DNA of 64,000 bases from Halogeometricum pallidum JCM 14848 (GTDB lineage Archaea > Halobacteriota > Halobacteria > Halobacteriales > Haloferacaceae), in the NCBI RefSeq assembly GCF_000337095.1, contig NZ_AOIV01000044.1, positions 1 to 64,000 of the forward strand. The letters run 5' to 3'. The translations under genes were made by a program, and so were the position numbers. A model generated the notes under the pieces. It was not told where the DNA came from. It saw only the letters and a program-made list of their open reading frames with translations, and made no database searches. Below are positions 1-64,000 of the stretch, piece by piece. Each line of letters begins with the position of its first letter. Positions within the stretch are counted from its first letter, which is position 1.

Positions 1-20
1 GAGATGTGTATAAGAGACAG
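1..20. other. Nextera transposase mosaic-end adapter (artefact)
   Basis: Positions 2-20 are exactly the 19-base Tn5/Nextera mosaic end (agatgtgtataagagacag), preceded by a g as in the longer library adapter. This is library sequence left at a contig end, not genome. It creates a false ATG at position 4 and the well-known contaminant peptide MCIRDS at the N-terminus of the first gene. Confidence 0.97.
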
Positions 21-807
21 CGACAAGGTCGTCCTCGGCTCTCACACCGACCGCGCGGCGGAGACGCTCCGCGCGGTGTTCGACCCTCTCGTCGAACAGG
101 CCACCGACGCCGCCGTCGTCGAGACGGGCATCCGCGAGGCCGAGATGATAAAGTACGCGAACAACGCGTTCCTCGCGGCGAAGATATCGCTCGTGAACGA
201 CCTCGCGAACATCTGCAAGGAGTACGGCGTGGACTCCTCGGAGGTGCTGGAGGCCATCGGCCTCGACTCCCGCATCGGTTCGGAGTTCCTCGGCGCGGGC
301 GTCGGGTGGGGTGGCAGTTGCTTCCCGAAGGACGTGGCCGCCATCGTCGCCGCCGCGCGCGACGTGGGCTACGAACCGGCGATGCTCGAGGCCGCCGTCG
401 CGGTGAACGACCGCCAACCCGTCCGGATGCTCGACATCCTCCGCGACCACGTCGACCCCGACGGCGCGCGCGTCGCCGTCCTGGGCCTCGCGTTCAAACC
501 CGGCACCGACGACGTGCGCAACTCCCGCGCGATTCCGCTCATCGACGCCCTCCTTGACGCCGGCGCGGACGTGGTCGGCTACGACCCCGTCGCCACCGAA
601 AACTTCCGCGAGCACTTCCCGGACATCGACTACGCCGACTCCGCGGCCGCCGCTCTCGACGGCGCGGACGCCGCCCTCGTCGTCACCGACTGGGACGAGT
701 TCGCCGCCATGTACGACGAGTTCGACGCGATGAACAAGCCAATAGTGGTCGACGGCCGCAACATCGTCACCCGCCGCGACGACATAGTCTACGAGTCACT
801 CGTCTGA
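21..807 (+). CDS. aglM: UDP-glucose 6-dehydrogenase AglM, C-terminal part (5' truncated)
   Basis: This NAD-dependent enzyme oxidises UDP-glucose to UDP-glucuronate, the donor for glucuronic acid in haloarchaeal N-glycans. The visible part contains the central helical domain ([14 protein letters not shown]), the catalytic-cysteine motif GGSCFPKD near 300-330, and the C-terminal domain with [16 protein letters not shown]. About 262 residues remain of an expected ~430, so the N-terminal Rossmann half lies beyond the contig end. The first six codons of the open frame are adapter and should be ignored. Next to aglB this is AglM, as in Haloferax volcanii. It feeds AglG downstream. Confidence 0.9.
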
Positions 808-1007
808 GGCCGAAACGCCGGAAGGCGCTCGCACTTCTCTCTCGCTCTCTCACCGTTTCGTCCTCGCATTTCCCCCATCCGTCGCCCGGTTCTCGTCGTC
901 CCCGTCGCCGTCGCTACCCGGCGAGGCGACTCTCCGGCGAGACGTAGCAAAGATACGAGAGCGAATGCGAAAGACGAGAGACGGGAGAACCGAGCCGCCG
1001 GACTAAC

Positions 1008-4000
1008 CTACGCCGACGGCTCCGCCGCGAACGTCAAGTCCGGAGTGACGAGCGGCGAGGCGTCCACCGAACCGGACGGCGTCGACGTGCCGGCGGCGTC
1101 AGACGACGTACCGCCCGACTCGGCCGACGTGCCGGAGGTGCCCGACGCCGACGCGTTGCTCGATGCGCCCGAGGAGTTGTTCGACGTCTGCGTCTGAAGC
1201 TGTTGTGCGTTCCGCTCCAGTTCGACCGTGAGCGTGTCGTTCTCGGCGCCGTTCACCTGTCCCTCCGGCACCGAGAGGTTCGCGCTCTGTCGCACGATGT
1301 AACCGCTCTCGTTGACGCTCGCGCCGGTCGACACCGTGTACGGGCCGGCCGCGCGGACGCTGACGTTCGTGTACCCCCGCTCGGGACCGTACTCGTCGTA
1401 GCCTGTCGTCGAGTACGGCAGCGTCATCGTGAACTCGCCGTTGTTGTTCGTCTGGGCCTTCTGCGTGTAGGTGAACGTGCTGTTCGACCCCGGCATCCGC
1501 ATCCGCACGCTCGCGGTGACGGTGCTGTTGGCGGGCGCACCGCTTCCCTGCACCGTCGCGCCGGGAACGCGCTCGAACGTCTTCACCCACGAGTTGTCGC
1601 TCGGGAGGACCGCCTGCAGGTCGCTGATCTGCCGGACGGTGAACCCGGCGGCCCGCGCGTCGCCGACGGCCAACTGGATGTAGCTGTTCGAGGACAGCGC
1701 GGAGGTCTGACTCGCCTGCACGAGGCGGTAGTGCTGGAGCGCCGGCACGTCCTCCTCGGGGTAGCCGCCGATGCCGCCGACCTGAGCGGTCCCGTCCCGT
1801 TCGACGAACTGGCGGGCCGCGCTCATGTTGTTGAACTGGCGGATGACCGAGGCGTTGCCGCGCGGGTTCCTATCGATCGTCTGGTTGTTCTGCAGCGTCT
1901 GCGGTTCCCAGTCGACGACGACCGGTGCGGCCGACTGCGAACTCCCGTGGTAGTAGTACAGTCGGGTCATCAGGCTGTCGTAGTAGCGCTGGTCGCGGAC
2001 CAGGAAGTTCTGTCCGGCGTACGATCCATCGCTGTTGAAGCGGTAGACGCGCGTCGTGAAGAAGTCGTCCTGCGAGACGTTCTTCTCGGCGTCGTAGAAG
2101 ACGGTGGGGGCGCTGAACTTCGACCCGGGTGAGACCATCTTCCAGTCGACCATCACGTAGCGGGTCTGCTCGCCCTCGGTGCTCTGGGAGGCGAGGACGT
2201 CCTGCGCCTGACTCTCGTTGGGGGCGAGAAGGAAGTTCGCCGCCTCCGTCGCTCCCTGCTGGAACGGGTTGGCGTTCGGAATGCGCTCGCCCTCGACGGT
2301 GATCCAGTGACCGTAGTCCCACCACGACATCACGCCGTACGCGCCTTCGGGATACTTGAAGTCCTCGGTGTACTCGTACGTACCGTACTGGTCCAGTTGG
2401 TCGGCGTTACCCGCGCCGCCGAAGTCGCCCTCGGCGGGCGTCGACTGGTTCATCCACTCGAGAGACTCCTCCCAGATGAGCACTTCTCCGGGGGACGTGG
2501 AGGCGCCAACCTGCCATGCGGTGCTGGTCGTCGCGCTGCTTCCGGACGCCGTGCTCACCGATATCGGGACGACGAGGGCGGGCGTGAGGATGAGCAGAAT
2601 CGCCGCGACGACGGCGATGACCTGGTAGCCCGAGACGTCGTTCACGCGCTTGACCGATTGGAGGCCGAGGTAGCTCGACCCGACGAGTTCGCCGATGAGG
2701 TAGGCGTTGGCGACGGCGACGGCGACGGCGAGATAGTAGTTGAAGCGCACCTGCGTGAACGCCGCCGCGGTGATGAACGCCAGCCAGACGAGGACGAACA
2801 GCCGCTCGGGTTCGTAGCGCGCCTGCAGGACGGCGCCGACGATGAGCGCCGAGACGATAACGAGACCGACGAGTGCCGGATCGACGCCGATAGCGTCGCC
2901 GACGAGACCGGTTATCGCCGGGACGAGGAGGATGACACCGATGGCCGCGAGCGCGCCGATTGCGTATCCGATCTTACGCGAACCGCCGTCGCGGATGAGC
3001 GGCTTGGCCGTCAGCCAGACGACCGCCGCGACCCCGGTGAAGAAGGTGAAGCCGTACTCGAGGATGATGGCGTTCGCGCCCGTCACCGACCCGGAGAGGA
3101 ACGGTTGCGCCTCGCCGATGGTCCGCGTCGACGCACCGGCGCTGAATCCGACGGTTCGGAGCAGGTTGTGAGTGATGCTCCCAAATACGTCAGGTAGGAT
3201 GACCGCGAATAGTCCGACGGCGACGAGGATGAGACCGCCGACGGCCGCCGGGTACAGCGACTCGTCGATATCCTTCGATTCCCAGACACGGGCGAGCGCC
3301 GCGAGGACGACGGCGCCGGCGCCGACACCGAGAGAGAGGAGGGGCTGAAGGAGCGTAAAGCCCGTCACGCCGAAGCCGGGTTCCTCGATGAGCGCGAACA
3401 TCATCGCGCTCGTCACGAGCATCGAGACGGCGGCGACGTAGGCGACCGGTTCGGGAGAGTCTCCGCGTACGTGGTCGTGCACCATCTGCAGAACGAAGTA
3501 GACGCCGACGATGCCGACGAGGAGAATTCCCGGCGGCCACACCCACATGTAGACCCCGGTGGCGAATCCGGCGAGGGCCGCCCAGAGGGTCGGTCGGCGG
3601 AGCGCTTGCCCGTCTCGTTGTGCGACGAGTTCCCAGACGGGTTTCTCACGCGCCGCGACCGTGAGCGCGATCATGATCGCGAAGACGGCGAACGCCATGA
3701 ACAGCGGTTCCGCGACGTTGTGATCGGCGAAGCCGACGAGGCCGCGACGGAGGAACGTCCCCGGGAGGAGCATGAGCACGACAGCGCCGAACAGGCCGCC
3801 GATGCGACCGCCGAGGCGTCTGCCGATGAGGTACGTCGGAATCACGGTGAGGGCGCCAAACACGGCGGGGGCGACCAACAGGGTCTTCCCGACGAGCATC
3901 TGAGAGGGGTCGCCGAGACCGAGTATCAGGGCGGCGGTGGCGATCAGTTGGTCGTACAGCGTACCAAACTGACCGGCGAGCGTTCCGTACGGGAACCCGG

Positions 4001-4238
4001 TCCACGGGTCGAACGGCATCGTGAACGGCCAGTTCCTGACCGTGTAGTTCACTTGGCGGAGGTGGTACCACGCGTCGTTTCCGGAGAAGAACACTTCGCC
4101 GTCGACGATAAACCGGTCGTAGCTGCGGAGTCGTATCCACAGCATGACGGCGAAGATGCCGGCGAGGACGGCTTTAGGGTAGTGAGTACGGAGGGAATCC
4201 GCTGCGGAGGGCGAACTCTCTCGTTGCGAATCGCTCAT
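1008..4238 (-). CDS. aglB: Dolichyl-phosphate oligosaccharyltransferase AglB
   Basis: AglB is the STT3-family oligosaccharyltransferase that moves the lipid-linked glycan to Asn of secreted proteins on the outer face of the membrane. The 1,076-residue protein has an N-terminal part of many membrane segments with the acidic loop FFSGNDAWYHLR, then a large external domain with the signature WWDYGHW at residues 639-645. A Ser/Asn-rich low-complexity tail follows. The open frame extends to 4325, but I chose ATG 4238 (MSDSQRESSP) because a TATA-like box lies 20-34 bases before it and the added 29 residues look non-coding. It is divergent from aglG. Confidence 0.96.
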   Translation of the reverse strand: MSDSQRESSPSAADSLRTHYPKAVLAGIFAVMLWIRLRSYDRFIVDGEVFFSGNDAWYHLRQVNYTVRNWPFTMPFDPWTGFPYGTLAGQFGTLYDQLIATAALILGLGDPSQMLVGKTLLVAPAVFGALTVIPTYLIGRRLGGRIGGLFGAVVLMLLPGTFLRRGLVGFADHNVAEPLFMAFAVFAIMIALTVAAREKPVWELVAQRDGQALRRPTLWAALAGFATGVYMWVWPPGILLVGIVGVYFVLQMVHDHVRGDSPEPVAYVAAVSMLVTSAMMFALIEEPGFGVTGFTLLQPLLSLGVGAGAVVLAALARVWESKDIDESLYPAAVGGLILVAVGLFAVILPDVFGSITHNLLRTVGFSAGASTRTIGEAQPFLSGSVTGANAIILEYGFTFFTGVAAVVWLTAKPLIRDGGSRKIGYAIGALAAIGVILLVPAITGLVGDAIGVDPALVGLVIVSALIVGAVLQARYEPERLFVLVWLAFITAAAFTQVRFNYYLAVAVAVANAYLIGELVGSSYLGLQSVKRVNDVSGYQVIAVVAAILLILTPALVVPISVSTASGSSATTSTAWQVGASTSPGEVLIWEESLEWMNQSTPAEGDFGGAGNADQLDQYGTYEYTEDFKYPEGAYGVMSWWDYGHWITVEGERIPNANPFQQGATEAANFLLAPNESQAQDVLASQSTEGEQTRYVMVDWKMVSPGSKFSAPTVFYDAEKNVSQDDFFTTRVYRFNSDGSYAGQNFLVRDQRYYDSLMTRLYYYHGSSQSAAPVVVDWEPQTLQNNQTIDRNPRGNASVIRQFNNMSAARQFVERDGTAQVGGIGGYPEEDVPALQHYRLVQASQTSALSSNSYIQLAVGDARAAGFTVRQISDLQAVLPSDNSWVKTFERVPGATVQGSGAPANSTVTASVRMRMPGSNSTFTYTQKAQTNNNGEFTMTLPYSTTGYDEYGPERGYTNVSVRAAGPYTVSTGASVNESGYIVRQSANLSVPEGQVNGAENDTLTVELERNAQQLQTQTSNNSSGASSNASASGTSGTSAESGGTSSDAAGTSTPSGSVDASPLVTPDLTFAAEPSA

Positions 4239-4256
4239 CGTCTCCACCGACTGGGA

Positions 4257-4272
4257 ATATATTGATAAGCCT
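4257..4272 (-). promoter_or_regulatory. aglB promoter TATA region
   Basis: Read on the minus strand this is cttatcaatatatt, an AT-rich island in GC-rich DNA, 20-34 bases before ATG 4238. A purine stretch ggagacg sits directly before the ATG. Confidence 0.5.
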
Positions 4273-4326
4273 TGTGATGCACGTTCTGGGGGGTCTAACC
4301 CGCTAACGCGGGCATTGAAGGACAAC

Positions 4327-4334
4327 GTTTATCA
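4327..4334 (+). promoter_or_regulatory. aglG promoter TATA box
   Basis: The sequence gtttatca lies about 25-32 bases before ATG 4359, the spacing expected for a leaderless haloarchaeal transcript. With the aglB box it forms a compact divergent promoter region of 120 bases. Confidence 0.5.
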
Positions 4335-4358
4335 GATATCCGAAGATAGCCTCCCTAG

Positions 4359-5300
4359 ATGAAGATTTCCGTAGTCGTCTGTACCTACTCGATGGAGCGA
4401 TACCCCTCTTTCAGCGAGTGCGTCGAGAGCGTCCTCGCGCAGACGTACGACGACTTGGAGATCGTTCTCGTCGTCGACGGCAACGAGGAAGTCTTCTCGC
4501 GGGTCGAGGCGGACTTCGGAGGTCTCGACGACGTCATCCTCCACTGCAACGACGAGAACCGCGGCATCTCGTACAGTCGAACGAAGGGAGCGAAACTCGC
4601 GTCTGGCGATGTCGTCGCCATGATCGACGACGACGCCACCGCCGAACCCGATTGGATAGAGAAGATCGTCGCGACGTACGAGGCGAACCCCGAGGCCGTC
4701 GCAGTTGGCGGGAACGTCATCCCCGATTGGGTGGCCGAGAAGCCCGACTTCTTCCCCTCGGAGTTTTACTGGCTCGTCGGCTGCGACGAACGCGGGTTCG
4801 GCAACCACCTCGACGAGGTGCGCAACACCTACGGCTCGAACATCTCGTTCGATCGCGACGCGTTCTTGGAAGCCGGCGGCTACGACGAGAACACCGGTCG
4901 TAAAGGTGACCGGCACATCCAAGCACACGAGGCGCCGGTCTGCGTCCGCATCTACGAGAACACCGGTAAGCGAGTCATCTACAACAAGCGCGCCCGCGTC
5001 CACCACAAACTGTTCGAGTACCGGACCGACTTCCGATGGCTCGTCTTCCGGTCGTTCTGGCAGGGCTACTCCAAGCGCGTCATGGACCTCATCCTGCCGC
5101 AGGCCTCCGAAGGAAAGAACGAGTACCTGAAGGACCTTCTGACCGCCTACGTCCCCGACCGCCTGTACGAACTCGCAAAGCGGCCTTCAGCGGCGAAGGT
5201 CCAACAATTGATCGCGATATTCGTGTTTACCGCGGCTGTCGGGTTCGGATATCTGTACGGAGTGTTGACACCGAATCTCGTTGAACAGGCGAACTCCTGA
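4359..5300 (+). CDS. aglG: Family 2 glycosyltransferase AglG (glucuronosyltransferase of the N-glycan)
   Basis: This 313-residue enzyme has a GT-A fold. It starts with the nucleotide-binding strand ISVVVCTYSMERYPSF and has the metal-binding DDD at residues 90-92 (MIDDDATAEPDW). There is a GCDERGFG/YGSNISFDR acceptor region and one C-terminal membrane segment at about 282-303 (QLIAIFVFTAAVGFGYLYGVL). Length, C-terminal anchor and position beside aglB match H. volcanii AglG, which adds glucuronic acid to glucosyl-dolichyl phosphate. It would use UDP-glucuronate from AglM. Its stop is 20 bases from the stop of the convergent next gene. Confidence 0.88.
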   Translation: MKISVVVCTYSMERYPSFSECVESVLAQTYDDLEIVLVVDGNEEVFSRVEADFGGLDDVILHCNDENRGISYSRTKGAKLASGDVVAMIDDDATAEPDWIEKIVATYEANPEAVAVGGNVIPDWVAEKPDFFPSEFYWLVGCDERGFGNHLDEVRNTYGSNISFDRDAFLEAGGYDENTGRKGDRHIQAHEAPVCVRIYENTGKRVIYNKRARVHHKLFEYRTDFRWLVFRSFWQGYSKRVMDLILPQASEGKNEYLKDLLTAYVPDRLYELAKRPSAAKVQQLIAIFVFTAAVGFGYLYGVLTPNLVEQANS

Positions 5301-5319
5301 GCGGACTCTCCCTATTGAA

Positions 5320-6213
5320 TCACCGCGTGTGTCCGCGGATATATCGGACGTATTCGCGATAGTAACCGAGTGCGCGGACCCCCGTCATCGTCACTGAGAG
5401 GAGGCTGAACAGGAGTCGTTTCGCTGTCGAGAGCGACCGTCCATCAGCGTGGTCTGGGGATTTCACACCGCTCGGTCGGGGTGGGAGTCCCGGTCGACCG
5501 AACCGGGTCGGGTAGAACTCCTGTCGCTGACAGAGGCCGCGTCCGACTCGAAGCTCCTTTTTCAGAAGCGACGCAAACGAGTCTCGAACGGGGTGGTATA
5601 GCGTTGCGTCGGCCGCGAATGCCTGTCTGTATCCCGCTTCGGCGACGCGAACACCGAACTCTGAATCCCCTCCGGAGACCAACCGGGCGTCGAAATCGCC
5701 GACGTCCTCGAACACCGCTCGCTGGACGAGGAGACAACACGTCGGCGCATAGTGCTGCTGTCGGATGTATCGCTCTATCGGGAACGCTGTCTCGGAGTCG
5801 AATTCCGCGGCGAGCGTTCGTGGACCGTCGATGACGAGTTCGACGTCGCACCCGACATACGACGCGTCTTCGGTCACTTCGACCGCTCTCGATAGCCAGT
5901 CTTCGTCCATATACATATCGGCGTCGACGAACGCAAGGATATCTCCGGAGGATGCCGCGATTCCGGCGTTTCGGGCAGCATACGATCCCCGTACTTCGTC
6001 CTCGACAACGAGTTCGATAACGTCGCGTTCGGCCGTGAACCGACGAATGACGTCTCTGGTACCGTCGGTTGAACCGTTATCCACGGCGATGACCTCCGTT
6101 AGCTCTCGGGGGTACGTCTGCGCGGTGAGCGCCGATAGTGTGTCCCTGATTCCCTCGGGGTCGTTGTAGACTGGGATGACGACGGAAACGCGGGGACGGT
6201 CAGCAGTCTGCAT
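5320..6213 (-). CDS. Family 2 glycosyltransferase, AglE/AglI type
   Basis: The 297-residue GT-A glycosyltransferase has [14 protein letters not shown] at the N-terminus, [12 protein letters not shown], and the metal motif DAD in [13 protein letters not shown] motif VSGGDSEFG lies in the acceptor half. The C-terminal region ([22 protein letters not shown]) could bind the membrane. Position between aglG and aglF suggests AglI, but similarity in layout to AglE is as good; both add later hexuronic acids in H. volcanii. ATG 6225 is possible, but ATG 6213 has a ctaaa/tttag box at 6238-6242 with 25-29 base spacing, so I chose it. It lies 48 bases after aglF on the same strand. Confidence 0.8.
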
Positions 6214-6261
6214 CGACTCGCACATCGAACGGAGAAACTAAATGCGACCCGGATTCGCAGT

Positions 6262-6987
6262 CTACTCCTCCTCGGCTTCCGCCTGCAACCGCTCTTCGGC
6301 CTCGTCGCGGTCCTCCGGATAGCCGATGTCCATCCGCCAGCCGTCGATGCCGATGGCGTCGATGGTCCGACCCGACCGGATGAGCAGGTCGACCGCCTCG
6401 CTGATCTCGTACTCGCCGCGGTTCGAGGGTTGGACGAGGTGGCAGGCGTGGAAAATCTCGGGCGTGAACGTGTAGAAGCCGGTCATCACGAGGTTCGACT
6501 CGGGTTCGTCGGGCTTCTCGACGACTTCGATTATCTCCCCGTAGTCGTTCGTGACGCAGACGCCGTAGCGGGAGGCCTCCTCCCACGGCACCTCCTCGAC
6601 GAGGAACGCCGCGTCCGCGCGGTCCTCGCGCTGTCGTTTGACGACGTCCTGCAGGTTCGCGTTGAAGATGTTGTCGCCGAGCATCAGCATGAAGTCCTCG
6701 TCCACGTGGTCCTCGACGGTCAGAAGGGCGTGCGCGAGCCCTTTCTGCTCTCGTTGGTGCGCGTAGGTGATGGGGACGCCCCGGTACTCGTCGTCGTAAT
6801 GGCTGATGATGACCTCCTTCTTGTAGCCGACGACGACGACGAGTTTCTCGGCGCCGAGGTCGACGAGTTGGTCGAAGCAGTGGGTGAGGATGGGTTTGCC
6901 GTCGACTTCCACCATCCCCTTGGGCTTGTCTTCGGTGAGCGGTCGGAGTCTAGTTCCTTTGCCGGCGGCGAGGACGACTGCTTGCAT
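6262..6987 (-). CDS. aglF: UTP-glucose-1-phosphate uridylyltransferase AglF
   Basis: AglF makes UDP-glucose, the substrate of AglM and of AglJ-type transferases. The 241-residue protein carries the nucleotidyltransferase signature LAAGKGTRLRPLTEDKPKGM at residues 7-26, VDGKPILTHCFDQL, and LMLGDNIF for metal binding. It ends in an acidic tail. Length and location match H. volcanii AglF. A TATA box 24-28 bases before ATG 6987 indicates a leaderless start. The family also includes glucose-1-phosphate thymidylyltransferases, so the nucleotide is inferred from context. Confidence 0.88.
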   Translation of the reverse strand: MQAVVLAAGKGTRLRPLTEDKPKGMVEVDGKPILTHCFDQLVDLGAEKLVVVVGYKKEVIISHYDDEYRGVPITYAHQREQKGLAHALLTVEDHVDEDFMLMLGDNIFNANLQDVVKRQREDRADAAFLVEEVPWEEASRYGVCVTNDYGEIIEVVEKPDEPESNLVMTGFYTFTPEIFHACHLVQPSNRGEYEISEAVDLLIRSGRTIDAIGIDGWRMDIGYPEDRDEAEERLQAEAEEE

Positions 6988-7010
6988 GGATTAGGATTCA
7001 GGTGGACCTT

Positions 7011-7017
7011 GTAAATA
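7011..7017 (-). promoter_or_regulatory. aglF promoter TATA box
   Basis: On the minus strand atatttac lies 24-30 bases before the aglF ATG, with no Shine-Dalgarno, which fits leaderless transcription. Confidence 0.55.
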
Positions 7018-7148
7018 TGTTTGTGAGGTCCTCATCGCTAGCCTCTGTGGACCATGTACGTCAGTCCACCCAGTACTGGGCTGCCCGCGGCCTCTCGAAT
7101 CGCCTATGTCCACAGTCAATCTAATAACGATGGCCGAGGAAGAACCAG

Positions 7149-7682
7149 ATGCAGTACATGTTGTCTGATATTTACCACGCCTATCGCTCGGTCCGGTCGG
7201 AACTCGCACGCCGCTTTTACACCAAGTTCGTGAAGATACAAGTGCGGTCATACGGAAGCAGTTTACGAGTGAATGGGCCAACGAATCTGAACCGGTCTAC
7301 TACTCTCGGCGACGACGTTCACTTCAACGGACTCGAAATCAACGGCGAAGGCGAAGTGGAAATCGGAGACCACTTTCACTCTGGACGCGACTGTATCATT
7401 CACACCCAACGGCACAACTACCACGGTGAAGAACTCCCCTACGACGACGAGATGATTCACGAACCGGTGGTCGTGGGGGACAACGTCTGGCTCGGTCATC
7501 GAGTTATCGTTCTCCCGGGAGTAACAATAGAGGAGGGCGCAATCGTCCAAGCAGGAAGTGTCGTCGTCGAAGATGTCCCGAAGTGCGCTATCGTCGGCGG
7601 CCATCCGGCGACACAGTTCGCGAGTCGGGACGAAGACCACTACGACCGTCTCCGAAGCGAACAACTAGACCGTAAACGTTAG
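7149..7682 (+). CDS. Left-handed beta-helix O-acyltransferase (hexapeptide-repeat family)
   Basis: The 177-residue protein is built of hexapeptide repeats forming a trimeric left-handed beta helix (for example [42 protein letters not shown]). The catalytic-type histidine is in HTQRHNYHG. Members transfer acetyl or other acyl groups to sugars or amino sugars. In this cluster it probably acetylates the N-glycan or a nucleotide sugar, which is inference; a NeuD-like role in nonulosonate O-acetylation is one possibility. It marks the left edge of the AT-richer insert. Its stop codon overlaps that of the convergent sulfatase-like gene by four bases. Confidence 0.78.
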
Positions 7683-9550
7683 AAGTACCCCAACTGCCGA
7701 AGATGTTCTCTCGTCTCCTGATCGGTCTCTGCGGCGAGTCCCGAGTCGTCTACGATCGGTTTCTTCGTTACGAACGATGCGGCTTTGTCCCGTAGGTGTC
7801 GTTTTCTGTCCTCGTCTATGCTCTCTGCGTGGTCTCCCGTATCTCCCTCCCTGACCGCTTCGAGTCGGTAAAACTCCTCGTACTCCGGGCCTCGGTCAAT
7901 CGTCTCCTCGGTCGGTCGGTCGGGGAAGTTGTCTGAGTAAGTGAATATCCCCTTTATTCCCTCTTTTTCGACGGATACGTTGTACCAGTCGGGGTCTATC
8001 CGTTCGGTGATTCGAGTGCGGTCGGGGATGTCCTCTTGCCATGGGATGCCCGGACAGTACGGCGGCGGTGATTCACCGACTGCACGAGCGATTGTCGGTA
8101 ATATATCCAGTTCGTCCGTCTCCGTCGGCACGCTCCAATCGGAACCCTCTGGAGGTTTCACCAACACGGCCGGCCGGATGTTCTCGTCGTACAGGGACGT
8201 ATGGCTGTAAACTCCCCGCTCACCGAACTCTTCCCCATGGTCTCCAGTGATAATTATCAACGCGTCGTCGTACAGACCATGGGTTTCTAACCGGTCGAAC
8301 AGACGCACCAACTGTGACCCGATGTAGTCAACTGACTGGCCGTAGTACCGCTTAATTTCATCGAGTACCTGCGGGTCCATTGGGTCGTCAAGGGACCGAA
8401 CGAGTTTCAGGTAGTCCGAGTTATCCGGACGGAGGTCTGTAAACCGCTGGACCACGTCGTAATCTACTGAATCGCCATCGTACAAGCTTCGTGGTGGGTA
8501 GTACGGGTAATGTGCGTCGAAGAGGTGAGCGAAGTAGAATACGTTTGGATTCCCAACGTCAACGTCCAACCATTCGATCAGTTGGTCGACGGTTGCACGC
8601 GTGTCCGTCTCTCTGGTGTTCCAGCGGTCGTGAGCCATCTTGTGGAGTTTGAATCGGTCGAACCCACGACCGAAGCCGAACTCCGGAAGGATACGGGTGT
8701 GGCTCACGATGGCCGAAGATTTGTAGCCACGACGCGAGAGCAACTTCGGAATCGACTCCAGTTCCGGGTGGATCGGGTGACTCGGGTCACCCGGTTCGCG
8801 GGCACCGACGTATCTGTGGTCTCCCGGATGAACACCGGTGAACATCGATCCGTGAGACGGAGCGGTCCACCGTCCTTGAGTTCTCGGTTCTTTTGGACGG
8901 TAGAAGTCTCCACTATACGACTTGAAGACTGAGGTTAATTTCTCTGCGGCGTCCCACCGTAACGCATCGACAGAGAGTAGGACTATCGGTGGTTTCTCTG
9001 ATTCGTCTCGGAGACGAGGTGCCTGAAGTCGGGGTTTCTGTTGCTTGTACTGGTCATTCTCGGTGACGAGGTTGAGGAGTCGCGTACCCAGTGAACTCTG
9101 CGTGCTTTTCTCTGTCTCTAACGTTAGCGTACCCTCAACCACCGCCTCGTCGAACGTGAACCTAACAGGAAGATGTTCACGCTCGGGTGGCCCGCTATCT
9201 TCTTTCGTTGCTGTCCGACGAACCACCGTTCCATCATTCGTGACGAATTCTCCCACAACCCTGAACTCTTCACCACTCCCTGCGCCAACTACGTAAAAAT
9301 CGATTCGTTTGGTCGGTATTTCGCGGGAAAATTCTATTTCATCAGATTTCGAGACAGTAAAGTACCACTCCCCGCTTTGGATGATTGCGACTTCATTGGG
9401 AGCTTGAATGTACTCCGGGGACTCGAATGAGTCCACAAATTTGGTTATCTGAGGTGCCTTGCTTTTCTGGAGGAGAAAGTCGATGGGTTCAGAGAGATTT
9501 CCATGCCGAACGTGCTGGATACCCGTTTTTATACGTTCTCTGTCGATCAT
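7679..9550 (-). CDS. Sulfatase / alkaline-phosphatase superfamily hydrolase or transferase
   Basis: The 623-residue cytosolic-looking protein has an N-terminal beta-rich domain (about 1-180) of unknown role and a catalytic domain of the alkaline-phosphatase fold. Metal ligands are visible: D195 in [11 protein letters not shown]345 and H347 in LFDAHYP, D437 and H438 in [13 protein letters not shown]. The nucleophile position in WTAPSHG is Thr229. Sulfatases have Cys or Ser in CxPSR there, so a phosphodiesterase, phosphatase or phospho-group transferase is more likely than a classical sulfatase. The C-terminus [10 protein letters not shown] is typical of the family. Its partner may be the related 11,628 gene. 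No signal peptide is visible. Confidence 0.78.
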
Positions 9551-9999
9551 TATGAGTGAGTCACCTGTACGAAGCAGTGTCTATTAGCATTCGTGGATTC
9601 GAGACGACTTGTAAATACGACACTAATCTGCGAGAAGAATGTAACAGAAAATATCAATGACGACTTATCATCAGTGTAGTCGGACTAGTCGGCTTACTGT
9701 GTTGATGAAGACGACGCCAAGAGGTAGCGAAGCCTACTTAGTGAATATCAAGCTAACCGCTACTTCCTCTGATACCGTTTGAAACGCCCAAACCGACGGT
9801 AACCCAGTAGGACGTACGGTCTCTTTTAGCCTCGTCAATAAATATAGCGGGGTCTGTGAGACTCTGGGTGCGCGGTAGACAATCTATAGATGTAAGTGCC
9901 CTCACGATTGAGTCAGGACGACGAAAGATCAAAATCTTACCTTGTGACTATCTGCAATGTTAACAACTATCATATGCCGATTTTCGACTCTTCGTATCA
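9551..9999. other. AT-rich intergenic region without a convincing gene
   Basis: This 449-base stretch is much AT-richer than the flanking chromosome. I find no credible ORF. It must hold two divergent promoters: ctaatag read on the minus strand at about 9578-9588, before the gene starting at 9550, and aactatcatatg at about 9964-9975, before ATG 10000. An additional box aataaatata at 9836-9846 has no gene behind it. A short tandem repeat tagtcggac/tagtcgg lies near 9677-9693. Confidence 0.5.
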
Positions 10000-11469
10000 A
10001 TGTCTAATACAACGGATACATCCGATGTAAGCTTGAGCGGTGAGACGCTCTCCGGAACTACTGCGCAGGTAATCAAAACGATAGTCGGATTCTTCGGAAC
10101 CATTGTCTTTGCACGGGTTCTGGGACCGACCGGATACGGCGCATTTTTTCTGTTGCTTTCGTTGGCAACTATCGCAAATCGCCCGCTAGCTGGATGGTCA
10201 GAAGCCGTAAAAAAGCGCTTCTCTGAGGAAATCACCGAACAGAACCGCGCCGATTTGTTCGGTTCAGTGTTCCTCGTCTCCCTCTCCGTTTCATTGGTTG
10301 TGGTTGGTCTGACGGCACTTCTTTCAGAACCTCTCATCGAGTATGCTGGTGTCGACGATGCTCCGCTGTTATTCGTTCTCCTCTTTGCAATTACTGGAAC
10401 TTATTCGATGATCGTCCAGACCACTCAGGGGAGAGGGTTAGTTAGTGTTACAATCTGGACGAAGACCCTAAACGAGATTATTGCTGTGCCGATACAGATC
10501 CTTCTCGTCCTTTCCGGGTTCGGGATGGCAGGGATGGTGTACGGTTACGTTACTGCTCTCGTCGTAGTCTCTCCAATTCTGTTCTACTATATCGCAGTCG
10601 TCCCGTCGATGCCGTCCAGAGACACTCTTTCTAGTCTTTGGTCGTATGCCGCCTACAGCATCCCTAATGCGTTTCTCGGCAAAATATACTCACGCTTCGA
10701 CATTCTTCTTCTCGGTGCGTTGCTTACGCCTGCGGCCGCAGGATACTACGAGGCGGCACTTCGGGTGTCGGCTCCGGCTGTTTTCGTAAGTACGGTCATC
10801 GGTTCGGCCTTGCATCCTAGAGTAAGTCACCTACTGAGTCAGGGAAGTGACCCCGGTGAAGATATCCAAAACACACTCGGATATACGAGCATTTTCGCAT
10901 TTCCACTGTTCTTCGGCTCTCTCTCGGTTGCAGGTCCCCTAATTACGACCATTTACGGTGCGGACTTCGCCCCGGCAGCGAGTCTTCTCGTCGGCCTCGC
11001 AGTCTTCCAACTCTTCTACTCTCAGACGACAGTTCTGATTAACGTCGCTAGCGGATGGGATCGTCCGGATGTCGTCACTCGCCTATCGGTTGTCGCACTA
11101 ACTACCAACATCATTCTTGGGGTACTCCTTACCAGGGAGTTTGGCCCGATCGGAGTCGTTGTTTCGACGATCCTCGCAGAGTCGTTTCGATATCTCGGTC
11201 TCATCAGATTCGTCTCTACCAAAATTCAACTATCGGCGTTGTTTCCTCGCCCGATGTTTGAGCAACTCGGTGCTTCGGTTGTCATGTTCGTTGTCGTTAC
11301 CGGGCTCGTTCAGGCTATCTCTCTTAGTTCGACGATACAATTAGTTCTCGTAATCGCAGTTGGCGCTGTAATCTATTTTGCGCTCCTGTTTCTGATAAGC
11401 AAACAACATCGAATCACGGCTATCTCTAGCCTCGAAGCGACGTTCGATGACAGATTCCAATTGAAGTAA
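10000..11469 (+). CDS. Oligosaccharide flippase family protein (Wzx / AglR-like)
   Basis: The 489-residue integral membrane protein has about 12-14 hydrophobic segments and the polysaccharide-export topology. The opening is GTTAQVIKTIVGFFGTIVFARVLGPTGYGAFFLLLS, split here only by my limit, and the motif VLGPTGYGAF is typical of the family. Wzx-type proteins move lipid-linked oligosaccharides across the membrane. In the agl cluster of H. volcanii the related AglR is proposed to translocate dolichyl-phosphate-mannose, so the cargo here is uncertain. Codon use favours A/T in the third position, unlike region 3 onwards, which supports transfer of the insert. ATG 10000 has an AT-rich box about 27-35 bases upstream. 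Confidence 0.82.
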   Translation: MSNTTDTSDVSLSGETLSGTTAQVIKTIVGFFGTIVFARVLGPTGYGAFFLLLSLATIANRPLAGWSEAVKKRFSEEITEQNRADLFGSVFLVSLSVSLVVVGLTALLSEPLIEYAGVDDAPLLFVLLFAITGTYSMIVQTTQGRGLVSVTIWTKTLNEIIAVPIQILLVLSGFGMAGMVYGYVTALVVVSPILFYYIAVVPSMPSRDTLSSLWSYAAYSIPNAFLGKIYSRFDILLLGALLTPAAAGYYEAALRVSAPAVFVSTVIGSALHPRVSHLLSQGSDPGEDIQNTLGYTSIFAFPLFFGSLSVAGPLITTIYGADFAPAASLLVGLAVFQLFYSQTTVLINVASGWDRPDVVTRLSVVALTTNIILGVLLTREFGPIGVVVSTILAESFRYLGLIRFVSTKIQLSALFPRPMFEQLGASVVMFVVVTGLVQAISLSSTIQLVLVIAVGAVIYFALLFLISKQHRITAISSLEATFDDRFQLK

Positions 11470-11627
11470 GTGACCTTCTATTGGTTGTCTTTCGAAGTAT
11501 AATAAAGAGAGACTATCTAATCGAGGACACGACGCTCACATTCGAGTCGAGCGTCTTGGCTATCATCGAATAGCAGATTGTTGAAAACGGGACGTATTAA
11601 TACTCACTGGTGTAATACCGGAAGCAC

Positions 11628-12554
11628 ATGAAATATCCAAGCAGAGATCGTGAGACTGGCGATTCATTGCTAGTTCTTGCACTTGACGGCACAGACTTAC
11701 GTTTAGCCGAACAGTGGGAATGCGACAATCTTCTTTTGGACCGACATGGCCAGATAGACACGTTTGCTTATTCACGCGACCAACCGTGGACTCCGGAGGT
11801 TTGGACGGCGGTTGCGGCAGGAGAACATCCACGTGACACCCAGACAGTAGAACCGGAGTGGAATCATCCCGTTTTGCGGTTCGCATCGAACATAACGCGT
11901 AACCTACCACTTAGTGTTCGAAGTCGTCTCGGAGACCTTGTCGAGGCCGCCTCGGTAGAGTCACGTGAGGAAATGAATTTCCCAACCATATCTGGTGAAC
12001 ATGCATTCACTAATGCGGAGGTGAAGGGTTGGCCAGGTGTTACACCTGCGAACAATCTCCTACAAACTTGGGACCTATACCGAGAATTGACCAGTGGCAC
12101 CTGCTCGAAATCAGAGCACCACGCACCGATAGTTGCTAATCACTACGAGGAAATCGGGTGGCTCCGTGGTCATGCGTGTACAGGAACGCCACTCGCAGCG
12201 TGTCATCTTCACCTCTTAGACACGATGGGCCACATCTACGCCGACCGGCCCGAGTCATTGAAACAGTACTACCTCCTTGCTGACGAACAAGTCGGATCAC
12301 TCCGCGACGAAACTGACCGAATGATTATTCTCTCAGACCATGGAATGAAGACAGGACTGTTCGACGACGATCGTCTCGGATCGCATTCTTGGCGAGCGAT
12401 GGTCTCTGCGACTGAAGACGTCGAAGGTACACTGCCAACAAGTGTCTTCGATGTTCGCGAGTGGATCGAATCTCAGGACACAACCGTCTCGGATCGGAAT
12501 GAACTCTCGCCAGACACAGACCGAGAGCAGCTAGAGGCACTGGGATACATTTGA
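11628..12554 (+). CDS. Alkaline-phosphatase superfamily protein (nucleotide pyrophosphatase/phosphodiesterase-like)
   Basis: This 308-residue protein is small for its family. The ligands can be followed: D20 in LALDGTDL, Thr55 in QPWTPEVW as nucleophile, D198 and H202 in LLDTMGHIY, D237 and H238 in LSDHGMKTG, and H253 in GSHSW. It ends REQLEALGYI like sulfatase-type proteins. The threonine suggests a phosphodiesterase or pyrophosphatase reaction. With the 7,679 gene, two members of one superfamily flank the flippase, so a role in trimming or modifying lipid-linked or nucleotide-linked sugars is likely but inferred. Base composition is that of the AT-richer insert. Confidence 0.72.
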   Translation: MKYPSRDRETGDSLLVLALDGTDLRLAEQWECDNLLLDRHGQIDTFAYSRDQPWTPEVWTAVAAGEHPRDTQTVEPEWNHPVLRFASNITRNLPLSVRSRLGDLVEAASVESREEMNFPTISGEHAFTNAEVKGWPGVTPANNLLQTWDLYRELTSGTCSKSEHHAPIVANHYEEIGWLRGHACTGTPLAACHLHLLDTMGHIYADRPESLKQYYLLADEQVGSLRDETDRMIILSDHGMKTGLFDDDRLGSHSWRAMVSATEDVEGTLPTSVFDVREWIESQDTTVSDRNELSPDTDREQLEALGYI

Positions 12555-13130
12555 ACGGACAACGGTTTCTCGAGTCTACCGTGTTCTCTGCCGGAGGAGG
12601 CTACTCTTCAACTATCAAACCCGACATGTCGACTACTGTCTGTTGTTCCTCTGAGAGACCACCGCTACAGAGAGCGACAGATCCTTCTAGGACGAATTAG
12701 TATATCTGCTTTCTACTTCGACAAGGGTTCTTCTCTAGACTACTATAAGTTGAAATGAAATGACACTGACCCTCGTTCGTCGATCTCGTTGAATCCCGTC
12801 TCTGTGAGTTTTCTTTCGTACGTGGTGTCTCTACCCACGGAACCCTGAAATCTACCCAGGAGAACGCGGCACTTCTCTTCGAGGAGTGGAGACTCTTTCT
12901 CAGATAAATTGAGATTCTCCCCTCGATATCCACGAACATGGAGATTGTCCTGCAAGCGGAAACGAACGAACGCGTTGATCAATGAACAGAGTCCTTCCGT
13001 GTCCTTCTGTCGACACCGTTCCGTGCATCTTCGATGAGTGGTATCTTCTGACCCCACAATCTCAATCCCGTAAATAGTTTGTGAAACCTGGAAAGTAAAA
13101 TGCGACACCAGAAAGTTCATCGTCTGTATC
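12555..13130. other. Intergenic region, no supported gene
   Basis: These 576 bases contain only overlapping minus-strand ORFs of 80 and 125 codons (12,697-12,939 and 12,743-13,120). Their translations have no recognisable motif and are rich in Arg, Cys and Thr, unlike the acidic proteins around. It could be the remnant of a decayed gene in the island or simply spacer with the promoter of the next gene. The sequence is AT-rich throughout. Confidence 0.4.
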
Positions 13131-13880
13131 GTGAGTTATTACGACGTGGTGATCGTATCAGTCATACCCGCTCGAGGGGGAAGTAAGGGAATCGAATACA
13201 AAAACATTATTCCGTTTCTCGGTAATCCCCTCCTTTCGTATACAGTAACTCAGTCCGTCACGTCTGACTCCATCGACCACACATTCGTCTCGACAGATGA
13301 CGAGAATATTGCCTCTGTAGGACGGGAGTACGGAGCGGAAATAATTGAGCGTCCCGACGAGTTGGCGGGTGACGAGGCAACGACGGAGAGTGCCCTACTT
13401 CACGCTGTCGAGACAATGCAGGAACGAGATATCAACCCGGACATAGTCGTTCTCTTACAGTGCACCTCCCCGCTGCGTCGAAGTGGTGATATAACTCGGA
13501 CCGTCGAACTCCTCACCGAAGAAGGGTATGATTCGGCTCTCAGCGTCTGCGAGGATCACAAGTTCTACTGGGAGACGGGGAACAACGGTGCAGAGCCTGT
13601 AAATTACGACCCGGCGAATCGAAAACGACGACAGGATCTCGAGCAGCGATATCAAGAAAACGGATCTATCTATGCCGTACGAACGGGCGTTTTCGAAACG
13701 CATGAATGTCGTCTCGGGGGGCAGATCGGACTCAACACTATGCCAAAATCGTTGAGCTTCGAGATTGATGATAAGGACGACTTGCGAATCGTCGAGTCAA
13801 TCGGACGAAATGTTGAATTTCACACCGGAGAGTTAGATGTGGACTACGACTCAGAAACGACGACTGAGGTCGACGTATGA
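13131..13880 (+). CDS. neuA: Acylneuraminate / nonulosonate cytidylyltransferase (NeuA-like)
   Basis: The enzyme activates a nonulosonic acid (sialic, legionaminic or similar) with CTP to the CMP-sugar. The CTP-binding motif IPARGGSKGIEYKNI is near the N-terminus. FVSTDDENIA, LLQCTSPLRRSGDI and the late motif RYQENGSIYAV follow, all typical of the family. Length is about 249 residues, near the usual 230. The listed start is GTG 13131; GTG 13149 (MIVSVIPARGG) fits the family better and is a real alternative. It is convergent with the neuB fusion, five bases apart. Which nonulosonate it uses cannot be told from sequence alone. Confidence 0.85.
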   Translation: MSYYDVVIVSVIPARGGSKGIEYKNIIPFLGNPLLSYTVTQSVTSDSIDHTFVSTDDENIASVGREYGAEIIERPDELAGDEATTESALLHAVETMQERDINPDIVVLLQCTSPLRRSGDITRTVELLTEEGYDSALSVCEDHKFYWETGNNGAEPVNYDPANRKRRQDLEQRYQENGSIYAVRTGVFETHECRLGGQIGLNTMPKSLSFEIDDKDDLRIVESIGRNVEFHTGELDVDYDSETTTEVDV

Positions 13881-13885
13881 ATCGG

Positions 13886-15775
13886 CTATAGGTACGCTCC
13901 GAGCCGTTCTGCTGCCTTCTTGAAGCCCTCTCCACGACGTTCGTGACCGCGCCAAATCTCCGTGATAACGGGACCATCATAGTCCTCGAATACGGGAGCC
14001 AATCGCTCGAAATCGATTTCGCCCTCGTCGATCTGCAGTCCCTCACCGTCAACACCTGCTGCATCTGCCACGTGGAGATACTCAATGTACGGACGGAGCT
14101 TTTTTGCGTGCTCTACGAGGTCAACGTCAGCATAGTTACACCAGAGTTTCGCATGCGAGGTGTCGTAGCAGATTTTCTGGCCCGTCTCTTCGCAGTACTC
14201 CGCAATCTCATCAGCTCGCATGAAATTGTTGTGGTACTGCTGACCTCCATATATCCACGGAAGTGGTGGCATGTTTTCCACAAGGCACTCGACGCCCTCG
14301 TCGTCAAGTTCGTTCATACTTTTTTTCAACGCTTCGTTCATTGCTGGGACAGATTCGAGTTCCATGTGGTTAGAGGTGATTCCGCCAGGATGGATCACTA
14401 TCTGCGGTTCGTGGTCCGTCTCAAAGTGGGGGGATACAGTTTCTCGGACTAAGTCGATTACATCCTGAATTATCTCTACCCCCTCTCGGCGGACTGTCTC
14501 GTTGGTTGAACTGAGATCTACCAGATCGTGTCCTTTCTGTTCGGGCGCATGGACTCCGAGTCGCTTGTCGAAGGTGCGGCCGTTGAGTACCTCGTCGATA
14601 TCCGCGCTAATATCCGCACCATTGACACGGAACTCGTATACGTCCGGATTACCCCAGTCGTGTTCGATAATATCCGAGAATCGAACGACTACTCCCCAGT
14701 TATACAAGTCCGTGTCAAACTCTCTAGATTCGGGTTCACGAATGTCCTCCCAAGTAAGCGTCGTATCATTCCGGATATCACGAGATGCGGTGTTCCCTAT
14801 GACGTCGTAGAGAAACTGAGGTGAGATCCCCTTCGCTGGACTCTTTGCCGTGAGGTCGTCTCGGGCTATCTCTGTTCCAGCTTGGATATCCCGTTCGGCG
14901 ACAAGGCTCTTGCCGAGTGCAACTCGGTTGTTGTACTCTCCGCGGGTCAGATACCGAGTCGGCGAGCCGTAGCTCTCTTCGATGTTCCTGATATCGCGGA
15001 TTAATTTCTTCAGTCCAGTTGGTTCAAGGCTCGCTGCATGGTCTGGACCCTCCATCGTTCGATCCATAGTGAAGTGGCGTTCGATTATCGTCGCTCCCTT
15101 CGCGGCTGCCGCAGCCGAAACTGCGATTCCGCGTTCGTGCCCAGAGTATCCGACGGGGACGTCGTACTCTTCACTCAACCGCTCCATGAACGAGAGATTC
15201 AGATTATGGAACGGTGCTGGATACGTGCTTCGGCAATGCAGAAGACCGAATTCGGCACCGTTCTCTTCGAGGAACATCACTGTCCGTTCTATCTCCTCCT
15301 CGCTCGCCATACCGGTCGATACGACTATCGGTTTCCCGGTTTTGATCACCTTTTCGAGGAGAACGAAGTTGGTCATATCCGGCGAGCCGATTTTGTAGAA
15401 CGGAATGTCGATAGATTCGAGGAAGTCGACGCTCTCTGCGTCCCACGGGGAACAGAGAAACTCAATATCCATGTCCTCACAGTACTCTGCGAGTGAGCGG
15501 AATTCTTCGTCACGTAGGGCGATGTCTTTGAGATTAGAGAGTGTGTATTCAACGCCCATCTCTGCGACTGACGGGTCGTTGTACACATCACCTACGTACG
15601 TCCGATCGAGTTTTCGCTTTTGGAACTTGACTGCGTCCACTTCTGCGTCTGCTGCGACGTCGATGAGTTTCTTTGCTAGTTGTACGCTCCCGTTGTGATT
15701 GATTCCAGCTTCTGCAATGATGTACGTCGGCTCGTCATCGCCGATGACTCGTCCCGGAATCGAAATTTTACTCAT
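13886..15775 (-). CDS. neuB: NeuB-family nonulosonate synthase fused to a TIM-barrel sugar isomerase/epimerase-like domain
   Basis: The 629-residue protein has three parts. Residues about 15-275 are a NeuB domain (IIAEAGINHNGS, KIGSPDMTN, VVSTGMASEEE, LLHCRSTYPAP, VGYSGHERGIA, IERHFTMDR), which condenses an amino-hexose with phosphoenolpyruvate. Residues about 290-350 are a SAF/antifreeze-like domain (VAERDIQAGTEI). Residues about 360-629 are a second TIM barrel of the xylose-isomerase/AP-endonuclease-2 type (VIHPGG, LVENMPPLPW, CYDTSHAKL, YLHVADAAG, VITEIWRGH). NeuB enzymes normally end after SAF at ~340-350 residues. The extra barrel may act on the precursor sugar. ATG 15775 is preceded by gaggag and a TATA box. 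Confidence 0.88.
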   Translation of the reverse strand: MSKISIPGRVIGDDEPTYIIAEAGINHNGSVQLAKKLIDVAADAEVDAVKFQKRKLDRTYVGDVYNDPSVAEMGVEYTLSNLKDIALRDEEFRSLAEYCEDMDIEFLCSPWDAESVDFLESIDIPFYKIGSPDMTNFVLLEKVIKTGKPIVVSTGMASEEEIERTVMFLEENGAEFGLLHCRSTYPAPFHNLNLSFMERLSEEYDVPVGYSGHERGIAVSAAAAAKGATIIERHFTMDRTMEGPDHAASLEPTGLKKLIRDIRNIEESYGSPTRYLTRGEYNNRVALGKSLVAERDIQAGTEIARDDLTAKSPAKGISPQFLYDVIGNTASRDIRNDTTLTWEDIREPESREFDTDLYNWGVVVRFSDIIEHDWGNPDVYEFRVNGADISADIDEVLNGRTFDKRLGVHAPEQKGHDLVDLSSTNETVRREGVEIIQDVIDLVRETVSPHFETDHEPQIVIHPGGITSNHMELESVPAMNEALKKSMNELDDEGVECLVENMPPLPWIYGGQQYHNNFMRADEIAEYCEETGQKICYDTSHAKLWCNYADVDLVEHAKKLRPYIEYLHVADAAGVDGEGLQIDEGEIDFERLAPVFEDYDGPVITEIWRGHERRGEGFKKAAERLGAYL

Positions 15776-15784
15776 CACCGTTGG

Positions 15785-15807
15785 CTCCTCTATGAAACAT
15801 TAAAAAC
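15785..15807 (-). promoter_or_regulatory. neuB fusion promoter and ribosome-binding site
   Basis: On the minus strand tttttaa (15,800-15,807) is a TATA-like box, and gaggag (15,785-15,790) lies 9-14 bases before ATG 15775. A Shine-Dalgarno is uncommon in the single genes here and favours ATG 15775 over the preceding GTG 15778. Confidence 0.5.
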
Positions 15808-15836
15808 CCATTGTACAAACAGAACTCTGAACGGCG

Positions 15837-17273
15837 TTATCCGTGGCTCTCGGTGTCACGATGGTCGCGGTCAAGGTTCGACTGAATCTCAGCTAGCGCT
15901 TGGCCTACGTTGTGAATCGCGTCGGAACGAAAGTATCGTTCGGTATCGAATGAGATCGGGGTGTCAGTCTCTTTCTCGATGTCGGACGGACGATCGAGTA
16001 TCTGGATGTGAGGTTCCGAGAGAAGCCCGCGCATGTACTCTATTCCAGGAAGGTCGACGAGGAACGTCTGAAGACCGAACATCAGTCCTTCGTATACTGC
16101 TGTCGAGTAGACACCGACCTGCGTCGAAGCCTCCGCAAAGAGTTGATACAGCGATGGTTCTTCTTGATCTATCACAGTGATGTCCGAACCGACGAGCCAC
16201 GGGTACTCGTCTTCCCAACGGTCGTACTCTCCAGGGTGGAGTTTGTACACCACCTCTCGTTTGGAACCGAGATATTCGCTCGTCTCGACTGCAAACTTCG
16301 AGAGTTGTTCCCCGATCGAGCCTTGTGAGACGAACACTACCGAGTCTGTCGAATCGATGCCGTCGTAGGTGTCTGCTTGCATCTCGAGGTACGGATACCC
16401 GACGTGGAAGATACGCTCCTCGTCAATCGGAAGTTCAACTTGTTCCGTCCAGAACGGCCCAAACGAGAGGAAGTAGTCTGGGAACGTTTGTCTCGCTCGC
16501 TTTCCTCTCGAAGAGTACCCCATATGGTATTTATTGATAGTTCCGTGTTGCAGTTCCACTGTCGGGATGTCGTACTCGTGACAGGCCTCAACGAACGATT
16601 CTTTTCCGTAGCTAACCACCAGGATAGCTATATCGGGATTTACATTCTGGAGAAGTCTTTTATACAGAGGGAGAGTGGCCTCCCGGTCTGCAAGAGCATC
16701 TTGAACCCCCCCTACTACGTCGACTGAGACCCCAAAGTGTCGTTCGATGTCTGACTCGACCGATCTGAGGGTCTCAACCTCGGACTGACCAAGGTCATAG
16801 GGATTGAGGGTTTTCCATATCGTCCCGGAGTAGTTGATGACGTCGACGAACCGGCGGTTCTGTGTCTTTGCCGGTGAAGCGTGGTCGAGTTGATAGTCGT
16901 ACTCTATATATTCGTAGTCAAGATCGATCGAATCGAGTATCGGGTCGCAGTAGAGATCCCACCACAGTCCGTCGTTTCTCAGCTTTCGGCGTGGGTGTCC
17001 ATAAAATAGAACATCTCGCTCATCAGCAAAAAATGGGCTTTTGTACACTACATTTCGACCCCAGAGATACAATCCTCGGAGACGTTCGGAAAGAGTCACT
17101 CCTTTTTCGGTGTGAGCACTGCCCAGCAGTTCGAGTGCTTCAAGTATTTCTCTGTGAATCCCAAAACGAACGTACTCCCAGAAGCAGACACCGTCGATAC
17201 GACGATTCAGCAGATCCCACTTGCTTTCAATAGAGAGGAATGTCTCACTCACACTCTCGTAGGTCCATTCCAT
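15837..17273 (-). CDS. GT-B-like glycosyltransferase, candidate nonulosonate (sialyl-type) transferase
   Basis: I do not recognise a named family with certainty. The 478-residue soluble protein has an N-terminal half with LFYGHPRRKLR and a C-terminal half with VELQHGTINKYHMGYS, HVGYPYLEMQ, VFVSQGSIGEQL, YKLHPGEYDRW and an acidic EEPSLYQLFAEAS segment followed by YSTAVYEGLMFG. A His-Pro motif followed by a Ser/Thr-containing loop is characteristic of polysialyltransferases, capsule transferases and CDP-glycerol transferases. Next to neuA and neuB, transfer of the CMP-nonulosonate to the glycan is the simplest role; this is inference. The ORF opens at 17,300, but ATG 17273 (MEWTYESVSE) looks right. 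It could share a transcript with the neuB gene 61 bases downstream. Confidence 0.6.
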   Translation of the reverse strand: MEWTYESVSETFLSIESKWDLLNRRIDGVCFWEYVRFGIHREILEALELLGSAHTEKGVTLSERLRGLYLWGRNVVYKSPFFADERDVLFYGHPRRKLRNDGLWWDLYCDPILDSIDLDYEYIEYDYQLDHASPAKTQNRRFVDVINYSGTIWKTLNPYDLGQSEVETLRSVESDIERHFGVSVDVVGGVQDALADREATLPLYKRLLQNVNPDIAILVVSYGKESFVEACHEYDIPTVELQHGTINKYHMGYSSRGKRARQTFPDYFLSFGPFWTEQVELPIDEERIFHVGYPYLEMQADTYDGIDSTDSVVFVSQGSIGEQLSKFAVETSEYLGSKREVVYKLHPGEYDRWEDEYPWLVGSDITVIDQEEPSLYQLFAEASTQVGVYSTAVYEGLMFGLQTFLVDLPGIEYMRGLLSEPHIQILDRPSDIEKETDTPISFDTERYFRSDAIHNVGQALAEIQSNLDRDHRDTESHG

Positions 17274-17585
17274 GGTTCTATCGACCGCCGGACGAGTCAA
17301 AAAGTGATTGTTTGAGGACGGATCCTACGACTGCCGCGGCTAGGGCAATCTCACACTTTCAACGTTGCGGAGTCTTATTCTCGTCACACGTAGAGGTGCA
17401 TACTTTTAGGTAGCTTTTGTACAGTTGCCTCGGTAAAACTGATGGGATACCTGATACTGGCTCACGAGCGTTTCGATCTTTTGATCGCTGCTCGAACTCC
17501 GTTTCCCTTGGATAGTTGATGTGAGGAGGTTCAGAGGTGCGACAGAAACGAATCCTTCATTACGATGCTAAGACAGACGCGAACG

Positions 17586-18500
17586 ATGCCCTCACTCGAC
17601 TCCGTCTGCGTCCTCGTCCCCACCTACAACGAGGTCGAAACCATCGGCGACGTCGTAGCCGAATTCAGAGAAGAGGGCTTCGACAACGTCCTCGTCATCG
17701 ACGGCGGCTCGGAGGACGGCACCCCCGACATCGCCGGAGAACACGGCGCGCGGGTCGTCATGCAGTCGGGGTCGGGGAAGGGACAGGCCATCCGCGAGGC
17801 CGTGGAGTACCACGTCGACGCCGAGTACGTCCTGATGCTCGACGGCGACGCGACGTACCGCGCCGCCGACGCCGAGAAGATGCTGGCGCCGTTGGACGAG
17901 GGGTACGAACACGTCATCGGCGACCGATTCGCCGACATGAAGAACGGTGCGATGACGCGGTTCAATCGGTTAGGAAACCGCGCCGTCAACGGCGGATTCG
18001 CCACCATCCACGGACACGACTTCCGGGACATCCTCTCCGGCTATCGGGCGTTCACGCGGTCCTCGTTCGGTCGAATGACGCTGACCGCCGACGGGTTCGG
18101 CGTCGAGACGGAGATGGCCGTCGAGTGCGTCAAGCGGAACATCCGGACGACGGTGGTGCCGGTCACCTACCTGCCGCGACCCAACGGGTCGGACACGAAC
18201 CTCAGACCCGTCCGAGACGGGGGGATCATCTTCCTCGAACTGTACCGGCGGGCGAAGACGAACAACCCCCTGTTCTACTTCGGGAGCGTCGGCGGCGTCT
18301 CGACGGCCACGGGGTTTCTCATCGCCGCGTACGTCGCCGTCGAGTGGGTGACCGTCCGCATCTCCCACGAGGTGCTCGCCATCGTCGCCGCGTTCGCCGT
18401 CATCGTCGGCGTGCAACTGCTGATGTTCGGCGTCCTCTCCGACCTCATCCTGACGTTACACAGAGATACGCTCCGGAAGATAGACGAAGAGTCCGACTGA
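17586..18500 (+). CDS. aglJ: Dolichyl-phosphate hexosyltransferase AglJ
   Basis: AglJ adds the first hexose to dolichyl phosphate. The 304-residue protein has the DPM1-like GT-A core (VCVLVPTYNEVETIGDV, VIDGGSEDGT, LMLDGDATYRAADA with the DGD metal motif, SGYRAFTR). Two C-terminal membrane segments follow (TATGFLIAAYVAVEW and LAIVAAFAVIVGVQLLMFGVLSDL). The frame is open from 17565, but MPSLDSVCVL at 17586 gives the length known for H. volcanii AglJ. GC content returns to the chromosome norm here, so AglJ is the conserved right edge of the agl cluster and lies outside the AT-richer insert. Confidence 0.9.
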   Translation: MPSLDSVCVLVPTYNEVETIGDVVAEFREEGFDNVLVIDGGSEDGTPDIAGEHGARVVMQSGSGKGQAIREAVEYHVDAEYVLMLDGDATYRAADAEKMLAPLDEGYEHVIGDRFADMKNGAMTRFNRLGNRAVNGGFATIHGHDFRDILSGYRAFTRSSFGRMTLTADGFGVETEMAVECVKRNIRTTVVPVTYLPRPNGSDTNLRPVRDGGIIFLELYRRAKTNNPLFYFGSVGGVSTATGFLIAAYVAVEWVTVRISHEVLAIVAAFAVIVGVQLLMFGVLSDLILTLHRDTLRKIDEESD

Positions 18501-18553
18501 TTCGCGTCGGTCCCGCCGCTCTGCGGGGGGCGCGACACGGCGGGGAGGACGGC

Positions 18554-18880
18554 TCAGAAGGGGAGGAGCGCGCGGAGTTGCCCGAGGATGTTGTTCGACG
18601 ACGAGCGCCGGTACTCCTCGAAGACGGGGTGGAGTTGGTCGAGCAGTTCCGCCTTGCTGGCGAACCGGGATTGCGGCACCGACTCGAGCGCTTCGCTGAG
18701 ACGAACCGTCCCGCCGGCGGCGTTGTAGGGGACGGCGACGTCGTCAAGTCGGCGGACGAGTTCGTCGTCCGTCACCGGGTACGACACGTCCGCCTTCGAG
18801 AGATCTTCGGCGAGTGCGGCGATGCCGAACTCCAGCGTGTCCGGTTCGTCCCCGCCCTGCGGTGGTGGTCGTGCGGCCAT
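18554..18880 (-). CDS. Conserved haloarchaeal hypothetical protein (DUF5789-like)
   Basis: This 108-residue protein has a proline-rich start (MAARPPPQGGDEP), then DTLEFGIAALAEDLSKADVSYPVTD and a repeat-like helical segment YPVTDDELVRRLDDVAVPYN. It ends in the hydrophobic LGQLRALLPF. The phrase pattern fits a small family known only from haloarchaea; the DUF number is from memory and unverified. The frame is open to 18943, but ATG 18880 is preferred since the upstream residues look untranslated. It is divergent from the RHH gene at 18980. Function unknown. Confidence 0.65.
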   Translation of the reverse strand: MAARPPPQGGDEPDTLEFGIAALAEDLSKADVSYPVTDDELVRRLDDVAVPYNAAGGTVRLSEALESVPQSRFASKAELLDQLHPVFEEYRRSSSNNILGQLRALLPF

Positions 18881-18979
18881 CACCCCTCGGTAGTACGTCG
18901 CACGTTGAAAAACCCCCGACTGCGGACGCCGCGGCGTCCGCACCTGTTATCCTTCCGGAGTCCCTCGGACGGGACGACG

Positions 18980-19192
18980 ATGACGGAGTACACCACCGTG
19001 TCGATTCCGAAAGACCTCGCCGAACGCGTCGAAACCACCATCGAGGGCACGAGTTTCTCCAGCACGAGCGACCTCGTCCGGTTCCTCCTGCGGAGCATCG
19101 TCATCCAGCACCAACGCGAGGGCAAACTCACCGAGGCGCAGTTCGAGGACATCGCCGAGCAACTGGCCGACCTGGGGTATCTCGACCGCTGA
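18980..19192 (+). CDS. Ribbon-helix-helix DNA-binding protein (CopG/MetJ type)
   Basis: The 70-residue protein opens with the beta strand TEYTTVSIPKDLAERVE followed by two helices (SSTSDLVRFLLRSIVIQHQ), the standard ribbon-helix-helix dimer fold. An acidic helical tail ELAQ-type segment (EAQFEDIAEQLADLGYLDR) follows. It is therefore likely a small transcription regulator. The coding frame is contained in the 3' end of a long spurious frame that crosses aglJ; ATG 18980 is the right start. There is no antitoxin partner next to it. Confidence 0.8.
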   Translation: MTEYTTVSIPKDLAERVETTIEGTSFSSTSDLVRFLLRSIVIQHQREGKLTEAQFEDIAEQLADLGYLDR

Positions 19193-19279
19193 GTCGGGTT
19201 TCGTTCAGTTCCTCGCCCTCGCTCGGTTCCGTCCGGTACCCGGTCGTTCTCGCCGCGTTCTACCTCGGAACGCTCTCTA

Positions 19280-19699
19280 TCACTCGCTCGCCAGCGACTC
19301 GCTCGGCGGGTCGGCGTCGACGATTTCGAGGGAGAGTCGCTTGTGCGAGCGGTCGAACGCCGCCACCGACGACGGCTCCCACGGCGGGACGGCGACGATG
19401 ACGGCCGCCGCGAAGTCGTCCTCGCGCGTCGGTTCGGCCGGCCCCTGGGGGTGCGAGACGAACCGGGCGCGCCCGCGGCCCGCGGGCGTCCCGAGGTCGA
19501 CGCCGAACACCGCGCGGACCGACCCGCCGGTCTCCGGCAGGTAAAAGTGCGTCAGAACGGGCGTCTCCGGGTCGAGGTCGACCTCCGCCTCGAACTCCTC
19601 GGCGGGCGTCGACGCCAAGACGACGGTGACCCGTTCGGGTTCGGCCTCGGCCGCCATCTCGAGCAGCGCGTCGCGCAACCCGCGCGTGATGTGGACCAC
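19280..19699 (-). CDS. Divergent JAMM/MPN-fold protein, probably not an active peptidase
   Basis: This 139-residue protein starts at GTG 19699. Its first helix (ITRGLRDALLEMAAEAEPERV) and the segment FVSHPQGPAEPTREDD align well with archaeal JAMM proteins, whose motif is HSHPxGxxxPSxxD. Here the first His is Val, Ser is Thr, and the upstream catalytic Glu seems to be Arg, while the second His and the Asp are kept. The expected zinc site is thus incomplete, and a binding rather than peptidase role is likely. Fold assignment is by eye. The same strand carries the lactamase-like gene 73 bases upstream. Confidence 0.55.
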   Translation of the reverse strand: MVHITRGLRDALLEMAAEAEPERVTVVLASTPAEEFEAEVDLDPETPVLTHFYLPETGGSVRAVFGVDLGTPAGRGRARFVSHPQGPAEPTREDDFAAAVIVAVPPWEPSSVAAFDRSHKRLSLEIVDADPPSESLASE

Positions 19700-19772
19700 G
19701 GAGCGTCTACGGCGCCGGATTGTAAAAAGTGACCGAGAGTGGGTCCCGGAGGCGGTTCGGCGCTCGCGCCGG

Positions 19773-20459
19773 TCAGGACAACATCTCCCTGATCGCTTTG
19801 CCGTACACGTTCGGGATGTTCTTCCGCGCCCCGGACAGCGCCGCTCGGAGGGCGGTGCCGGCGTCGTTCAGCACGCCCTCGCCGTGGCCGACGAGGACGC
19901 GCTCGGGGTCGTAGCGGCGGAGGGGACGGCGCGGCGGCAGCGGTCGGAGCATCGGGTGGACGCCGAGGCGTTCGTCGGGCGCGCGGAAGTACGGCGCCGT
20001 CCCGACGGCCTCGGGGACGAGCAGGGTGCCCGACTCCTCGTGGTGGAACCCGACCTCCTGCCACGGCGGGAGCGAGGAGTCCTTCACCGTGAACGCGTCG
20101 AAGCCGGAGTCGCCCAGTCGGCGACCGAACCGTTCCACCGGCGCGTTTATCTCGTCCGCGACGCCGGTCATCCAGTCGGCGACGTATACGGGCGCGTCGT
20201 GGCGGTTCGCCACCCGCGCGGCGTCGCGCTTGTGGCGGTCCAGACCCACGACGACGCCCGACACTTCGCCGTACTCCGCGAACAGGTCGTCGAGGTCCGG
20301 GGCGTCGACCGGGTCGAACACCCAGACGCCGTCGTCGTCGCCGACGAGTGCGTGACTGGCGCGTTGCATCTGCTCGTTCGGGTACGCGAGCCAACCGACT
20401 CCCCCGTCCCACCGGTCTATCGTTCGGTACTCGGCCGTCCCGCGTCCCTTCATCGGCAT
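19773..20459 (-). CDS. Metallo-beta-lactamase-like protein lacking metal ligands
   Basis: The 228-residue protein shows the lactamase-fold order: HALVGDDDGVWVFDPVDA, then a strand-loop SGVVVGLDRHKRDAARVANRH where active members have HxHxDH, then APVYVADW, and finally RVLVGHGEGVL. Only one His and the Asp of HxHxDH survive (DRHKRD). The protein is therefore either catalytically dead or uses a different site. It lies beside the divergent JAMM-like gene, another protein with missing ligands. Function unknown. Confidence 0.6.
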   Translation of the reverse strand: MPMKGRGTAEYRTIDRWDGGVGWLAYPNEQMQRASHALVGDDDGVWVFDPVDAPDLDDLFAEYGEVSGVVVGLDRHKRDAARVANRHDAPVYVADWMTGVADEINAPVERFGRRLGDSGFDAFTVKDSSLPPWQEVGFHHEESGTLLVPEAVGTAPYFRAPDERLGVHPMLRPLPPRRPLRRYDPERVLVGHGEGVLNDAGTALRAALSGARKNIPNVYGKAIREMLS

Positions 20460-20551
20460 GGTCGAAACGTCGAACGGCGCCCGGATAAATCCAGTCGCCG
20501 ACGAGGCGCTCCGGGCCGGACGGTTTTGTCCCCTCCCTCCGTAGGAGGGCC

Positions 20552-21286
20552 ATGCTCACTCGCCTCTGTCGCCTCGGGTTGGAGGTCAAGTACCTCGACG
20601 CGGCACGGGAGTTCTACGAGACGCGACTCGGTCTCGTCCCCGTCGAGGAGTCCGACGCGGCCGTCGCTTACGGCGTCGGAGAGACGACAGTCGTTCTCCG
20701 GCGGCCGGTGGAGGCCCCCCGCGGCGGCGTCCACACGCATTACGCCTTCTCCACCGCGCGGGACGACTACGAGGACTGGCTGTCGTCGCTGTCGGACCTC
20801 GACCCCGCCGAGTTCTCCTTCGGCGCGTCCCGGTCGCTGTACGTCTACGACCCCGACGGCAACTGCGTCGAGATAGGCGGTATCGACGGGGACGCTCCGA
20901 CGGGCGGGATGGCGAACGAAGCGGACCCCGACCCCCAGTCGGCCGACCGTCCGCTGACCGGCGTCTTCGAGGTGGTACTGGAGGTGACGGACCTCGGCCG
21001 CGCCGAGGCGCAGTTCCGCGCCCTCGGGTTCGAGGTGGTCGACAGGGGGGAGAAACGACCGCGGGTGCGACTCGGGGGAGCGGTCGACCTGGAACTGTGG
21101 GAACCGCAGTTGGGTATCGCCGACGCCCGCGGCGGCCTGCACGTCGACCTCGCGTTCGAGACGGCCGACCCGGAGGCGGCCGTCGAGGCCGGGGGACCGT
21201 GGGCCGACGGCCCGGAAGCGGTCGAGGGAGGACTCCGCGTCCGCGACGCGGACGGACACGTCCTGACGTTCCTCGCGGACTGCTGA
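20552..21286 (+). CDS. Glyoxalase/VOC-superfamily protein with two domains
   Basis: The 244-residue protein has an N-terminal VOC module (about 1-113) beginning LGLEVKYLDAAREFYETRLGL and ending YVYDPDGNCVEIGG. A second, less conserved module (about 135-244) contains FEVVLEVTDLGRAEAQFRALGF and ends RVRDADGHVLTFLADC. VOC proteins bind a divalent metal and act as dioxygenases, isomerases or resistance proteins; the substrate is unknown. It is divergent from the lactamase-like gene by 92 bases. Confidence 0.75.
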   Translation: MLTRLCRLGLEVKYLDAAREFYETRLGLVPVEESDAAVAYGVGETTVVLRRPVEAPRGGVHTHYAFSTARDDYEDWLSSLSDLDPAEFSFGASRSLYVYDPDGNCVEIGGIDGDAPTGGMANEADPDPQSADRPLTGVFEVVLEVTDLGRAEAQFRALGFEVVDRGEKRPRVRLGGAVDLELWEPQLGIADARGGLHVDLAFETADPEAAVEAGGPWADGPEAVEGGLRVRDADGHVLTFLADC

Positions 21287-21323
21287 CCCGGAACCATTCG
21301 CGTCGCCCGCGGCGCGCCCGCGT

Positions 21324-21617
21324 TCAGGCGGAGAGCCGGTTCGTGTCGATGTCGACGCCCGGGGGCGTCACGACGAGGAACTTCCGGAAGTGCATCATCT
21401 GTCCGTCCATATCCTTTATCTCGCGGGCGAACCCGGTCGCCAGTTCGTTCAGGTCGCCTTCGACGGCGAGGAACAGGGCGTTTCCGTCCTCGACGGCTTG
21501 GATCCACACCTCGGGGTCCGTCTCCCCGTCGAGGACGCCCAGTATCACGTCGCCGGTCAACTCCTCCTCGTCGAGGTGTTCCTCCGCCGAGGAGAGATCG
21601 AGGTTGAAGTCGCTCAT
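21324..21617 (-). CDS. Conserved haloarchaeal hypothetical protein (DUF5779-like)
   Basis: The 97-residue soluble acidic protein reads like a compact alpha/beta domain: LTGDVILGVLDGETDPEVW, NALFLAVEGDLNELATGF, QMMHFRKFLVVTPPGVDI. I know of a haloarchaeal family with this pattern (DUF5779, number from memory) but no function. It is convergent with the VOC gene. Confidence 0.6.
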   Translation of the reverse strand: MSDFNLDLSSAEEHLDEEELTGDVILGVLDGETDPEVWIQAVEDGNALFLAVEGDLNELATGFAREIKDMDGQMMHFRKFLVVTPPGVDIDTNRLSA

Positions 21618-22097
21618 ACCCGCTCACAACGCGGAGGGAGACGAAAAGGGTTCGGTGCGCGTCCGCCGTCGGTCGGTCCCGGTCGGACGGTCGAAGTCGG
21701 TCAGGCGACGGACGGTCGAACGGGGGGTGCTCGGACGCCGTCCGGTCCGGGACCGCTCGACAGATGCTGACGCGGTGCCGTCCGCTCCGACTCGCGCTTT
21801 GACTCGGACTCGCGCCCCGACTCCGACTCACCTCTCGCCCGTGACTGCGCCGCCCCGAACGGTTCACGTTCGTCCAATCGACGGCGCGCGCGAGCCGCCG
21901 AAACTATTCATTCTGAATTTGGCGGCCGAAACTAACTTTCGCGGGGGGTGAGTGGCCGAATCTGCTCCCTCGTCGATATAAGGGGATATGTACACCTTCC
22001 ATCCTACTGAACCCGTTTACGTCGTGCGGTTTCGCCGTTCGGGCGGCGATGCGTCGGGGGAACGCGTGCCGTTCGTGACAGGGTCACAGGGAAACGG
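21618..22097. other. Upstream region of leuA without a supported gene
   Basis: About 480 bases separate the hypothetical gene from the leuA promoter. Visible structure includes the perfect inverted repeat attca-ttc-tgaat at 21,906-21,918, flanked by two copies of gccgaaacta (about 21,897-21,906 and 21,925-21,934). A second AT-rich box gatataagg lies near 21,977. These could be operator sites for leuA, but no protein can be assigned. Long frames crossing here are by-products of high GC. Confidence 0.4.
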
Positions 22098-22104
22098 TTT
22101 TATA
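22098..22104 (+). promoter_or_regulatory. leuA-region TATA box
   Basis: The box ttttata is the best TATA in the region. Typical spacing predicts transcription start at about 22,125-22,131, which coincides with ATG 22131 (short ORF) and lies just after GTG 22123 (leuA frame). Confidence 0.55.
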
Positions 22105-22122
22105 CTCTTCCGGGTCTTCCTC

Positions 22123-23376
22123 GTGATACGATGTCTCAACGACACACGGAGGACACTTCGTCGGGCTCCCCGGCGGGTCGAGTTCTTCCAGGGCACGTTA
22201 GCCCACATTACTGAATCAGAGATAGACGGTGTACGGATTTTCGACACGACGCTGCGCGACGGCGAGCAGTCGCCACGCACCTCGTTCAGTTACGAGGAGA
22301 AGCGCGATATCGCGGCGACGCTGGACGAGATGGGGACGCACGTCATCGAGGCGGGCTTCCCGGTCAACTCGGACGCGGAGTTCGAGGCCGTCAGCGACAT
22401 CGCCGCCGCCACGGACACGGACGTCTGTGGGTTGGCACGCGTCGTCGACAAGGACGTGGAGGCCGCCCTCGACGCGGGGGTGGAGTTGGTCCACGTCTTC
22501 GTCAGCACCAGCGACGTACAGCTGGCCGATTCGATGCACGCCTCCAAGGAGGAGGCCGTCGACCGCGCGGTGGAGTGCGTCGAACGAGTGAAAGAGGCGG
22601 GCGTCGAGGTCATGTTCTCGCCGATGGACGCCACCCGGACGGACGTGGGCTTCCTCGGAGAGATACTGTCGGCCGTCGACGACGCCGGCGTCGACTGGGT
22701 GAACATCCCGGACACGTGCGGCGTCGCGACGCCGACGCGCTTTGCGAGCCTCATCCGCGAGGTGCGAGAGCACACCGACGCGCACATCGACGTGCACGCC
22801 CACGACGACTTCGGACTGGCCACCGCGAACGCCATGGCGGGCTTCGAGGCGGGCGCCGCGCAGGCGCAGGTGTCGGTCAACGGCATCGGCGAACGCGCCG
22901 GCAACGCCGCCTACGAGGAAGTCGTCATGTCCGCGGAGTCGCTGTACGACGTTGACACAGGAATCGACACGAAGCGCATCACCGAACTCTCCCGTCTCGT
23001 CGAGGAGGCCAGCGACATCGCGACGCCGGCGAACAAGCCGGTGGTCGGGCGCAACGCCTTCAGCCACGAGAGCGGTATCCACGCCGCGGGCGTCATCGAG
23101 AACTCCGACACGTTCGAGCCGGGCGTGATGACCCCCGAGATGGTCGGCGCCCAACGCGAGTTCGTCCTCGGCAAGCACACCGGCGCTCACTCCGTCCGCA
23201 AGCGACTGGAGGAGGCCGGGTTCGTGCCGGACGACGACGAGGTCCGCGCGGTGACCCGCAAGGTCAAGGACTTCGGCGCGGAGAAAGAGCGCATCACCGA
23301 CGACGTGCTCACCCGCTTCGCCGGCGAAATTGGCGTCGACCACGAGGACGACGAGAACGAGGAGGTCCGGGCCTGA
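22123..23376 (+). CDS. leuA: 2-isopropylmalate synthase (LeuA family)
   Basis: LeuA condenses acetyl-CoA and 2-oxoisovalerate, the first step of leucine synthesis. The HMGL TIM barrel starts at RIFDTTLRDGEQSP; metal-binding HVHAHDD-type residues are in HIDVHAHDDFGLATAN, followed by SVNGIGERAGNA and the linker GKHTGAHSVRKRLEEAG. The protein is about 417 residues and stops after the linker domain. The C-terminal leucine-binding regulatory domain of ~510-residue enzymes is absent, so citramalate or homocitrate synthase activity should be considered. The start is uncertain: GTG 22123 is the nearest in-frame start at the promoter; the frame is open back to 21988. Confidence 0.85.
   Translation: MIRCLNDTRRTLRRAPRRVEFFQGTLAHITESEIDGVRIFDTTLRDGEQSPRTSFSYEEKRDIAATLDEMGTHVIEAGFPVNSDAEFEAVSDIAAATDTDVCGLARVVDKDVEAALDAGVELVHVFVSTSDVQLADSMHASKEEAVDRAVECVERVKEAGVEVMFSPMDATRTDVGFLGEILSAVDDAGVDWVNIPDTCGVATPTRFASLIREVREHTDAHIDVHAHDDFGLATANAMAGFEAGAAQAQVSVNGIGERAGNAAYEEVVMSAESLYDVDTGIDTKRITELSRLVEEASDIATPANKPVVGRNAFSHESGIHAAGVIENSDTFEPGVMTPEMVGAQREFVLGKHTGAHSVRKRLEEAGFVPDDDEVRAVTRKVKDFGAEKERITDDVLTRFAGEIGVDHEDDENEEVRA
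22131..22214 (+). CDS. Short ORF (27 codons) overlapping the leuA start in another frame
   Basis: The only ATG at the predicted transcript start opens a 27-residue frame, MSQRHTEDTSSGSPAGRV and so on, ending at TGA 22212-22214. It contains one leucine only, so a classical leucine attenuator is not obvious. The leuA frame (RVEFFQGTL) can be joined to this ATG by a single-base frame change near 22,180. It may be a leader peptide or evidence for a sequencing indel. Confidence 0.35.
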   Translation: MSQRHTEDTSSGSPAGRVLPGHVSPHY

Positions 23377-23699
23377 TGCCCCGCGCCCCGTTCGCTCACG
23401 ACGGTGAGCCGCGGGTGCGCACCCCGCGGCGTCGTAGCCGCAATCGTTGCGCGCCGCGAAACGTTCATTACGTTCCGAGGAAATCGACCGAACAGGATGC
23501 GACGACAGACGCGCGAGCGGCCGCCCGCCTCCCCGGACGCGGAGTCGGGACGCCGCGCGGACGACGTGGTCGCGATTCGGTCGCTCGGTATCGTAGGGGC
23601 CGCCTAGCCCCTCATACCCCTCTCCTCACGACTATCGACGCTTCGCCCGGCGGACGCCCGCCGAGAGATTCCACCACCCAGACGCCGAGCACCCACACG
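23377..23699. other. leuA-ilvB spacer with probable promoter
   Basis: These 323 bases have no supported gene. Just after leuA the sequence cgctcacgacggtgagcg-like pairing around 23,390-23,412 can form a hairpin. An AT-leaning stretch gttcattacgttcc lies near 23,463-23,476. The 390-base separation suggests that ilvB has its own promoter and a leader. Confidence 0.35.
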
Positions 23700-23774
23700 A
23701 TGGAGTTCAACGACCGTACACGCGACCGACGACCGCATCGACCGATGACCAGACCACACGGAGGTGAGCGATGA
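23700..23774 (+). CDS. Short ORF coupled to ilvB (24 codons)
   Basis: ATG 23700 opens a 24-residue basic peptide (MEFNDRTRDRRPHRPMTR and so on) whose TGA overlaps the ilvB ATG in ATGA. The peptide is Arg/His-rich in a proteome that is otherwise acidic. The four-base stop-start overlap is the same device used between ilvB and ilvN, so translational coupling is plausible. A ggaggtga purine run just before ilvB can serve as Shine-Dalgarno. No branched-chain residues occur in the peptide. Confidence 0.35.
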   Translation: MEFNDRTRDRRPHRPMTRPHGGER

Positions 23775-25546
23775 GCGAACCCGTGCCGCCGACGAGCGAA
23801 GACGACGAGGCCGACGGTGCGGCCGAGGAGTCGACCGAAACCGGGACCGGCCCGACGCCGGTGACGACGGGCGCCTCCTCGGTCATCCGCGCCCTGGAGA
23901 ACGCCGGCGTCGAAGCCGCTTTCGGCGTGCAGGGCGGGGCCATCATGCCCATCTACGACGCCCTGTACGACTCGGACATCCGGCACGTCACGATGGCGCA
24001 CGAGCAGGGCGCCGCCCACGCCGCGGATGCGTTCGGCGTCGTCCGGAACGAACCGGGCGTCTGCCTCGCCACCTCGGGGCCGGGGGCGACGAACCTCGTC
24101 ACGGGCATCGCCGACGCCAACATGGACTCCGACGGCGTCCTCGCGCTGACCGGACAGGTGCCCTCGGGGATGGTCGGTTCCGACGCGTTCCAGGAGACGG
24201 ACACCATCGGCGTCACGACGCCCATCACGAAGCACAACTACTTCGCGGACGACTCCGACTCCGTCGGCGACACCGTCGGCGAGGCGTTCGCCCTCGCCCG
24301 CGAGGGCCGCCCCGGTCCGACGCTCGTCGACCTGCCGAAGGACGTGACGCTGGGCGAGACGGACCGAGAACCCGGCCCGGCGAAGACGCCGAAGACGACG
24401 ACGCCGAAGACGGTGCCCGACGACGACGCCGTCGCCGCGGCGGCCCGCGCCGTCGAGGACGCCGAGCGACCGCTCCTGCTCCTCGGCGGCGGGGTCATCA
24501 AGGCCGACGCCGCCGAGGAGGCCCGCGCGTTCGCTCGAAACCACGGTATCCCGGTGGTCACGACGATGCCCGGCATCGGCTCGTTCCCCGAGGATGACGA
24601 CCTCTGTCTCTCGTGGGCGGGGATGCACGGCACCGGCTACGCCAACATGGCCGTCACGCACACGGACGTGCTGATAGCGGTCGGGACGCGGTTCGACGAC
24701 CGCCTGACCGGCGGTATCGACTCGTTCGCCCCCGAGGCCGAAGTCGTCCACATCGACATCGACCCCGCGGAGATATCGAAGAACATCCACGCCGACTACC
24801 CGGTCATCGGCGACGCGGGGACGGCGCTCGACGCGCTTTCGAGCGAAGTCGCCGCCGACCCCGACACCGAGGAGTGGCGCGAGCAGTGTCTGACGTGGAA
24901 GGAGGAGTATCCGATGGACTACGCGACGCCCGAAGACGAACCACTGAAGCCGCAGTTCGTCGTCGAGTGTCTCGACGAGGCCACCTCCGACCGCGCCGTC
25001 GTCACCTCCGGCGTCGGCCAACACCAGATGTGGGCCGCGCAGTACTGGACGTTCACCGAACCGCGGACGTGGGTGTCCTCGCACGGCCTCGGCACGATGG
25101 GCTACGGGCTCCCCTCGGCCATCGGCGCCCGCCTCGCCGCCGAGGACGACCAGGAGGTCGTCTGCGTCGACGGCGATGGCTCGTTCCTGATGACGATTCA
25201 GGAACTGTCCGTCGCGGTCCGCGAGGAGTTGGACATCACCGTCGCGGTGCTGAACAACGAGTACATCGGCATGGTGCGCCAGTGGCAGGACGCCTTCTTC
25301 GAGGGGCGACACATGGCCGCGGAGTACAACTGGTGTCCGGAGTTCGACAAACTGGCCGAAGCGTTCGGCGCGCGCGGGTGGCGCGTCGACGACTACGACG
25401 AAGTCGCAGACGCCGTCGAGGAGGCCCTCGCGTACGACGGGCCTTCGGTCGTCGACTTCCACATCGACCCGCGGGAGAACGTCTACCCCATGGTCGCCTC
25501 GGGCGGCGCGAACGGCAAGTTCGCCCTGACGGAGGATCAGCTATGA
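23771..25546 (+). CDS. ilvB: Acetolactate synthase large subunit
   Basis: IlvB is the thiamine-diphosphate- and FAD-dependent enzyme that forms acetolactate from pyruvate. The 591-residue protein has an acidic 30-residue lead, the catalytic Glu in MAHEQGAAHAADAFG, and the substrate/FAD domain (GVQGGAIMPIYDAL, SGPGATNLVTGI). The diphosphate motif is GDGSFLMTIQELSVAVRE...LNNEYIGMVRQWQ. ATG 23771 is preceded by ggaggtga. The stop overlaps ilvN by ATGA, so both subunits are made from one message. Confidence 0.95.
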   Translation: MSEPVPPTSEDDEADGAAEESTETGTGPTPVTTGASSVIRALENAGVEAAFGVQGGAIMPIYDALYDSDIRHVTMAHEQGAAHAADAFGVVRNEPGVCLATSGPGATNLVTGIADANMDSDGVLALTGQVPSGMVGSDAFQETDTIGVTTPITKHNYFADDSDSVGDTVGEAFALAREGRPGPTLVDLPKDVTLGETDREPGPAKTPKTTTPKTVPDDDAVAAAARAVEDAERPLLLLGGGVIKADAAEEARAFARNHGIPVVTTMPGIGSFPEDDDLCLSWAGMHGTGYANMAVTHTDVLIAVGTRFDDRLTGGIDSFAPEAEVVHIDIDPAEISKNIHADYPVIGDAGTALDALSSEVAADPDTEEWREQCLTWKEEYPMDYATPEDEPLKPQFVVECLDEATSDRAVVTSGVGQHQMWAAQYWTFTEPRTWVSSHGLGTMGYGLPSAIGARLAAEDDQEVVCVDGDGSFLMTIQELSVAVREELDITVAVLNNEYIGMVRQWQDAFFEGRHMAAEYNWCPEFDKLAEAFGARGWRVDDYDEVADAVEEALAYDGPSVVDFHIDPRENVYPMVASGGANGKFALTEDQL

Positions 25547-26235
25547 GTTCGGACGACTCACCGTCGACAGACGCGGACGAGGAGATTCCGAAACACGGCC
25601 TGCAGGGGCCACACCCCGACGAACGGCCGCATCCGACGGGACGGCGCAACTCGCAGGGTATCCGCATCGACCCGGCGGTCGAGGCGGAACACCACCCGCG
25701 GCGGGCCGTCATCTCCGCGCTGGTCGAGGACGAACCCGGCGTGCTCTCGCGCGTCTCGGGACTCGTCTCCCGGCGGCAGTTCAACATCGAGAGCCTGACG
25801 GTCGGTCCGACCACCGTCGACGGCCACTCGCGGCTCACGATGGTCGTCGAGGAACCCGACCCCGGCATCGACCAGATAGAAAAACAGCTCGCGAAGCTCA
25901 AGCCCGTCATCGCCGTCGGCGAACTCGACGATGACATGGTCCGGACCGAGTTGGTCCTCCTAAAGGTGGAGGGCGACGAACCGGACAAGGTCCACGCCGT
26001 CACGGATATGTACGAGGGCAAGACGCTCGACGCCGGCCCGCGGACCATCACGGTCCAACTGACCGGCGACGAACAGAAGATAGACGACGCCGTCGACGCG
26101 TTCCGGCAGTTCGGCATCATCGAGATAGCTCGGACGGGCCAGACCGCGCTGGCGCGCGGCGACCAGGCGACAGTGCCCGGAGAGGAACCCGGAACCTCCG
26201 GCGAACCGACGACACCAGCTAACTACGATGACTGA
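25543..26235 (+). CDS. ilvN: Acetolactate synthase regulatory small subunit
   Basis: The 230-residue protein starts with a ~50-residue acidic/Pro-rich extension. An ACT domain follows ([25 protein letters not shown] and [10 protein letters not shown]) that in other organisms binds valine and controls IlvB. The C-terminal ALS_ss_C domain ([27 protein letters not shown]) comes next, and then a Thr/Glu/Pro tail. It overlaps ilvB by four bases and ilvC by eight. Confidence 0.93.
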
Positions 26236-27274
26236 CGACGAACTCAACACCGACGTATACTACGACGACGACGCGGACCGCTCGAAGATAGACGACAAGA
26301 CGGTAGCCGTCATCGGCTACGGCAGTCAGGGCCACGCCCACGCGCAGAACCTCGCCGACAGCGGGGTTGACGTGGTCGTCGGCCTGCGCGAGAGTTCCTC
26401 CTCGCGCGCCGCCGCAGAGGACGACGGCCTCCGCGTGGAGACGCCCGCAGACGCCGCCTCGGAGGGAGACATCGTCTCCATCCTCGTCCCCGACACCGTC
26501 CAACCGGCGGTGTTCGAGGACATCCGCGACGAACTCGACGAGGGCGACACGCTCCAGTTCGCCCACGGGTTCAACATCCACTACAACCAGATTCGCCCGC
26601 CCGAGCACGTCGACGTGACGATGGTCGCGCCGAAGTCACCGGGCCACCTCGTCCGCCGTAACTACGAGGACGACCAGGGCACGCCGGGCCTCATCGCCAT
26701 CTACCAGGACGAAACCGGCGACGCGAAGGCGGAGGCGTTGGCGTACTCGCACGCCATCGGCTGCACCCGAGCCGGTGTCATCGAGACGACGTTCCAGGAG
26801 GAAGTCGAGACGGACCTGTTCGGCGAACAGGTCGTCCTCTGCGGGGGCGTCACCTCGCTGGTGAAGCAGGGCTACGAGACGCTCGTCGACGCGGGCTACT
26901 CCCCGGAGATGGCCTACTTCGAGTGTCTGAACGAACTGAAGCTCATCGTCGACCTGATGTACGAGGGCGGACTCGGCGAGATGTGGAACTCCGTCTCCGA
27001 CACCGCCGAGTACGGCGGCCTGACGCGCGGTGACCGCGTGGTCGACGAGCACGCCCGCGAGAACATGGAGGAGATTCTCGAAGAGGTCCAGGACGGCACG
27101 TTCGCCCGCGAGTGGATCGCGGAGAACCAGGCGGGTCGGCCCTCCTACACGCAACTGAAGGACCGCGAGGAGAACCACCACGTCGAACAGGTCGGCGCTC
27201 CCCTGCGGGACCTGTTCGCGTGGGCCGACGACGAGGAAGAAGAGGAGGCCGCCGAGGCGCCGGCGGACGACTGA
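26228..27274 (+). CDS. ilvC: Ketol-acid reductoisomerase
   Basis: IlvC isomerises and reduces acetolactate to dihydroxyisovalerate. The class I enzyme of 348 residues has the Rossmann motif [15 protein letters not shown], then a loop [13 protein letters not shown] whose serines favour NADPH. The metal/catalytic residues are in [18 protein letters not shown], plus [17 protein letters not shown]. It ends with an acidic Glu/Ala tail. The ATG lies inside the ilvN coding end (eight-base overlap). Confidence 0.95.
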
Positions 27275-27300
27275 GCGGGAGACGCGACCGAGGAGACACC

Positions 27301-27534
27301 ATGACAGACACAGACGAGAACGAAGACACGATGGCGACCGTCAGCCACACCCACCCGCACACGGACGAGACGTTCGGCGGCGTCTACCGACGCGGCCCGG
27401 CCGTCGCGGACGGGGGCGAGGTGGAGGCGCGCGCGGAGAACGAGATGGACATGGACACCGTCGACCACACCCCGCGCGAGGGCGACGGCGCCGAGGGGGT
27501 ATGGACCCGCGGGTCCGGTGATGTAGATGAGTGA
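27301..27534 (+). CDS. Small acidic His-containing protein in the ilv-leu operon
   Basis: I do not recognise this 77-residue protein. It begins [20 protein letters not shown] and contains the phrase [20 protein letters not shown]. The second half is acidic with Met-Asp repeats ([15 protein letters not shown]). It starts 26 bases after ilvC and overlaps leuC by eight bases, the same spacing as other pairs in the operon, so it is very probably translated. A role with LeuC/LeuD or in metal handling is speculative. There is no membrane segment or known fold. Confidence 0.65.
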
Positions 27535-28948
27535 GGGAACGCTGTACGACAAGGTGTGGGACGAGCACGCGGTGACGACGCTGCCGACGGGACAGACGCA
27601 ACTGTTCGTCGGTCTGCACCTCATCCACGAGGTAACGAGTCCGCAGGCGTTCGGGATGCTGCGCGAACGCGACATGGAGGTCGCGTTCCCCGACCGGACG
27701 CACGCGACGGTCGACCACATCGTCCCGACGGCGGACCAGTCGCGGCCGTACGCCGACGACGCCGCCGAAGAGATGATGAGCGAGTTGGAGGAGAACGTCC
27801 GCGCGGCGGGCATCGACTTCTCCGACCCGACGACGGGCGATCAGGGTATCGTCCACGTCATCGGGCCCGAGCAGGGACTCACCCAACCCGGCATGACCAT
27901 CGTCTGCGGCGACAGCCACACCTCGACGCACGGCGCGTTCGGCGCCCTCGCGTTCGGTATCGGCACCTCGCAGATCCGCGACGTGCTCGCGACCGGCTGT
28001 ATCGCGATGGAGAAACAGAAGGTCCGAAAGATAGAGGTCACGGGCGAACTCGGCGACGGCGTCGAGGCGAAGGACGTCATCCTGGAGATAATCCGCAGAC
28101 TCGGCACCGACGGCGGCGTCGGCTACGTTTACGAGTACGCGGGCGAGGCCATCGAGAGCCTCGGGATGGAGGGTCGGATGTCCATCTGCAACATGTCCAT
28201 CGAGGGCGGCGCCCGTGCTGGCTACGTCAACCCCGACGAGACCACCTACGAGTGGTTAGCCGAGACGGACGCCTTCCGCGACGACCCCGAGAAGTTCGAG
28301 CGGCTGAAGCCGTACTGGGAGTCCGTCCGCTCCGACGAGGACGCCGAGTACGACGACGTGGTCACCATCGACGGCAACGAACTCGAACCCGTCGTCACGT
28401 GGGGAACCACCCCCGGACAGGGCGTCGGCATCACCCAACCCATCCCGGCGCCGGAGGACCTCCCGGAGGACAAACGGGACACCGCGCGCCGCGCGCAGGA
28501 GCACATGCGCGTGACGCCCGGCGAGACGATGCAGGGCTACCCCATCGACGTCGCGTTCCTCGGGTCGTGCACGAACGCGCGCCTCGCGGACCTGCGCCGT
28601 GCGGCCCGCCTCGTGAAGGGCCGGAAGGTGCACGAGGACGTCCGCGCGATGGTCGTCCCCGGCAGTCAGCGCGTCCAGCGGGCCGCCGAGGAGGAGGGGC
28701 TGAAGGATATCTTCGAGGAAGCCGGCTTCGAGTGGCGTAACGCCGGCTGTTCGATGTGCCTCGGGATGAACGAGGACCAACTGCAGGGCGACGAGGCCTG
28801 CGCGTCCTCGTCGAACCGCAACTTCGTCGGCCGGCAGGGCTCGAAGGACGGCCGCACCGTCCTGATGAACCCGCGGATGGTCGTCGCCGCGGCCATCAAC
28901 GGCGAAGTGACTGACGTGCGCGAGATGAAGGAGGTGAACGTCGCATGA
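27527..28948 (+). CDS. leuC: 3-isopropylmalate dehydratase large subunit
   Basis: LeuC binds the 4Fe-4S cluster of isopropylmalate isomerase. The 473-residue aconitase-family protein has [25 protein letters not shown] and the three cluster cysteines in LGSCTNAR and CSMCLGMN. Its length matches bacterial-type LeuC. It works with LeuD, whose ATG overlaps the LeuC stop by four bases. Confidence 0.94.
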
Positions 28949-29568
28949 CCGCGAGTACGGACGAAATTCCGGAGGTCGACTACGTCTCCGGGACGGGTAT
29001 CCCCATCCGCGGCAACGACATCGACACCGACCAGATCATCCCGGCGCGGTTCATGAAGGTGGTCACGTTCGACGGCCTCGGACAGTTCGCCTTCTTCGAC
29101 CTGCGATTCGACGACGACGACGAACCGAAAGAGCACCCGATGAACGAGGACCGCTTCAAGGAGTCCTCGGTGATGGTCGTCAACGCCAACTTCGGCTGCG
29201 GGTCCTCGCGCGAGCACGCCCCGCAGGCGCTCATGCGCTGGGGCATCGACGCCATCGTCGGCGAGTCGTTCGCCGAAATCTTCGCGGGCAACTGCCTCGC
29301 CCTGGGCATCCCGACAGTCACCGCCGACCACGAGACCATCTCCGAACTGCAGGAGTGGGTCGAGGAGAACCCCCACGGCGAGATAGACGTGGACGTGGAG
29401 GCGGAGACGGTCACCTACGGCGGGACGACGGTCGACGTGACCGTCGACGACGCTCAGCGGAAGGCCCTCGTCGACGGCGTCTGGGACACCACGGCGCTGA
29501 TGAAGTCGAACGCGGGCGCCGTCCGAGAGAAGGCCGACTCCCTGCCGTACATCGCCAGCGATGACTGA
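28945..29568 (+). CDS. leuD: 3-isopropylmalate dehydratase small subunit
   Basis: This is the swivelling domain of isopropylmalate isomerase, 207 residues. It opens with [20 protein letters not shown] and has the substrate-binding [19 protein letters not shown], with LFAGNC-type [11 protein letters not shown] further on. A 25-residue C-terminal helical extension ([20 protein letters not shown]) follows the usual domain. It overlaps leuC by four and leuB by eight bases. Confidence 0.94.
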
Positions 29569-30529
29569 GGAGATAGTCGTCGTCGAGGGCGACGGCATCG
29601 GGAAGGAAGTCGTCCCCGCGGCCGTGTCGGTTCTCGACGCGGTCGGCGACTTCGAGTTCGTCCGCCACGACGCGGGCGACGCGGTGAAAGAGGAGACGGG
29701 CGAGGCCCTGCCGCGGGAGACGTACGACGCCGTCGCCGAGGCGGACGCGACGCTGTTCGGCGCGGCGGGCGAGACGGCCGCGGACGTCATCCTCCCCCTC
29801 CGCACGGCGGTGGAGTCGTTCGTGAACGTGCGTCCGGCGAAGGCCTACCCCGGCGTGGAGGCGCTTCGACCGGACACCGATATCGTCTTCCTCCGAGAGA
29901 ACACCGAGGGGGTCTACTCGGGGCACGAGGACCGCCTCTCCGAGGACCTCTCGACGCTGACGCGCGTCGTCACCACCTCGGCCTCGGAGCGACTCGCGGA
30001 GTTCGCCTGCGACTACGCGCCCGAGGGGTTCCACGTCGCGCACAAGGCGAACGTGATGCGCGAGACGGACGGGCGGTTCCGCGACGCCGTCACCGGCGTC
30101 GCCGACGAACGCGGCGTCGACACCGAAGAGGTGCTGATGGACGCGTTCGCCACGCACGTCTGTTTGGACCCGGGACAGTTCGACGTGGTCGTCTGCCCGA
30201 ACCTCGCGGGCGACGTGTTGTCGGACCTCGCCGCCGGCCTCGTCGGCGGCCTCGGTCTGCTCCCGTCGGCGAACATCGGGTCCGACAACGCCCTCTTCGA
30301 ACCCGTTCACGGGACGGCGCCGGACATCGCGGGCGAGGGCGTCGCCAACCCGTCGGCGACGATTCTCTCGGCGGCGATGCTGTTGGACCACCTCGGCTAC
30401 GACGAGGAGGGGACGGCCGTCCGCGAGGCCGTTGAGTCGACGCTGGCGGACGGGCCGCGCACGCCCGACCTCGGCGGCGACGCGTCGACCGAGGACGTGA
30501 CCGAAGCGATCATCGGCAAACTCGACTGA
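29561..30529 (+). CDS. leuB: 3-isopropylmalate dehydrogenase
   Basis: LeuB oxidatively decarboxylates isopropylmalate. The 322-residue protein has [16 protein letters not shown], the substrate loop [24 protein letters not shown], the metal aspartates in [16 protein letters not shown], and [11 protein letters not shown] with the adenine-binding [14 protein letters not shown]. It is shorter than bacterial LeuB (~360). The ENTEGVYSG loop resembles (homo)isocitrate dehydrogenases too, but operon context settles on LeuB. It is the last gene of the operon. Confidence 0.9.
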
Positions 30530-30702
30530 ACGCGGCCCCGACGGCCGCGGTTTCTCCGTTATCCGACGGTGCGCAGCGTCGCGTCCGGCGACCGTCTGTG
30601 CGTTCGTACCCGAATGCGCCGGAAAACGTGCAGGCCCGAACGATTCTCGAACACAAACAATTAACAACGGACAGGCGCTACGTTCGGATACGACTGACGC
30701 CC

Positions 30703-31467
30703 ATGTTACCCGCAGAGCGAAAAAGACGAATCGTGGAACTCGTCTCGGCAGACGACGGACGGTCCGTCGAGGGCTTGGCCGAGGAACTCGGCTACTCGAA
30801 GGCCACCATCCGTCGTGACCTCCGGGAACTGGAGGACCGCGGACTCGTCGAACGATCACACGGCGGCGCGGTGCCGGTCACCACCGTCGGGAAGGAGCAG
30901 ACGTACGGGCAGAAGGAAGTGCAGAACCTCGACGGCAAACGGGCCATCGCCGCCCGCGCCGTCGAGGAGATAACCGACGGACAGGTCGTCTTCTTCGACG
31001 CCGGTACGACCACGATGGAGGTGGCGAAACAGGCGCCGAAGGACGGGTCGATGCTGGCCGTCACGAACTCCCCTCGCCTCGCCGTCGAACTCGGCAAGGA
31101 GGACAACGACGTGAAACTCACCGGCGGGACGCTCCGCAGTCGGACGCGGGCGCTCGTCGGACCGACCGCGGAGTCGTTCATGGAACGGACGAACTTCGAC
31201 CTCCTGTTCCTCGGGACGAACGCCATCGACCCGGACGGGGGACTGACGACGCCGAACGAGGACGAGGCGCGGATGAAACAGCTGATGGCCGAGAAGGCGA
31301 CGCGCGTCGTCCTCGTCGCCGACACCACGAAGGTGGGCAAGCGCTCGTTCGTGAAGTTCGCCGACGTGAGCGACGTGGACGTGTTCGTCACCGACGACCA
31401 ACTCCCCGCCCGGGAGCGACGGGCGTTCGAGAACGAGGGCGTCACCGTCGTGGAGGTGTCGGAGTGA
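30703..31467 (+). CDS. glpR: DeoR-family regulator GlpR
   Basis: GlpR represses sugar kinase genes in haloarchaea in response to phosphorylated sugars. The 254-residue protein has an N-terminal winged helix (ERKRRIVELVSADDGRSVEG, then YSKATIRRDLRELEDRGLV with the recognition helix). The DeoRC effector domain follows (FFDAGTTTMEVA, GGTLRSRTRALVGP, LGTNAIDPDGGLTTPNEDEA). The longer frame from 30598 adds residues without family resemblance, so ATG 30703 is used. It is coupled to pfkB through GTGA. In H. volcanii the glpR-pfkB pair is the same. Confidence 0.92.
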   Translation: MLPAERKRRIVELVSADDGRSVEGLAEELGYSKATIRRDLRELEDRGLVERSHGGAVPVTTVGKEQTYGQKEVQNLDGKRAIAARAVEEITDGQVVFFDAGTTTMEVAKQAPKDGSMLAVTNSPRLAVELGKEDNDVKLTGGTLRSRTRALVGPTAESFMERTNFDLLFLGTNAIDPDGGLTTPNEDEARMKQLMAEKATRVVLVADTTKVGKRSFVKFADVSDVDVFVTDDQLPARERRAFENEGVTVVEVSE

Positions 31468-32387
31468 GCGACGACGTGCTCACGGTCACGATGAACCCCG
31501 CCGTCGACCACACGGTGACGGTGGAGGAACCGCTCCGGACCGGCGCCGTCGCGCGGACGGACGACGCGAAGTTCGACGCCGGCGGGAAGGGAATCAACGT
31601 CTCGAAGTACCTCACGGCGTTAGACGTGGACGCGCCCGCGACGGGCTTTCTCGGCGGACCGTTCGGCCGGATGATACGCGACCGACTGGACGCGGACGGG
31701 GTCCCGAACGACTTCGTCGGTATCGGTGACCGAACGCGACTGAACACGACCGTTCTCGGTCCCGAAGGCGAGTACAAAATAAACCACAACGGACCGACCG
31801 TCGATGAGGGAGAAGTGTCGGACCTCGTCGACCGCGTCCGCGAACGCGACCCGGACCGACTCGTCGTCGCCGGAAGCCTCCCGAAAGGCGTCACTACCGA
31901 CGCCGTGGACGAACTCGCCGCGGCGGGCGACTGGGAGACGGCGGTCGACACGGGCGGTACGTCGCTGACCGAACTCGACGCCGCCTACCTCGTCTGCAAG
32001 CCGAACCGCGAGGAACTCGCCGTCGCCACCGAGATGCCCGTCGAGACGACGGCCGACTGCGCCGCCGCGGCGCAGTCGCTCCGAGCGCGCGGTTTCCGTT
32101 TCGTCGTCGCTTCGCTCGGTCCGGACGGCGCCCTCTTGGCCGCGGAGTCGGGAACCTACCACGCGCCCGCGGTCTCGGTCGACGTCGTCGACACCGTCGG
32201 CGCGGGCGACGCGTTGCTCTCGGGGTTCCTCGCCGCCCTCGCGCGCGGTGAGGACGAACGGACGGCGCTGAAGACGGGCATCATCGTCGCTTCCCGCGTC
32301 GTCGGCGCCTCGGGGACGAGCGTTCCCGACTTCGACGCCGTCTTCGACGAACGGGGGGACGTGACCGTCTCTGTGGTCAGTCCCTAA
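31464..32387 (+). CDS. pfkB: 1-phosphofructokinase (PfkB family)
   Basis: The enzyme phosphorylates fructose 1-phosphate, the product of the fructose PTS, to fructose 1,6-bisphosphate. The 307-residue ribokinase-fold protein has TMNPAVDHTVTVEEPL, the substrate motif DAGGKGINVSKYL and the catalytic DTVGAGDALLSGFLAAL. GTG 31464 overlaps the glpR TGA. Its product is the substrate of Fba. Confidence 0.92.
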   Translation: MSDDVLTVTMNPAVDHTVTVEEPLRTGAVARTDDAKFDAGGKGINVSKYLTALDVDAPATGFLGGPFGRMIRDRLDADGVPNDFVGIGDRTRLNTTVLGPEGEYKINHNGPTVDEGEVSDLVDRVRERDPDRLVVAGSLPKGVTTDAVDELAAAGDWETAVDTGGTSLTELDAAYLVCKPNREELAVATEMPVETTADCAAAAQSLRARGFRFVVASLGPDGALLAAESGTYHAPAVSVDVVDTVGAGDALLSGFLAALARGEDERTALKTGIIVASRVVGASGTSVPDFDAVFDERGDVTVSVVSP

Positions 32388-32388
32388 T

Positions 32389-32465
32389 GTTCGTTGTCGC
32401 GGGTTACGTGTCGGGAACGAACAGAGACGATCAAATCCGAAAGGGTTTTTGAAGACATTTAGTAA
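32389..32465 (+). promoter_or_regulatory. ptfC promoter with inverted repeat
   Basis: The perfect inverted repeat gttcgtt (32,389-32,395) / aacgaac (32,416-32,422) with a 20-base gap starts right after the pfkB stop. The TATA-like tttagtaa (32,458-32,465) sits 20-27 bases before ATG 32485. The repeat could be a regulator site or a transcript-end hairpin of pfkB; the former seems more likely as no T tract follows the second arm directly. Confidence 0.45.
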
Positions 32466-32484
32466 CTATCGTTAGGGAGCAAAC

Positions 32485-33636
32485 ATGGCAAACACAGAGT
32501 CAGCGGAGAAGGCGTACCGTGCTCACTTGACGAAGGTCAAGGAGGACGTGATGACCGGCGTATCGTACATGATACCGTTCGTGACCATCGGCGGTATCTT
32601 CCTGGCGCTCGGGTACGCGGTGGCGAGTTTCTCGGGCACCGGCGTCCAACAGGTGTTCGACGCGACGGGGACTCCGGGATGGTTCCTCGCGCAGATAGGC
32701 GTGGCGGGTCTCACCATCATGGTGCCCATCCTCGGGGCGTACATCGCGTACGCCATCGCGGACCGACCGGGGCTCGCACCGGGCTTTCTCCTGTCGTACA
32801 TCATCCAGGATGGGGCCCTCCTGCAGGCAGCCGGTGACGTCATCGGCCTCCAAGGCGGTCAGGCCGGGGCCGGCTACCTCGGCGCGCTCGTGGCGGGTCT
32901 CATCGCGGGGTACGTCGCGCGCTGGGTGAAGAACTGGAGCGTTCCGGGCTTCGTCCAGCCGATGATGCCGGTGCTCATCGTGCCGGTGGTGACGATGGCG
33001 ATTCTCTCGCCCGTCATGATCTTCGTGCTGGGCGTTCCGGTCGCCATCGCGAACGGCGCGCTGACCGCGGCGCTGGGGGGGCTGCAGGGCGGGCAGTCCG
33101 TCGTCGTCGGCGCCGTCCTCGGCGGGATGATGGCCGTCGACATGGGCGGTCCGGTGAACAAGGTGTCGTACGTGTTCGCGACCGGTCTCATCGCCGAGGG
33201 CATCACCGCCCCGATGGCCGCGGTCATGATCGGCGGGATGGTCCCGCCCATCGGCCTCGCCATCTCGAACTTCATCGCGCCACACAAGTACGCCGCGGAG
33301 ATGTACGAGAACGCAAAGTCGGGTATCATCCTCGGCCTCTCGTTCATCACGGAGGGGGCCATCCCCTACGCCTCCGCGGACCCCATCCGCGTCGTCCCGT
33401 CGGCCATCGTCGGGAGCGCGGTCGGCGGCGCGATAGCGATGATGATGAACGTCACGATGCCCGCCCCGCACGGCGGCATCTTCGTCGTCCCCCTGTCGAA
33501 CAAGCCGCTGATGTTCCTCGCGGCGCTGCTCATCGGGTCGCTGGCGACGGCCGTCATCGCGACGGTCGTCAAGCCCGACTTCGACGAACGCGTCGGTAAC
33601 ACCGAGGGCGAGACGACGACCGCGACCTCGGACTGA
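32485..33636 (+). CDS. ptfC: Fructose PTS permease component EIIC (PtfC)
   Basis: This 383-residue membrane protein forms the transport channel of the fructose phosphotransferase system. It has eight or more hydrophobic segments (MIPFVTIGGIFLALGYAVAS, IMVPILGAYIAYAIA, MGGPVNKVSYVFATGLIAEG, FVVPLSNKPLMFLAALLIGS). The motif IPFV, the GGxxxxx-type loop and ITEGAIPYASADP are those of the fructose EIIC family. The EIIA and EIIB parts, often fused in bacteria, are separate genes here. It has its own promoter, apart from glpR-pfkB. Confidence 0.93.
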   Translation: MANTESAEKAYRAHLTKVKEDVMTGVSYMIPFVTIGGIFLALGYAVASFSGTGVQQVFDATGTPGWFLAQIGVAGLTIMVPILGAYIAYAIADRPGLAPGFLLSYIIQDGALLQAAGDVIGLQGGQAGAGYLGALVAGLIAGYVARWVKNWSVPGFVQPMMPVLIVPVVTMAILSPVMIFVLGVPVAIANGALTAALGGLQGGQSVVVGAVLGGMMAVDMGGPVNKVSYVFATGLIAEGITAPMAAVMIGGMVPPIGLAISNFIAPHKYAAEMYENAKSGIILGLSFITEGAIPYASADPIRVVPSAIVGSAVGGAIAMMMNVTMPAPHGGIFVVPLSNKPLMFLAALLIGSLATAVIATVVKPDFDERVGNTEGETTTATSD

Positions 33637-33697
33637 CCACCCCGCACGACCCACAACGCAACTACCTTACTCCCTCCGTTCCCATATTCGCACGAAA

Positions 33698-34162
33698 ATG
33701 CTCGAAGATGACATCGACCGGCTGATGCCGACGGCGCACATCTCGCTAAACGAACCGCCCGCCGAGAAGAAACTCGCCATCGAGTTCCTCTTGGACCTCA
33801 TCGTGGAGAACGGCCGCGTGACCGAGCGAGAGACCGTGCTCGCGGACCTCCGGGAGCGAGAGAAGGAGGCGACGACGGGCGTCGGCATGGGAATCGGCAT
33901 CCCCCACGCCAAGACGAAGGCAGTCGAGGCTCCCTCCGTCGCGTTCGCGCGCTCCTCGGAAGGCATCGACTTCGACGCGATGGACGACAAGCCCGCGAAC
34001 CTGCTGTTCATGATTCTCGTCCCCGAGGAGGGCGGCGAGGAGCACCTGCAGATTCTCAGTTCGCTCTCGCGCGCCCTCATGCACGAGGACGTCCGGGAGA
34101 AGCTGCTGGAGGCCGAGGACGCGGAGACGGTACAAGAGACGGTTCGGGAGGCGGTGAACTGA
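33698..34162 (+). CDS. ptfA: Fructose PTS component EIIA (PtfA)
   Basis: This soluble 154-residue phosphocarrier takes phosphate from HPr. The phosphorylated histidine is H70 in GIGIPHAKT, the signature of EIIA-Fru/PTS_EIIA_2. Its stop overlaps the ptsH1 start by one base (TGATG). It is 61 bases after ptfC. Confidence 0.94.
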   Translation: MLEDDIDRLMPTAHISLNEPPAEKKLAIEFLLDLIVENGRVTERETVLADLREREKEATTGVGMGIGIPHAKTKAVEAPSVAFARSSEGIDFDAMDDKPANLLFMILVPEEGGEEHLQILSSLSRALMHEDVREKLLEAEDAETVQETVREAVN

Positions 34163-34431
34163 TGCCCGAACGCGTCGTCACCGTCGTCCCCGAGGACGGC
34201 CTGCACGCCCGCCCCGCCTCCGTCTTCGTCGAGACGGCCAACGAGTACGACTCGGAGGTCAAAGTCGGCCCCGAGGACGGCGACCTGGTGAACGCCGCGA
34301 GCATGCTGTCTGTCACCGGTCTCGGCGTCTCCGGCGGCGAGAAGGTGCGCATCTCCGCCGAGGGCGACGACGCCGAGGAGGCGCTCGACGCCCTCGAAGA
34401 GGTGCTCTCGACACCGGAGGACGAACTGTAG
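34162..34431 (+). CDS. ptsH1: Phosphocarrier protein HPr
   Basis: The 89-residue HPr has the active histidine H15 in EDGLHARPAS and the second motif NAASMLSVTGLGVSGGEKV around the regulatory-serine site of bacteria. No HPr kinase is seen in the window. It is very acidic compared with bacterial HPr, as expected for a haloarchaeon. Confidence 0.95.
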   Translation: MPERVVTVVPEDGLHARPASVFVETANEYDSEVKVGPEDGDLVNAASMLSVTGLGVSGGEKVRISAEGDDAEEALDALEEVLSTPEDEL

Positions 34432-34434
34432 TCG

Positions 34435-36138
34435 ATGACAGAACGACGATTCGAGGGCATCGGCGTCACGCCCCTCTCGGGGGTCGGCACCGTCGTCTGG
34501 TACGCACCCGACGCGGAACTGGACGACCCGCCGGAACCCGACGAGGTGGACGCCGATGCGGAGACGGCGCGGTTCGAGGAGGCGCGCGAGTCGGCGCGCG
34601 AGGAACTGAAGGCCGAGCGAGAGCGGACCGCCGAACGCGTCGGCGAGGACGAGGCGGCGGTGTTCGATGCGCACGTCCAGTTCCTCGACGACCCGCAGAT
34701 CACCGACGGTGTGAGCGAGCAGATTTCGGACGGACTGCCCGCCGAGCACGCCGTCCAGCGGACGTTCGACCGCTTCGTCGAGCAGTTCGAGGGCATGGAG
34801 GGCCGGATGGCCGAACGCGCCGACGACCTGCGCGACGTACGCGATAGACTCGTCCGCGTCCTCTCCGGCGGCGAGCGCGTGAACCTCGCCGAACTGGCGG
34901 AGGGCAGCGTCGTCTTCGCCGAGCGACTGACGCCGAGCGACACGGCGCAGTTGGACCCCGAACGCGTCGCCGGGTTCGTCACCGTCACCGGCGGTCGAAC
35001 GTCGCACGCGGCCATCTTCGCGCGGTCGCTCGCGCTCCCGGCCGTCGTCGGCGTCGGCGAGGAACTGAACGAGGTTGAGGACGGCGCGGAGGTCGTCGTC
35101 GACGGCACCGACGGCGAGGTCATCGTCGACCCCGCCGAGGAGACGAAACAGGCCGCGGCCGACGAGGAGGAGGTCGAGATTCGCTCGGAACCAGTCTCCA
35201 CCGCCGACGGCGTCGAGATAGAGGTGGCGGGCAACGTCGGCACGGCGGCCGACCTCGGCCCCGCCGCCGACCGCGGCGCCGACGGCATCGGCCTCTTTCG
35301 GACGGAGTTCCTCTTTCTCGACCGGCAGTCGCCGCCGGACGAGGAGGAGCAGTACGAGACGTACCTCGAGGCGCTCGAAGCGTTCCCCGACGGGCGCGTC
35401 GTCGTCCGAACGCTCGACGTGGGCGGCGACAAGCCCATCGACTACCTCGACCTGCCGGACGAGGAGAACCCGTTCCTCGGCGAACGCGGCATCCGACGGT
35501 CGCTCGGCCCCGACGCCGACCTGTTCGAGACGCAACTCCGCGCGCTGCTCCGCGCGGCGGGGAGCGACTCCGGCGGCAACCTCGCCGTGATGCTCCCCCT
35601 CGTCTCCACCGTCGAGGAGGTCCGCGACGCCCGCGAGACGCTCGACTCGGTCGCCGAGGACCTCGAATCGGAGGGCGCGGAGTACGCCGTCCCCGAGTTC
35701 GGCGTGATGGTCGAGACGCCCGCCGCGGCGTTCATGGCCCCGGACTTGGCCTCCGAGGTGGAGTTCTTCAGCATCGGGACGAACGACCTCGCACAGTACG
35801 TCATGGCCGCCGAACGGGGCAACGAACACGTCGCCGAACTCGGCGACTACACCCAGCCCGCGGTGCTCCGCGCCGTCCGCGCGACGGTCGAGGCCGCAGA
35901 GGGGACGGACGTCTGGGTCGGCATGTGCGGCGAGATGGCCGGCGACCCCGACCTGACCGAACTCCTCCTCGGCCTCGGCCTCGACGAACTCAGCATGAGC
36001 GCCGTGACCGTCCCGCAGGTGAAGCAGGCCGTGACCGAGACGGACACCGAAGACGCCCGAAAACTGGCCGAGAAGGCGCTCTCGGCCGGCACGAAGGCTG
36101 AAGTACGACGAGTGCTAACAGAGAACACACAATCATGA
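34435..36138 (+). CDS. ptsI: PTS enzyme I
   Basis: Enzyme I autophosphorylates from phosphoenolpyruvate and passes phosphate to HPr. The 567-residue protein has an HPr-binding helical domain (FDAHVQFLDDPQITD), the active histidine in TGGRTSHAAIFAR, and the PEP-binding barrel (GIGLFRTEFLFLDR, RTLDVGGDKPI, NPFLGERGIR, FSIGTNDLAQY with the catalytic Cys in GMCGEMAGDP). Length is normal. It overlaps ptfB by ATGA. Confidence 0.95.
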   Translation: MTERRFEGIGVTPLSGVGTVVWYAPDAELDDPPEPDEVDADAETARFEEARESAREELKAERERTAERVGEDEAAVFDAHVQFLDDPQITDGVSEQISDGLPAEHAVQRTFDRFVEQFEGMEGRMAERADDLRDVRDRLVRVLSGGERVNLAELAEGSVVFAERLTPSDTAQLDPERVAGFVTVTGGRTSHAAIFARSLALPAVVGVGEELNEVEDGAEVVVDGTDGEVIVDPAEETKQAAADEEEVEIRSEPVSTADGVEIEVAGNVGTAADLGPAADRGADGIGLFRTEFLFLDRQSPPDEEEQYETYLEALEAFPDGRVVVRTLDVGGDKPIDYLDLPDEENPFLGERGIRRSLGPDADLFETQLRALLRAAGSDSGGNLAVMLPLVSTVEEVRDARETLDSVAEDLESEGAEYAVPEFGVMVETPAAAFMAPDLASEVEFFSIGTNDLAQYVMAAERGNEHVAELGDYTQPAVLRAVRATVEAAEGTDVWVGMCGEMAGDPDLTELLLGLGLDELSMSAVTVPQVKQAVTETDTEDARKLAEKALSAGTKAEVRRVLTENTQS

Positions 36139-36626
36139 AGCTAGTCGCAGTCACCGCGTGCCCGACGGGCATCGCGCACAGTCAGATGGCCGCAGAGAAT
36201 CTTGAACAGACGGCGGAGCGCCTGGGCCACGACATCAAAGTCGAGGTGCAGGGCGCGATGGGCGCGCAGAACGAACTCACCGCCGACGACATCGCCGAGG
36301 CGGACGTCGTCATCATCGCCGCCGACACGGCGGTCACCCGGGACCGCTTCGAGGGGAAGAACCTCGTGAAGGGGACGGTCAAAGACGGCGTCAACGACGC
36401 CGAGGGTCTCATCGAGAAGGCCGAGGACCTCGTCGAAACCGAGGGCGCCGAACAGATCGACCTCTCCGCCGGCGAGTCGGCGTCGGGTTCGACGGCGACG
36501 GAGTCCGACACCGCGGAGGCAACGACGGAGTCGCCGACGGCCGGCGCCGACGCGCAGGGACAACAGCGCCGCGGCGGCGACCGAGAGAAGGGCCTCTTCC
36601 AGCGACTGAAGCGACTGTTCTCCTGA
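36135..36626 (+). CDS. ptfB: Fructose PTS component EIIB (PtfB) with C-terminal extension
   Basis: EIIB carries phosphate on Cys9 in VTACPTGIAHSQMAA and hands it to fructose at EIIC. The normal EIIB-Fru domain ends near residue 105. The 163-residue protein continues with a Ser/Thr/Ala/Glu linker (about 108-145) and ends with a basic amphipathic segment REKGLFQRLKRLFS. Such a tail may bind the membrane near PtfC; this is inference. It is the last gene of the PTS run, followed by a T tract. Confidence 0.92.
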   Translation: MKLVAVTACPTGIAHSQMAAENLEQTAERLGHDIKVEVQGAMGAQNELTADDIAEADVVIIAADTAVTRDRFEGKNLVKGTVKDGVNDAEGLIEKAEDLVETEGAEQIDLSAGESASGSTATESDTAEATTESPTAGADAQGQQRRGGDREKGLFQRLKRLFS

Positions 36627-36650
36627 GACCCGCGCCGTTTCCGACCCGCG

Positions 36651-36655
36651 TTTTT
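36651..36655 (+). terminator. T-tract after ptfB
   Basis: Five T in GC-rich DNA (gcgtttttcgc) lie 25 bases after the ptfB stop. Oligo-T stretches end archaeal transcripts. Confidence 0.35.
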
Positions 36656-36847
36656 CGCAGGGACGAACTCACTTCTGCACGAGTAACCGCCTCTCCCGAC
36701 AAAATTCGATCAGAAACGTACACACCGCGGCCACTGTTCTCGCGATGAAAGAACCGATTAACGCGGATTCGAGTAGCTATCTCGCACGTTCCGCAATCCG
36801 CGGATGGGGAGCCGAAACCGAACAGGAACGAAAGCGCTCCGCATACG

Positions 36848-36882
36848 TTATAGTCCCCGCACGTGAACGCCGAAACAGGTGA
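36848..36882 (+). promoter_or_regulatory. fba TATA box and Shine-Dalgarno
   Basis: The box ttatag (36,848-36,853) lies about 36-41 bases before GTG 36889, and aggtga (36,877-36,882) lies six bases before it. The ribosome-binding site supports the GTG start, unlike the leaderless genes around. Confidence 0.5.
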
Positions 36883-36888
36883 CCAACA

Positions 36889-37881
36889 GTGCCTTTCTAC
36901 GGCGGTAGCGAACTCGAGAAGGTGTACGACGACGCGCTGGACGAGGGATTCGGTCTCATCGCCTCGAACATCGCCGAACCGAACATCATGATGGGATTGA
37001 TAGAGGGGGCCGCCCGGGAGGACTCGGACCTCCTGATGCAGTTGTCGGGCGGCGCCGCGACCTTCGCCGGGCACGAGGACGACGTCTCGGGCCTGAAGGC
37101 GATGGGCAACTACATCGAGAACATCGCCGACCAGTACGACATCGGCGTGTTCCTCAACATGGACCACCAGTCGGACATGGAGTTCATCGAGGCGCAGATG
37201 GACCTCGAAATTCCCTCCTCCATCATGATCGACGCCTCGCACGAACCGTTCGAGGAGAACGTCGCCACGAGCAAGGAAGTCGTCGAGATGAAAGAGGAGA
37301 AGGGCGCCGACGTGCTCATCGAGGCCGAACTCGGCCAGATAAAGGGCGTCGAGGACGAGGTGGAGTCCGAGGAGGCGTTCTACACCGACCCCGAGCAGGC
37401 CGTCGAGTTCGTCGACCGGACGGGCTGTGACCTCCTCGCTATCTCCGTCGGCACACAACACGGCGTGGCGAAGGGCAAGGACCTCGAACTCCGCCCCGAC
37501 CTGGCGGGCGACATCCGAGAGGCGCTCCGCGACCACGGCCTCGACACGCCGCTCGTCCTGCACGGTTCCTCGGGCGTTCAGCCCGACCAACTGCAGGCGA
37601 TGCTCCAGCACGGCATCTGCAAGGTGAACAAGGACACGCGCTACCAGTACGAGTACACGCGGACCGCGTTCGACCACTACCGCGAGGACCCCGAGGCCAT
37701 CGTCCCGCCGGAGGACGTCGACGACGACCGGGACACCTTTTTCAACGAGACGGAGTGGTCGCCGAACAAGGACGTCTTCGACCCCCGCGTCGTCGGTCGG
37801 AAGATACGCGACCGCATCGCCGACGTGCACGCGGACCTGACGCACGTCTCCGGCAGCGCTGGCAACAGTCGGTACCTCTAA
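36889..37881 (+). CDS. fba: Fructose-bisphosphate aldolase, class II
   Basis: Fba splits fructose 1,6-bisphosphate made by PfkB. The 330-residue zinc enzyme has [12 protein letters not shown] with metal histidine, [26 protein letters not shown] and [12 protein letters not shown]. Sequence is closer to class II than to the archaeal class I DhnA type. It starts with GTG 36889 ([16 protein letters not shown]). The position after the PTS genes is the same as in H. volcanii, where fructose is degraded by a modified Embden-Meyerhof route. Confidence 0.93.
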
Positions 37882-37935
37882 CCGTCCGAACCGCCTTCGA
37901 GAACTCTTCTTTCGCCCGACGGGGGCGCCCGGGCG

Positions 37936-37941
37936 TTTAAG
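37936..37941 (+). promoter_or_regulatory. TATA box of the 49-residue gene
   Basis: The box tttaag is 25-30 bases before ATG 37966 with no ribosome-binding site, typical of a leaderless gene. Confidence 0.55.
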
Positions 37942-37965
37942 TCGTTCCGTGTTCATTCGCCGTAT

Positions 37966-38115
37966 ATGCCTCAGATCCACCTCGACGAGGAGACGGTCGA
38001 GCGACTCGACTCCCTGCGCGTCGAAGACGAGGACTACGACGAGATAGTCACCGAACTCATTAACATCTACGAGGCGCAGGAGATGACGCTGTTCCACGGC
38101 GGCGACGAGATCTGA
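37966..38115 (+). CDS. Small ribbon-helix-helix-like haloarchaeal protein
   Basis: The 49-residue protein reads MPQIHLDEETVERLDSLRVE, then DEDYDEIVTELINIYEAQEM, then TLFHGGDEI. A beta strand followed by two helices with conserved hydrophobic spacing suggests a ribbon-helix-helix-type dimer, common in haloarchaea and usually missed for its length. A well-placed TATA box supports expression. Target unknown. Confidence 0.7.
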   Translation: MPQIHLDEETVERLDSLRVEDEDYDEIVTELINIYEAQEMTLFHGGDEI

Positions 38116-38154
38116 TTTCCCGGTTCTCCGCTTCTCGATTCGGAGCCTCTCTCT

Positions 38155-38598
38155 TTACTCCTGATAGGCGAGTCTGACCTGTTTCCACTTCCCCTTCGAC
38201 TCCAGGTGTCGCTGTAGTTCATCGGCGTACTCCTGGACGAGTCGCTCGGCCGCCTCTTGTCGCTCGGCGTCGGCACCGCCGCCGCCGAAGCCGAGTGCGC
38301 CCTTGATGGAGTCGAACAGACCGCCGGAGGAGGCCGTCCCCGAGTCGCTCGGTGCGCCGCCCATCTGAGCCATCTGCGAACGGACGTTCTTCAGTTCGGG
38401 CATGATCTGCGGGAGTTTCTCCGTGTCGGCGACGATGCGGGCGCGTTCGGGGTCGTCGGCGTGCTCGATTTCGAACTCCGTCGCCGTCATGATGAGTCCC
38501 CACTCCTGACTGGAAAACTCCGAGGCGGCGATGCGTTCGTTGAACTCCCGGTCGACCGTCATCCGGTCCCCGACGATGCTGTCGGTCCAGTTAGCCAT
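38155..38598 (-). CDS. Conserved haloarchaeal hypothetical protein (DUF5799-like)
   Basis: The 147-residue protein starts MANWTDSIVGDRMTVDREFN, followed by FSSQEWGLIMTATEFEIEHA and a helical region. A Gly-rich linker (ALGFGGGGAD) and a C-terminal helix ending LESKGKWKQVRLAYQE complete it. The open frame reaches 38661, but ATG 38598 is the likely start. I recall a haloarchaeal family with this N-terminus (DUF5799, unverified). It is divergent from the HAD gene with 94 bases between starts. Function unknown. Confidence 0.65.
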   Translation of the reverse strand: MANWTDSIVGDRMTVDREFNERIAASEFSSQEWGLIMTATEFEIEHADDPERARIVADTEKLPQIMPELKNVRSQMAQMGGAPSDSGTASSGGLFDSIKGALGFGGGGADAERQEAAERLVQEYADELQRHLESKGKWKQVRLAYQE

Positions 38599-38692
38599 GG
38601 ATTGGCGTATGTATAGGAGGCGTTTCAGCGTTTCCCCCCGCAGGAATCGCCGTACGGACACTCTTTTTGCCCCCGTAGCTCCCGGTAGTCGT

Positions 38693-39937
38693 ATGGAACA
38701 GTACGACCTCCTCTACCGGCTGTACGAGGACTCGGAGGCGGAGACGCTCAGGGAGTTGCAGAACTTCGTCGACCTGTTCCCGCCGGTCGATTCGCGCATC
38801 GCCCTGGACTACTGGCAGGACGCCAGCGACGAACTCGAAGCGCGGAAAGACGAGATTCGTTCCTCGTTCGCCGCGGGGAAGACGTACGCAGAGATAGCTG
38901 CGCGGGCGACGCGCGACCAGACGTTCACCGCGCTCGATTTGCACTCGAAGTACGGCCGCGCGGTGAACGCCTTGGTTCTCGACGTCGACGAGACGCTCCG
39001 CTCGGCGGGGCGAACGGACAACGAGATTCCGCGCGACACGCTACACCTCCTGACGGAGTTCCACGAGGCGGGCGTCCCCATCGTCATCTGCACCGGGCAG
39101 ACGCTAGAGAACGTGAAGGGATTCACCATCCAAGGGCTCGGCAACGAACTCGTCCATTCCGGAACCGTGAGCATCGTCTACGAGGCGGGGACCGGCGTGT
39201 TCACACCGGGGCACGGGTCGACGACCAAGCAGTTGCTGTACGAGGAGTTAGACGAAGCGGTCCGCGAGGTGTTCTCGGAGGTTCGCTCCCGCGTCCTCCC
39301 GCAGGCGCCCGACGACCTGCGCGAGTCGGTCCACCTGCAGGGCAACGAGTTCAACATCACCCTCAAGCCGAACTTCGACATCGGGAGCGACCCCGCCGCC
39401 GAGGTCATCGACCGAGGACTCGTCTACCTCGTCGACCTCCTCGGGGGAGCGGTCGCCGCCGCCGTCGAGGGCGTCGACGTCGACGACGGGGAGGAGTGGT
39501 CTCGGGCGTACTACGCCGCCGCCGACCCCGAAGTCGCGGACGTCCTCGCCGCCGAGGGCGCCGCACCCGAAAGCGAGGCCGACGACGTGCCCGACGAGGT
39601 TTCGGCCCTGTTCGACCGCATCGACGTGGCGTACTACCACGCCGACGCCGCTGAAATCGGCTCGTTGGAACTGAACAAGCCGAACGGCGTCCGCGCCGCC
39701 CTCGACGTCTTGGACGTGACGGACCCGTTCGTGCTCGTAATGGGCGACAGCAAGTCTGACCTGCGCGTGATGGAGTGGGCCGACGAGGCCGACGCCGGCA
39801 TCGCCGCCGCGCCCGAACACGCCTCCGAGGACGTGTTAGCGCACGTCCGCGACACGGACGAACTGGTGTACGACCGCGGCGACGCGGCGTCGATGCTCCG
39901 AATCGCGTACGTCCTCAACCTCCTCGACGAGCGCTGA
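38693..39937 (+). CDS. HAD-superfamily hydrolase
   Basis: The 414-residue protein has a ~95-residue helical N-terminal extension (EQYDLLYRLYEDSEAETLRE). The phosphatase core has motif I VLDVDETLRS, motif II VPIVICTGQTLENV and motif IV VMGDSKSDLRVMEWAD, the Cof/phosphomannomutase-like arrangement. A long insertion between about 180 and 330 forms the cap. The substrate is probably a sugar phosphate or similar, but nothing fixes it. The frame runs upstream to 38531, through the start of the neighbour; ATG 38693 has a cttttt stretch at about -30. Confidence 0.75.
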   Translation: MEQYDLLYRLYEDSEAETLRELQNFVDLFPPVDSRIALDYWQDASDELEARKDEIRSSFAAGKTYAEIAARATRDQTFTALDLHSKYGRAVNALVLDVDETLRSAGRTDNEIPRDTLHLLTEFHEAGVPIVICTGQTLENVKGFTIQGLGNELVHSGTVSIVYEAGTGVFTPGHGSTTKQLLYEELDEAVREVFSEVRSRVLPQAPDDLRESVHLQGNEFNITLKPNFDIGSDPAAEVIDRGLVYLVDLLGGAVAAAVEGVDVDDGEEWSRAYYAAADPEVADVLAAEGAAPESEADDVPDEVSALFDRIDVAYYHADAAEIGSLELNKPNGVRAALDVLDVTDPFVLVMGDSKSDLRVMEWADEADAGIAAAPEHASEDVLAHVRDTDELVYDRGDAASMLRIAYVLNLLDER

Positions 39938-40057
39938 CGCAGCCCTTTCGACTCCTCGACCCGAGCGCCTCCGAAACACGTCACGAACCACTTTTGCCGC
40001 GGGGAGTCGAACCCTCGAATCGGACGTTCCGGCGGCGGACGCCCCGGAGTGCAAAGG

Positions 40058-40065
40058 TTTACAAC
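40058..40065 (+). promoter_or_regulatory. gad promoter TATA box
   Basis: The sequence tttacaac lies 22-29 bases before ATG 40087, consistent with a leaderless transcript. Confidence 0.55.
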
Positions 40066-40086
40066 TTATCGAGTAAACGACAAACC

Positions 40087-41322
40087 ATGAAGGACTACTC
40101 ACAGCTACACGACCCGAATGCGGAGTACACGATGCGAGAGCTCTCGGCCGACACGATGCAGGTCACGGCCGAGCGCGGGGGCGGCCGCGATGTGAAGATA
40201 ACGGACGTACAGACGACGATGATAGACGGGAACTTCCCGTGGACGCTCGTCCGCATCTACACCGACGCCGGTATCGTCGGCACCGGCGAAGCCTACTGGG
40301 GCGCGGGCGTTCCGGAACTCATCCAGCGGATGCGACCGTTCCTCATCGGCGAGAACCCCCTCGACATCGACCGCCTGTTCGAACATCTCATCCAGAAGAT
40401 GTCCGGCGAAGGCTCCGTCGAGGGCATCACCGTCACGGCCATCTCCGGCATCGACGTGGCGCTGCACGACCTCGCGGGCAAGATTCTCGAAGTCCCCGCC
40501 TACCAACTGCTCGGCGGGAAGTACCGCGACAAGGTGCGCGTCTACTGCGACTGCCACACCGCCGACGAGGCGGACCCGCAGGCCTGCGCGGACGAGGCCG
40601 AACGCGTCGTCGACGAACTCGGCTACGACGCGCTGAAGTTCGACCTCGACGTGCCCTCCGGACTGGAGAAGGACCGCGCGAACCGCCATCTCCGACCCGG
40701 AGAGATCCGACACAAAGTCGACATCGTCGAGGCCGTCACGGAACGCGTGAAGGACCGCGCGGACGTCGCCTTCGACTGCCACTGGACGTTCTCGGGCGGG
40801 TCGGCAAAGCGCCTCGCGAAGGCGCTCGAAGAGTACGACATCTGGTGGCTCGAAGACCCCGTGCCGCCGGAGAACCTCGACGTGCAGGAGGAGGTCACGA
40901 AGTCCACGACGACGCCCATCACCGTCGGGGAGAACCGCTACCGCGTCACCGAGGAGCGTCGCCTCATCGAGAACCAGGCCGTCGACATCATCGCGCCCGA
41001 CCTGCCGAAGGTCGGCGGCATGCGCGAGACGCGGAAGATAGCGGACGTGGCGAACCAGTACTACGTCCCCGTGGCGATGCACAACGTCTCCTCGCCCGTC
41101 GCGACGATGGCCTCCGCGCACGTCGGCACCTCCATCCCGAACGCGCTGGCCGTCGAGTACCACTCCTACGAACTCGGCTGGTGGGAGGACCTCGTCGAGG
41201 AGACGGTCATCGAGGACGGCTACATCGAGATTCCCGAGAAGCCGGGCCTCGGCGTGACGCTCGACATGGACACCGTCGAGGAGCACATGGTCGACGGCGA
41301 AGAGTTGTTCGACGAAGCGTAA
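40087..41322 (+). CDS. gad: D-gluconate dehydratase (enolase superfamily)
   Basis: Gad converts gluconate to 2-keto-3-deoxygluconate in the semi-phosphorylative Entner-Doudoroff pathway. The 411-residue mandelate-racemase-type enzyme has a capping domain with IYTDAGIVGTGEAYWGAG. Its barrel carries metal ligands in FDCHWTFSGG, WLEDPVPPEN and VGENRYR, and a catalytic His in VPVAMHNVSSPV. The related xylonate dehydratase has the same motifs, so the substrate rests on position near fba, which matches H. volcanii gad. A leaderless TATA precedes it and a T tract follows. Confidence 0.85.
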   Translation: MKDYSQLHDPNAEYTMRELSADTMQVTAERGGGRDVKITDVQTTMIDGNFPWTLVRIYTDAGIVGTGEAYWGAGVPELIQRMRPFLIGENPLDIDRLFEHLIQKMSGEGSVEGITVTAISGIDVALHDLAGKILEVPAYQLLGGKYRDKVRVYCDCHTADEADPQACADEAERVVDELGYDALKFDLDVPSGLEKDRANRHLRPGEIRHKVDIVEAVTERVKDRADVAFDCHWTFSGGSAKRLAKALEEYDIWWLEDPVPPENLDVQEEVTKSTTTPITVGENRYRVTEERRLIENQAVDIIAPDLPKVGGMRETRKIADVANQYYVPVAMHNVSSPVATMASAHVGTSIPNALAVEYHSYELGWWEDLVEETVIEDGYIEIPEKPGLGVTLDMDTVEEHMVDGEELFDEA

Positions 41323-41345
41323 GCCGGACTGCCGGCTCGAACGTC

Positions 41346-41351
41346 TTTTTT
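41346..41351 (+). terminator. T-tract after gad
   Basis: Six T residues (cgtcttttttgcg) lie 24 bases after the gad stop, a typical archaeal oligo-T terminator. Confidence 0.45.
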
Positions 41352-41483
41352 GCGGACAGGCGGCGCAGTTCGCTCCCGAGGCGGATGCGCCGCACAACCG
41401 CGTTCCGCCCCGGGTCGCCGTCACGTCACGTGGAGTCTGGCCCCGTCCCGGTATCTAAACCCTCGTCTGCCGGGACGCCGAGG

Positions 41484-41488
41484 TTTAT
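41484..41488 (+). promoter_or_regulatory. TATA box of the formamidase gene
   Basis: The stretch ggtttatcg holds tttat 26-30 bases before ATG 41514, again leaderless spacing. Confidence 0.5.
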
Positions 41489-41513
41489 CGAACGTCGAGC
41501 CCATCGGTACCGT

Positions 41514-42464
41514 ATGTCATACGAGGTCGACTACGAACTGTCCGACGACGACGAGAACGTTCACCACGTCTGGGACAACAGTCTGGACCCGCTCGTGACG
41601 GTCGAACCGGGCGAGGTGGTCCGCTTCGAGTGCCGCGACGCATTGGACGGCCAGGTCGGACCCGACTCCGGGGTGGAGGACTTGGCGAACGCGACGTTCG
41701 ACCCGGTCCATCCGCTGACCGGCCCCGTCGCCGTCGAGGGGGCGGAACCGGGCGACGTGCTCGCCATCGAACTCCTCGATTTCGAACACAAGGGTTGGGG
41801 GTTCACCGGGTTCATGCCCGGCGAGATGGGCCTCGGTCTCCTGCCCGAGGAGTTCGAGGAGGCGGGTCTGCACATCTGGGAGTTGGAGGAGGACGTGGCT
41901 CACTTCGTGAATGGGATTGAGATTCCCCTCGACATGTTCCCGGGCATCATCGGCGTCGCACCGGGTAAGGACGGCGAACACGACACCCTGCCACCGTACG
42001 ACACCGGCGGCAACATGGACGTCAAACACATGACGAAGGGGTCGACGGTGTACCTCCCCGTCGAAGTCGAGGGCGGACTGTTCTCGACGGCGGACTGCCA
42101 CGCCGCGCAGGGCGACGGTGAGGTGTGCGTGACGGGTATCGAAGCGCCGATGTACGTTACGGCGCGCTTCGACGTCCTGAAGGACAAGTCCATCGAGCAA
42201 CCGCAACTGAAGACGACGGGGCCGTTCACGCCCACCGGGTCCGACGAACCGATGCACGCGACGACGGGCATCGCCGACGACCTGATGGAAGCGACGAAGA
42301 AGGCCGTCCGGCACATGATAGACCACCTCGAAACCGAACGAGACCTGACGCGCGGCGAGGCGTACATCCTCTGTTCGGCGGCCGTCGACCTGAAGATAAG
42401 CGAAGTCGTCGACGCGCCGAACTGGACGGTCACCGCCTACGTGCCCGACAGCATCTTCCCCTGA
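41514..42464 (+). CDS. Acetamidase/formamidase family protein
   Basis: The 316-residue protein belongs to the FmdA_AmdA family, which hydrolyses short amides to ammonia and carboxylate. Signature stretches are VHHVWDNSLDPLVTVEPGEV, GFTGFMPGEMGLG, PGIIGVAPGKDGEHDTLPPY, TGGNMDVKHMTKGST and STADCHAAQGDGEVC. Length and motif order are standard. It stands alone, with a TATA box and convergent to the MOSC gene, so a nitrogen-scavenging role is likely but the amide is unknown. Confidence 0.88.
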   Translation: MSYEVDYELSDDDENVHHVWDNSLDPLVTVEPGEVVRFECRDALDGQVGPDSGVEDLANATFDPVHPLTGPVAVEGAEPGDVLAIELLDFEHKGWGFTGFMPGEMGLGLLPEEFEEAGLHIWELEEDVAHFVNGIEIPLDMFPGIIGVAPGKDGEHDTLPPYDTGGNMDVKHMTKGSTVYLPVEVEGGLFSTADCHAAQGDGEVCVTGIEAPMYVTARFDVLKDKSIEQPQLKTTGPFTPTGSDEPMHATTGIADDLMEATKKAVRHMIDHLETERDLTRGEAYILCSAAVDLKISEVVDAPNWTVTAYVPDSIFP

Positions 42465-42478
42465 GTCCGTCGCGAGAG

Positions 42479-43021
42479 TCAGTCGCCACCGAACGCGTCC
42501 CGGAGGCGGTCCGCGATGGACCGCCCGACGGTCCGCGGGTCCGCCTCTTTCAGTTCGAGTTCGTCGCCGACGCTCACCGTCCCTGCTTCGACGACGTTCG
42601 CGCAGATGCCGCCGCGCTTTTGCTTGAGGGCGCGCGCGACGCCCTCCTCGCCGGCGACCTGTTCGACGTGCGCGCAGGGCGGGCGGGGGCGCGTCCCCCG
42701 GAACGTCGCCCCGCCAACGCGGAACGTCGTCTTCAGCAGGTCGTGGAGTTCCTCGCCGCCGACGCCGCGGACGACGATGTTCCGTCGGTGCCGGCCGTCG
42801 GTCAGGTCGATGCCCGTCTCGTCGAGAATCTCCGCCAACGCCTCCCGGGCGACGAACGTCACCTCGCAGACGTCGTACGGCGAGTAGTACCCCGTCCCGA
42901 GCAGGTAGCGGTCGCCGCGCAGGCCGCCCTCGACGGCCTCTACGGACTCGCGGGACTCCATCGGCGCGCCGTCCTCCGGACTCGTCCACAGTTGCTCGAC
43001 GCGGCCGGAAATCTCGTCCAT
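42479..43021 (-). CDS. MOSC-domain protein
   Basis: The 180-residue MOSC domain (molybdenum-cofactor sulfurase C-terminal type) contains RRNIVVRGVGGEELHD, the conserved cysteine in RPRPPCAHVEQ, and KQKRGGICANVV. Such proteins handle sulfur and Moco or act as amidoxime reductase-like enzymes. Its ATG shares one base with the stop of the upstream gene (TAATG), so the two are co-translated. The longer frame to 43486 is a shadow of that neighbour. Confidence 0.82.
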   Translation of the reverse strand: MDEISGRVEQLWTSPEDGAPMESRESVEAVEGGLRGDRYLLGTGYYSPYDVCEVTFVAREALAEILDETGIDLTDGRHRRNIVVRGVGGEELHDLLKTTFRVGGATFRGTRPRPPCAHVEQVAGEEGVARALKQKRGGICANVVEAGTVSVGDELELKEADPRTVGRSIADRLRDAFGGD

Positions 43022-43656
43022 TAGCACACCGACCTCGGGTCGAAGCCCAGTCCCCGAAGGGCGTCCGCGTAGTCGTCGTACGCCAACTGAATCGTGTAGC
43101 CGGCGACCATCTCGGCGGCCTCCCAATCGTCGTCGGTCCCGCACAGCGATTCGAGAAGCGAGAGACCGTCGGTCAGCGTCTCCGTCGTCTCCGCCTTCAG
43201 TTCGCGGAGGACGTCCGCCGTCCGCTCGTCCGCCTCGTTGACGAAGAAGCCGACGAGTTGGTTGTACGTCCGGTGGCTGACGAGGGGCCGACCGACCATC
43301 CCGCCGGCGACGCGTTCGACGGCCGACTCGCGGCCGCGGAGGTAGCCGTGCATCGGTCCGGGTTCCCCGTCCGGTTCCCACGCACCGTCGAGTTCGTCGG
43401 CCACGCGCCGGAGGTGGCCGTCCTCCTGGTCGGCGACGGCGGCGAACGCCGTCCGGGCCGCCTCCACGTCCTCGTCGTCGGCCCACCCGCGAAACGTCTC
43501 CCGGGCGGCGTGTTCGCTCGCCGCCGCCACCTCGAGGACGCGTTCGCGCGTCAACTCGGCGTCCGTCAACGCGACGAGCAGTTGCTGGGAGCCGAGTCGG
43601 TCCAACTCCGTCCGCTTTTCGACCTCCACGGCCGACCGAAAGCTCTCGCCGTCCAT
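43021..43656 (-). CDS. Ferritin-like / rubrerythrin-type helical protein
   Basis: The 211-residue all-helical protein shows ASEHAARETFRGWADDEDVE and DQEDGHLRRVADEL, which contain Glu and ExxH pairs as in diiron four-helix bundles. GYTIQLAYDDYADALRGLG is at the end. Not all four metal helices are clear, so the rubrerythrin assignment is moderate. It has no rubredoxin domain. The one-base overlap with MOSC suggests a linked function, perhaps in redox or sulfur chemistry. Confidence 0.55.
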   Translation of the reverse strand: MDGESFRSAVEVEKRTELDRLGSQQLLVALTDAELTRERVLEVAAASEHAARETFRGWADDEDVEAARTAFAAVADQEDGHLRRVADELDGAWEPDGEPGPMHGYLRGRESAVERVAGGMVGRPLVSHRTYNQLVGFFVNEADERTADVLRELKAETTETLTDGLSLLESLCGTDDDWEAAEMVAGYTIQLAYDDYADALRGLGFDPRSVC

Positions 43657-43962
43657 ACGCTACTCACGGGGGGTGCGACCCTGAATGTTGGCCCGCGCCG
43701 CTATCGTCTCCGGGCGCGCCGAGGACGTCCGCGGCATCGCCGTCGAATCGGTCCGGGATACGGAGTCGGTCGCCGAGTCGGCGCCGAAGCCGACCGGAAC
43801 GCGCGGCCGTCCGCCGCCGTCGAGACCGACGACGGGTGAGGAGTGACGGCTCTCGTCCGCCGACGACGGGGCGGGCCCGGACCGTCGGCCGGGGAGAATC
43901 GAACCGGCAAACTGACCGCTTGAGCGGCAACTATATTCCACGGGAGACTCGTATCCAGACTG
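43657..43962. other. Intergenic region between divergent genes
   Basis: These 306 bases lie between two divergent starts (43,656 and 43,963). A minus-strand frame of 93 codons here has Ser/Arg-rich composition and no family look, so I do not call it. A TATA box ctatatt lies at 43,931-43,937, 27-31 bases before ATG 43963. Confidence 0.45.
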
Positions 43963-45105
43963 ATGACTCCTGAGAGACTGTACGAACGACTCGACCGGGG
44001 TGGGTCGGTCTCTCTACTCGACGTTCGGAATCGAGACGAACACGACGCGTGGCACGTCGACGGCGGCGAGACGACCCTCGTCCCGTACTCGAAGTTCATG
44101 GCGGCCGAGGCGCGCGGCGACGTCGCCGAAACCGCCCGAGAGGCCGGCCTCGACCCCGAGGACCAGATCGTCGTCGTCTGCGGTCGCGGCGAGGCCAGCG
44201 CGTACGTCGCCGAACTCCTCCGGGACGAGGGCTTCGACGCGGAGAACCTCGAGGACGGCATGCGCGGGTGGGCGCGCGTCTACGTCTCGGTCGTCGTCCC
44301 GGCCGACGTCGACGCGGTGATACACCAGTACCGTCGCCCCGCCAGCGGGTGTCTCGCCTACTTCGTCGTCTCGGACGGCGAGGCCGCGGTGATAGACCCC
44401 CTCAGGCAGTTCACGGAGCGGTACGTTACCGACGCCCGCGAGTACGGCGCCGACCTCGCGTACGCCCTCGACACGCACGTCCACGCCGACCACGTCAGCG
44501 GCGTCCGGAGACTCGCCGACGAGACGGACGCCACCGCTGTCCACCCCGAGGGTGCGCGCGACAGAGGTCTCGACGCCGGCGACGCGACCGAGTTCGTCGT
44601 CGACGGCGACGAGATTCGCGTCGGGAACGCGACGCTCACCGCCGTCCACGCTCCCGGTCACACCAGCGAGATGACCGCCTACCGCCTCGGCAACGTGCTG
44701 TTCTCGGGCGATAGCCTGTTCGTCGAGAGCGTCGCCCGCCCGGATTTGGAGGTGGGCGACGAGGGCGCGACCGACGCCGCGCGGCAGTTGTACGGGACGC
44801 TCCAGTCGGTGTTCGGCGCGTTTCGCGACGACACCCGTATCGCTCCGGCGCACTACGGTACCGCCGCCGAACGGCGGAGCGACGGCACCTACTCCGCGTA
44901 CCTCGGCGACCTCCGGGACGGCCTCCCGCTTCTCATGTTCTCGGAGGAGCAGTTCGTGGAGACGGTCCTCTCCGATATGCCGCCGCGGCCGGCGAACTAC
45001 GAGGAGATAATCGCCACGAACCTCGGTCGGAGCGACGTGGCCGACGCGGAGGCCTTCGAGTTGGAACTCGGACCGAACAACTGCGCGGTCTCGAAGGCGG
45101 ACTGA
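43963..45105 (+). CDS. Rhodanese-metallo-beta-lactamase fusion (persulfide dioxygenase-like)
   Basis: The 380-residue protein has an N-terminal rhodanese domain (about 1-105) with active loop VVVCGRGEASAY. A glyoxalase-II-type lactamase domain (about 112-320) follows, with THVHADHVSGVRRLADET, APGHTSEMT, LFSGDSLFVESVARPDL and IAPAHYG. Most known sulfur-related fusions place rhodanese after the lactamase, so the order is notable. The predicted role is glutathione- or other thiol-persulfide oxidation with sulfur transfer. Haloarchaea use gamma-glutamylcysteine, so the thiol may be that. Confidence 0.82.
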   Translation: MTPERLYERLDRGGSVSLLDVRNRDEHDAWHVDGGETTLVPYSKFMAAEARGDVAETAREAGLDPEDQIVVVCGRGEASAYVAELLRDEGFDAENLEDGMRGWARVYVSVVVPADVDAVIHQYRRPASGCLAYFVVSDGEAAVIDPLRQFTERYVTDAREYGADLAYALDTHVHADHVSGVRRLADETDATAVHPEGARDRGLDAGDATEFVVDGDEIRVGNATLTAVHAPGHTSEMTAYRLGNVLFSGDSLFVESVARPDLEVGDEGATDAARQLYGTLQSVFGAFRDDTRIAPAHYGTAAERRSDGTYSAYLGDLRDGLPLLMFSEEQFVETVLSDMPPRPANYEEIIATNLGRSDVADAEAFELELGPNNCAVSKAD

Positions 45106-45155
45106 GTTGCCGATTCGATCCCGTTCGAACCGATTTGACCCGAACGGCGGCGCGC

Positions 45156-45482
45156 TCAGTCGTCGTCCGCGGCGGGCGCGGCGGCCGAGGCGTCGTTCTC
45201 GATGCTCGGCGGGTAGACGCCGCGTTCCAGTTTGAGGTCGCTCTGCGGGCGCGCCATGCACGTCAGCGCGTAGTCCTCTCGCTCCTCGTCGGTGAGGCCG
45301 CGGGCGGCGGGTTGAACCACGTCGCCTTCGAGAATCTCTGCGGAGCAGGCCAGACACATCCCGACCCGGCAGGAGTACTCCTGCGCGATTCCTTCCTCGA
45401 TACAGGCCTTGAGGATGGTCTGCTTGTCGGAGACCTGAATCGACTCGTCCGTCCCGACGAACTCGACGGTGTACTCGGTCAT
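45156..45482 (-). CDS. 2Fe-2S ferredoxin
   Basis: The 108-residue plant-type ferredoxin has the cluster ligands in YSCRVGMCLACSAEIL and LTCMARPQSD (Cx4Cx2C...C). It has an Ala/Asp-rich C-terminal tail. It is shorter than the abundant ~129-residue halobacterial ferredoxin, which has an acidic N-terminal insertion, so it is a second type. ATG 45482 (MTEYTVEFVG) is preferred over the frame start at 45509. It is convergent with the rhodanese-lactamase gene. Confidence 0.88.
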   Translation of the reverse strand: MTEYTVEFVGTDESIQVSDKQTILKACIEEGIAQEYSCRVGMCLACSAEILEGDVVQPAARGLTDEEREDYALTCMARPQSDLKLERGVYPPSIENDASAAAPAADDD

Positions 45483-45624
45483 GAGACCCGATTTGCGGGA
45501 CCGCGGCAAAACTCTTTATGGAGCGATTCGGTCGGTGACACGAGGCCGGGATTCGGAGGGAACGCGACTGAGGGCTCTCGTCCCCCCGCTCCCTTCGCTC
45601 GCCGGTCGGGTCGCCCCCGAGCGG

Positions 45625-46062
45625 TCAGGTCATTCCCTGCTCGGCGGCGCCCTCGCGTATCTTCTTCGCCCGCTTCCGCACGCGGTTGACGTACCGCTGC
45701 ACTTTCTCGGGTTTCTCGCCGTAGTAGGAGGCGACCCACTCGACGTCGACGAGCGGCTGCGTGAGGAAGTAGGCGACGAGCGTGTCGCGCCCGGCTTGGA
45801 TTATCTCCGGCGGAACGCCCCGCTCTCCCGTCCCCGCCTCCTGAAATCCGTTGACGTCGAAGTAGACGTCGGCGTACAGCGTCGCCGTGTCGGCGTCGTC
45901 GAACTCGATTCCCTCGTGGTGCGGCGCCTCGAACCGGTAGACCGTTCCGTCGGTCCCGGCCGTCCGTTCGACGATGCGGACACCGAGGATGTAGTCGCGA
46001 TGGACGGATTCGGCCGGGCCGGTCGTCCGCTCGTCGTCGGCTGTGTCGTCAGTTTGTGACAT
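45625..46062 (-). CDS. Conserved haloarchaeal hypothetical protein
   Basis: I do not recognise this 145-residue protein. It has an acidic N-terminal 20 residues, then a beta-rich part (DYILGVRIVERTAGTDGTVY, TATLYADVYFDVNGF). A helical part that looks like a small HTH follows (VEWVASYYGEKPEKVQRYVNRVRKRAKKIRE, quoted with its basic end). The C-terminal basic helix could bind nucleic acid. It lies 83 bases upstream-side of the PhoX-like gene end on the same strand. Confidence 0.6.
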   Translation of the reverse strand: MSQTDDTADDERTTGPAESVHRDYILGVRIVERTAGTDGTVYRFEAPHHEGIEFDDADTATLYADVYFDVNGFQEAGTGERGVPPEIIQAGRDTLVAYFLTQPLVDVEWVASYYGEKPEKVQRYVNRVRKRAKKIREGAAEQGMT

Positions 46063-46145
46063 GTTCGATAGTAGTGAACTGAAAGATGGTTAGTGGTCGC
46101 GGCGGGTCCCGCCTCGCGTCGCCGGCTTCTCGGTTCCGGCGCGAG

Positions 46146-48398
46146 TCAGTTTTCGCCGTCGTCCTCTCCGCCCGTTTCGTTTTCTCCGCTCTCTCCGTTC
46201 TCTTCGCCTTCCTCGTTTTCTTCGCCCTTTCCGCCCGTTTCGTTTTCTTCGCCCTTTCCGTTCTCTTCGCCCTCCTCGTTCTCCTCGACGGCCTCTTCGG
46301 CCGTGTCGCCGACGCTCTCCGGTTCGTAGACGTAGAGTCCGTCGTTTGGGTACGAGCGGGCCGGGCCGCCGAAGCCGTCCTCACAGCAGAGCACGCGGCC
46401 GTCGCGCATCGCGTAGACGTTGTCGACGTTGCGGAGGGCGTCGTCGGCGACACTCGCCGGGTCCGTGAAGTCCGGACCGACGATGACGGGTTTGAGCGTC
46501 GAGACGTTGTAGTCGTCTTCGAGTTCGGCGCGGTAGACGACCCCGCCGTCGACGCGGTCCATCTGGACGTCGCCCTCGTCGTCCGCCAGGGCGTCGTTGA
46601 ACTCGGAGATGCCGAAGTAGACGTAGTCACCCGGGCCGGCGTCGTCGACGCTGTCGACGCCCTCGGCCTTGTTGAACTCGATGGAGGCGCCGATCTCCTT
46701 TGCGGCCGCGCGGGTTTCGAGGAACGGGACGCGCCGGAGTTCGTCGTCGACGCCGTCGGGGCCGTGCTCCTCGTACTGGCGGGCCCACTCGACGATGTCC
46801 TCGTTCGAGACGTAGTTTTGGTTCCCGTTGCGGATGACTTCGAGGTCCGCCTCGCGAAGCGCCGCCGCCGGGTCGTCAGCCCAGTTGGTCTCGGCGTGAG
46901 CCTCGAAGTAGTCGACCTGCGTGACGTCGTCGTACTCGGCGACCCACGATTCGACCTCGGCGTTCGTCGCGTGACCGAGTTCGAGCCACTCGACCTCCAG
47001 GTTGACGTACGCCGGGGACTTCCGCTCGCCGCCCTCCGAGGCGTTCGCCGCGTCGTTCGTTATCTTCGGCGCGTACAGGGTGCCGGTGACGTCCATCGGG
47101 TCGTCGTACTCCGGGATGGGGTCGTCGGCGACGAACTTGTAGATACCCTTGCTGTCGCCGTCCGAACAGCCGTAGACGGTCTTCTGGTCGCCCTGCACGT
47201 CGGGGGACTCCCAGGCGGCCCGACCCATCACGTAGTACTTCACGGCTTCGGGCTCCTCGGCCGCCGGTTCGCGGAAGTCGACGAAGTAGCCGTACCGGTA
47301 CGGGTTCGGGTAGACGTCGTCGATGGGCGACGTCCGGAGGTTCCGGTCGTCGACCTGGTCGCTCTGATCGGAGCCGAGGTAGTACGCGAGGAACTCCACG
47401 CCGGTCAGCGCCCAACTACCCTGCGGGCTGAAGTCCTCTTCGAGGTGGTCGTACTGCGCGTACGTCGATATCGCGTCGGATATCTCGCCGGGGTTCGGGC
47501 GGTTCCAGAAGTGCGCGGCACCGACGAGTCCCGCGCCGGACTCGGCCTCCACGATGTCGCCGACCGTGTCCGTCATGTTGACGCGGGGGTGCGCGTAGTT
47601 CTCCTCGGCGGATATCATCGTCCCCCACGGGCTGAGGTCGCCGTAGCAGTTGATGCGGGTCCCGCCGTGGGCGCGCAGCGACTCGGTGTTCGACAGGTTC
47701 ATCGCGTTCTCCATGTCGGCGCTCCACTCGCCGTCCTCGTCCTGACTGATGGGGACGCGCGAGACGTCTCCGGGGCTGTTCTCCCAGTTCGTGAACAGAT
47801 AGCCCTCCGTCTCCTCCTCGTTCGTCGGGACGAACTGGTTGCAGTCGGGGTTGCTCCCGGCGAGTCCGTACTGCGTCCCCGCGAAATACGGCCGTTCCTC
47901 GCGCTCGGGGTCGGCCGGGTCCGAGCGCATGATGTCCGTCCCGTCCGGCGTCTGCGTCACGCCGAGCAGTTCCTCGCCGTCGTTTATCGGTTCGCGCCCG
48001 TAGAAGAGTATCTCGTAGTCGCCGGCCTCCGACCGGACGTCACGCTGTTCCTCCTCCGTCTCGGGGATTCCGACCTCCTCGAAGTCGTCGTTGCTCCCGT
48101 CGAACGTGAAGTTGAACCCGCTGAAGTAGCCCACCGCCGCCCGCCCGAACGGTTCGGGGTTCTCCTCGGAGGGGTGCTGGAGACTGTACAGCAACCCTCC
48201 GTCGCGGAAGACGAACGGCCCCGTCACTTCCGCTCCGAACGCCGTCGTCGAGAACCGCTTGAGGCTCCCTTCGACGCTGGGTGCACCCGGCGTGTCGGAC
48301 TCCTCAACCTCGTCTGCAGTCGCTACCCCTGCCACACTTGCCCCGAGTGTGGCGGCCGCGGACGTCGCCATCAGCTTCCGTCGAGTAAAGTCTACCAT
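46146..48398 (-). CDS. Tat-exported PhoX-like alkaline phosphatase (DUF839)
   Basis: PhoX-family proteins are calcium/iron phosphatases exported by the Tat pathway. The 750-residue protein has a twin-arginine signal (MVDFTRRKLMATSAAATLGA, cleavage likely near ATA-DE at 28-30). A long beta-propeller-like region follows with THAEEN-type motifs (GTMISAEENYAHPR, RINCYGDLSPWGT, YYVMGRAAWESPDV, YGCSDGDSKGIYKFVADD). It ends in a ~45-residue Glu/Gly/Asn repeat. ATG 48398 is fixed by the Tat motif and the TATA box; the longer frame to 48506 is not used. Release of phosphate outside the cell is the likely role. Confidence 0.82.
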   Translation of the reverse strand: MVDFTRRKLMATSAAATLGASVAGVATADEVEESDTPGAPSVEGSLKRFSTTAFGAEVTGPFVFRDGGLLYSLQHPSEENPEPFGRAAVGYFSGFNFTFDGSNDDFEEVGIPETEEEQRDVRSEAGDYEILFYGREPINDGEELLGVTQTPDGTDIMRSDPADPEREERPYFAGTQYGLAGSNPDCNQFVPTNEEETEGYLFTNWENSPGDVSRVPISQDEDGEWSADMENAMNLSNTESLRAHGGTRINCYGDLSPWGTMISAEENYAHPRVNMTDTVGDIVEAESGAGLVGAAHFWNRPNPGEISDAISTYAQYDHLEEDFSPQGSWALTGVEFLAYYLGSDQSDQVDDRNLRTSPIDDVYPNPYRYGYFVDFREPAAEEPEAVKYYVMGRAAWESPDVQGDQKTVYGCSDGDSKGIYKFVADDPIPEYDDPMDVTGTLYAPKITNDAANASEGGERKSPAYVNLEVEWLELGHATNAEVESWVAEYDDVTQVDYFEAHAETNWADDPAAALREADLEVIRNGNQNYVSNEDIVEWARQYEEHGPDGVDDELRRVPFLETRAAAKEIGASIEFNKAEGVDSVDDAGPGDYVYFGISEFNDALADDEGDVQMDRVDGGVVYRAELEDDYNVSTLKPVIVGPDFTDPASVADDALRNVDNVYAMRDGRVLCCEDGFGGPARSYPNDGLYVYEPESVGDTAEEAVEENEEGEENGKGEENETGGKGEENEEGEENGESGENETGGEDDGEN
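46149..46290 (-). repeat. Low-complexity Glu/Gly/Asn coding repeat in the PhoX-like tail
   Basis: The tail consists of imperfect units of the type GEENETGG and EENEEGEENG, about 45 residues. On DNA it is a ctc/ttc-rich repeat. Such acidic disordered tails can link a protein to the S-layer or bind calcium; length may vary between strains. Confidence 0.7.
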
Positions 48399-48423
48399 GC
48401 GGATTGACAGATAACACGGCCGG

Positions 48424-48432
48424 TTAAATAAA
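48424..48432 (-). promoter_or_regulatory. TATA box of the PhoX-like gene
   Basis: The minus strand reads tttatttaacc, 26-34 bases before ATG 48398. The next 60 bases upstream are very AT-rich (ttgtaatggttatacatacatc region), where a phosphate-responsive site could lie. Confidence 0.55.
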
Positions 48433-48580
48433 TTTGTAATGGTTATACATACATCTAGGCTGTGTAATGAATCACAACGAGACCAATATAGCCGTACGTG
48501 ACACAATTTAACGCTGTACGGGACTATTCAAAAATGAATACAGTATTTCGGGAACGTCGCCGTCTGACCCGCCGCGGCGC

Positions 48581-49015
48581 TCACTCCTCCTCGTCGGCCC
48601 GGACGGTCAGAACCGGCACGTCGGACCGTCGAACCACCTTCTCCGTGACGCTGCCGAGGAGGTAGCGGTCCAGGCCGCTCCGACCGTGCGTCCCCATCAC
48701 GATGAGGTCGCAGTCGTTCGCCTTCGCGTAGTCGAGGATGGTCTCGTAGGCCGACCCCGACTCCACGCTCGTCGTCGTCTCCACGCCGGCGCGCTCGGCC
48801 GTCTGGACGACGTGTTCGACGGCCTCTTTCCCCTCCGTCTCCAGCGACTCGACGACGATGTCCGTGCCCGCTTCCAGGGAGGCGTACGTCCCGGAGTCGA
48901 CGACGTAGAGGGCGTGGATGGTCGCTCCGTACTGCTTGGCCAGGTCGACGGCGTTCTCTACGGCTCGCTCCGTCGCGTGGCTCCCGTCGGTCGGCACGAG
49001 GATTCGGTCGTACAT
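48581..49015 (-). CDS. Universal stress protein (UspA family)
   Basis: The 144-residue protein has ILVPTDGSHATERAVENAVD at the N-terminus and the ATP-binding motif VMGTHGRSGLDRYLLGSVTEKVV. This is the G-2x-G-9x-G(S/T) pattern of ATP-binding Usp proteins. MYDRILVPTD at 49015 is the normal start. Role in stress response; no specific partner visible. Confidence 0.92.
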   Translation of the reverse strand: MYDRILVPTDGSHATERAVENAVDLAKQYGATIHALYVVDSGTYASLEAGTDIVVESLETEGKEAVEHVVQTAERAGVETTTSVESGSAYETILDYAKANDCDLIVMGTHGRSGLDRYLLGSVTEKVVRRSDVPVLTVRADEEE

Positions 49016-49064
49016 CGTCCGTAGTACGGCCACCTACGGTTAGAAACTGTCCGCCGAACGACGT

Positions 49065-49397
49065 TCACTCCACGCTGGCGTCGGCGTCTCCGCTAACGGT
49101 GTCCCCGTCGGCGGCGTCCGGCGACTCGCCGCGGAACGCCAGAATCGCGTCTTCGCACGCGCGGAGGCCGTCTATTCGCTCTCGCTCTGCGAGCGACACC
49201 GTCTCCACGACGGTCCAACCGTCGCCGTCGTCGTCGAAGACGACCCCTTTCACCCACGACCCGGTGGCGAGGATGACGGCGCTGGCGTCGCCCTCCTCCT
49301 CGATGGGGCTGGCGAGTTCGAAGACCTCGGAGCGGTTGAGGTCCAGCAGTTCCTTGGCCGACAGCGGTCGCGGCGGCAGCGACTCCACGAGTGCCAT
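49065..49397 (-). CDS. Hypothetical protein
   Basis: The 110-residue acidic protein reads as a small beta-rich domain (LNRSEVFELASPIEEEG, ASAVILATGSWVKGVVFDDDG, GWTVVETVSLAERERIDG). An Asp/Ala tail follows. It is probably a haloarchaeal conserved gene; I cannot assign a family. It is 49 bases from the UspA start and may share a transcript with it; divergent to the Agl23-like gene. Confidence 0.55.
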   Translation of the reverse strand: MALVESLPPRPLSAKELLDLNRSEVFELASPIEEEGDASAVILATGSWVKGVVFDDDGDGWTVVETVSLAERERIDGLRACEDAILAFRGESPDAADGDTVSGDADASVE

Positions 49398-49507
49398 GTC
49401 CGTCCGTCCCCCGCGGCGGTGCTTGTGCCTTCCGAACCGGCGGGACCGCCGGGCGGGGCGCGAGTCGGACCAAAAAGCTTCTACGCGCTACCGCGGGAGT
49501 CTCCCCT

Positions 49508-51190
49508 ATGTCTCTCGGAGACGCGCCGGACGACGCCGCGGGCCGTCGCCGCGGCGTCCGACTCGACGGGGTCGCAGCCGCCGTCGCGGTCCTCGCCGCC
49601 CTCGGACTCCTCGCGCGCCTCGTCGACCTCGGCGCGCGCCCGTTCCACTGGGACGAGGCCCGCGTCGGCTACTGGTCGCTCCGCTATCTGGAGGTGGGGT
49701 CGTTCGAGTACCGCCCCGTCGCGGGCGGTCCGCTCCTCTATCACCTCGACCGACTCGTCTTCGCCCTCGTCGGCGCGACGGACGCGACGGCCCGCCTGCC
49801 CGTCGCCGTCCTCGGCGCGGCGCTCCCGCTCTGTGCGCTCCTGTTCCGCGACCGACTCGACGACGCCGACACGCTGCTGTTCGCCGCGCTCCTCGGATTC
49901 AGTCCGCTGTTTGTCTACTACTCGCGCTTCCTCCGCGGCGACGTCCCCCTCGCGCTGTTCGCACTGGCGTTCGTCGGGTTCGCCGTGCGCGCGTACGACC
50001 GCCGGAGTCGACGCGACGCCTACCTCGGGTCGGTCGCCCTCGCCCTCGCGTTTGCCTCGTCGGGGTTCGTCGCCGCCTATGTCCTGTGTTGGCTGGCCGC
50101 CGCCGTCCTCCTCCTCGACCAACCGAGCGCCGTCGTCGACGCCGGGTCGTCGACGCGTCGGCAACTCGCCGCCCTCCGCTCGCGCGTGGCCAGCCGAACC
50201 GGCGCCGCGGCGCGCGCGTTCCTCCTCTTCCTCGGGACGACGGTGCTCTGTTTCGCCCCCAGGGCGGGGCCGCACGTCGACGTCGGCCTCTGGAAGCCGA
50301 CGACGTGGCACCTCGTGCTGTACGAGTCCACGGTCGGCGCGCTCTGGTCGTTCCTCGGCGTCCGCGTGCTCAACCGCTGGCCGTACTCGACGCACTCGCT
50401 GTTCCCGTACGTCGAGGCGTTCGCCGACACCCTCGTCGTCGCGGCGCTCCCGGTGCTCGTCGCCGCCGTCGCCGCCCTCCTCTGGAACCGCTACGCCGGC
50501 GCGGCGCGCCGCCCCCTCCTGGACGGATTCGCCTACTGGAGCGCGGCCGCGTTCGCCCTCCTGCCCGTCGTGACCGAGGTGTCGGCGCCGTGGGTCGCCG
50601 TCCACGTCCTCCTCCCAGCGTCGCTCCTCGCCGCCGTCGGGGGGGCGGCACTCGCGAGGCGCGCCGTCGCTCTCGGCAGGGGGGCCGACCGCGACGCGGC
50701 CAGCGTCGCCGCCGTCTGCCTCGTCCTCCTCGCCGTCCTCGCGCAGACGGGCGCGGTGACCGCCGCGGGCGTGTACGGCCCCTCCGACCGCTCGAACGAC
50801 CTCGCGCAGTTCGCCCAACCGAGCGACGACCTGACCCCTCTCGCGGAGAACGCGACGGCCGTCGCCGACGGCGACCCCTCCACCCCCGAGGTGCTGTACG
50901 TCGGCGAGGAGTACTACACCGCGTGGGACCCCGGCAACGAGTACCCGCCGACCGTCGACTCGTGGGGCAACCGCCTTCCGCTTCCATGGTACTTCGAGCG
51001 CGCCGGCGCAGACGAGGTGAGCACGGAGAACGCGACGACGCTGGCGCAGCGAGAGTCCGTCCCGCCCATCGTCGTCACGGAACCGGAACTCGCGAACGCT
51101 GTCGGCGACACCCTCGGCGGCGGCTACGAGCGGTCGACGTACCGACTGGGTCTGTGGGACCGCGAGACGGTCGTGTTCGTCCGGCGGTAG
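49508..51190 (+). CDS. GT-C-type membrane protein, Agl23-like (TIGR03663 family)
   Basis: The 560-residue protein has about 10-11 membrane segments in the first 430 residues and an external C-terminal domain. The first loop holds ARPFHWDEARVGYWSLRYLE, with the acidic DE motif typical of GT-C enzymes such as PMT and ArnT; YYSRFLRGDVPLALF follows. The family is annotated as flippase-associated Agl23 in haloarchaea and is predicted to be a lipid-sugar-dependent glycosyltransferase. It is 31 kb from the agl cluster. ATG 49508 is selected from a frame opening at GTG 49391. Confidence 0.75.
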   Translation: MSLGDAPDDAAGRRRGVRLDGVAAAVAVLAALGLLARLVDLGARPFHWDEARVGYWSLRYLEVGSFEYRPVAGGPLLYHLDRLVFALVGATDATARLPVAVLGAALPLCALLFRDRLDDADTLLFAALLGFSPLFVYYSRFLRGDVPLALFALAFVGFAVRAYDRRSRRDAYLGSVALALAFASSGFVAAYVLCWLAAAVLLLDQPSAVVDAGSSTRRQLAALRSRVASRTGAAARAFLLFLGTTVLCFAPRAGPHVDVGLWKPTTWHLVLYESTVGALWSFLGVRVLNRWPYSTHSLFPYVEAFADTLVVAALPVLVAAVAALLWNRYAGAARRPLLDGFAYWSAAAFALLPVVTEVSAPWVAVHVLLPASLLAAVGGAALARRAVALGRGADRDAASVAAVCLVLLAVLAQTGAVTAAGVYGPSDRSNDLAQFAQPSDDLTPLAENATAVADGDPSTPEVLYVGEEYYTAWDPGNEYPPTVDSWGNRLPLPWYFERAGADEVSTENATTLAQRESVPPIVVTEPELANAVGDTLGGGYERSTYRLGLWDRETVVFVRR

Positions 51191-51277
51191 TCGAGAGACG
51201 CGGGCACGACGGAGTCACCGCTGGCCGTCGCGGCGTCACCGAAAAACGAGAACGTTCGTGTGTCCGCTCGACCCGGG

Positions 51278-52231
51278 TTACCGGAAGCCCATCGCTTCGA
51301 TCTGTTCTTGGTACCGGTTCCGGATGGTGACCTCGGTCACCTGCGCCACGTCGGCGACTTCGCGCTGGGTCTTCTTCTCGTTGCAGAGCAGGGAAGCGGC
51401 GTAGATGGCGGCCGCGGCGAACCCCGTCGGCGACTTCCCCGAGAGCAGGCCCTGCTCGGCGGAGACGTCGATTATCTCGGTCGCCTTCGCCTGTACCTCT
51501 TCAGAGAGGCCGAGGGCGGAGGCGAAGCGCGGAACGAACTGCTTGGGGTCGACGGGCTTCAGTTCGAGACCGAGTTCCTGGGAGATGTAGCGGTACGTCC
51601 GTCCGATTTCCTTCTGCGGGACGCGGGAGACTTCGGCGACTTCGTCGAGCGAGCGCGGGATGCCCTCCTGCCGGCAGGCGGCGTAGAGAGCGGAGGTGGC
51701 GACGCCCTCGATGGAGCGTCCCCGGATCAGGTCCTCGTTCAGCGCGCGGCGGTAGATGACCGAAGCGACCTCTCGTACGGAGCGGGGAACACCCAGCGCG
51801 GAGGCCATGCGGTCGATTTCCGAGAGCGCGAACTGGAGGTTTCGCTCGCCCGCGTCCTTCGTTCGGATGCGCTCCTGCCACTTGCGGAGGCGGTGCATCT
51901 GCGAGCGCTTCTCGGAGGAGAGCGACCGCCCGTAGGCGTCCTTGTCCTTCCAGTCGATGGTCGTCGTCAGGCCGCGGTCGTGCATCGTCTCCGTGATGGG
52001 CGCCCCGACGCGGGACTTCGACTGGCGCTCGGAGTGGTTGAACGCTCGCCACTCCGGGCCGCGGTCGATCTGACGCTCGTCGAGAACCAAGCCGCAGTCG
52101 TCGCACACCAGCTCCCCCTGGTCGGCATCCGTGATCACGTTCGTGGACTCACACTCCGGGCACGCGATGCGCTCGTCGGAACTCTTCTCCGCTTCCTGCT
52201 CCTGTTGACGCTGGCGGCTCGGACGTTCCAT
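51278..52231 (-). CDS. tfb: Transcription initiation factor TFB
   Basis: TFB joins TBP at the promoter and recruits RNA polymerase. The 317-residue protein has an N-terminal zinc ribbon ([20 protein letters not shown] then DDCG), the B-reader/linker with [20 protein letters not shown], and two cyclin repeats (about 125-205 and 220-310). It ends [16 protein letters not shown]. Haloarchaea carry several TFBs; which paralogue this is cannot be told. ATG 52231 is leaderless with a clear TATA box. Confidence 0.96.
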
Positions 52232-52254
52232 TATAAGGTTTGTGGTGAAGCGCG

Positions 52255-52263
52255 TATTTAAAT
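52255..52263 (-). promoter_or_regulatory. tfb promoter TATA box
   Basis: The minus strand has gatttaaatac, 24-32 bases before ATG 52231. A second AT-rich stretch (tatatcggc) lies further upstream. Confidence 0.6.
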
Positions 52264-52406
52264 CTTCGTATAAGGATGCCGATATACTAACACAGACTAG
52301 CAACTAGTATCTATCGGTTCGGCGGCCGTTCGTCGCCGGACGCGGCGTTCCGACGGCGGTGACGGACGCCGGTTCCGTTATCCCGGCGTCGGCCCAACGG
52401 GTTCGC

Positions 52407-53384
52407 ATGCGACCGCGCCTCCTCGCGTTCATCGCCGTCGTCCTCGTCCTCGGCGGGTGTCTCGGCGTCGGGCCGTCGGCCCCGGAACCGACGGGAACGG
52501 TGCAAACGCCGAAAACGCCGGATGCGACGCCGTCCTCGACGTTCGAGGGGGCGACCCCCGCCGAACCGGGCGTCCGCGTCACCGTCACGGAGGTAGTCGA
52601 CGGCGACACCGTGAAAATCAGGTACGCCAACGGCTCGCGGGACACGGTCCGTCTCTTGGGCGTCGACACGCCCGAGGTGTACGGGTCGAACACGCCCGGC
52701 GAGTACGAGGGCGTCCCCGACACCGGGGCGGGGGCGGCCTGCCTCGACGCCGCCGGAGAGAACGCCTCGGCGTACGCGAAGGCGCGCCTCTCGGGCGAAC
52801 GCGTGCGCCTCGTTTTCGACGACACCGCGGACAGACGCGGCTACTACGACCGTCTCCTCGCGTACGTCTACGTCGACGGCGACTCGTTCAACTACGCGCT
52901 GGTCGAATCCGGCCGCGCGCGACTGTACGAGAGCACCTTTACCGAACGTGAACGCTACCGCGCCGCCGAGGCGGACGCCCGGTCGGCCCGCCGCGGCCTC
53001 TGGTCGTGCGTCGACCCCTCGACCCCCGACGCCTCGCCGGGGAGCGTGACCGACGCCGAGATAGCGGTCGCCGAGATTCACGCCGACGCGGCCGGGAACG
53101 ACAACGAGAACCCGAACGACGAGTACGTCGTCTTCCGGAACGAGGGCGAGGAGGCGGTCGACCTCTCGGGGTGGTCCGTCGTGGACGCCGCGGGGAACGA
53201 CTACACCTTCCCCTCGGGGACGAGACTCGAACCCGGCGCGGAACTCACGCTCAGAACCGGAACCGGGGACGACGGCGGGGGGACGGTGTACTGGGGGCGC
53301 GGGTCGGCGGTGTGGAACAACGGCGGCGACACGATACGACTGCGGGACGACGACGGCGCCGTGGTGCTCGAACGTCCGTACTGA
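52407..53384 (+). CDS. Thermonuclease-like lipoprotein with lamin-tail domain
   Basis: The 325-residue protein starts with a lipoprotein signal (VVLVLGGCLGVGPS; lipid on Cys18 of MRPRLLAFIAVVLVLGGC). A Thr/Pro linker follows. The staphylococcal-nuclease domain (about 55-205) has VVDGDTVKIRY, LLGVDTPEVY and YDRLLAYVYVDGD. The C-terminal lamin-tail domain (about 215-325) has FRNEGEEAVDLSGWSVVDA and NNGGDTIRLRDDDG. It is likely an outer-face nuclease that digests external DNA; lamin-tail domains are thought to bind DNA or the surface. Translation from MTDAGS upstream would spoil the signal peptide. Confidence 0.85.
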   Translation: MRPRLLAFIAVVLVLGGCLGVGPSAPEPTGTVQTPKTPDATPSSTFEGATPAEPGVRVTVTEVVDGDTVKIRYANGSRDTVRLLGVDTPEVYGSNTPGEYEGVPDTGAGAACLDAAGENASAYAKARLSGERVRLVFDDTADRRGYYDRLLAYVYVDGDSFNYALVESGRARLYESTFTERERYRAAEADARSARRGLWSCVDPSTPDASPGSVTDAEIAVAEIHADAAGNDNENPNDEYVVFRNEGEEAVDLSGWSVVDAAGNDYTFPSGTRLEPGAELTLRTGTGDDGGGTVYWGRGSAVWNNGGDTIRLRDDDGAVVLERPY

Positions 53385-53571
53385 GTCGGAAAACGGAGTC
53401 GGAACGCCGACCGTAGTCGGGGGGAGAACTGTAAAGGGGAATGGGGGGCGGAGCGTGCGACCCCGTGCGAACGTATCGAACGAGGCGGCTTCAGTCCTGG
53501 GGGCCGTTTCTCCCGACCCCGAATCCCGCCGCCGCCCTGCGATATGCTCGAGATAATATTACTATCGGACA

Positions 53572-53580
53572 TTTAATAAA
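53572..53580 (+). promoter_or_regulatory. TATA box of the 53,615 operon
   Basis: The stretch atttaataaa is a strong TATA-like box in a 60-base AT-rich patch. It would start transcription near 53,600, leaving a leader of about 10-15 bases before ATG 53615. Confidence 0.5.
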
Positions 53581-53614
53581 CCTTTTGTATGATTAGCGGG
53601 TATGTAGCGACAAC

Positions 53615-54016
53615 ATGAGCACGACGCCCGCACAGCAGTCGTCCGTGGTGCAAGACATCGACGCGGCCGCCGTCCCCGACGTGACGCCGGTATCGCTCCC
53701 GGCGTCCTCGCTGGATTCGACCGCCCCCGACTACCTGCGCGACCTGAAGGCCGAACTTGCCGCCGACGGCTACCACCCGGCCGTGCTGTCCGTCGAAGCG
53801 AGTTTTGAGGAGGACTGTCCGTACGCAACGCAGACCGTCGCCGACGACCTGCGGGCGTACGTCCGCGCCGCCTCCTTCCTCGGCGTCGGTCGCCTCGAAC
53901 TCACCGTCGCGGAGGCCGCCGACGAGGACGCCGTCCGCTCGGCGCTCCGCGCCCTCGGCGAACGCGCCCGTCGCGAGGGGGTCGCGCTCTCGGTGTCCGG
54001 CGCCGTCTCCGCCTGA
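53615..54016 (+). CDS. Conserved hypothetical protein upstream of the METTL5-like gene
   Basis: The 133-residue protein has a flexible N-terminal 40 residues, then an alpha/beta domain (APDYLRDLKAELAADGYHPA, LSVEASFEEDCPYATQTVAD, RLELTVAEAADEDAVRSALR, EGVALSVSGAV). The last base of its TGA is the first base of the next ATG, so it is translated with the methyltransferase. No function can be assigned; partnership with the methyltransferase or RNA handling is a guess. Confidence 0.65.
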   Translation: MSTTPAQQSSVVQDIDAAAVPDVTPVSLPASSLDSTAPDYLRDLKAELAADGYHPAVLSVEASFEEDCPYATQTVADDLRAYVRAASFLGVGRLELTVAEAADEDAVRSALRALGERARREGVALSVSGAVSA

Positions 54017-54639
54017 TGGCGACGAAGGCCGCCCTGGAGACGCAACTCTCCGTCGTCGCCGGCTTCGAGAACCCGCGGGTCGAACTCGAACAGTACCCGA
54101 CGCCGCCGGGACTCGCCGCCCACGTCGTCCACGTCGCGGACCTCAACGGCGACGTTGAGGGCAAGACAGTGGTGGACCTCGGGACGGGCACCGGGATGCT
54201 CGCCCTCGGCGCCGCCCTCCGCGGCCCCGCCCGCGTCGTCGGCGTCGACGTGGACGCCGAAGCTCTCGACACCGCCCGCGAGAACCGCGTCCGCGTCGGC
54301 ACGACGACGCCCATCCACTGGGTCCGCGGCGACGCCACGCGGGCGTCCCTGTGCGTCGACGAACCCGCGACGGTGCTGATGAATCCCCCGTTCGGCGCCC
54401 AACGCGGCCGCGAGCACGTCGACCGGGCGTTTCTGGAGACGGCGTCGAGGCTCGCGGACGTGTCCTACTCGGTTCACAACGACGGGTCGCAGGAGTTCGT
54501 CGAGGCGTTCGCAGCCGACGAGGGCGGCGAGGTGACGCACGCCTTCCGCGCCACGTTCAGCCTCGACAAGCAGTTCGACTTCCACGACGCGGAGACGACG
54601 GACATCGACACCGAGGTGTACCGCATCGAGTGGCGCTGA
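54016..54639 (+). CDS. METTL5-like N6-adenine RNA methyltransferase
   Basis: The 207-residue SAM-dependent enzyme has the conserved N-terminus LEQYPTPPGLAAHVVHVA, the SAM motif VVDLGTGTGMLALGAAL, VGVDVDAEAL, and the catalytic NPPF motif in VLMNPPFGAQRGREHVDRAFLE. This pattern is that of METTL5, which methylates an adenosine of small-subunit rRNA together with Trm112. The target in archaea is inferred. Gene length is standard. Its stop abuts the stop of the convergent rhomboid gene. Confidence 0.87.
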   Translation: MATKAALETQLSVVAGFENPRVELEQYPTPPGLAAHVVHVADLNGDVEGKTVVDLGTGTGMLALGAALRGPARVVGVDVDAEALDTARENRVRVGTTTPIHWVRGDATRASLCVDEPATVLMNPPFGAQRGREHVDRAFLETASRLADVSYSVHNDGSQEFVEAFAADEGGEVTHAFRATFSLDKQFDFHDAETTDIDTEVYRIEWR

Positions 54640-56292
54640 CTACTTGTACGTCTCTCGCTCGGCTATCTGCAACCGCGTCCCCTCGTACTCGACGAACAGT
54701 CGCTTCTTCTCTCTGGTGAACGTCAGACCGTCGAGCGTCACCGACTGGTTCGTTCGGGGGAGGCGCGCGGCCAGCGTCTCGTTGTCCCGCGCGACGCGCA
54801 GGTAGTACCCCTGCGGGGCGGCCGCGACGCTGATGTTCCGCCCCCCGACGACCGGTCCGGCCCGCGCGGGGTCGGCGGTGTAGACGACGCGCGCGCTCCC
54901 GTCGTGGCTCAGCAGGACGCGGTAGGTTGTGTTGCCGCCGGCGGTCACCCAGCCGTCGCGGACGGCGTACACCGTCTCGCGCCACCCGACGCCGCCGACG
55001 ACGACGGCGGCCCGGCCGGCGAACGCCAACCGCCCCTTCGTCACCGCCGTCGTCCAGATGCCGCGCTCCTCGCTCCTGACGACGACGCCGGAGGTGTTCA
55101 CCGCCGTCGTCTCGCCGAACGCGCTCACGTCGACGGCGGCGGTCATCCCGTTCGTCACGCTCTCGGCGTACGTCACCTCGTAGTCGCGGACGACCACCTC
55201 CTCGCCCGGCAGTTCGCCGTCGCCGGCGGTGTAGAGGTTGGCGACGACGGCCGGTCCGGTGATCGCGGCCGTGACGAGGAGGAGGCAGGCGACGCCCGCC
55301 TGCCAGCGGCGGTGCGTGAACGCCCCGTCGAAGGCGTCTTCGAGAACGAGGCGGTTCGACCCGACGACGATGTAGGTGACGACGACGGCCATCACCGCGA
55401 CGAGGCCGACGCCCGCCGCCCGGTAGAGCACGTAGGTGTCGCCGCCGCGGTACCAGTACACCGCCCACAGCGACTGCTGCACGCCGAAGATGACCGTCGC
55501 GGTCCACAGCCTGAGCGCCGACGTCCGCGCGTCCCTCGACCGCCCCCGAACGACGGCCGCTCCGAGGAGGACGCCGACGAAGAGACCGAACGCGTGCCCC
55601 TGAATCGCGATGTCCGCCCACCACGGGGTGATGTAGGCGGGACGACCGCCGGCGGTGAGTTGCGGCGTCTGCACCGCCGCGTAGACGGTGCGAACCACGC
55701 TCCCGGCCGCGAGGGCGACGACGGTGGTGAACGGGTAGTTGACGAGCGCGAACCCGGCGAACGCGAAGACGACGCCCGAGAAGCCGATGATGGGACCGAT
55801 GGCGAACGCGGCGGTCAAGAGGCCGACGAGGAGGACGACGGCGGGGAAGACGACGAACGCGCGGACGTACGGGTTCGTCCGCCACGACCCGAACGACGTC
55901 GCCCCCCGGTGGCGGGGGAAGTGCCCCCACGCGTACTCGGCGATGGGGGCGAACGCCGCCGCCCCGACGAGGTTGCCGAGCAGGTGTCCGGCCCCGCTGT
56001 GCGCGAACGCGGCGGTGAGCACGCCGAGCGGGTAGAAGTACGACCACGCCCGGAACGGAAGGGTGAGCGGGTTGTACCAGTTGGAGAGACCGCCCTGTAC
56101 GAACAGGTAGACGGCGAGGACGCCGAGGAGGGTGACGAGGGTGCCCCACGGCACCCCGAGGACGAATCTGCGCCGGAGCGCCTCGCCCCACCGCCCCGAC
56201 GGTCGGTCCGCCGCGACGATGGCGACGGCCGCGAGCACGAACGCGACGACGACCCCCGCGCGCTGAACAATGAGCCACCCCGAAACGTCCAT
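54640..56292 (-). CDS. Rhomboid-family intramembrane serine protease with C-terminal domain
   Basis: The 550-residue protein has an N-terminal rhomboid domain: AFAHSGAGHLLGNLVGAAAF (HxxxN-type), the catalytic serine in IIGFSGVVFAFAGF, and the catalytic His in IAIQGHAFGLFVG. Further membrane segments at about 255-340 are followed by a ~200-residue extracellular beta-rich domain (VANLYTAGDGELPGEEVVV onwards). Most rhomboids are ~200-300 residues, so the added domain may choose substrates. The frame begins at GTG 56295, but ATG 56292 is the start. Convergent to the METTL5-like gene with zero gap. Confidence 0.83.
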   Translation of the reverse strand: MDVSGWLIVQRAGVVVAFVLAAVAIVAADRPSGRWGEALRRRFVLGVPWGTLVTLLGVLAVYLFVQGGLSNWYNPLTLPFRAWSYFYPLGVLTAAFAHSGAGHLLGNLVGAAAFAPIAEYAWGHFPRHRGATSFGSWRTNPYVRAFVVFPAVVLLVGLLTAAFAIGPIIGFSGVVFAFAGFALVNYPFTTVVALAAGSVVRTVYAAVQTPQLTAGGRPAYITPWWADIAIQGHAFGLFVGVLLGAAVVRGRSRDARTSALRLWTATVIFGVQQSLWAVYWYRGGDTYVLYRAAGVGLVAVMAVVVTYIVVGSNRLVLEDAFDGAFTHRRWQAGVACLLLVTAAITGPAVVANLYTAGDGELPGEEVVVRDYEVTYAESVTNGMTAAVDVSAFGETTAVNTSGVVVRSEERGIWTTAVTKGRLAFAGRAAVVVGGVGWRETVYAVRDGWVTAGGNTTYRVLLSHDGSARVVYTADPARAGPVVGGRNISVAAAPQGYYLRVARDNETLAARLPRTNQSVTLDGLTFTREKKRLFVEYEGTRLQIAERETYK

Positions 56293-56419
56293 CACTCCGG
56301 TAATTCGTCGGCGCGGTTAAGAACTTCTCGCAGGCGGGAGCGCTCCCGGCGACGGCGCGGCGGCTACGCGGTGCTCTCGGTGACGGCGAGCCGACCGCGA
56401 CACGTCAAAAAATCCGGAC

Positions 56420-56698
56420 TCAGAGCTTCGATTCGGCGTCGTCGGCGAGTTCCTTCATCCGCTTGCCGACTCGTCCGGCGTTGGAGAACTCGTCCTCGCT
56501 CATCGCCGCCGCGAGGGCGTTGCCGAGGACGAAGACGGCGTGTTTGTGTTCGCTCTTGGATTTGTGGACGTGCGAGGGCTCTACGGCGAGCTGGTCGTAC
56601 GGGTCGAACAACCCGTCAGCCACGTTCTCGCGAGCGGCGAAGTGGTTCTTGATGATCACCATCTGCTCGTGAAGTTCGAGAAGCTCGTCCTTGTGCAT
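56420..56698 (-). CDS. UPF0058-family protein
   Basis: The 92-residue helical protein starts MHKDELLELHEQMVIIKNHF and has the histidine-rich middle EPSHVHKSKSEHKHAVFVLG, typical of UPF0058, an archaeal family related to metal-site or regulator proteins of unknown function. A TATA box (tttaag read from the plus strand, 56,723-56,728) is 25-30 bases upstream. Confidence 0.85.
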   Translation of the reverse strand: MHKDELLELHEQMVIIKNHFAARENVADGLFDPYDQLAVEPSHVHKSKSEHKHAVFVLGNALAAAMSEDEFSNAGRVGKRMKELADDAESKL

Positions 56699-56722
56699 GG
56701 TCTCGGGTACGTGAGAGGTCGA

Positions 56723-56728
56723 TTTAAG
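56723..56728 (-). promoter_or_regulatory. TATA box of the UPF0058 gene
   Basis: Minus strand cttaaa, 25-30 bases before ATG 56698. Confidence 0.5.
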
Positions 56729-56756
56729 AGTTATTGGGTTTCGATGACACGCGGGG

Positions 56757-56966
56757 TCAGAAGACGTACTCGTCCTCGTGTCCCATCATCCCGTCGTCTT
56801 CGAGGTGGTCGTCTTCGTCCATCGGACCGCTCGTCTTGAACGCGCGGATGCCGGTGGAGAGGAGTTCCTCGATGGCCTCCTCCCGGCTCATGAACTCACC
56901 CTGTTCGACGAGTTGTGCAATCTGCATCTCGAGGTGTTCGGGTACGCTGATGTTGACTTTCGGCAT
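56757..56966 (-). CDS. Ribbon-helix-helix protein with acidic tail
   Basis: The 69-residue protein has the strand MPKVNISVPEHLEMQIAQLV and helices EFMSREEAIEELLSTGIRAF, a ribbon-helix-helix dimer. A 25-residue tail rich in Asp, Glu, His and Met follows. It is preceded by its own TATA box. It is a probable DNA-binding regulator; target unknown. Confidence 0.8.
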   Translation of the reverse strand: MPKVNISVPEHLEMQIAQLVEQGEFMSREEAIEELLSTGIRAFKTSGPMDEDDHLEDDGMMGHEDEYVF

Positions 56967-56993
56967 CTGAACGCCCGGGGGTTTGAAGGCGGC

Positions 56994-57001
56994 TTATTTA
57001 A
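56994..57001 (-). promoter_or_regulatory. TATA box of the 56,757 RHH gene
   Basis: Minus strand gttaaataag, 28-35 bases before ATG 56966. Confidence 0.55.
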
Positions 57002-57169
57002 CTCCTGCGCCCGGCTTTTCCTCGAACGCCAACATCTGTACCGACTTTCGTGGGAATACGTTCTTTCGCTCCCAAACGAAGTTTGCGACTCGACACGAGC
57101 GTTCGACGCCGTCACCGCCTCCCCCGCCGGAGTCGTCACCGTTAGGTGCGCCGCGGCGAACGCTTGGAT

Positions 57170-57763
57170 ATGAGTCAGGACGTTACGGGCCTCTACGAGG
57201 AGTTCGGCGGCGACAGACTCCCGCCGGGGCAGCGCGAGACCGCCCGTTTTCCGGTACTGTCGAAGAGCGGCACGCCGTCGTGGGACCGCGATGACTGGAC
57301 GTTCGAGGTGTGGGGCGCCGTGGAAGAGGAACTCTCCCTCTCCTACGAGGGGTTCCGCGACCTCCCCTCTGAGACGCAGATACAGGATTTCCACTGCGTC
57401 ACCGGGTGGTCGAAGTTCGACTGCGAGTTCACGGGCGTCACGTTCCCGACGCTGGCAGAGGCGGCGGGCGTCCGCGACGATGCGGAGCACGTCATGTTCC
57501 ACGCCCTCGACGGCTACACGACGAACCTCCCTCTCGAAGACTGCGCGCGCGAGGAGGTCATGTTCGTCTACGACTACGACGGCGAACCCCTCCCCGCAGA
57601 CCACGGCGGCCCCCTCCGCGTCGTCACCCCGCACAAGTACGCCTACAAGGGCGCCAAGTGGGTCTCCGGCGTCGAGTTCCTCACCGAGGCCGAACGCGGC
57701 TACTGGGAGAAGCGGGGCTACTCGAACACGGCGAATCCGTGGAACGAAGAGCGGTACAGCTAA
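57170..57763 (+). CDS. Molybdopterin-dependent oxidoreductase (sulfite-oxidase fold)
   Basis: The 197-residue protein is a single SUOX-type Moco domain. The key cysteine that binds molybdenum is in IQDFHCVTGWSKFDCEFTG, and the substrate side has PLRVVTPHKYAYKGAKWVSGVEF. It lacks the C-terminal dimer domain of sulfite oxidase and has no signal peptide, like the YedY/MsrP catalytic core but cytosolic. The frame opens at 57146, but ATG 57170 (MSQDVTGLYEEFGG) is preferred. Substrate unknown. Confidence 0.82.
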   Translation: MSQDVTGLYEEFGGDRLPPGQRETARFPVLSKSGTPSWDRDDWTFEVWGAVEEELSLSYEGFRDLPSETQIQDFHCVTGWSKFDCEFTGVTFPTLAEAAGVRDDAEHVMFHALDGYTTNLPLEDCAREEVMFVYDYDGEPLPADHGGPLRVVTPHKYAYKGAKWVSGVEFLTEAERGYWEKRGYSNTANPWNEERYS

Positions 57764-57832
57764 CCGCGGCGAAAACAGCGCGCCGCGCCGGGATAGTCAG
57801 GTAAAAGACTGTGGCCTCCTCAGTTTCAGGAA

Positions 57833-59179
57833 ATGGCATCGCTGCGGACTGACGAGGCGGAGACGCACCTCGTCAGCAGGTCGGTCCGCGTGTCGGCACC
57901 GTCGTTTCGCGCCGTCCTCGACGCCGCCGAGGCGCCGCGGACCGTCTGGTCGGCGCCGGACGAGGCGACGGTAGTCGGCGAGGGCGCCGCCGCGACGGTG
58001 ACCGCCGACGGGCCCAATCGGTTCGACCGCGTGCGCGAGGCCGCGGAGGAACTGTTCTCCTCGGGCGACGTGCACGCCGGCACCGAGGCGGCCCGCCCCC
58101 GCCTGTTCGGCGGGTTCGCGTTCCACGCCGACAGCGCCGGCGGGCCGCCGTGGGAGGAGTTCCCCGGCGCCCGCTTCGTCTTCCCGCGCGTGCAGGTGAC
58201 GTACACCGACGACGGCGCGTGGCTCACGGTCAACGCCGTCGGCCCGGACGCCGACGTCGGGGCCGTCGAGAAACGCCTCGACCGCGAACGCGAGCGAATC
58301 GCGTCGCTCCCGGACGCCGGCCCCGTCGCCGGTCCGCCGGGCGTCGTCGGTAGGCGGCGAACCACGGCCAGAGACGACTGGAACGCGAGCGTCGAGGCCG
58401 CCGTCGACCGCATCCGCGCGGGCGACCTGGTGAAGGTGGTCCTCGCGCAGGCGCTCGAAGTCGACCTGGAGACGCCGCTGTCGGTTCCGGACGTGCTGGA
58501 GCGACTCGGCGACGCCTACCCCGAGTGCTACCGCTTTCTCGTCGAACCGAACCCGGGAGCGGACCGCCCGCAGGCGTCGTTCTTCGGCGCGACGCCGGAG
58601 CGACTCGTCAGCCTCCGCGGCCGGACCGTCGAGACGGACGCGCTGGCCGGCACGACCGGCCGCGGGGAGACGCCCGCCGAGGACGAGTGGCTGGCGCAGG
58701 AGCTGTTGAACGACGAGAAGAACGTCCACGAGCACGAACTCGTCGCCCAGACGGTCCGCGAGCAACTCGCCCCGTTCGCTTCGTCGGTGAACGCCCCCGA
58801 CCGGCGGGTTAAACGCCTCGCGACCGTCCAGCACCTCTGGACGCCCGTGACGGCGACGCTGTCGACGAACGAGCACGTCCTCTCGCTCGTGGAGGCGCTG
58901 CACCCGACGCCCGCCGTCGGCGGCCTGCCGCCCGAGAAGGCGCTCGAAACCATCCGCGACACCGAACCGTTCGACCGGGGGTGGTACGCCTCTCCGGTCG
59001 GCTGGATAGACGCCGCCGGCTACGGCACGTTCGCCGTCGCCCTGCGCTCGGCCGTCGCCCGCGGCGACGTGGCGACGCTGTTCGCCGGCGTCGGCGTCGT
59101 GGAGGACTCCGACCCCGACCGGGAGTGGGACGAAGTGCAACTGAAGTACCGCGCCCTCCTCGACGAACTGGAACGCTGA
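57833..59179 (+). CDS. menF: Isochorismate synthase (MenF)
   Basis: MenF turns chorismate into isochorismate, the first step of menaquinone synthesis. The 448-residue protein ends in the chorismate-binding domain with ASFFGATPERLVSLRGRTVE, TDALAGTTGRGETP, VQHLWTPVTATL, LHPTPAVGG and GWYASPVGWIDAAGYGTFAVALRS. The N-terminal half is divergent as in other MenF. It is followed 20 bases later by menD. Confidence 0.92.
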   Translation: MASLRTDEAETHLVSRSVRVSAPSFRAVLDAAEAPRTVWSAPDEATVVGEGAAATVTADGPNRFDRVREAAEELFSSGDVHAGTEAARPRLFGGFAFHADSAGGPPWEEFPGARFVFPRVQVTYTDDGAWLTVNAVGPDADVGAVEKRLDRERERIASLPDAGPVAGPPGVVGRRRTTARDDWNASVEAAVDRIRAGDLVKVVLAQALEVDLETPLSVPDVLERLGDAYPECYRFLVEPNPGADRPQASFFGATPERLVSLRGRTVETDALAGTTGRGETPAEDEWLAQELLNDEKNVHEHELVAQTVREQLAPFASSVNAPDRRVKRLATVQHLWTPVTATLSTNEHVLSLVEALHPTPAVGGLPPEKALETIRDTEPFDRGWYASPVGWIDAAGYGTFAVALRSAVARGDVATLFAGVGVVEDSDPDREWDEVQLKYRALLDELER

Positions 59180-59198
59180 CTCTCGACTGTACACTATC

Positions 59199-60956
59199 AT
59201 GACCGCACCCAACCGAAACGTCCTCTGGGCGCACGCCTTGGTCGACGAACTCGCCGCCGCGGGCGTCGACGCCGTCTGCATCACGCCCGGGAGCCGTTCG
59301 ACCCCCCTGACCGAAGCGTTCGACGACCACGACGACGTCCACGTCTTCTCGCACCTCGACGAGCGTTCCTCGGCGTTCTTCGCTCTCGGGCGCGCGCGCC
59401 GCACGGGCGACGTGACGCCGCTCGTCTGCACGTCCGGCACCGCCGCGGCGAACTTCCACCCCGCCGTCATCGAGGCGTCGCAGTCGCGGGTGCCGCTGCT
59501 CGTCCTCACGGCCGACCGCCCGCCGGAGATACGCGACTCCGGCGCGAACCAGACCATCGATCAGGAGAAGCTGTACGGCGACGCCGTCCGCTGGTACAAG
59601 GACGTCGCCGAACCCGAGGCGACGCCCCGGAAACTCCGCTCGCTCCGGACGACGGCGGCCAGAGCGCTCGCGAAGGCGACGGGGACGCCCGCCGGACCGG
59701 TCCACCTCAACCTCCCGTTCAGAAAGCCGCTGGAACCCGTCGAGGTCGAGGGCGACGTGCCCGGTGACCTGCCCGAACTCGCCGAATCCGGGCGCGACGA
59801 GGCGTTCGTAACGACGACCGAGGGCGTCCCCGAACTCGACGACGACACGCTCCGCGACGTCGCGGACCGCCTCTCGGAACCCCGCGGCCTCGTCGTCGCC
59901 GGCCCCGCGGACGCGCCGGGCGTCGAACGCGAGGCGCTTGCGGCGTTCGCCCACGCCACCGGATTCCCGATACTTGCGGACCCGCTCTCGGGCGTCCGCT
60001 TCGGCGGGCACGTCCGCGTCGCGCCCGTCGTCGGCGGCTACGATGGCTTCCTCGACCCCTCGGTGACCGAGTCGTGGCCCGACCCGGACGTGGTGCTCCG
60101 CGTCGGCGCCTCGCCCACCTCGAAACCGCTCCGCAAGTACCTCGGCCGCGTCGACGCCGAGCAGTTGGTCGTCGACCCCGCCGCGGGGTGGCGCGAGGCG
60201 GAGTTCACCGCCACCGACCTCGTCGTCGCCGACCCCTCGCGCCTCATGGGTCGGCTCTCCCGACTGCTCGCCGGTCCCGGCTCCCCGGAGTGGCGGCGCC
60301 GCTGGGAGGACGCCGACGCGACGCACGAGTCCGTCGCCGCCGGCGCCGCGGAGTCGGAGGCGTTCGAGGGGCGCGTCCTCGCGGACGTCTTCGAACTCGC
60401 GCCGGACCCCGCCACGGTGTTCGTCTCGAACTCGATGCCCGTCCGCGACGCCGACCGCTTCGCCGCGCCGAGCACCAAGAGCCTCACCGTCCTCGGCAAC
60501 CGCGGCGCCTCCGGCATCGACGGCATCGTCTCGACGGCGCTCGGCGCCGGGTCGGCGACGACGGACGAGTTGACGCTCGTCACCGGCGACATCGCCTACT
60601 ACCACGACATGAACGGCCTCCTGGCGATCGGGCGCTCCGACGTCGACGCGACCATCGTCCTCGTCAACAACGACGGCGGCGGCATCTTCCACATGCTGCC
60701 CATCGAGGCGTTCGACCCGCCGTTCACCTCGCAGTTCAAGACGCCGCACGGCCTCGATTTCGAACCGAGCGCCGACCTCTACGGCCTCTCGTTCGCCCGC
60801 GTCGACGCCGACGACCGGGAGGGCTTCCGCGAGGCGTACGAGACGGCGACGCGGAGCGACGGGTCGCACGTGATAGCGGTGACCGTCGACGCCGAGGAGA
60901 GCCACGGGGTCCGCGAAGAGATACGCCAGCGAGTCGTCGACGGACTGCGCGGATAG
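59199..60956 (+). CDS. menD: SEPHCHC synthase (MenD)
   Basis: MenD adds succinic semialdehyde from 2-oxoglutarate to isochorismate using thiamine diphosphate. The 585-residue protein has NVLWAHALVDELAAAGVDAV, ITPGSRSTPLTEAF, VCTSGTAAANFHPAV, and the diphosphate motif GDIAYYHDMNGLLAIGR...VNNDGGGIFHMLP. Size is normal. It is likely co-transcribed with menF. Confidence 0.94.
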   Translation: MTAPNRNVLWAHALVDELAAAGVDAVCITPGSRSTPLTEAFDDHDDVHVFSHLDERSSAFFALGRARRTGDVTPLVCTSGTAAANFHPAVIEASQSRVPLLVLTADRPPEIRDSGANQTIDQEKLYGDAVRWYKDVAEPEATPRKLRSLRTTAARALAKATGTPAGPVHLNLPFRKPLEPVEVEGDVPGDLPELAESGRDEAFVTTTEGVPELDDDTLRDVADRLSEPRGLVVAGPADAPGVEREALAAFAHATGFPILADPLSGVRFGGHVRVAPVVGGYDGFLDPSVTESWPDPDVVLRVGASPTSKPLRKYLGRVDAEQLVVDPAAGWREAEFTATDLVVADPSRLMGRLSRLLAGPGSPEWRRRWEDADATHESVAAGAAESEAFEGRVLADVFELAPDPATVFVSNSMPVRDADRFAAPSTKSLTVLGNRGASGIDGIVSTALGAGSATTDELTLVTGDIAYYHDMNGLLAIGRSDVDATIVLVNNDGGGIFHMLPIEAFDPPFTSQFKTPHGLDFEPSADLYGLSFARVDADDREGFREAYETATRSDGSHVIAVTVDAEESHGVREEIRQRVVDGLRG

Positions 60957-61060
60957 GGCGAGTGGACGACGGCGCCAACACCGGTGTCGACACCGGTCGG
61001 CGGATCGCTCGATTCCGAGACGACGGTGCGCTTTTGACCCCCCACGCCCACCTACGGGAT

Positions 61061-61531
61061 ATGTCACGAGGCGCCACCGACCCCGAGACGGAGGCGAGAC
61101 AGGTCCGCGCCCGCGAGGAGAACGACGAACTCGGCCGGTGGCTGGAGAACCTGTTCGACGGCACCGCCGAGGCGACGGTGCTCGGACTCCCGGCCCTCGT
61201 CGGCGTCCTCTTCTCCGGGGGCCTTCTCACGCCCTCGGCGGCGCTGGGGGCGGCCGTCACCCTCTCGTTCGGCGTCGCCGCCTTCCGGAACGGGAGCCTC
61301 GCGTTCGGCCCCGGGTGGCCGCCGTTCTCGCTGTTCTACGCCGCCGTCCGCACCGTGTGGTACAACCTCGCCTACGTCGCCGCCGTCTACGGCGTCATCG
61401 GCTCCGGCCTGTTCGAGTCGACGCCGTCCGGTCTCGCCCTCGCCATCGTCGCCGGCGGCGCCGTCGGCGCCGTCGCCGTCCTGACGTTCCCGTTCGTCGC
61501 GAACGGCGTCGAGTCGGCGCGTCGGCTCTGA
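61061..61531 (+). CDS. Membrane protein between menD and menB
   Basis: The 156-residue protein has a charged soluble N-terminal 35 residues (EARQVRAREENDELGRWLEN) and about four membrane segments (VLGLPALVGVLFSGGL, LGAAVTLSFGVAAF, YNLAYVAAVYGVIGSG, ALAIVAGGAVGAVAVLTFPF). I do not recognise its family. Position inside the men cluster may mean a membrane role in quinone synthesis, or be accidental. ATG 61061 follows gggat. Confidence 0.65.
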   Translation: MSRGATDPETEARQVRAREENDELGRWLENLFDGTAEATVLGLPALVGVLFSGGLLTPSAALGAAVTLSFGVAAFRNGSLAFGPGWPPFSLFYAAVRTVWYNLAYVAAVYGVIGSGLFESTPSGLALAIVAGGAVGAVAVLTFPFVANGVESARRL

Positions 61532-61690
61532 GTCTCACGACGCCGCGAGCGACCGCAGTGCGCGAGCGGACCGAGAAGCGACCGACGGGAGCGATGAGGC
61601 TTCTGGTCCAGCTTTTGCCGAGGGCAGCCTCCGGCAGTCCGTAGCGCGAAAGGTGGGAATCTTTTTGCGCGCACCGGCCCCCTCGTCGGT

Positions 61691-62608
61691 ATGGTCTCTG
61701 ATATCTTCGACGCCGACCGCTGGGAACCGGTCGACGGCTCCTCGGAGTTCGACGACATCACCTACCACGAAGCGGCGGACGTTCCCGCCGTCCGCATCGC
61801 CTTCGACCGACCGGAGAAGCGCAACGCGTTCCGCCCGGGCACCGTCGACGAACTGTACGCGGCCCTCGACCACGCCCGCAAGCGGGCCGATATCGGGTGC
61901 GTCCTCCTCACCGGCAACGGCCCCTCCGAGAAGGACGGCGGGTGGGCGTTCTGCGCCGGCGGCGACCAGTCGGTCCGCGGCGGGTCCGGCTACGAGTACC
62001 GCGACGACGACGAGGCCGACGAGGGCGAGGACGAACTCGTCCGCGAGGCGAAGGCCGGCCGCCTGCACGTCCTCGAAGTCCAGCGTCTCATCCGGTTCAT
62101 GCCGAAACCCGTCGTCGCCGTCGTCCCCGGGTGGGCCGTCGGCGGCGGCCACTCCCTGCACGTCGTCTGCGACCTGACGCTCGCCTCCGAGGAGCACGCG
62201 AAGTTCCTCCAGACGGACCCCGACGTGGCGTCCTTCGACGCCGGGTTCGGGTCGGCCTATCTCGCCAAGCAGGTCGGCCAGAAGAAGGCCCGCGAGGTGT
62301 TCTTCCGGGGGAAGACCTACTCCGCGGAGGAGGCCGTCGACATGGGCATGGCGAACGAGGCCATCCCGCACGACGACCTCGAAACCGTCGCCCTCGAGTG
62401 GGCCGAGGAGATGACGAACAAGTCGCCGATGGCGATGCGGATGCTGAAGTACGCCTTCAACATGACCGACGACGGCCTCGTGGGACAACAGGTGTTCGCG
62501 GGCGAGGCCACCCGGCTGGGCTACATGACCGAGGAGGCACAGGAGGGGCGGGACGCCTTCTTAGAGAAGCGCGACCCGGACTTCTCGGAGCATCCCTGGT
62601 TCTACTAA
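61691..62608 (+). CDS. menB: 1,4-dihydroxy-2-naphthoyl-CoA synthase (MenB)
   Basis: MenB closes the ring of o-succinylbenzoyl-CoA. The 305-residue crotonase-fold protein has GWAFCAGGDQSVRGGSGY, the oxyanion-hole segment PVVAVVPGWAVGGGHSLHVV, and the MenB-specific DVASFDAGFGSAYLAKQVG. The conserved C-terminus HPWFY is present. An insertion DDDEADEGEDE near 100 is halophilic. A T tract follows the stop by eight bases. Confidence 0.94.
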   Translation: MVSDIFDADRWEPVDGSSEFDDITYHEAADVPAVRIAFDRPEKRNAFRPGTVDELYAALDHARKRADIGCVLLTGNGPSEKDGGWAFCAGGDQSVRGGSGYEYRDDDEADEGEDELVREAKAGRLHVLEVQRLIRFMPKPVVAVVPGWAVGGGHSLHVVCDLTLASEEHAKFLQTDPDVASFDAGFGSAYLAKQVGQKKAREVFFRGKTYSAEEAVDMGMANEAIPHDDLETVALEWAEEMTNKSPMAMRMLKYAFNMTDDGLVGQQVFAGEATRLGYMTEEAQEGRDAFLEKRDPDFSEHPWFY

Positions 62609-63105
62609 CCGACCTTTTTGCAGATTCGGGTGCGCCTGCGGCGCACCACTCATCGCAAAAAGCTCGACCAAAAAGATGCCGCGACTCGCTCACTGCGTTC
62701 GCTCGTCGTGGTGGGGTGTGCTCGCCCTACTGCACTGCCATCTCTGACCCGCAGGGCCATTCGTCGGCTGTAGTCTGTCGTCAACTCTACGCTGTCGCTC
62801 AACGGTCAAATTTCGAGACTCGACGCCGCAGAACCAGTCGCTCTCGGTCGTTACGTGGTGGAAGGGTGTGCCGTCGCGGAGAGTGAGGCCGCGAGACTCA
62901 CCTGGCGAACCACACCTGGGGTAACGGGTCCCATGAATAAGTAGTTTTTGGAGACTATCCTCTCTCGGAGCAACCCCATTTAATAAAGAACGTTGTTCGG
63001 ATTGACAGGGCGCGTCCCCCCGCTCTTCACCCCCACTCGCCCCGGGCCGCCCGCGTCCGTCGGGAAACCGAACTTTGACGCCCGCGCCGCCCTCAGTTGA
63101 GAGAA
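62609..63105. other. menB-menA intergenic region, possible structured RNA or decayed gene
   Basis: These 497 bases hold no supported protein gene. The first part has a T tract at 62,617-62,621 ending menB. The segment at about 62,850-62,925 can fold: ggtgtg pairs with cacacc, cgcgg with ccgcg, and gtgag with ctcac inside. It does not match the tRNA, SRP RNA or RNase P RNA patterns I know. A strong TATA box tttaataaa at 62,979-62,987 would give menA a leader of about 95 bases. Confidence 0.4.
62979..62987 (+). promoter_or_regulatory. Probable menA TATA box
   Basis: The box tttaataaa is the best promoter element upstream of menA, 120-127 bases before ATG 63106. Confidence 0.45.
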
Positions 63106-64000
63106 ATGAGTACGCAGGACATCTCGCGGACGAAGGCGTGGGTGATGGCCGCGCGCCCGCAGACGCTGCCCGCCGCCGCGGCGCCCATCCTCGTCGGCGT
63201 CGGTCTGGCGTTCCACGACGGCGTGTTCGCGGCGCTCCCGGCGCTCGCCGCCTTCCTCGGGTCGGCGCTCATCCAGGTCGGGACGAACTTCGCCAACGAC
63301 TACTACGACGCCGCGCAGGGGGCCGACACCGAGAACCGGGAGGGGTTCACCCGCGTCACCGCGGGCGGCCTCATCGAACCCGCGGAGGTCAAGCGCGCGA
63401 TGTATCTCACGTTCGCCGCCGCCGTCGCCCTCGGCACCTACCTCGTCTACGTCGGCGGCGTCCCCATCCTCGTCGTCGGCCTCGTCTCCGTCGCCTCCGG
63501 CATCGCCTACACCGGCGGGCCGTACCCCCTCGGCTACCACGGCCTCGGCGACGCGTTCGTCTTTCTGTTCTTCGGCGTCGTGGCCGTCACCGGCACGTAC
63601 TACGTGCAGGCGGCCGCCGCCCTCGCGAACCCGCTGACCGTCGGCCTCCCGGCGAACACGGTCACCCTCGAGGCGTTCGTCGCCTCCCTCGCCGTCGCCG
63701 GCGTCTGCACGAACATCCTCGTCGTGAACAACGTCCGCGACAAAGAGGAGGACGCCACGACCGGAAAGCGGACGCTCGCCGTCCGCTTCGGCTACGGCTT
63801 CTCCCGCGCGGAGTACGCCGCCATGCTCGTCCTCGCGTACGCCGTCCCGCTCTGGTTCCTCGTGCGGGAGGGGTTCGGCGTCGCCGTCCTCCTCCCCCTG
63901 CTCACGCTCCCGTACGCGCTCTCGGTCGCGCGGACGGTGTTCACCGAGACGTCGGGCGCGGCGCTGAACCCGGCGCTCGAACGGACGGGGAAACTGCTGT
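63106..64000 (+). CDS. menA: 1,4-dihydroxy-2-naphthoate polyprenyltransferase MenA (3' truncated by window end)
   Basis: MenA attaches the polyprenyl chain to dihydroxynaphthoate in the membrane. The frame starts at ATG 63106 (MSTQDISRTKAWVMAARPQT) and stays open to base 64000. The UbiA-family motif NFANDYYDAAQGADTENR is the first aspartate-rich site and VVNNVRDKEEDATTGKRTLA the second. Seven or more membrane segments are seen in the 298 visible residues, so only a short C-terminal piece is missing. Confidence 0.92.
   Translation, partial: MSTQDISRTKAWVMAARPQTLPAAAAPILVGVGLAFHDGVFAALPALAAFLGSALIQVGTNFANDYYDAAQGADTENREGFTRVTAGGLIEPAEVKRAMYLTFAAAVALGTYLVYVGGVPILVVGLVSVASGIAYTGGPYPLGYHGLGDAFVFLFFGVVAVTGTYYVQAAAALANPLTVGLPANTVTLEAFVASLAVAGVCTNILVVNNVRDKEEDATTGKRTLAVRFGYGFSRAEYAAMLVLAYAVPLWFLVREGFGVAVLLPLLTLPYALSVARTVFTETSGAALNPALERTGKLL

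Follow-up and report, generated by a model that had tools for sequence, protein, structure and literature searches.

A candidate family of archaeal CMP-nonulosonate transferases encoded beside NeuB in surface-glycan gene clusters

The window analysed here, a 64,000-nucleotide stretch of the Halogeometricum pallidum JCM 14848 genome, carries at 15837..17273 on the minus strand an intact open reading frame (from an ATG at 17273 to a stop codon whose last base is 15837) for a 478-aa protein that, from homology, invariant motifs, NeuB co-occurrence and profile comparison, is a candidate CMP-nonulosonate transferase of a proposed new GT-B family. The next gene downstream (13886..15778, minus strand) encodes the nonulosonate synthase NeuB in fusion with SAF and AP_endonuc_2 (sugar isomerase-like) domains; it lies on the same strand after a gap of 58 bp, in agreement with the position given in an initial annotation of this DNA. 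Convergent on the NeuB fusion is the gene for a NeuA-type CMP-nonulosonate cytidylyltransferase (13131..13880, plus strand), for which PseF is the closest NCBIfam model, with a score under its cut-off. On the other side, a divergent gene starting 291 bp away (17565..18500, plus strand) encodes AglJ, a glycosyltransferase of S-layer N-glycosylation (TIGR04182, 447 bits against a cut-off of 325). The same cluster contains a polysaccharide or lipid-linked oligosaccharide flippase (10000..11469, plus strand) and the oligosaccharyltransferase AglB/STT3 (1008..4325, minus strand), together with two family-2 glycosyltransferases, a nucleotidyltransferase and a sulfatase. The adjoining AglJ and the presence of AglB count for a surface-glycan (N-glycan) setting, and AglB-like open reading frames also occur in the examined stretch of four other loci.

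Between about 7 and 17.5 kb (window 7000-17500) the G+C content is 0.47-0.56, compared with 0.60-0.70 on the flanks, so the nonulosonate part looks like, and probably is, an imported glycan island inside the N-glycosylation (agl) locus. NeuC, PseG, LegB and LegC were not seen in the host cluster; the genome's one epimerase match of NeuC/WecB type and its best aminotransferase match of DegT type lie on other contigs. Given this gene content, the AP_endonuc_2 (xylose-isomerase-like) domain fused C-terminally to NeuB (window 13886-15778) may supply the hexose precursor. A TATA-like stretch, ggtttttaat (window 15799-15808), precedes the start of neuB by 21-30 bp, and neuB may thus have its own promoter as well. 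The sulfatase-family protein (window 7679-9550) belongs to a blastp cluster (c4) that recurs in 14 of 26 loci, which suggests sulfated or phospho-decorated nonulosonate glycans, while a phosphodiesterase/nucleotide pyrophosphatase-like protein (window 11628-12554) has no counterpart among the other loci examined.

The 478-aa protein is acidic (84 Asp and Glu residues against 43 Lys and Arg), as fits a soluble haloarchaeal protein, and is devoid of transmembrane-like segments, with a maximum 19-residue hydropathy of 1.1. The HG, His-Pro and distal Ser/Thr motifs that the initial annotation had pointed out are all there. The HG element, VELQHGTINKYH, includes E240 and H243-G244, and its ELQHG portion (E240-G244; 16542..16556, minus strand) is proposed to form the catalytic-base loop. 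The His-Pro motif, YKLHPGEYD, holds H346-P347, and its YKLHP portion (Y343-P347; 16233..16247, minus strand) is a putative phosphate or leaving-group site, by equivalence to H291 of the polysialyltransferase MhPST (PMC5517516). The Ser/Thr loop, VGVYSTAVYEG, carries S390-T391 and E395 and would contribute a nucleotide-phosphate site (GVYSTAVYEG, G387-G396; 16086..16115, minus strand). Forty-five positions are invariant in an alignment of 24 homologues (A1) of 30-63% identity, among them ELQHG, HP, STA and EG, and nine residues (Q242, H243, G244, G292, P294, H346, P347, S390 and E395) do not vary at all among the 36 relatives aligned, giving the consensus QHG, GxP, HP and SxxxxE; of these 36, 34 retain T391 and 35 retain W32. 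Owing to this invariance across both the 24 homologues and the 36 relatives, the HG, HP and Ser/Thr motifs are not chance dipeptides.

Searches with the 478-aa protein against Pfam, PHROGs, PADLOC and PDB sequences returned no match, and NCBIfam gave a chance-level match only. Homologues were found with the protein in 23 of the 293 genomes of the host's order, the full-length cases sharing 31-64% identity, and a genome scan yielded four more loci, two of which duplicate sequences from genomes that had already matched. A profile search added two cases within the order: in G272 a divergent homologue that lies 6 kb away from NeuB, and in G158, a genome that lacks NeuB, a remnant of 60 aa. Outside the order it identified, by sequence alone, 12 distant relatives in genomes of the same phylum; the viral contigs and plasmids searched contained no relatives. 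The family thus occurs across the host's order and other lineages of the phylum and is unnamed in the libraries searched. The protein had been put forward as a founding member of its kind; rather than standing alone, it is one of about 35 relatives.

The family co-occurs with nonulosonate genes. Every one of the 23 genomes with a homologue encodes NeuB (PF03102), against 51 of 293 in the order as a whole (hypergeometric p about 2e-20), the opposite of the absence of neuA/neuB that had been named as evidence against a transferase. The flippase of the same cluster served as a control: it is present in 96 of the 293 genomes, and 14 of these 96 have NeuB, which is the background rate, so the tie to NeuB is not a general property of surface-glycan genes, and the notion that it reflects a mere habit of such genes was discarded. 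In all 34 pairs located on the same contig, the gene and NeuB lie 0-13.9 kb apart (median 4.2 kb). The 12 distant relatives outside the order all have NeuB, NeuA, NeuC, PseG, LegB or LegC within 10 kb, in several loci as an operon-like run with the family gene (L092, L095 and L100); their genomes encode NeuB in 11 of 12 cases, the exception being a 75% complete genome (G333) in which NeuA adjoins the gene and NeuB was not detected. One genome (G203) retains only short N-terminal pieces of NeuB and the family gene, facing and touching each other (L077 10306-11137; G203:C128:40428-40761), as if a single deletion had taken the 3' parts of both.

The family cannot be the sole transferase of this type, since 28 NeuB-positive genomes of the order have no close homologue. 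Other proteins with HG, HP and S motifs are encoded in NeuB clusters devoid of the family (L115 584-2053; L120 5861-7684; L101 5884-7629; L126 4967-6721), some with weak GT-B matches. These are candidates for further archaeal nonulosonate transferases, and their presence in several NeuB clusters indicates that archaea probably use several transferase families.

For placement of the family among known folds, 150 E. coli proteins were compared with a wider profile that includes the distant members and with a narrower 'mid' profile of the close family. With the wider profile, the top matches are KpsS (E 9e-6), MurG, the Kdo transferase WaaA and KpsC, with only sugar-nucleotide enzymes of GT-B type or of the capsule/sialyl group in the top ten of the 150. 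The 'mid' profile gave no convincing match to a known glycosyltransferase, with a weak WaaA lead only. The family profile also finds relatives (L095, L096 and L098) that match PF04464, PF02350 and PF05159 above cut-off, and the HP motif and STA loop superpose on KpsS in the profile alignment. AlphaFold2 models from five sequences, with relatives drawn from four loci (L025-L028), were poor (pLDDT 48 and 45), and fold searches made with them carry no weight: the C-terminal half gave no match, and the weak full-length model listed GT-B proteins first at a Z of about 5, which is not significant, the best being UDP-GlcNAc 2-epimerases including NeuC. From the profile and domain matches, membership of the wider family in the GT-B clan is well supported, with the link running through the distant members. 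A match to a non-glycosyltransferase family, which was to count against the proposal, did not turn up at any convincing level.

The profile data leave some room for a glycosyltransferase that acts on the same glycan with an ordinary NDP-sugar as donor, perhaps adding the sugar that later bears the nonulosonate. The wider family also matches the UDP-using GT-B enzymes MurG and WecB, and HP- and S-rich motifs also feature in UDP-using enzymes of the GT-B type, NeuC among them, and are therefore no proof of a CMP donor. Yet a transferase that lays down an acceptor sugar should often occur without NeuB, which none of the 23 first-search homologues does, and the tie holds over several types of nonulosonate. 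This reading is accordingly judged unlikely, and a CMP donor is favoured.

The nonulosonate pathways that accompany the family differ from locus to locus. Partner genes are of LegB/LegC/NeuC type in three loci (L034, L078 and L080) and of PseG type in five (L027, L033, L037, L039 and L079); six have NeuC without LegB or LegC (L035, L036, L040, L044, L046 and L048), and three have fused NeuA types (L025, L043 and L045). Several archaeal clusters encode a NeuA of 540-590 aa fused to a Glyco_tran_28_C (PseG-like) domain (L025 1561-3201; L096 11318-13081). A mirror-tree test, in which co-evolution was expected, showed that the phylogeny of the family gene is not matched by that of NeuB (r 0.09, permutation p 0.11), a null result taken to reflect mixed use of donor pathways. 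Together, the varied partners and the low correlation indicate that the common requirement is a CMP-nonulosonate rather than any one precursor, which points to a step after CMP-activation. An enzyme of precursor synthesis would be expected to follow a single pathway, while a transferase accepting any CMP-nonulosonate need not, and transfer is thereby favoured. The same reasoning bears on the alternative that the protein, with a GT-B fold, helps to make or modify the nonulosonate, for instance as a NeuC- or PseG-like hydrolase or epimerase, a view to which NeuC being a GT-B protein, the UDP-GlcNAc 2-epimerases at the head of the fold matches (Z about 5, low-confidence model) and the lack of NeuC in the host cluster lend some appeal; many loci encode NeuC or PseG besides the family gene, however, and the gene stays as the pathway type varies, where an extra precursor enzyme should keep to one type, so this explanation appears improbable.

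One locus (L034) can be compared with a published pathway. It carries legC, legB, neuA and neuC, genes for a formyltransferase and a PIG-L deacetylase, and neuB, with the family gene just upstream, and this arrangement is close to that reported for Halorubrum sp. PV6 (PMC6137143; GenBank MH673034). Genes 1042-1045 of PV6 are not among its listed glycosyltransferases (PMC6137143), and from the gene order of L034 we predict that one of them, beside legC, is a homologue of the family. The gene content of this Halorubrum-type legionaminic acid cluster (L034 12053-19565), with its formyltransferase and PIG-L deacetylase, suggests formation of N-formyl-legionaminic acid via deacetylation followed by formylation, and from gene order the PIG-L protein may correspond to the unlabelled HrrPV6_1052.

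Among characterized enzymes, the bacterial polysialyltransferases of GT38 (NeuS; MhPST) offer one of the closest parallels. Both have HP followed by an adjacent Ser-Thr, at a spacing of 44 residues in the 478-aa protein and 48 in MhPST (PMC5517516), a CMP-nonulosonate donor is proposed for the 478-aa protein too, and genes of both kinds neighbour neuB, neuA and neuC. In MhPST, the HP histidine H291 stabilizes the CMP leaving group and S339-T340 help hold the phosphate (PMC5517516). The D/E-D/E-G motif marks bacterial sialyltransferases of GT38, GT52 and GT80 (PMC2169525), and its Glu is the catalytic base in GT38 (PMC5517516, PMC2169525). The polysialyltransferase-like arrangement claimed initially is thus borne out for HP and Ser-Thr, while the HG element departs from it, an invariant QHG standing in place of D/E-D/E-G. 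Membership in GT38 was rejected on this replacement and on the absence of a PF07388 match in the 478-aa protein and its 24 close members (a distant relative, L097, reaches E 0.07 only); the GT38 protein ranks only 20 of 150 against the family. The 478-aa protein has no Pfam match to GT52 either, and the E. coli O104 GT52 protein, at rank 8 of 150 (E 0.008) when the wider profile is used, drops to rank 77 when the narrower one is. KpsS and KpsC, the beta-Kdo transferases of PF05159 (KpsC being GT107), include the best match of the wider family, KpsS; PF05159 was set aside because the 478-aa protein and its close relatives have no match, three distant relatives being above cut-off, and the gene differs in having NeuB and NeuA as its genomic partners. 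The suggested profile check places KpsS and KpsC among the best matches of the wider family and gives no support for membership of the protein itself in GT38, GT52 or KpsC/KpsS.

Two further groups resemble the family in part. Distant members match PF04464 (Glyphos_transf), the family of TagF-like CDP-glycerol glycerophosphotransferases, at 60.2, 41.4, 35.1 and 26.5 bits (cut-off 22.1), over the C-terminal half with the HG, HP and S motifs. Assignment to PF04464 was rejected for the 478-aa protein, which has no match, as was the case for all but one of the 24 close members (E 0.003). A TagF-like transferase that decorates the same glycan from another CMP or CDP donor, such as CDP-glycerol or CDP-ribitol, would explain why distant members pass the cut-off; TagF-like enzymes have another donor and belong to another pathway, and since the 478-aa protein lacks the domain match and the association is with nonulosonate genes, this seems very improbable. 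NeuE (DUF6716) of E. coli K1 lies in a similar neighbourhood (neuB-neuA-neuC-neuE-neuS); its function is unsettled (PMC2408645, PMC5517516), and it has been argued to be non-obligatory for synthesis (PMC2408645). A non-catalytic partner in assembly or export, as proposed for NeuE, would fit the weak DUF6716 similarity of five of the 24 members (best E 0.014, far under cut-off) and is hardly to be expected given the strict invariance of QHG, HP and S/E over 36 sequences, which argues for catalysis.

We therefore regard the 478-aa protein, with a probability of roughly 0.7, as a soluble cytoplasmic GT-B glycosyltransferase that would move a CMP-activated nonulosonic acid onto a surface glycan precursor. 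The sialyl/legionaminyl-type transferase first suggested thus stands as a strong candidate, backed by the co-occurrence with NeuB and NeuA, the invariant motifs and the GT-B placement of the wider family. In the proposed mechanism, the neighbouring NeuB and NeuA would make a CMP-nonulosonate donor of sialic-, legionaminic- or pseudaminic-type, from which the 478-aa protein would transfer the nonulosonate to the precursor; the reaction would be a transfer and not a modification. H346-P347 and S390-T391 would hold the CMP phosphate. With Ser-Thr 44 residues after HP and QHG where D/E-D/E-G would stand, H243 is the likeliest base and would replace the catalytic carboxylate of GT38 and GT80. The acceptor in the host cluster is most likely a lipid-linked oligosaccharide that AglB would place on the S-layer glycoprotein, an N-glycan acceptor being consistent with the gene neighbours. 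The Maf transferases would share CMP-nonulosonate donors with the candidate, and Maf4 was likewise identified partly via co-occurrence with CMP-Leg genes (PMC9298399); the 478-aa protein has no Maf-family Pfam match, and Maf acts on flagellin protein rather than a lipid-linked glycan.

In the literature searched, a single studied archaeal pathway to legionaminic acid was found, that of Halorubrum sp. PV6, and it stops at CMP-legionaminic acid. The same literature yielded no archaeal nonulosonate transferase candidate, Maf4 having later been proposed for Campylobacter flagellin (PMC9298399). The protein described here is a strong candidate for the enzyme, long missing, by which sialic-acid-like sugars would be joined to archaeal cell-surface glycans. 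Somewhat less confidently, the relatives may constitute a founding family of archaeal nonulosonate transferases with a GT-B fold, a QHG histidine in place of the carboxylate and several donors, which would cap haloarchaeal S-layer N-glycans and, elsewhere in the phylum, act on the surface glycans of further lineages. As the family is tied tightly to nonulosonate synthesis, it predicts which archaea bear sialic-acid-like surface sugars and names specific genes for deletion and assay, and in Halorubrum PV6 a nonulosonate-type sugar bears on virus binding.
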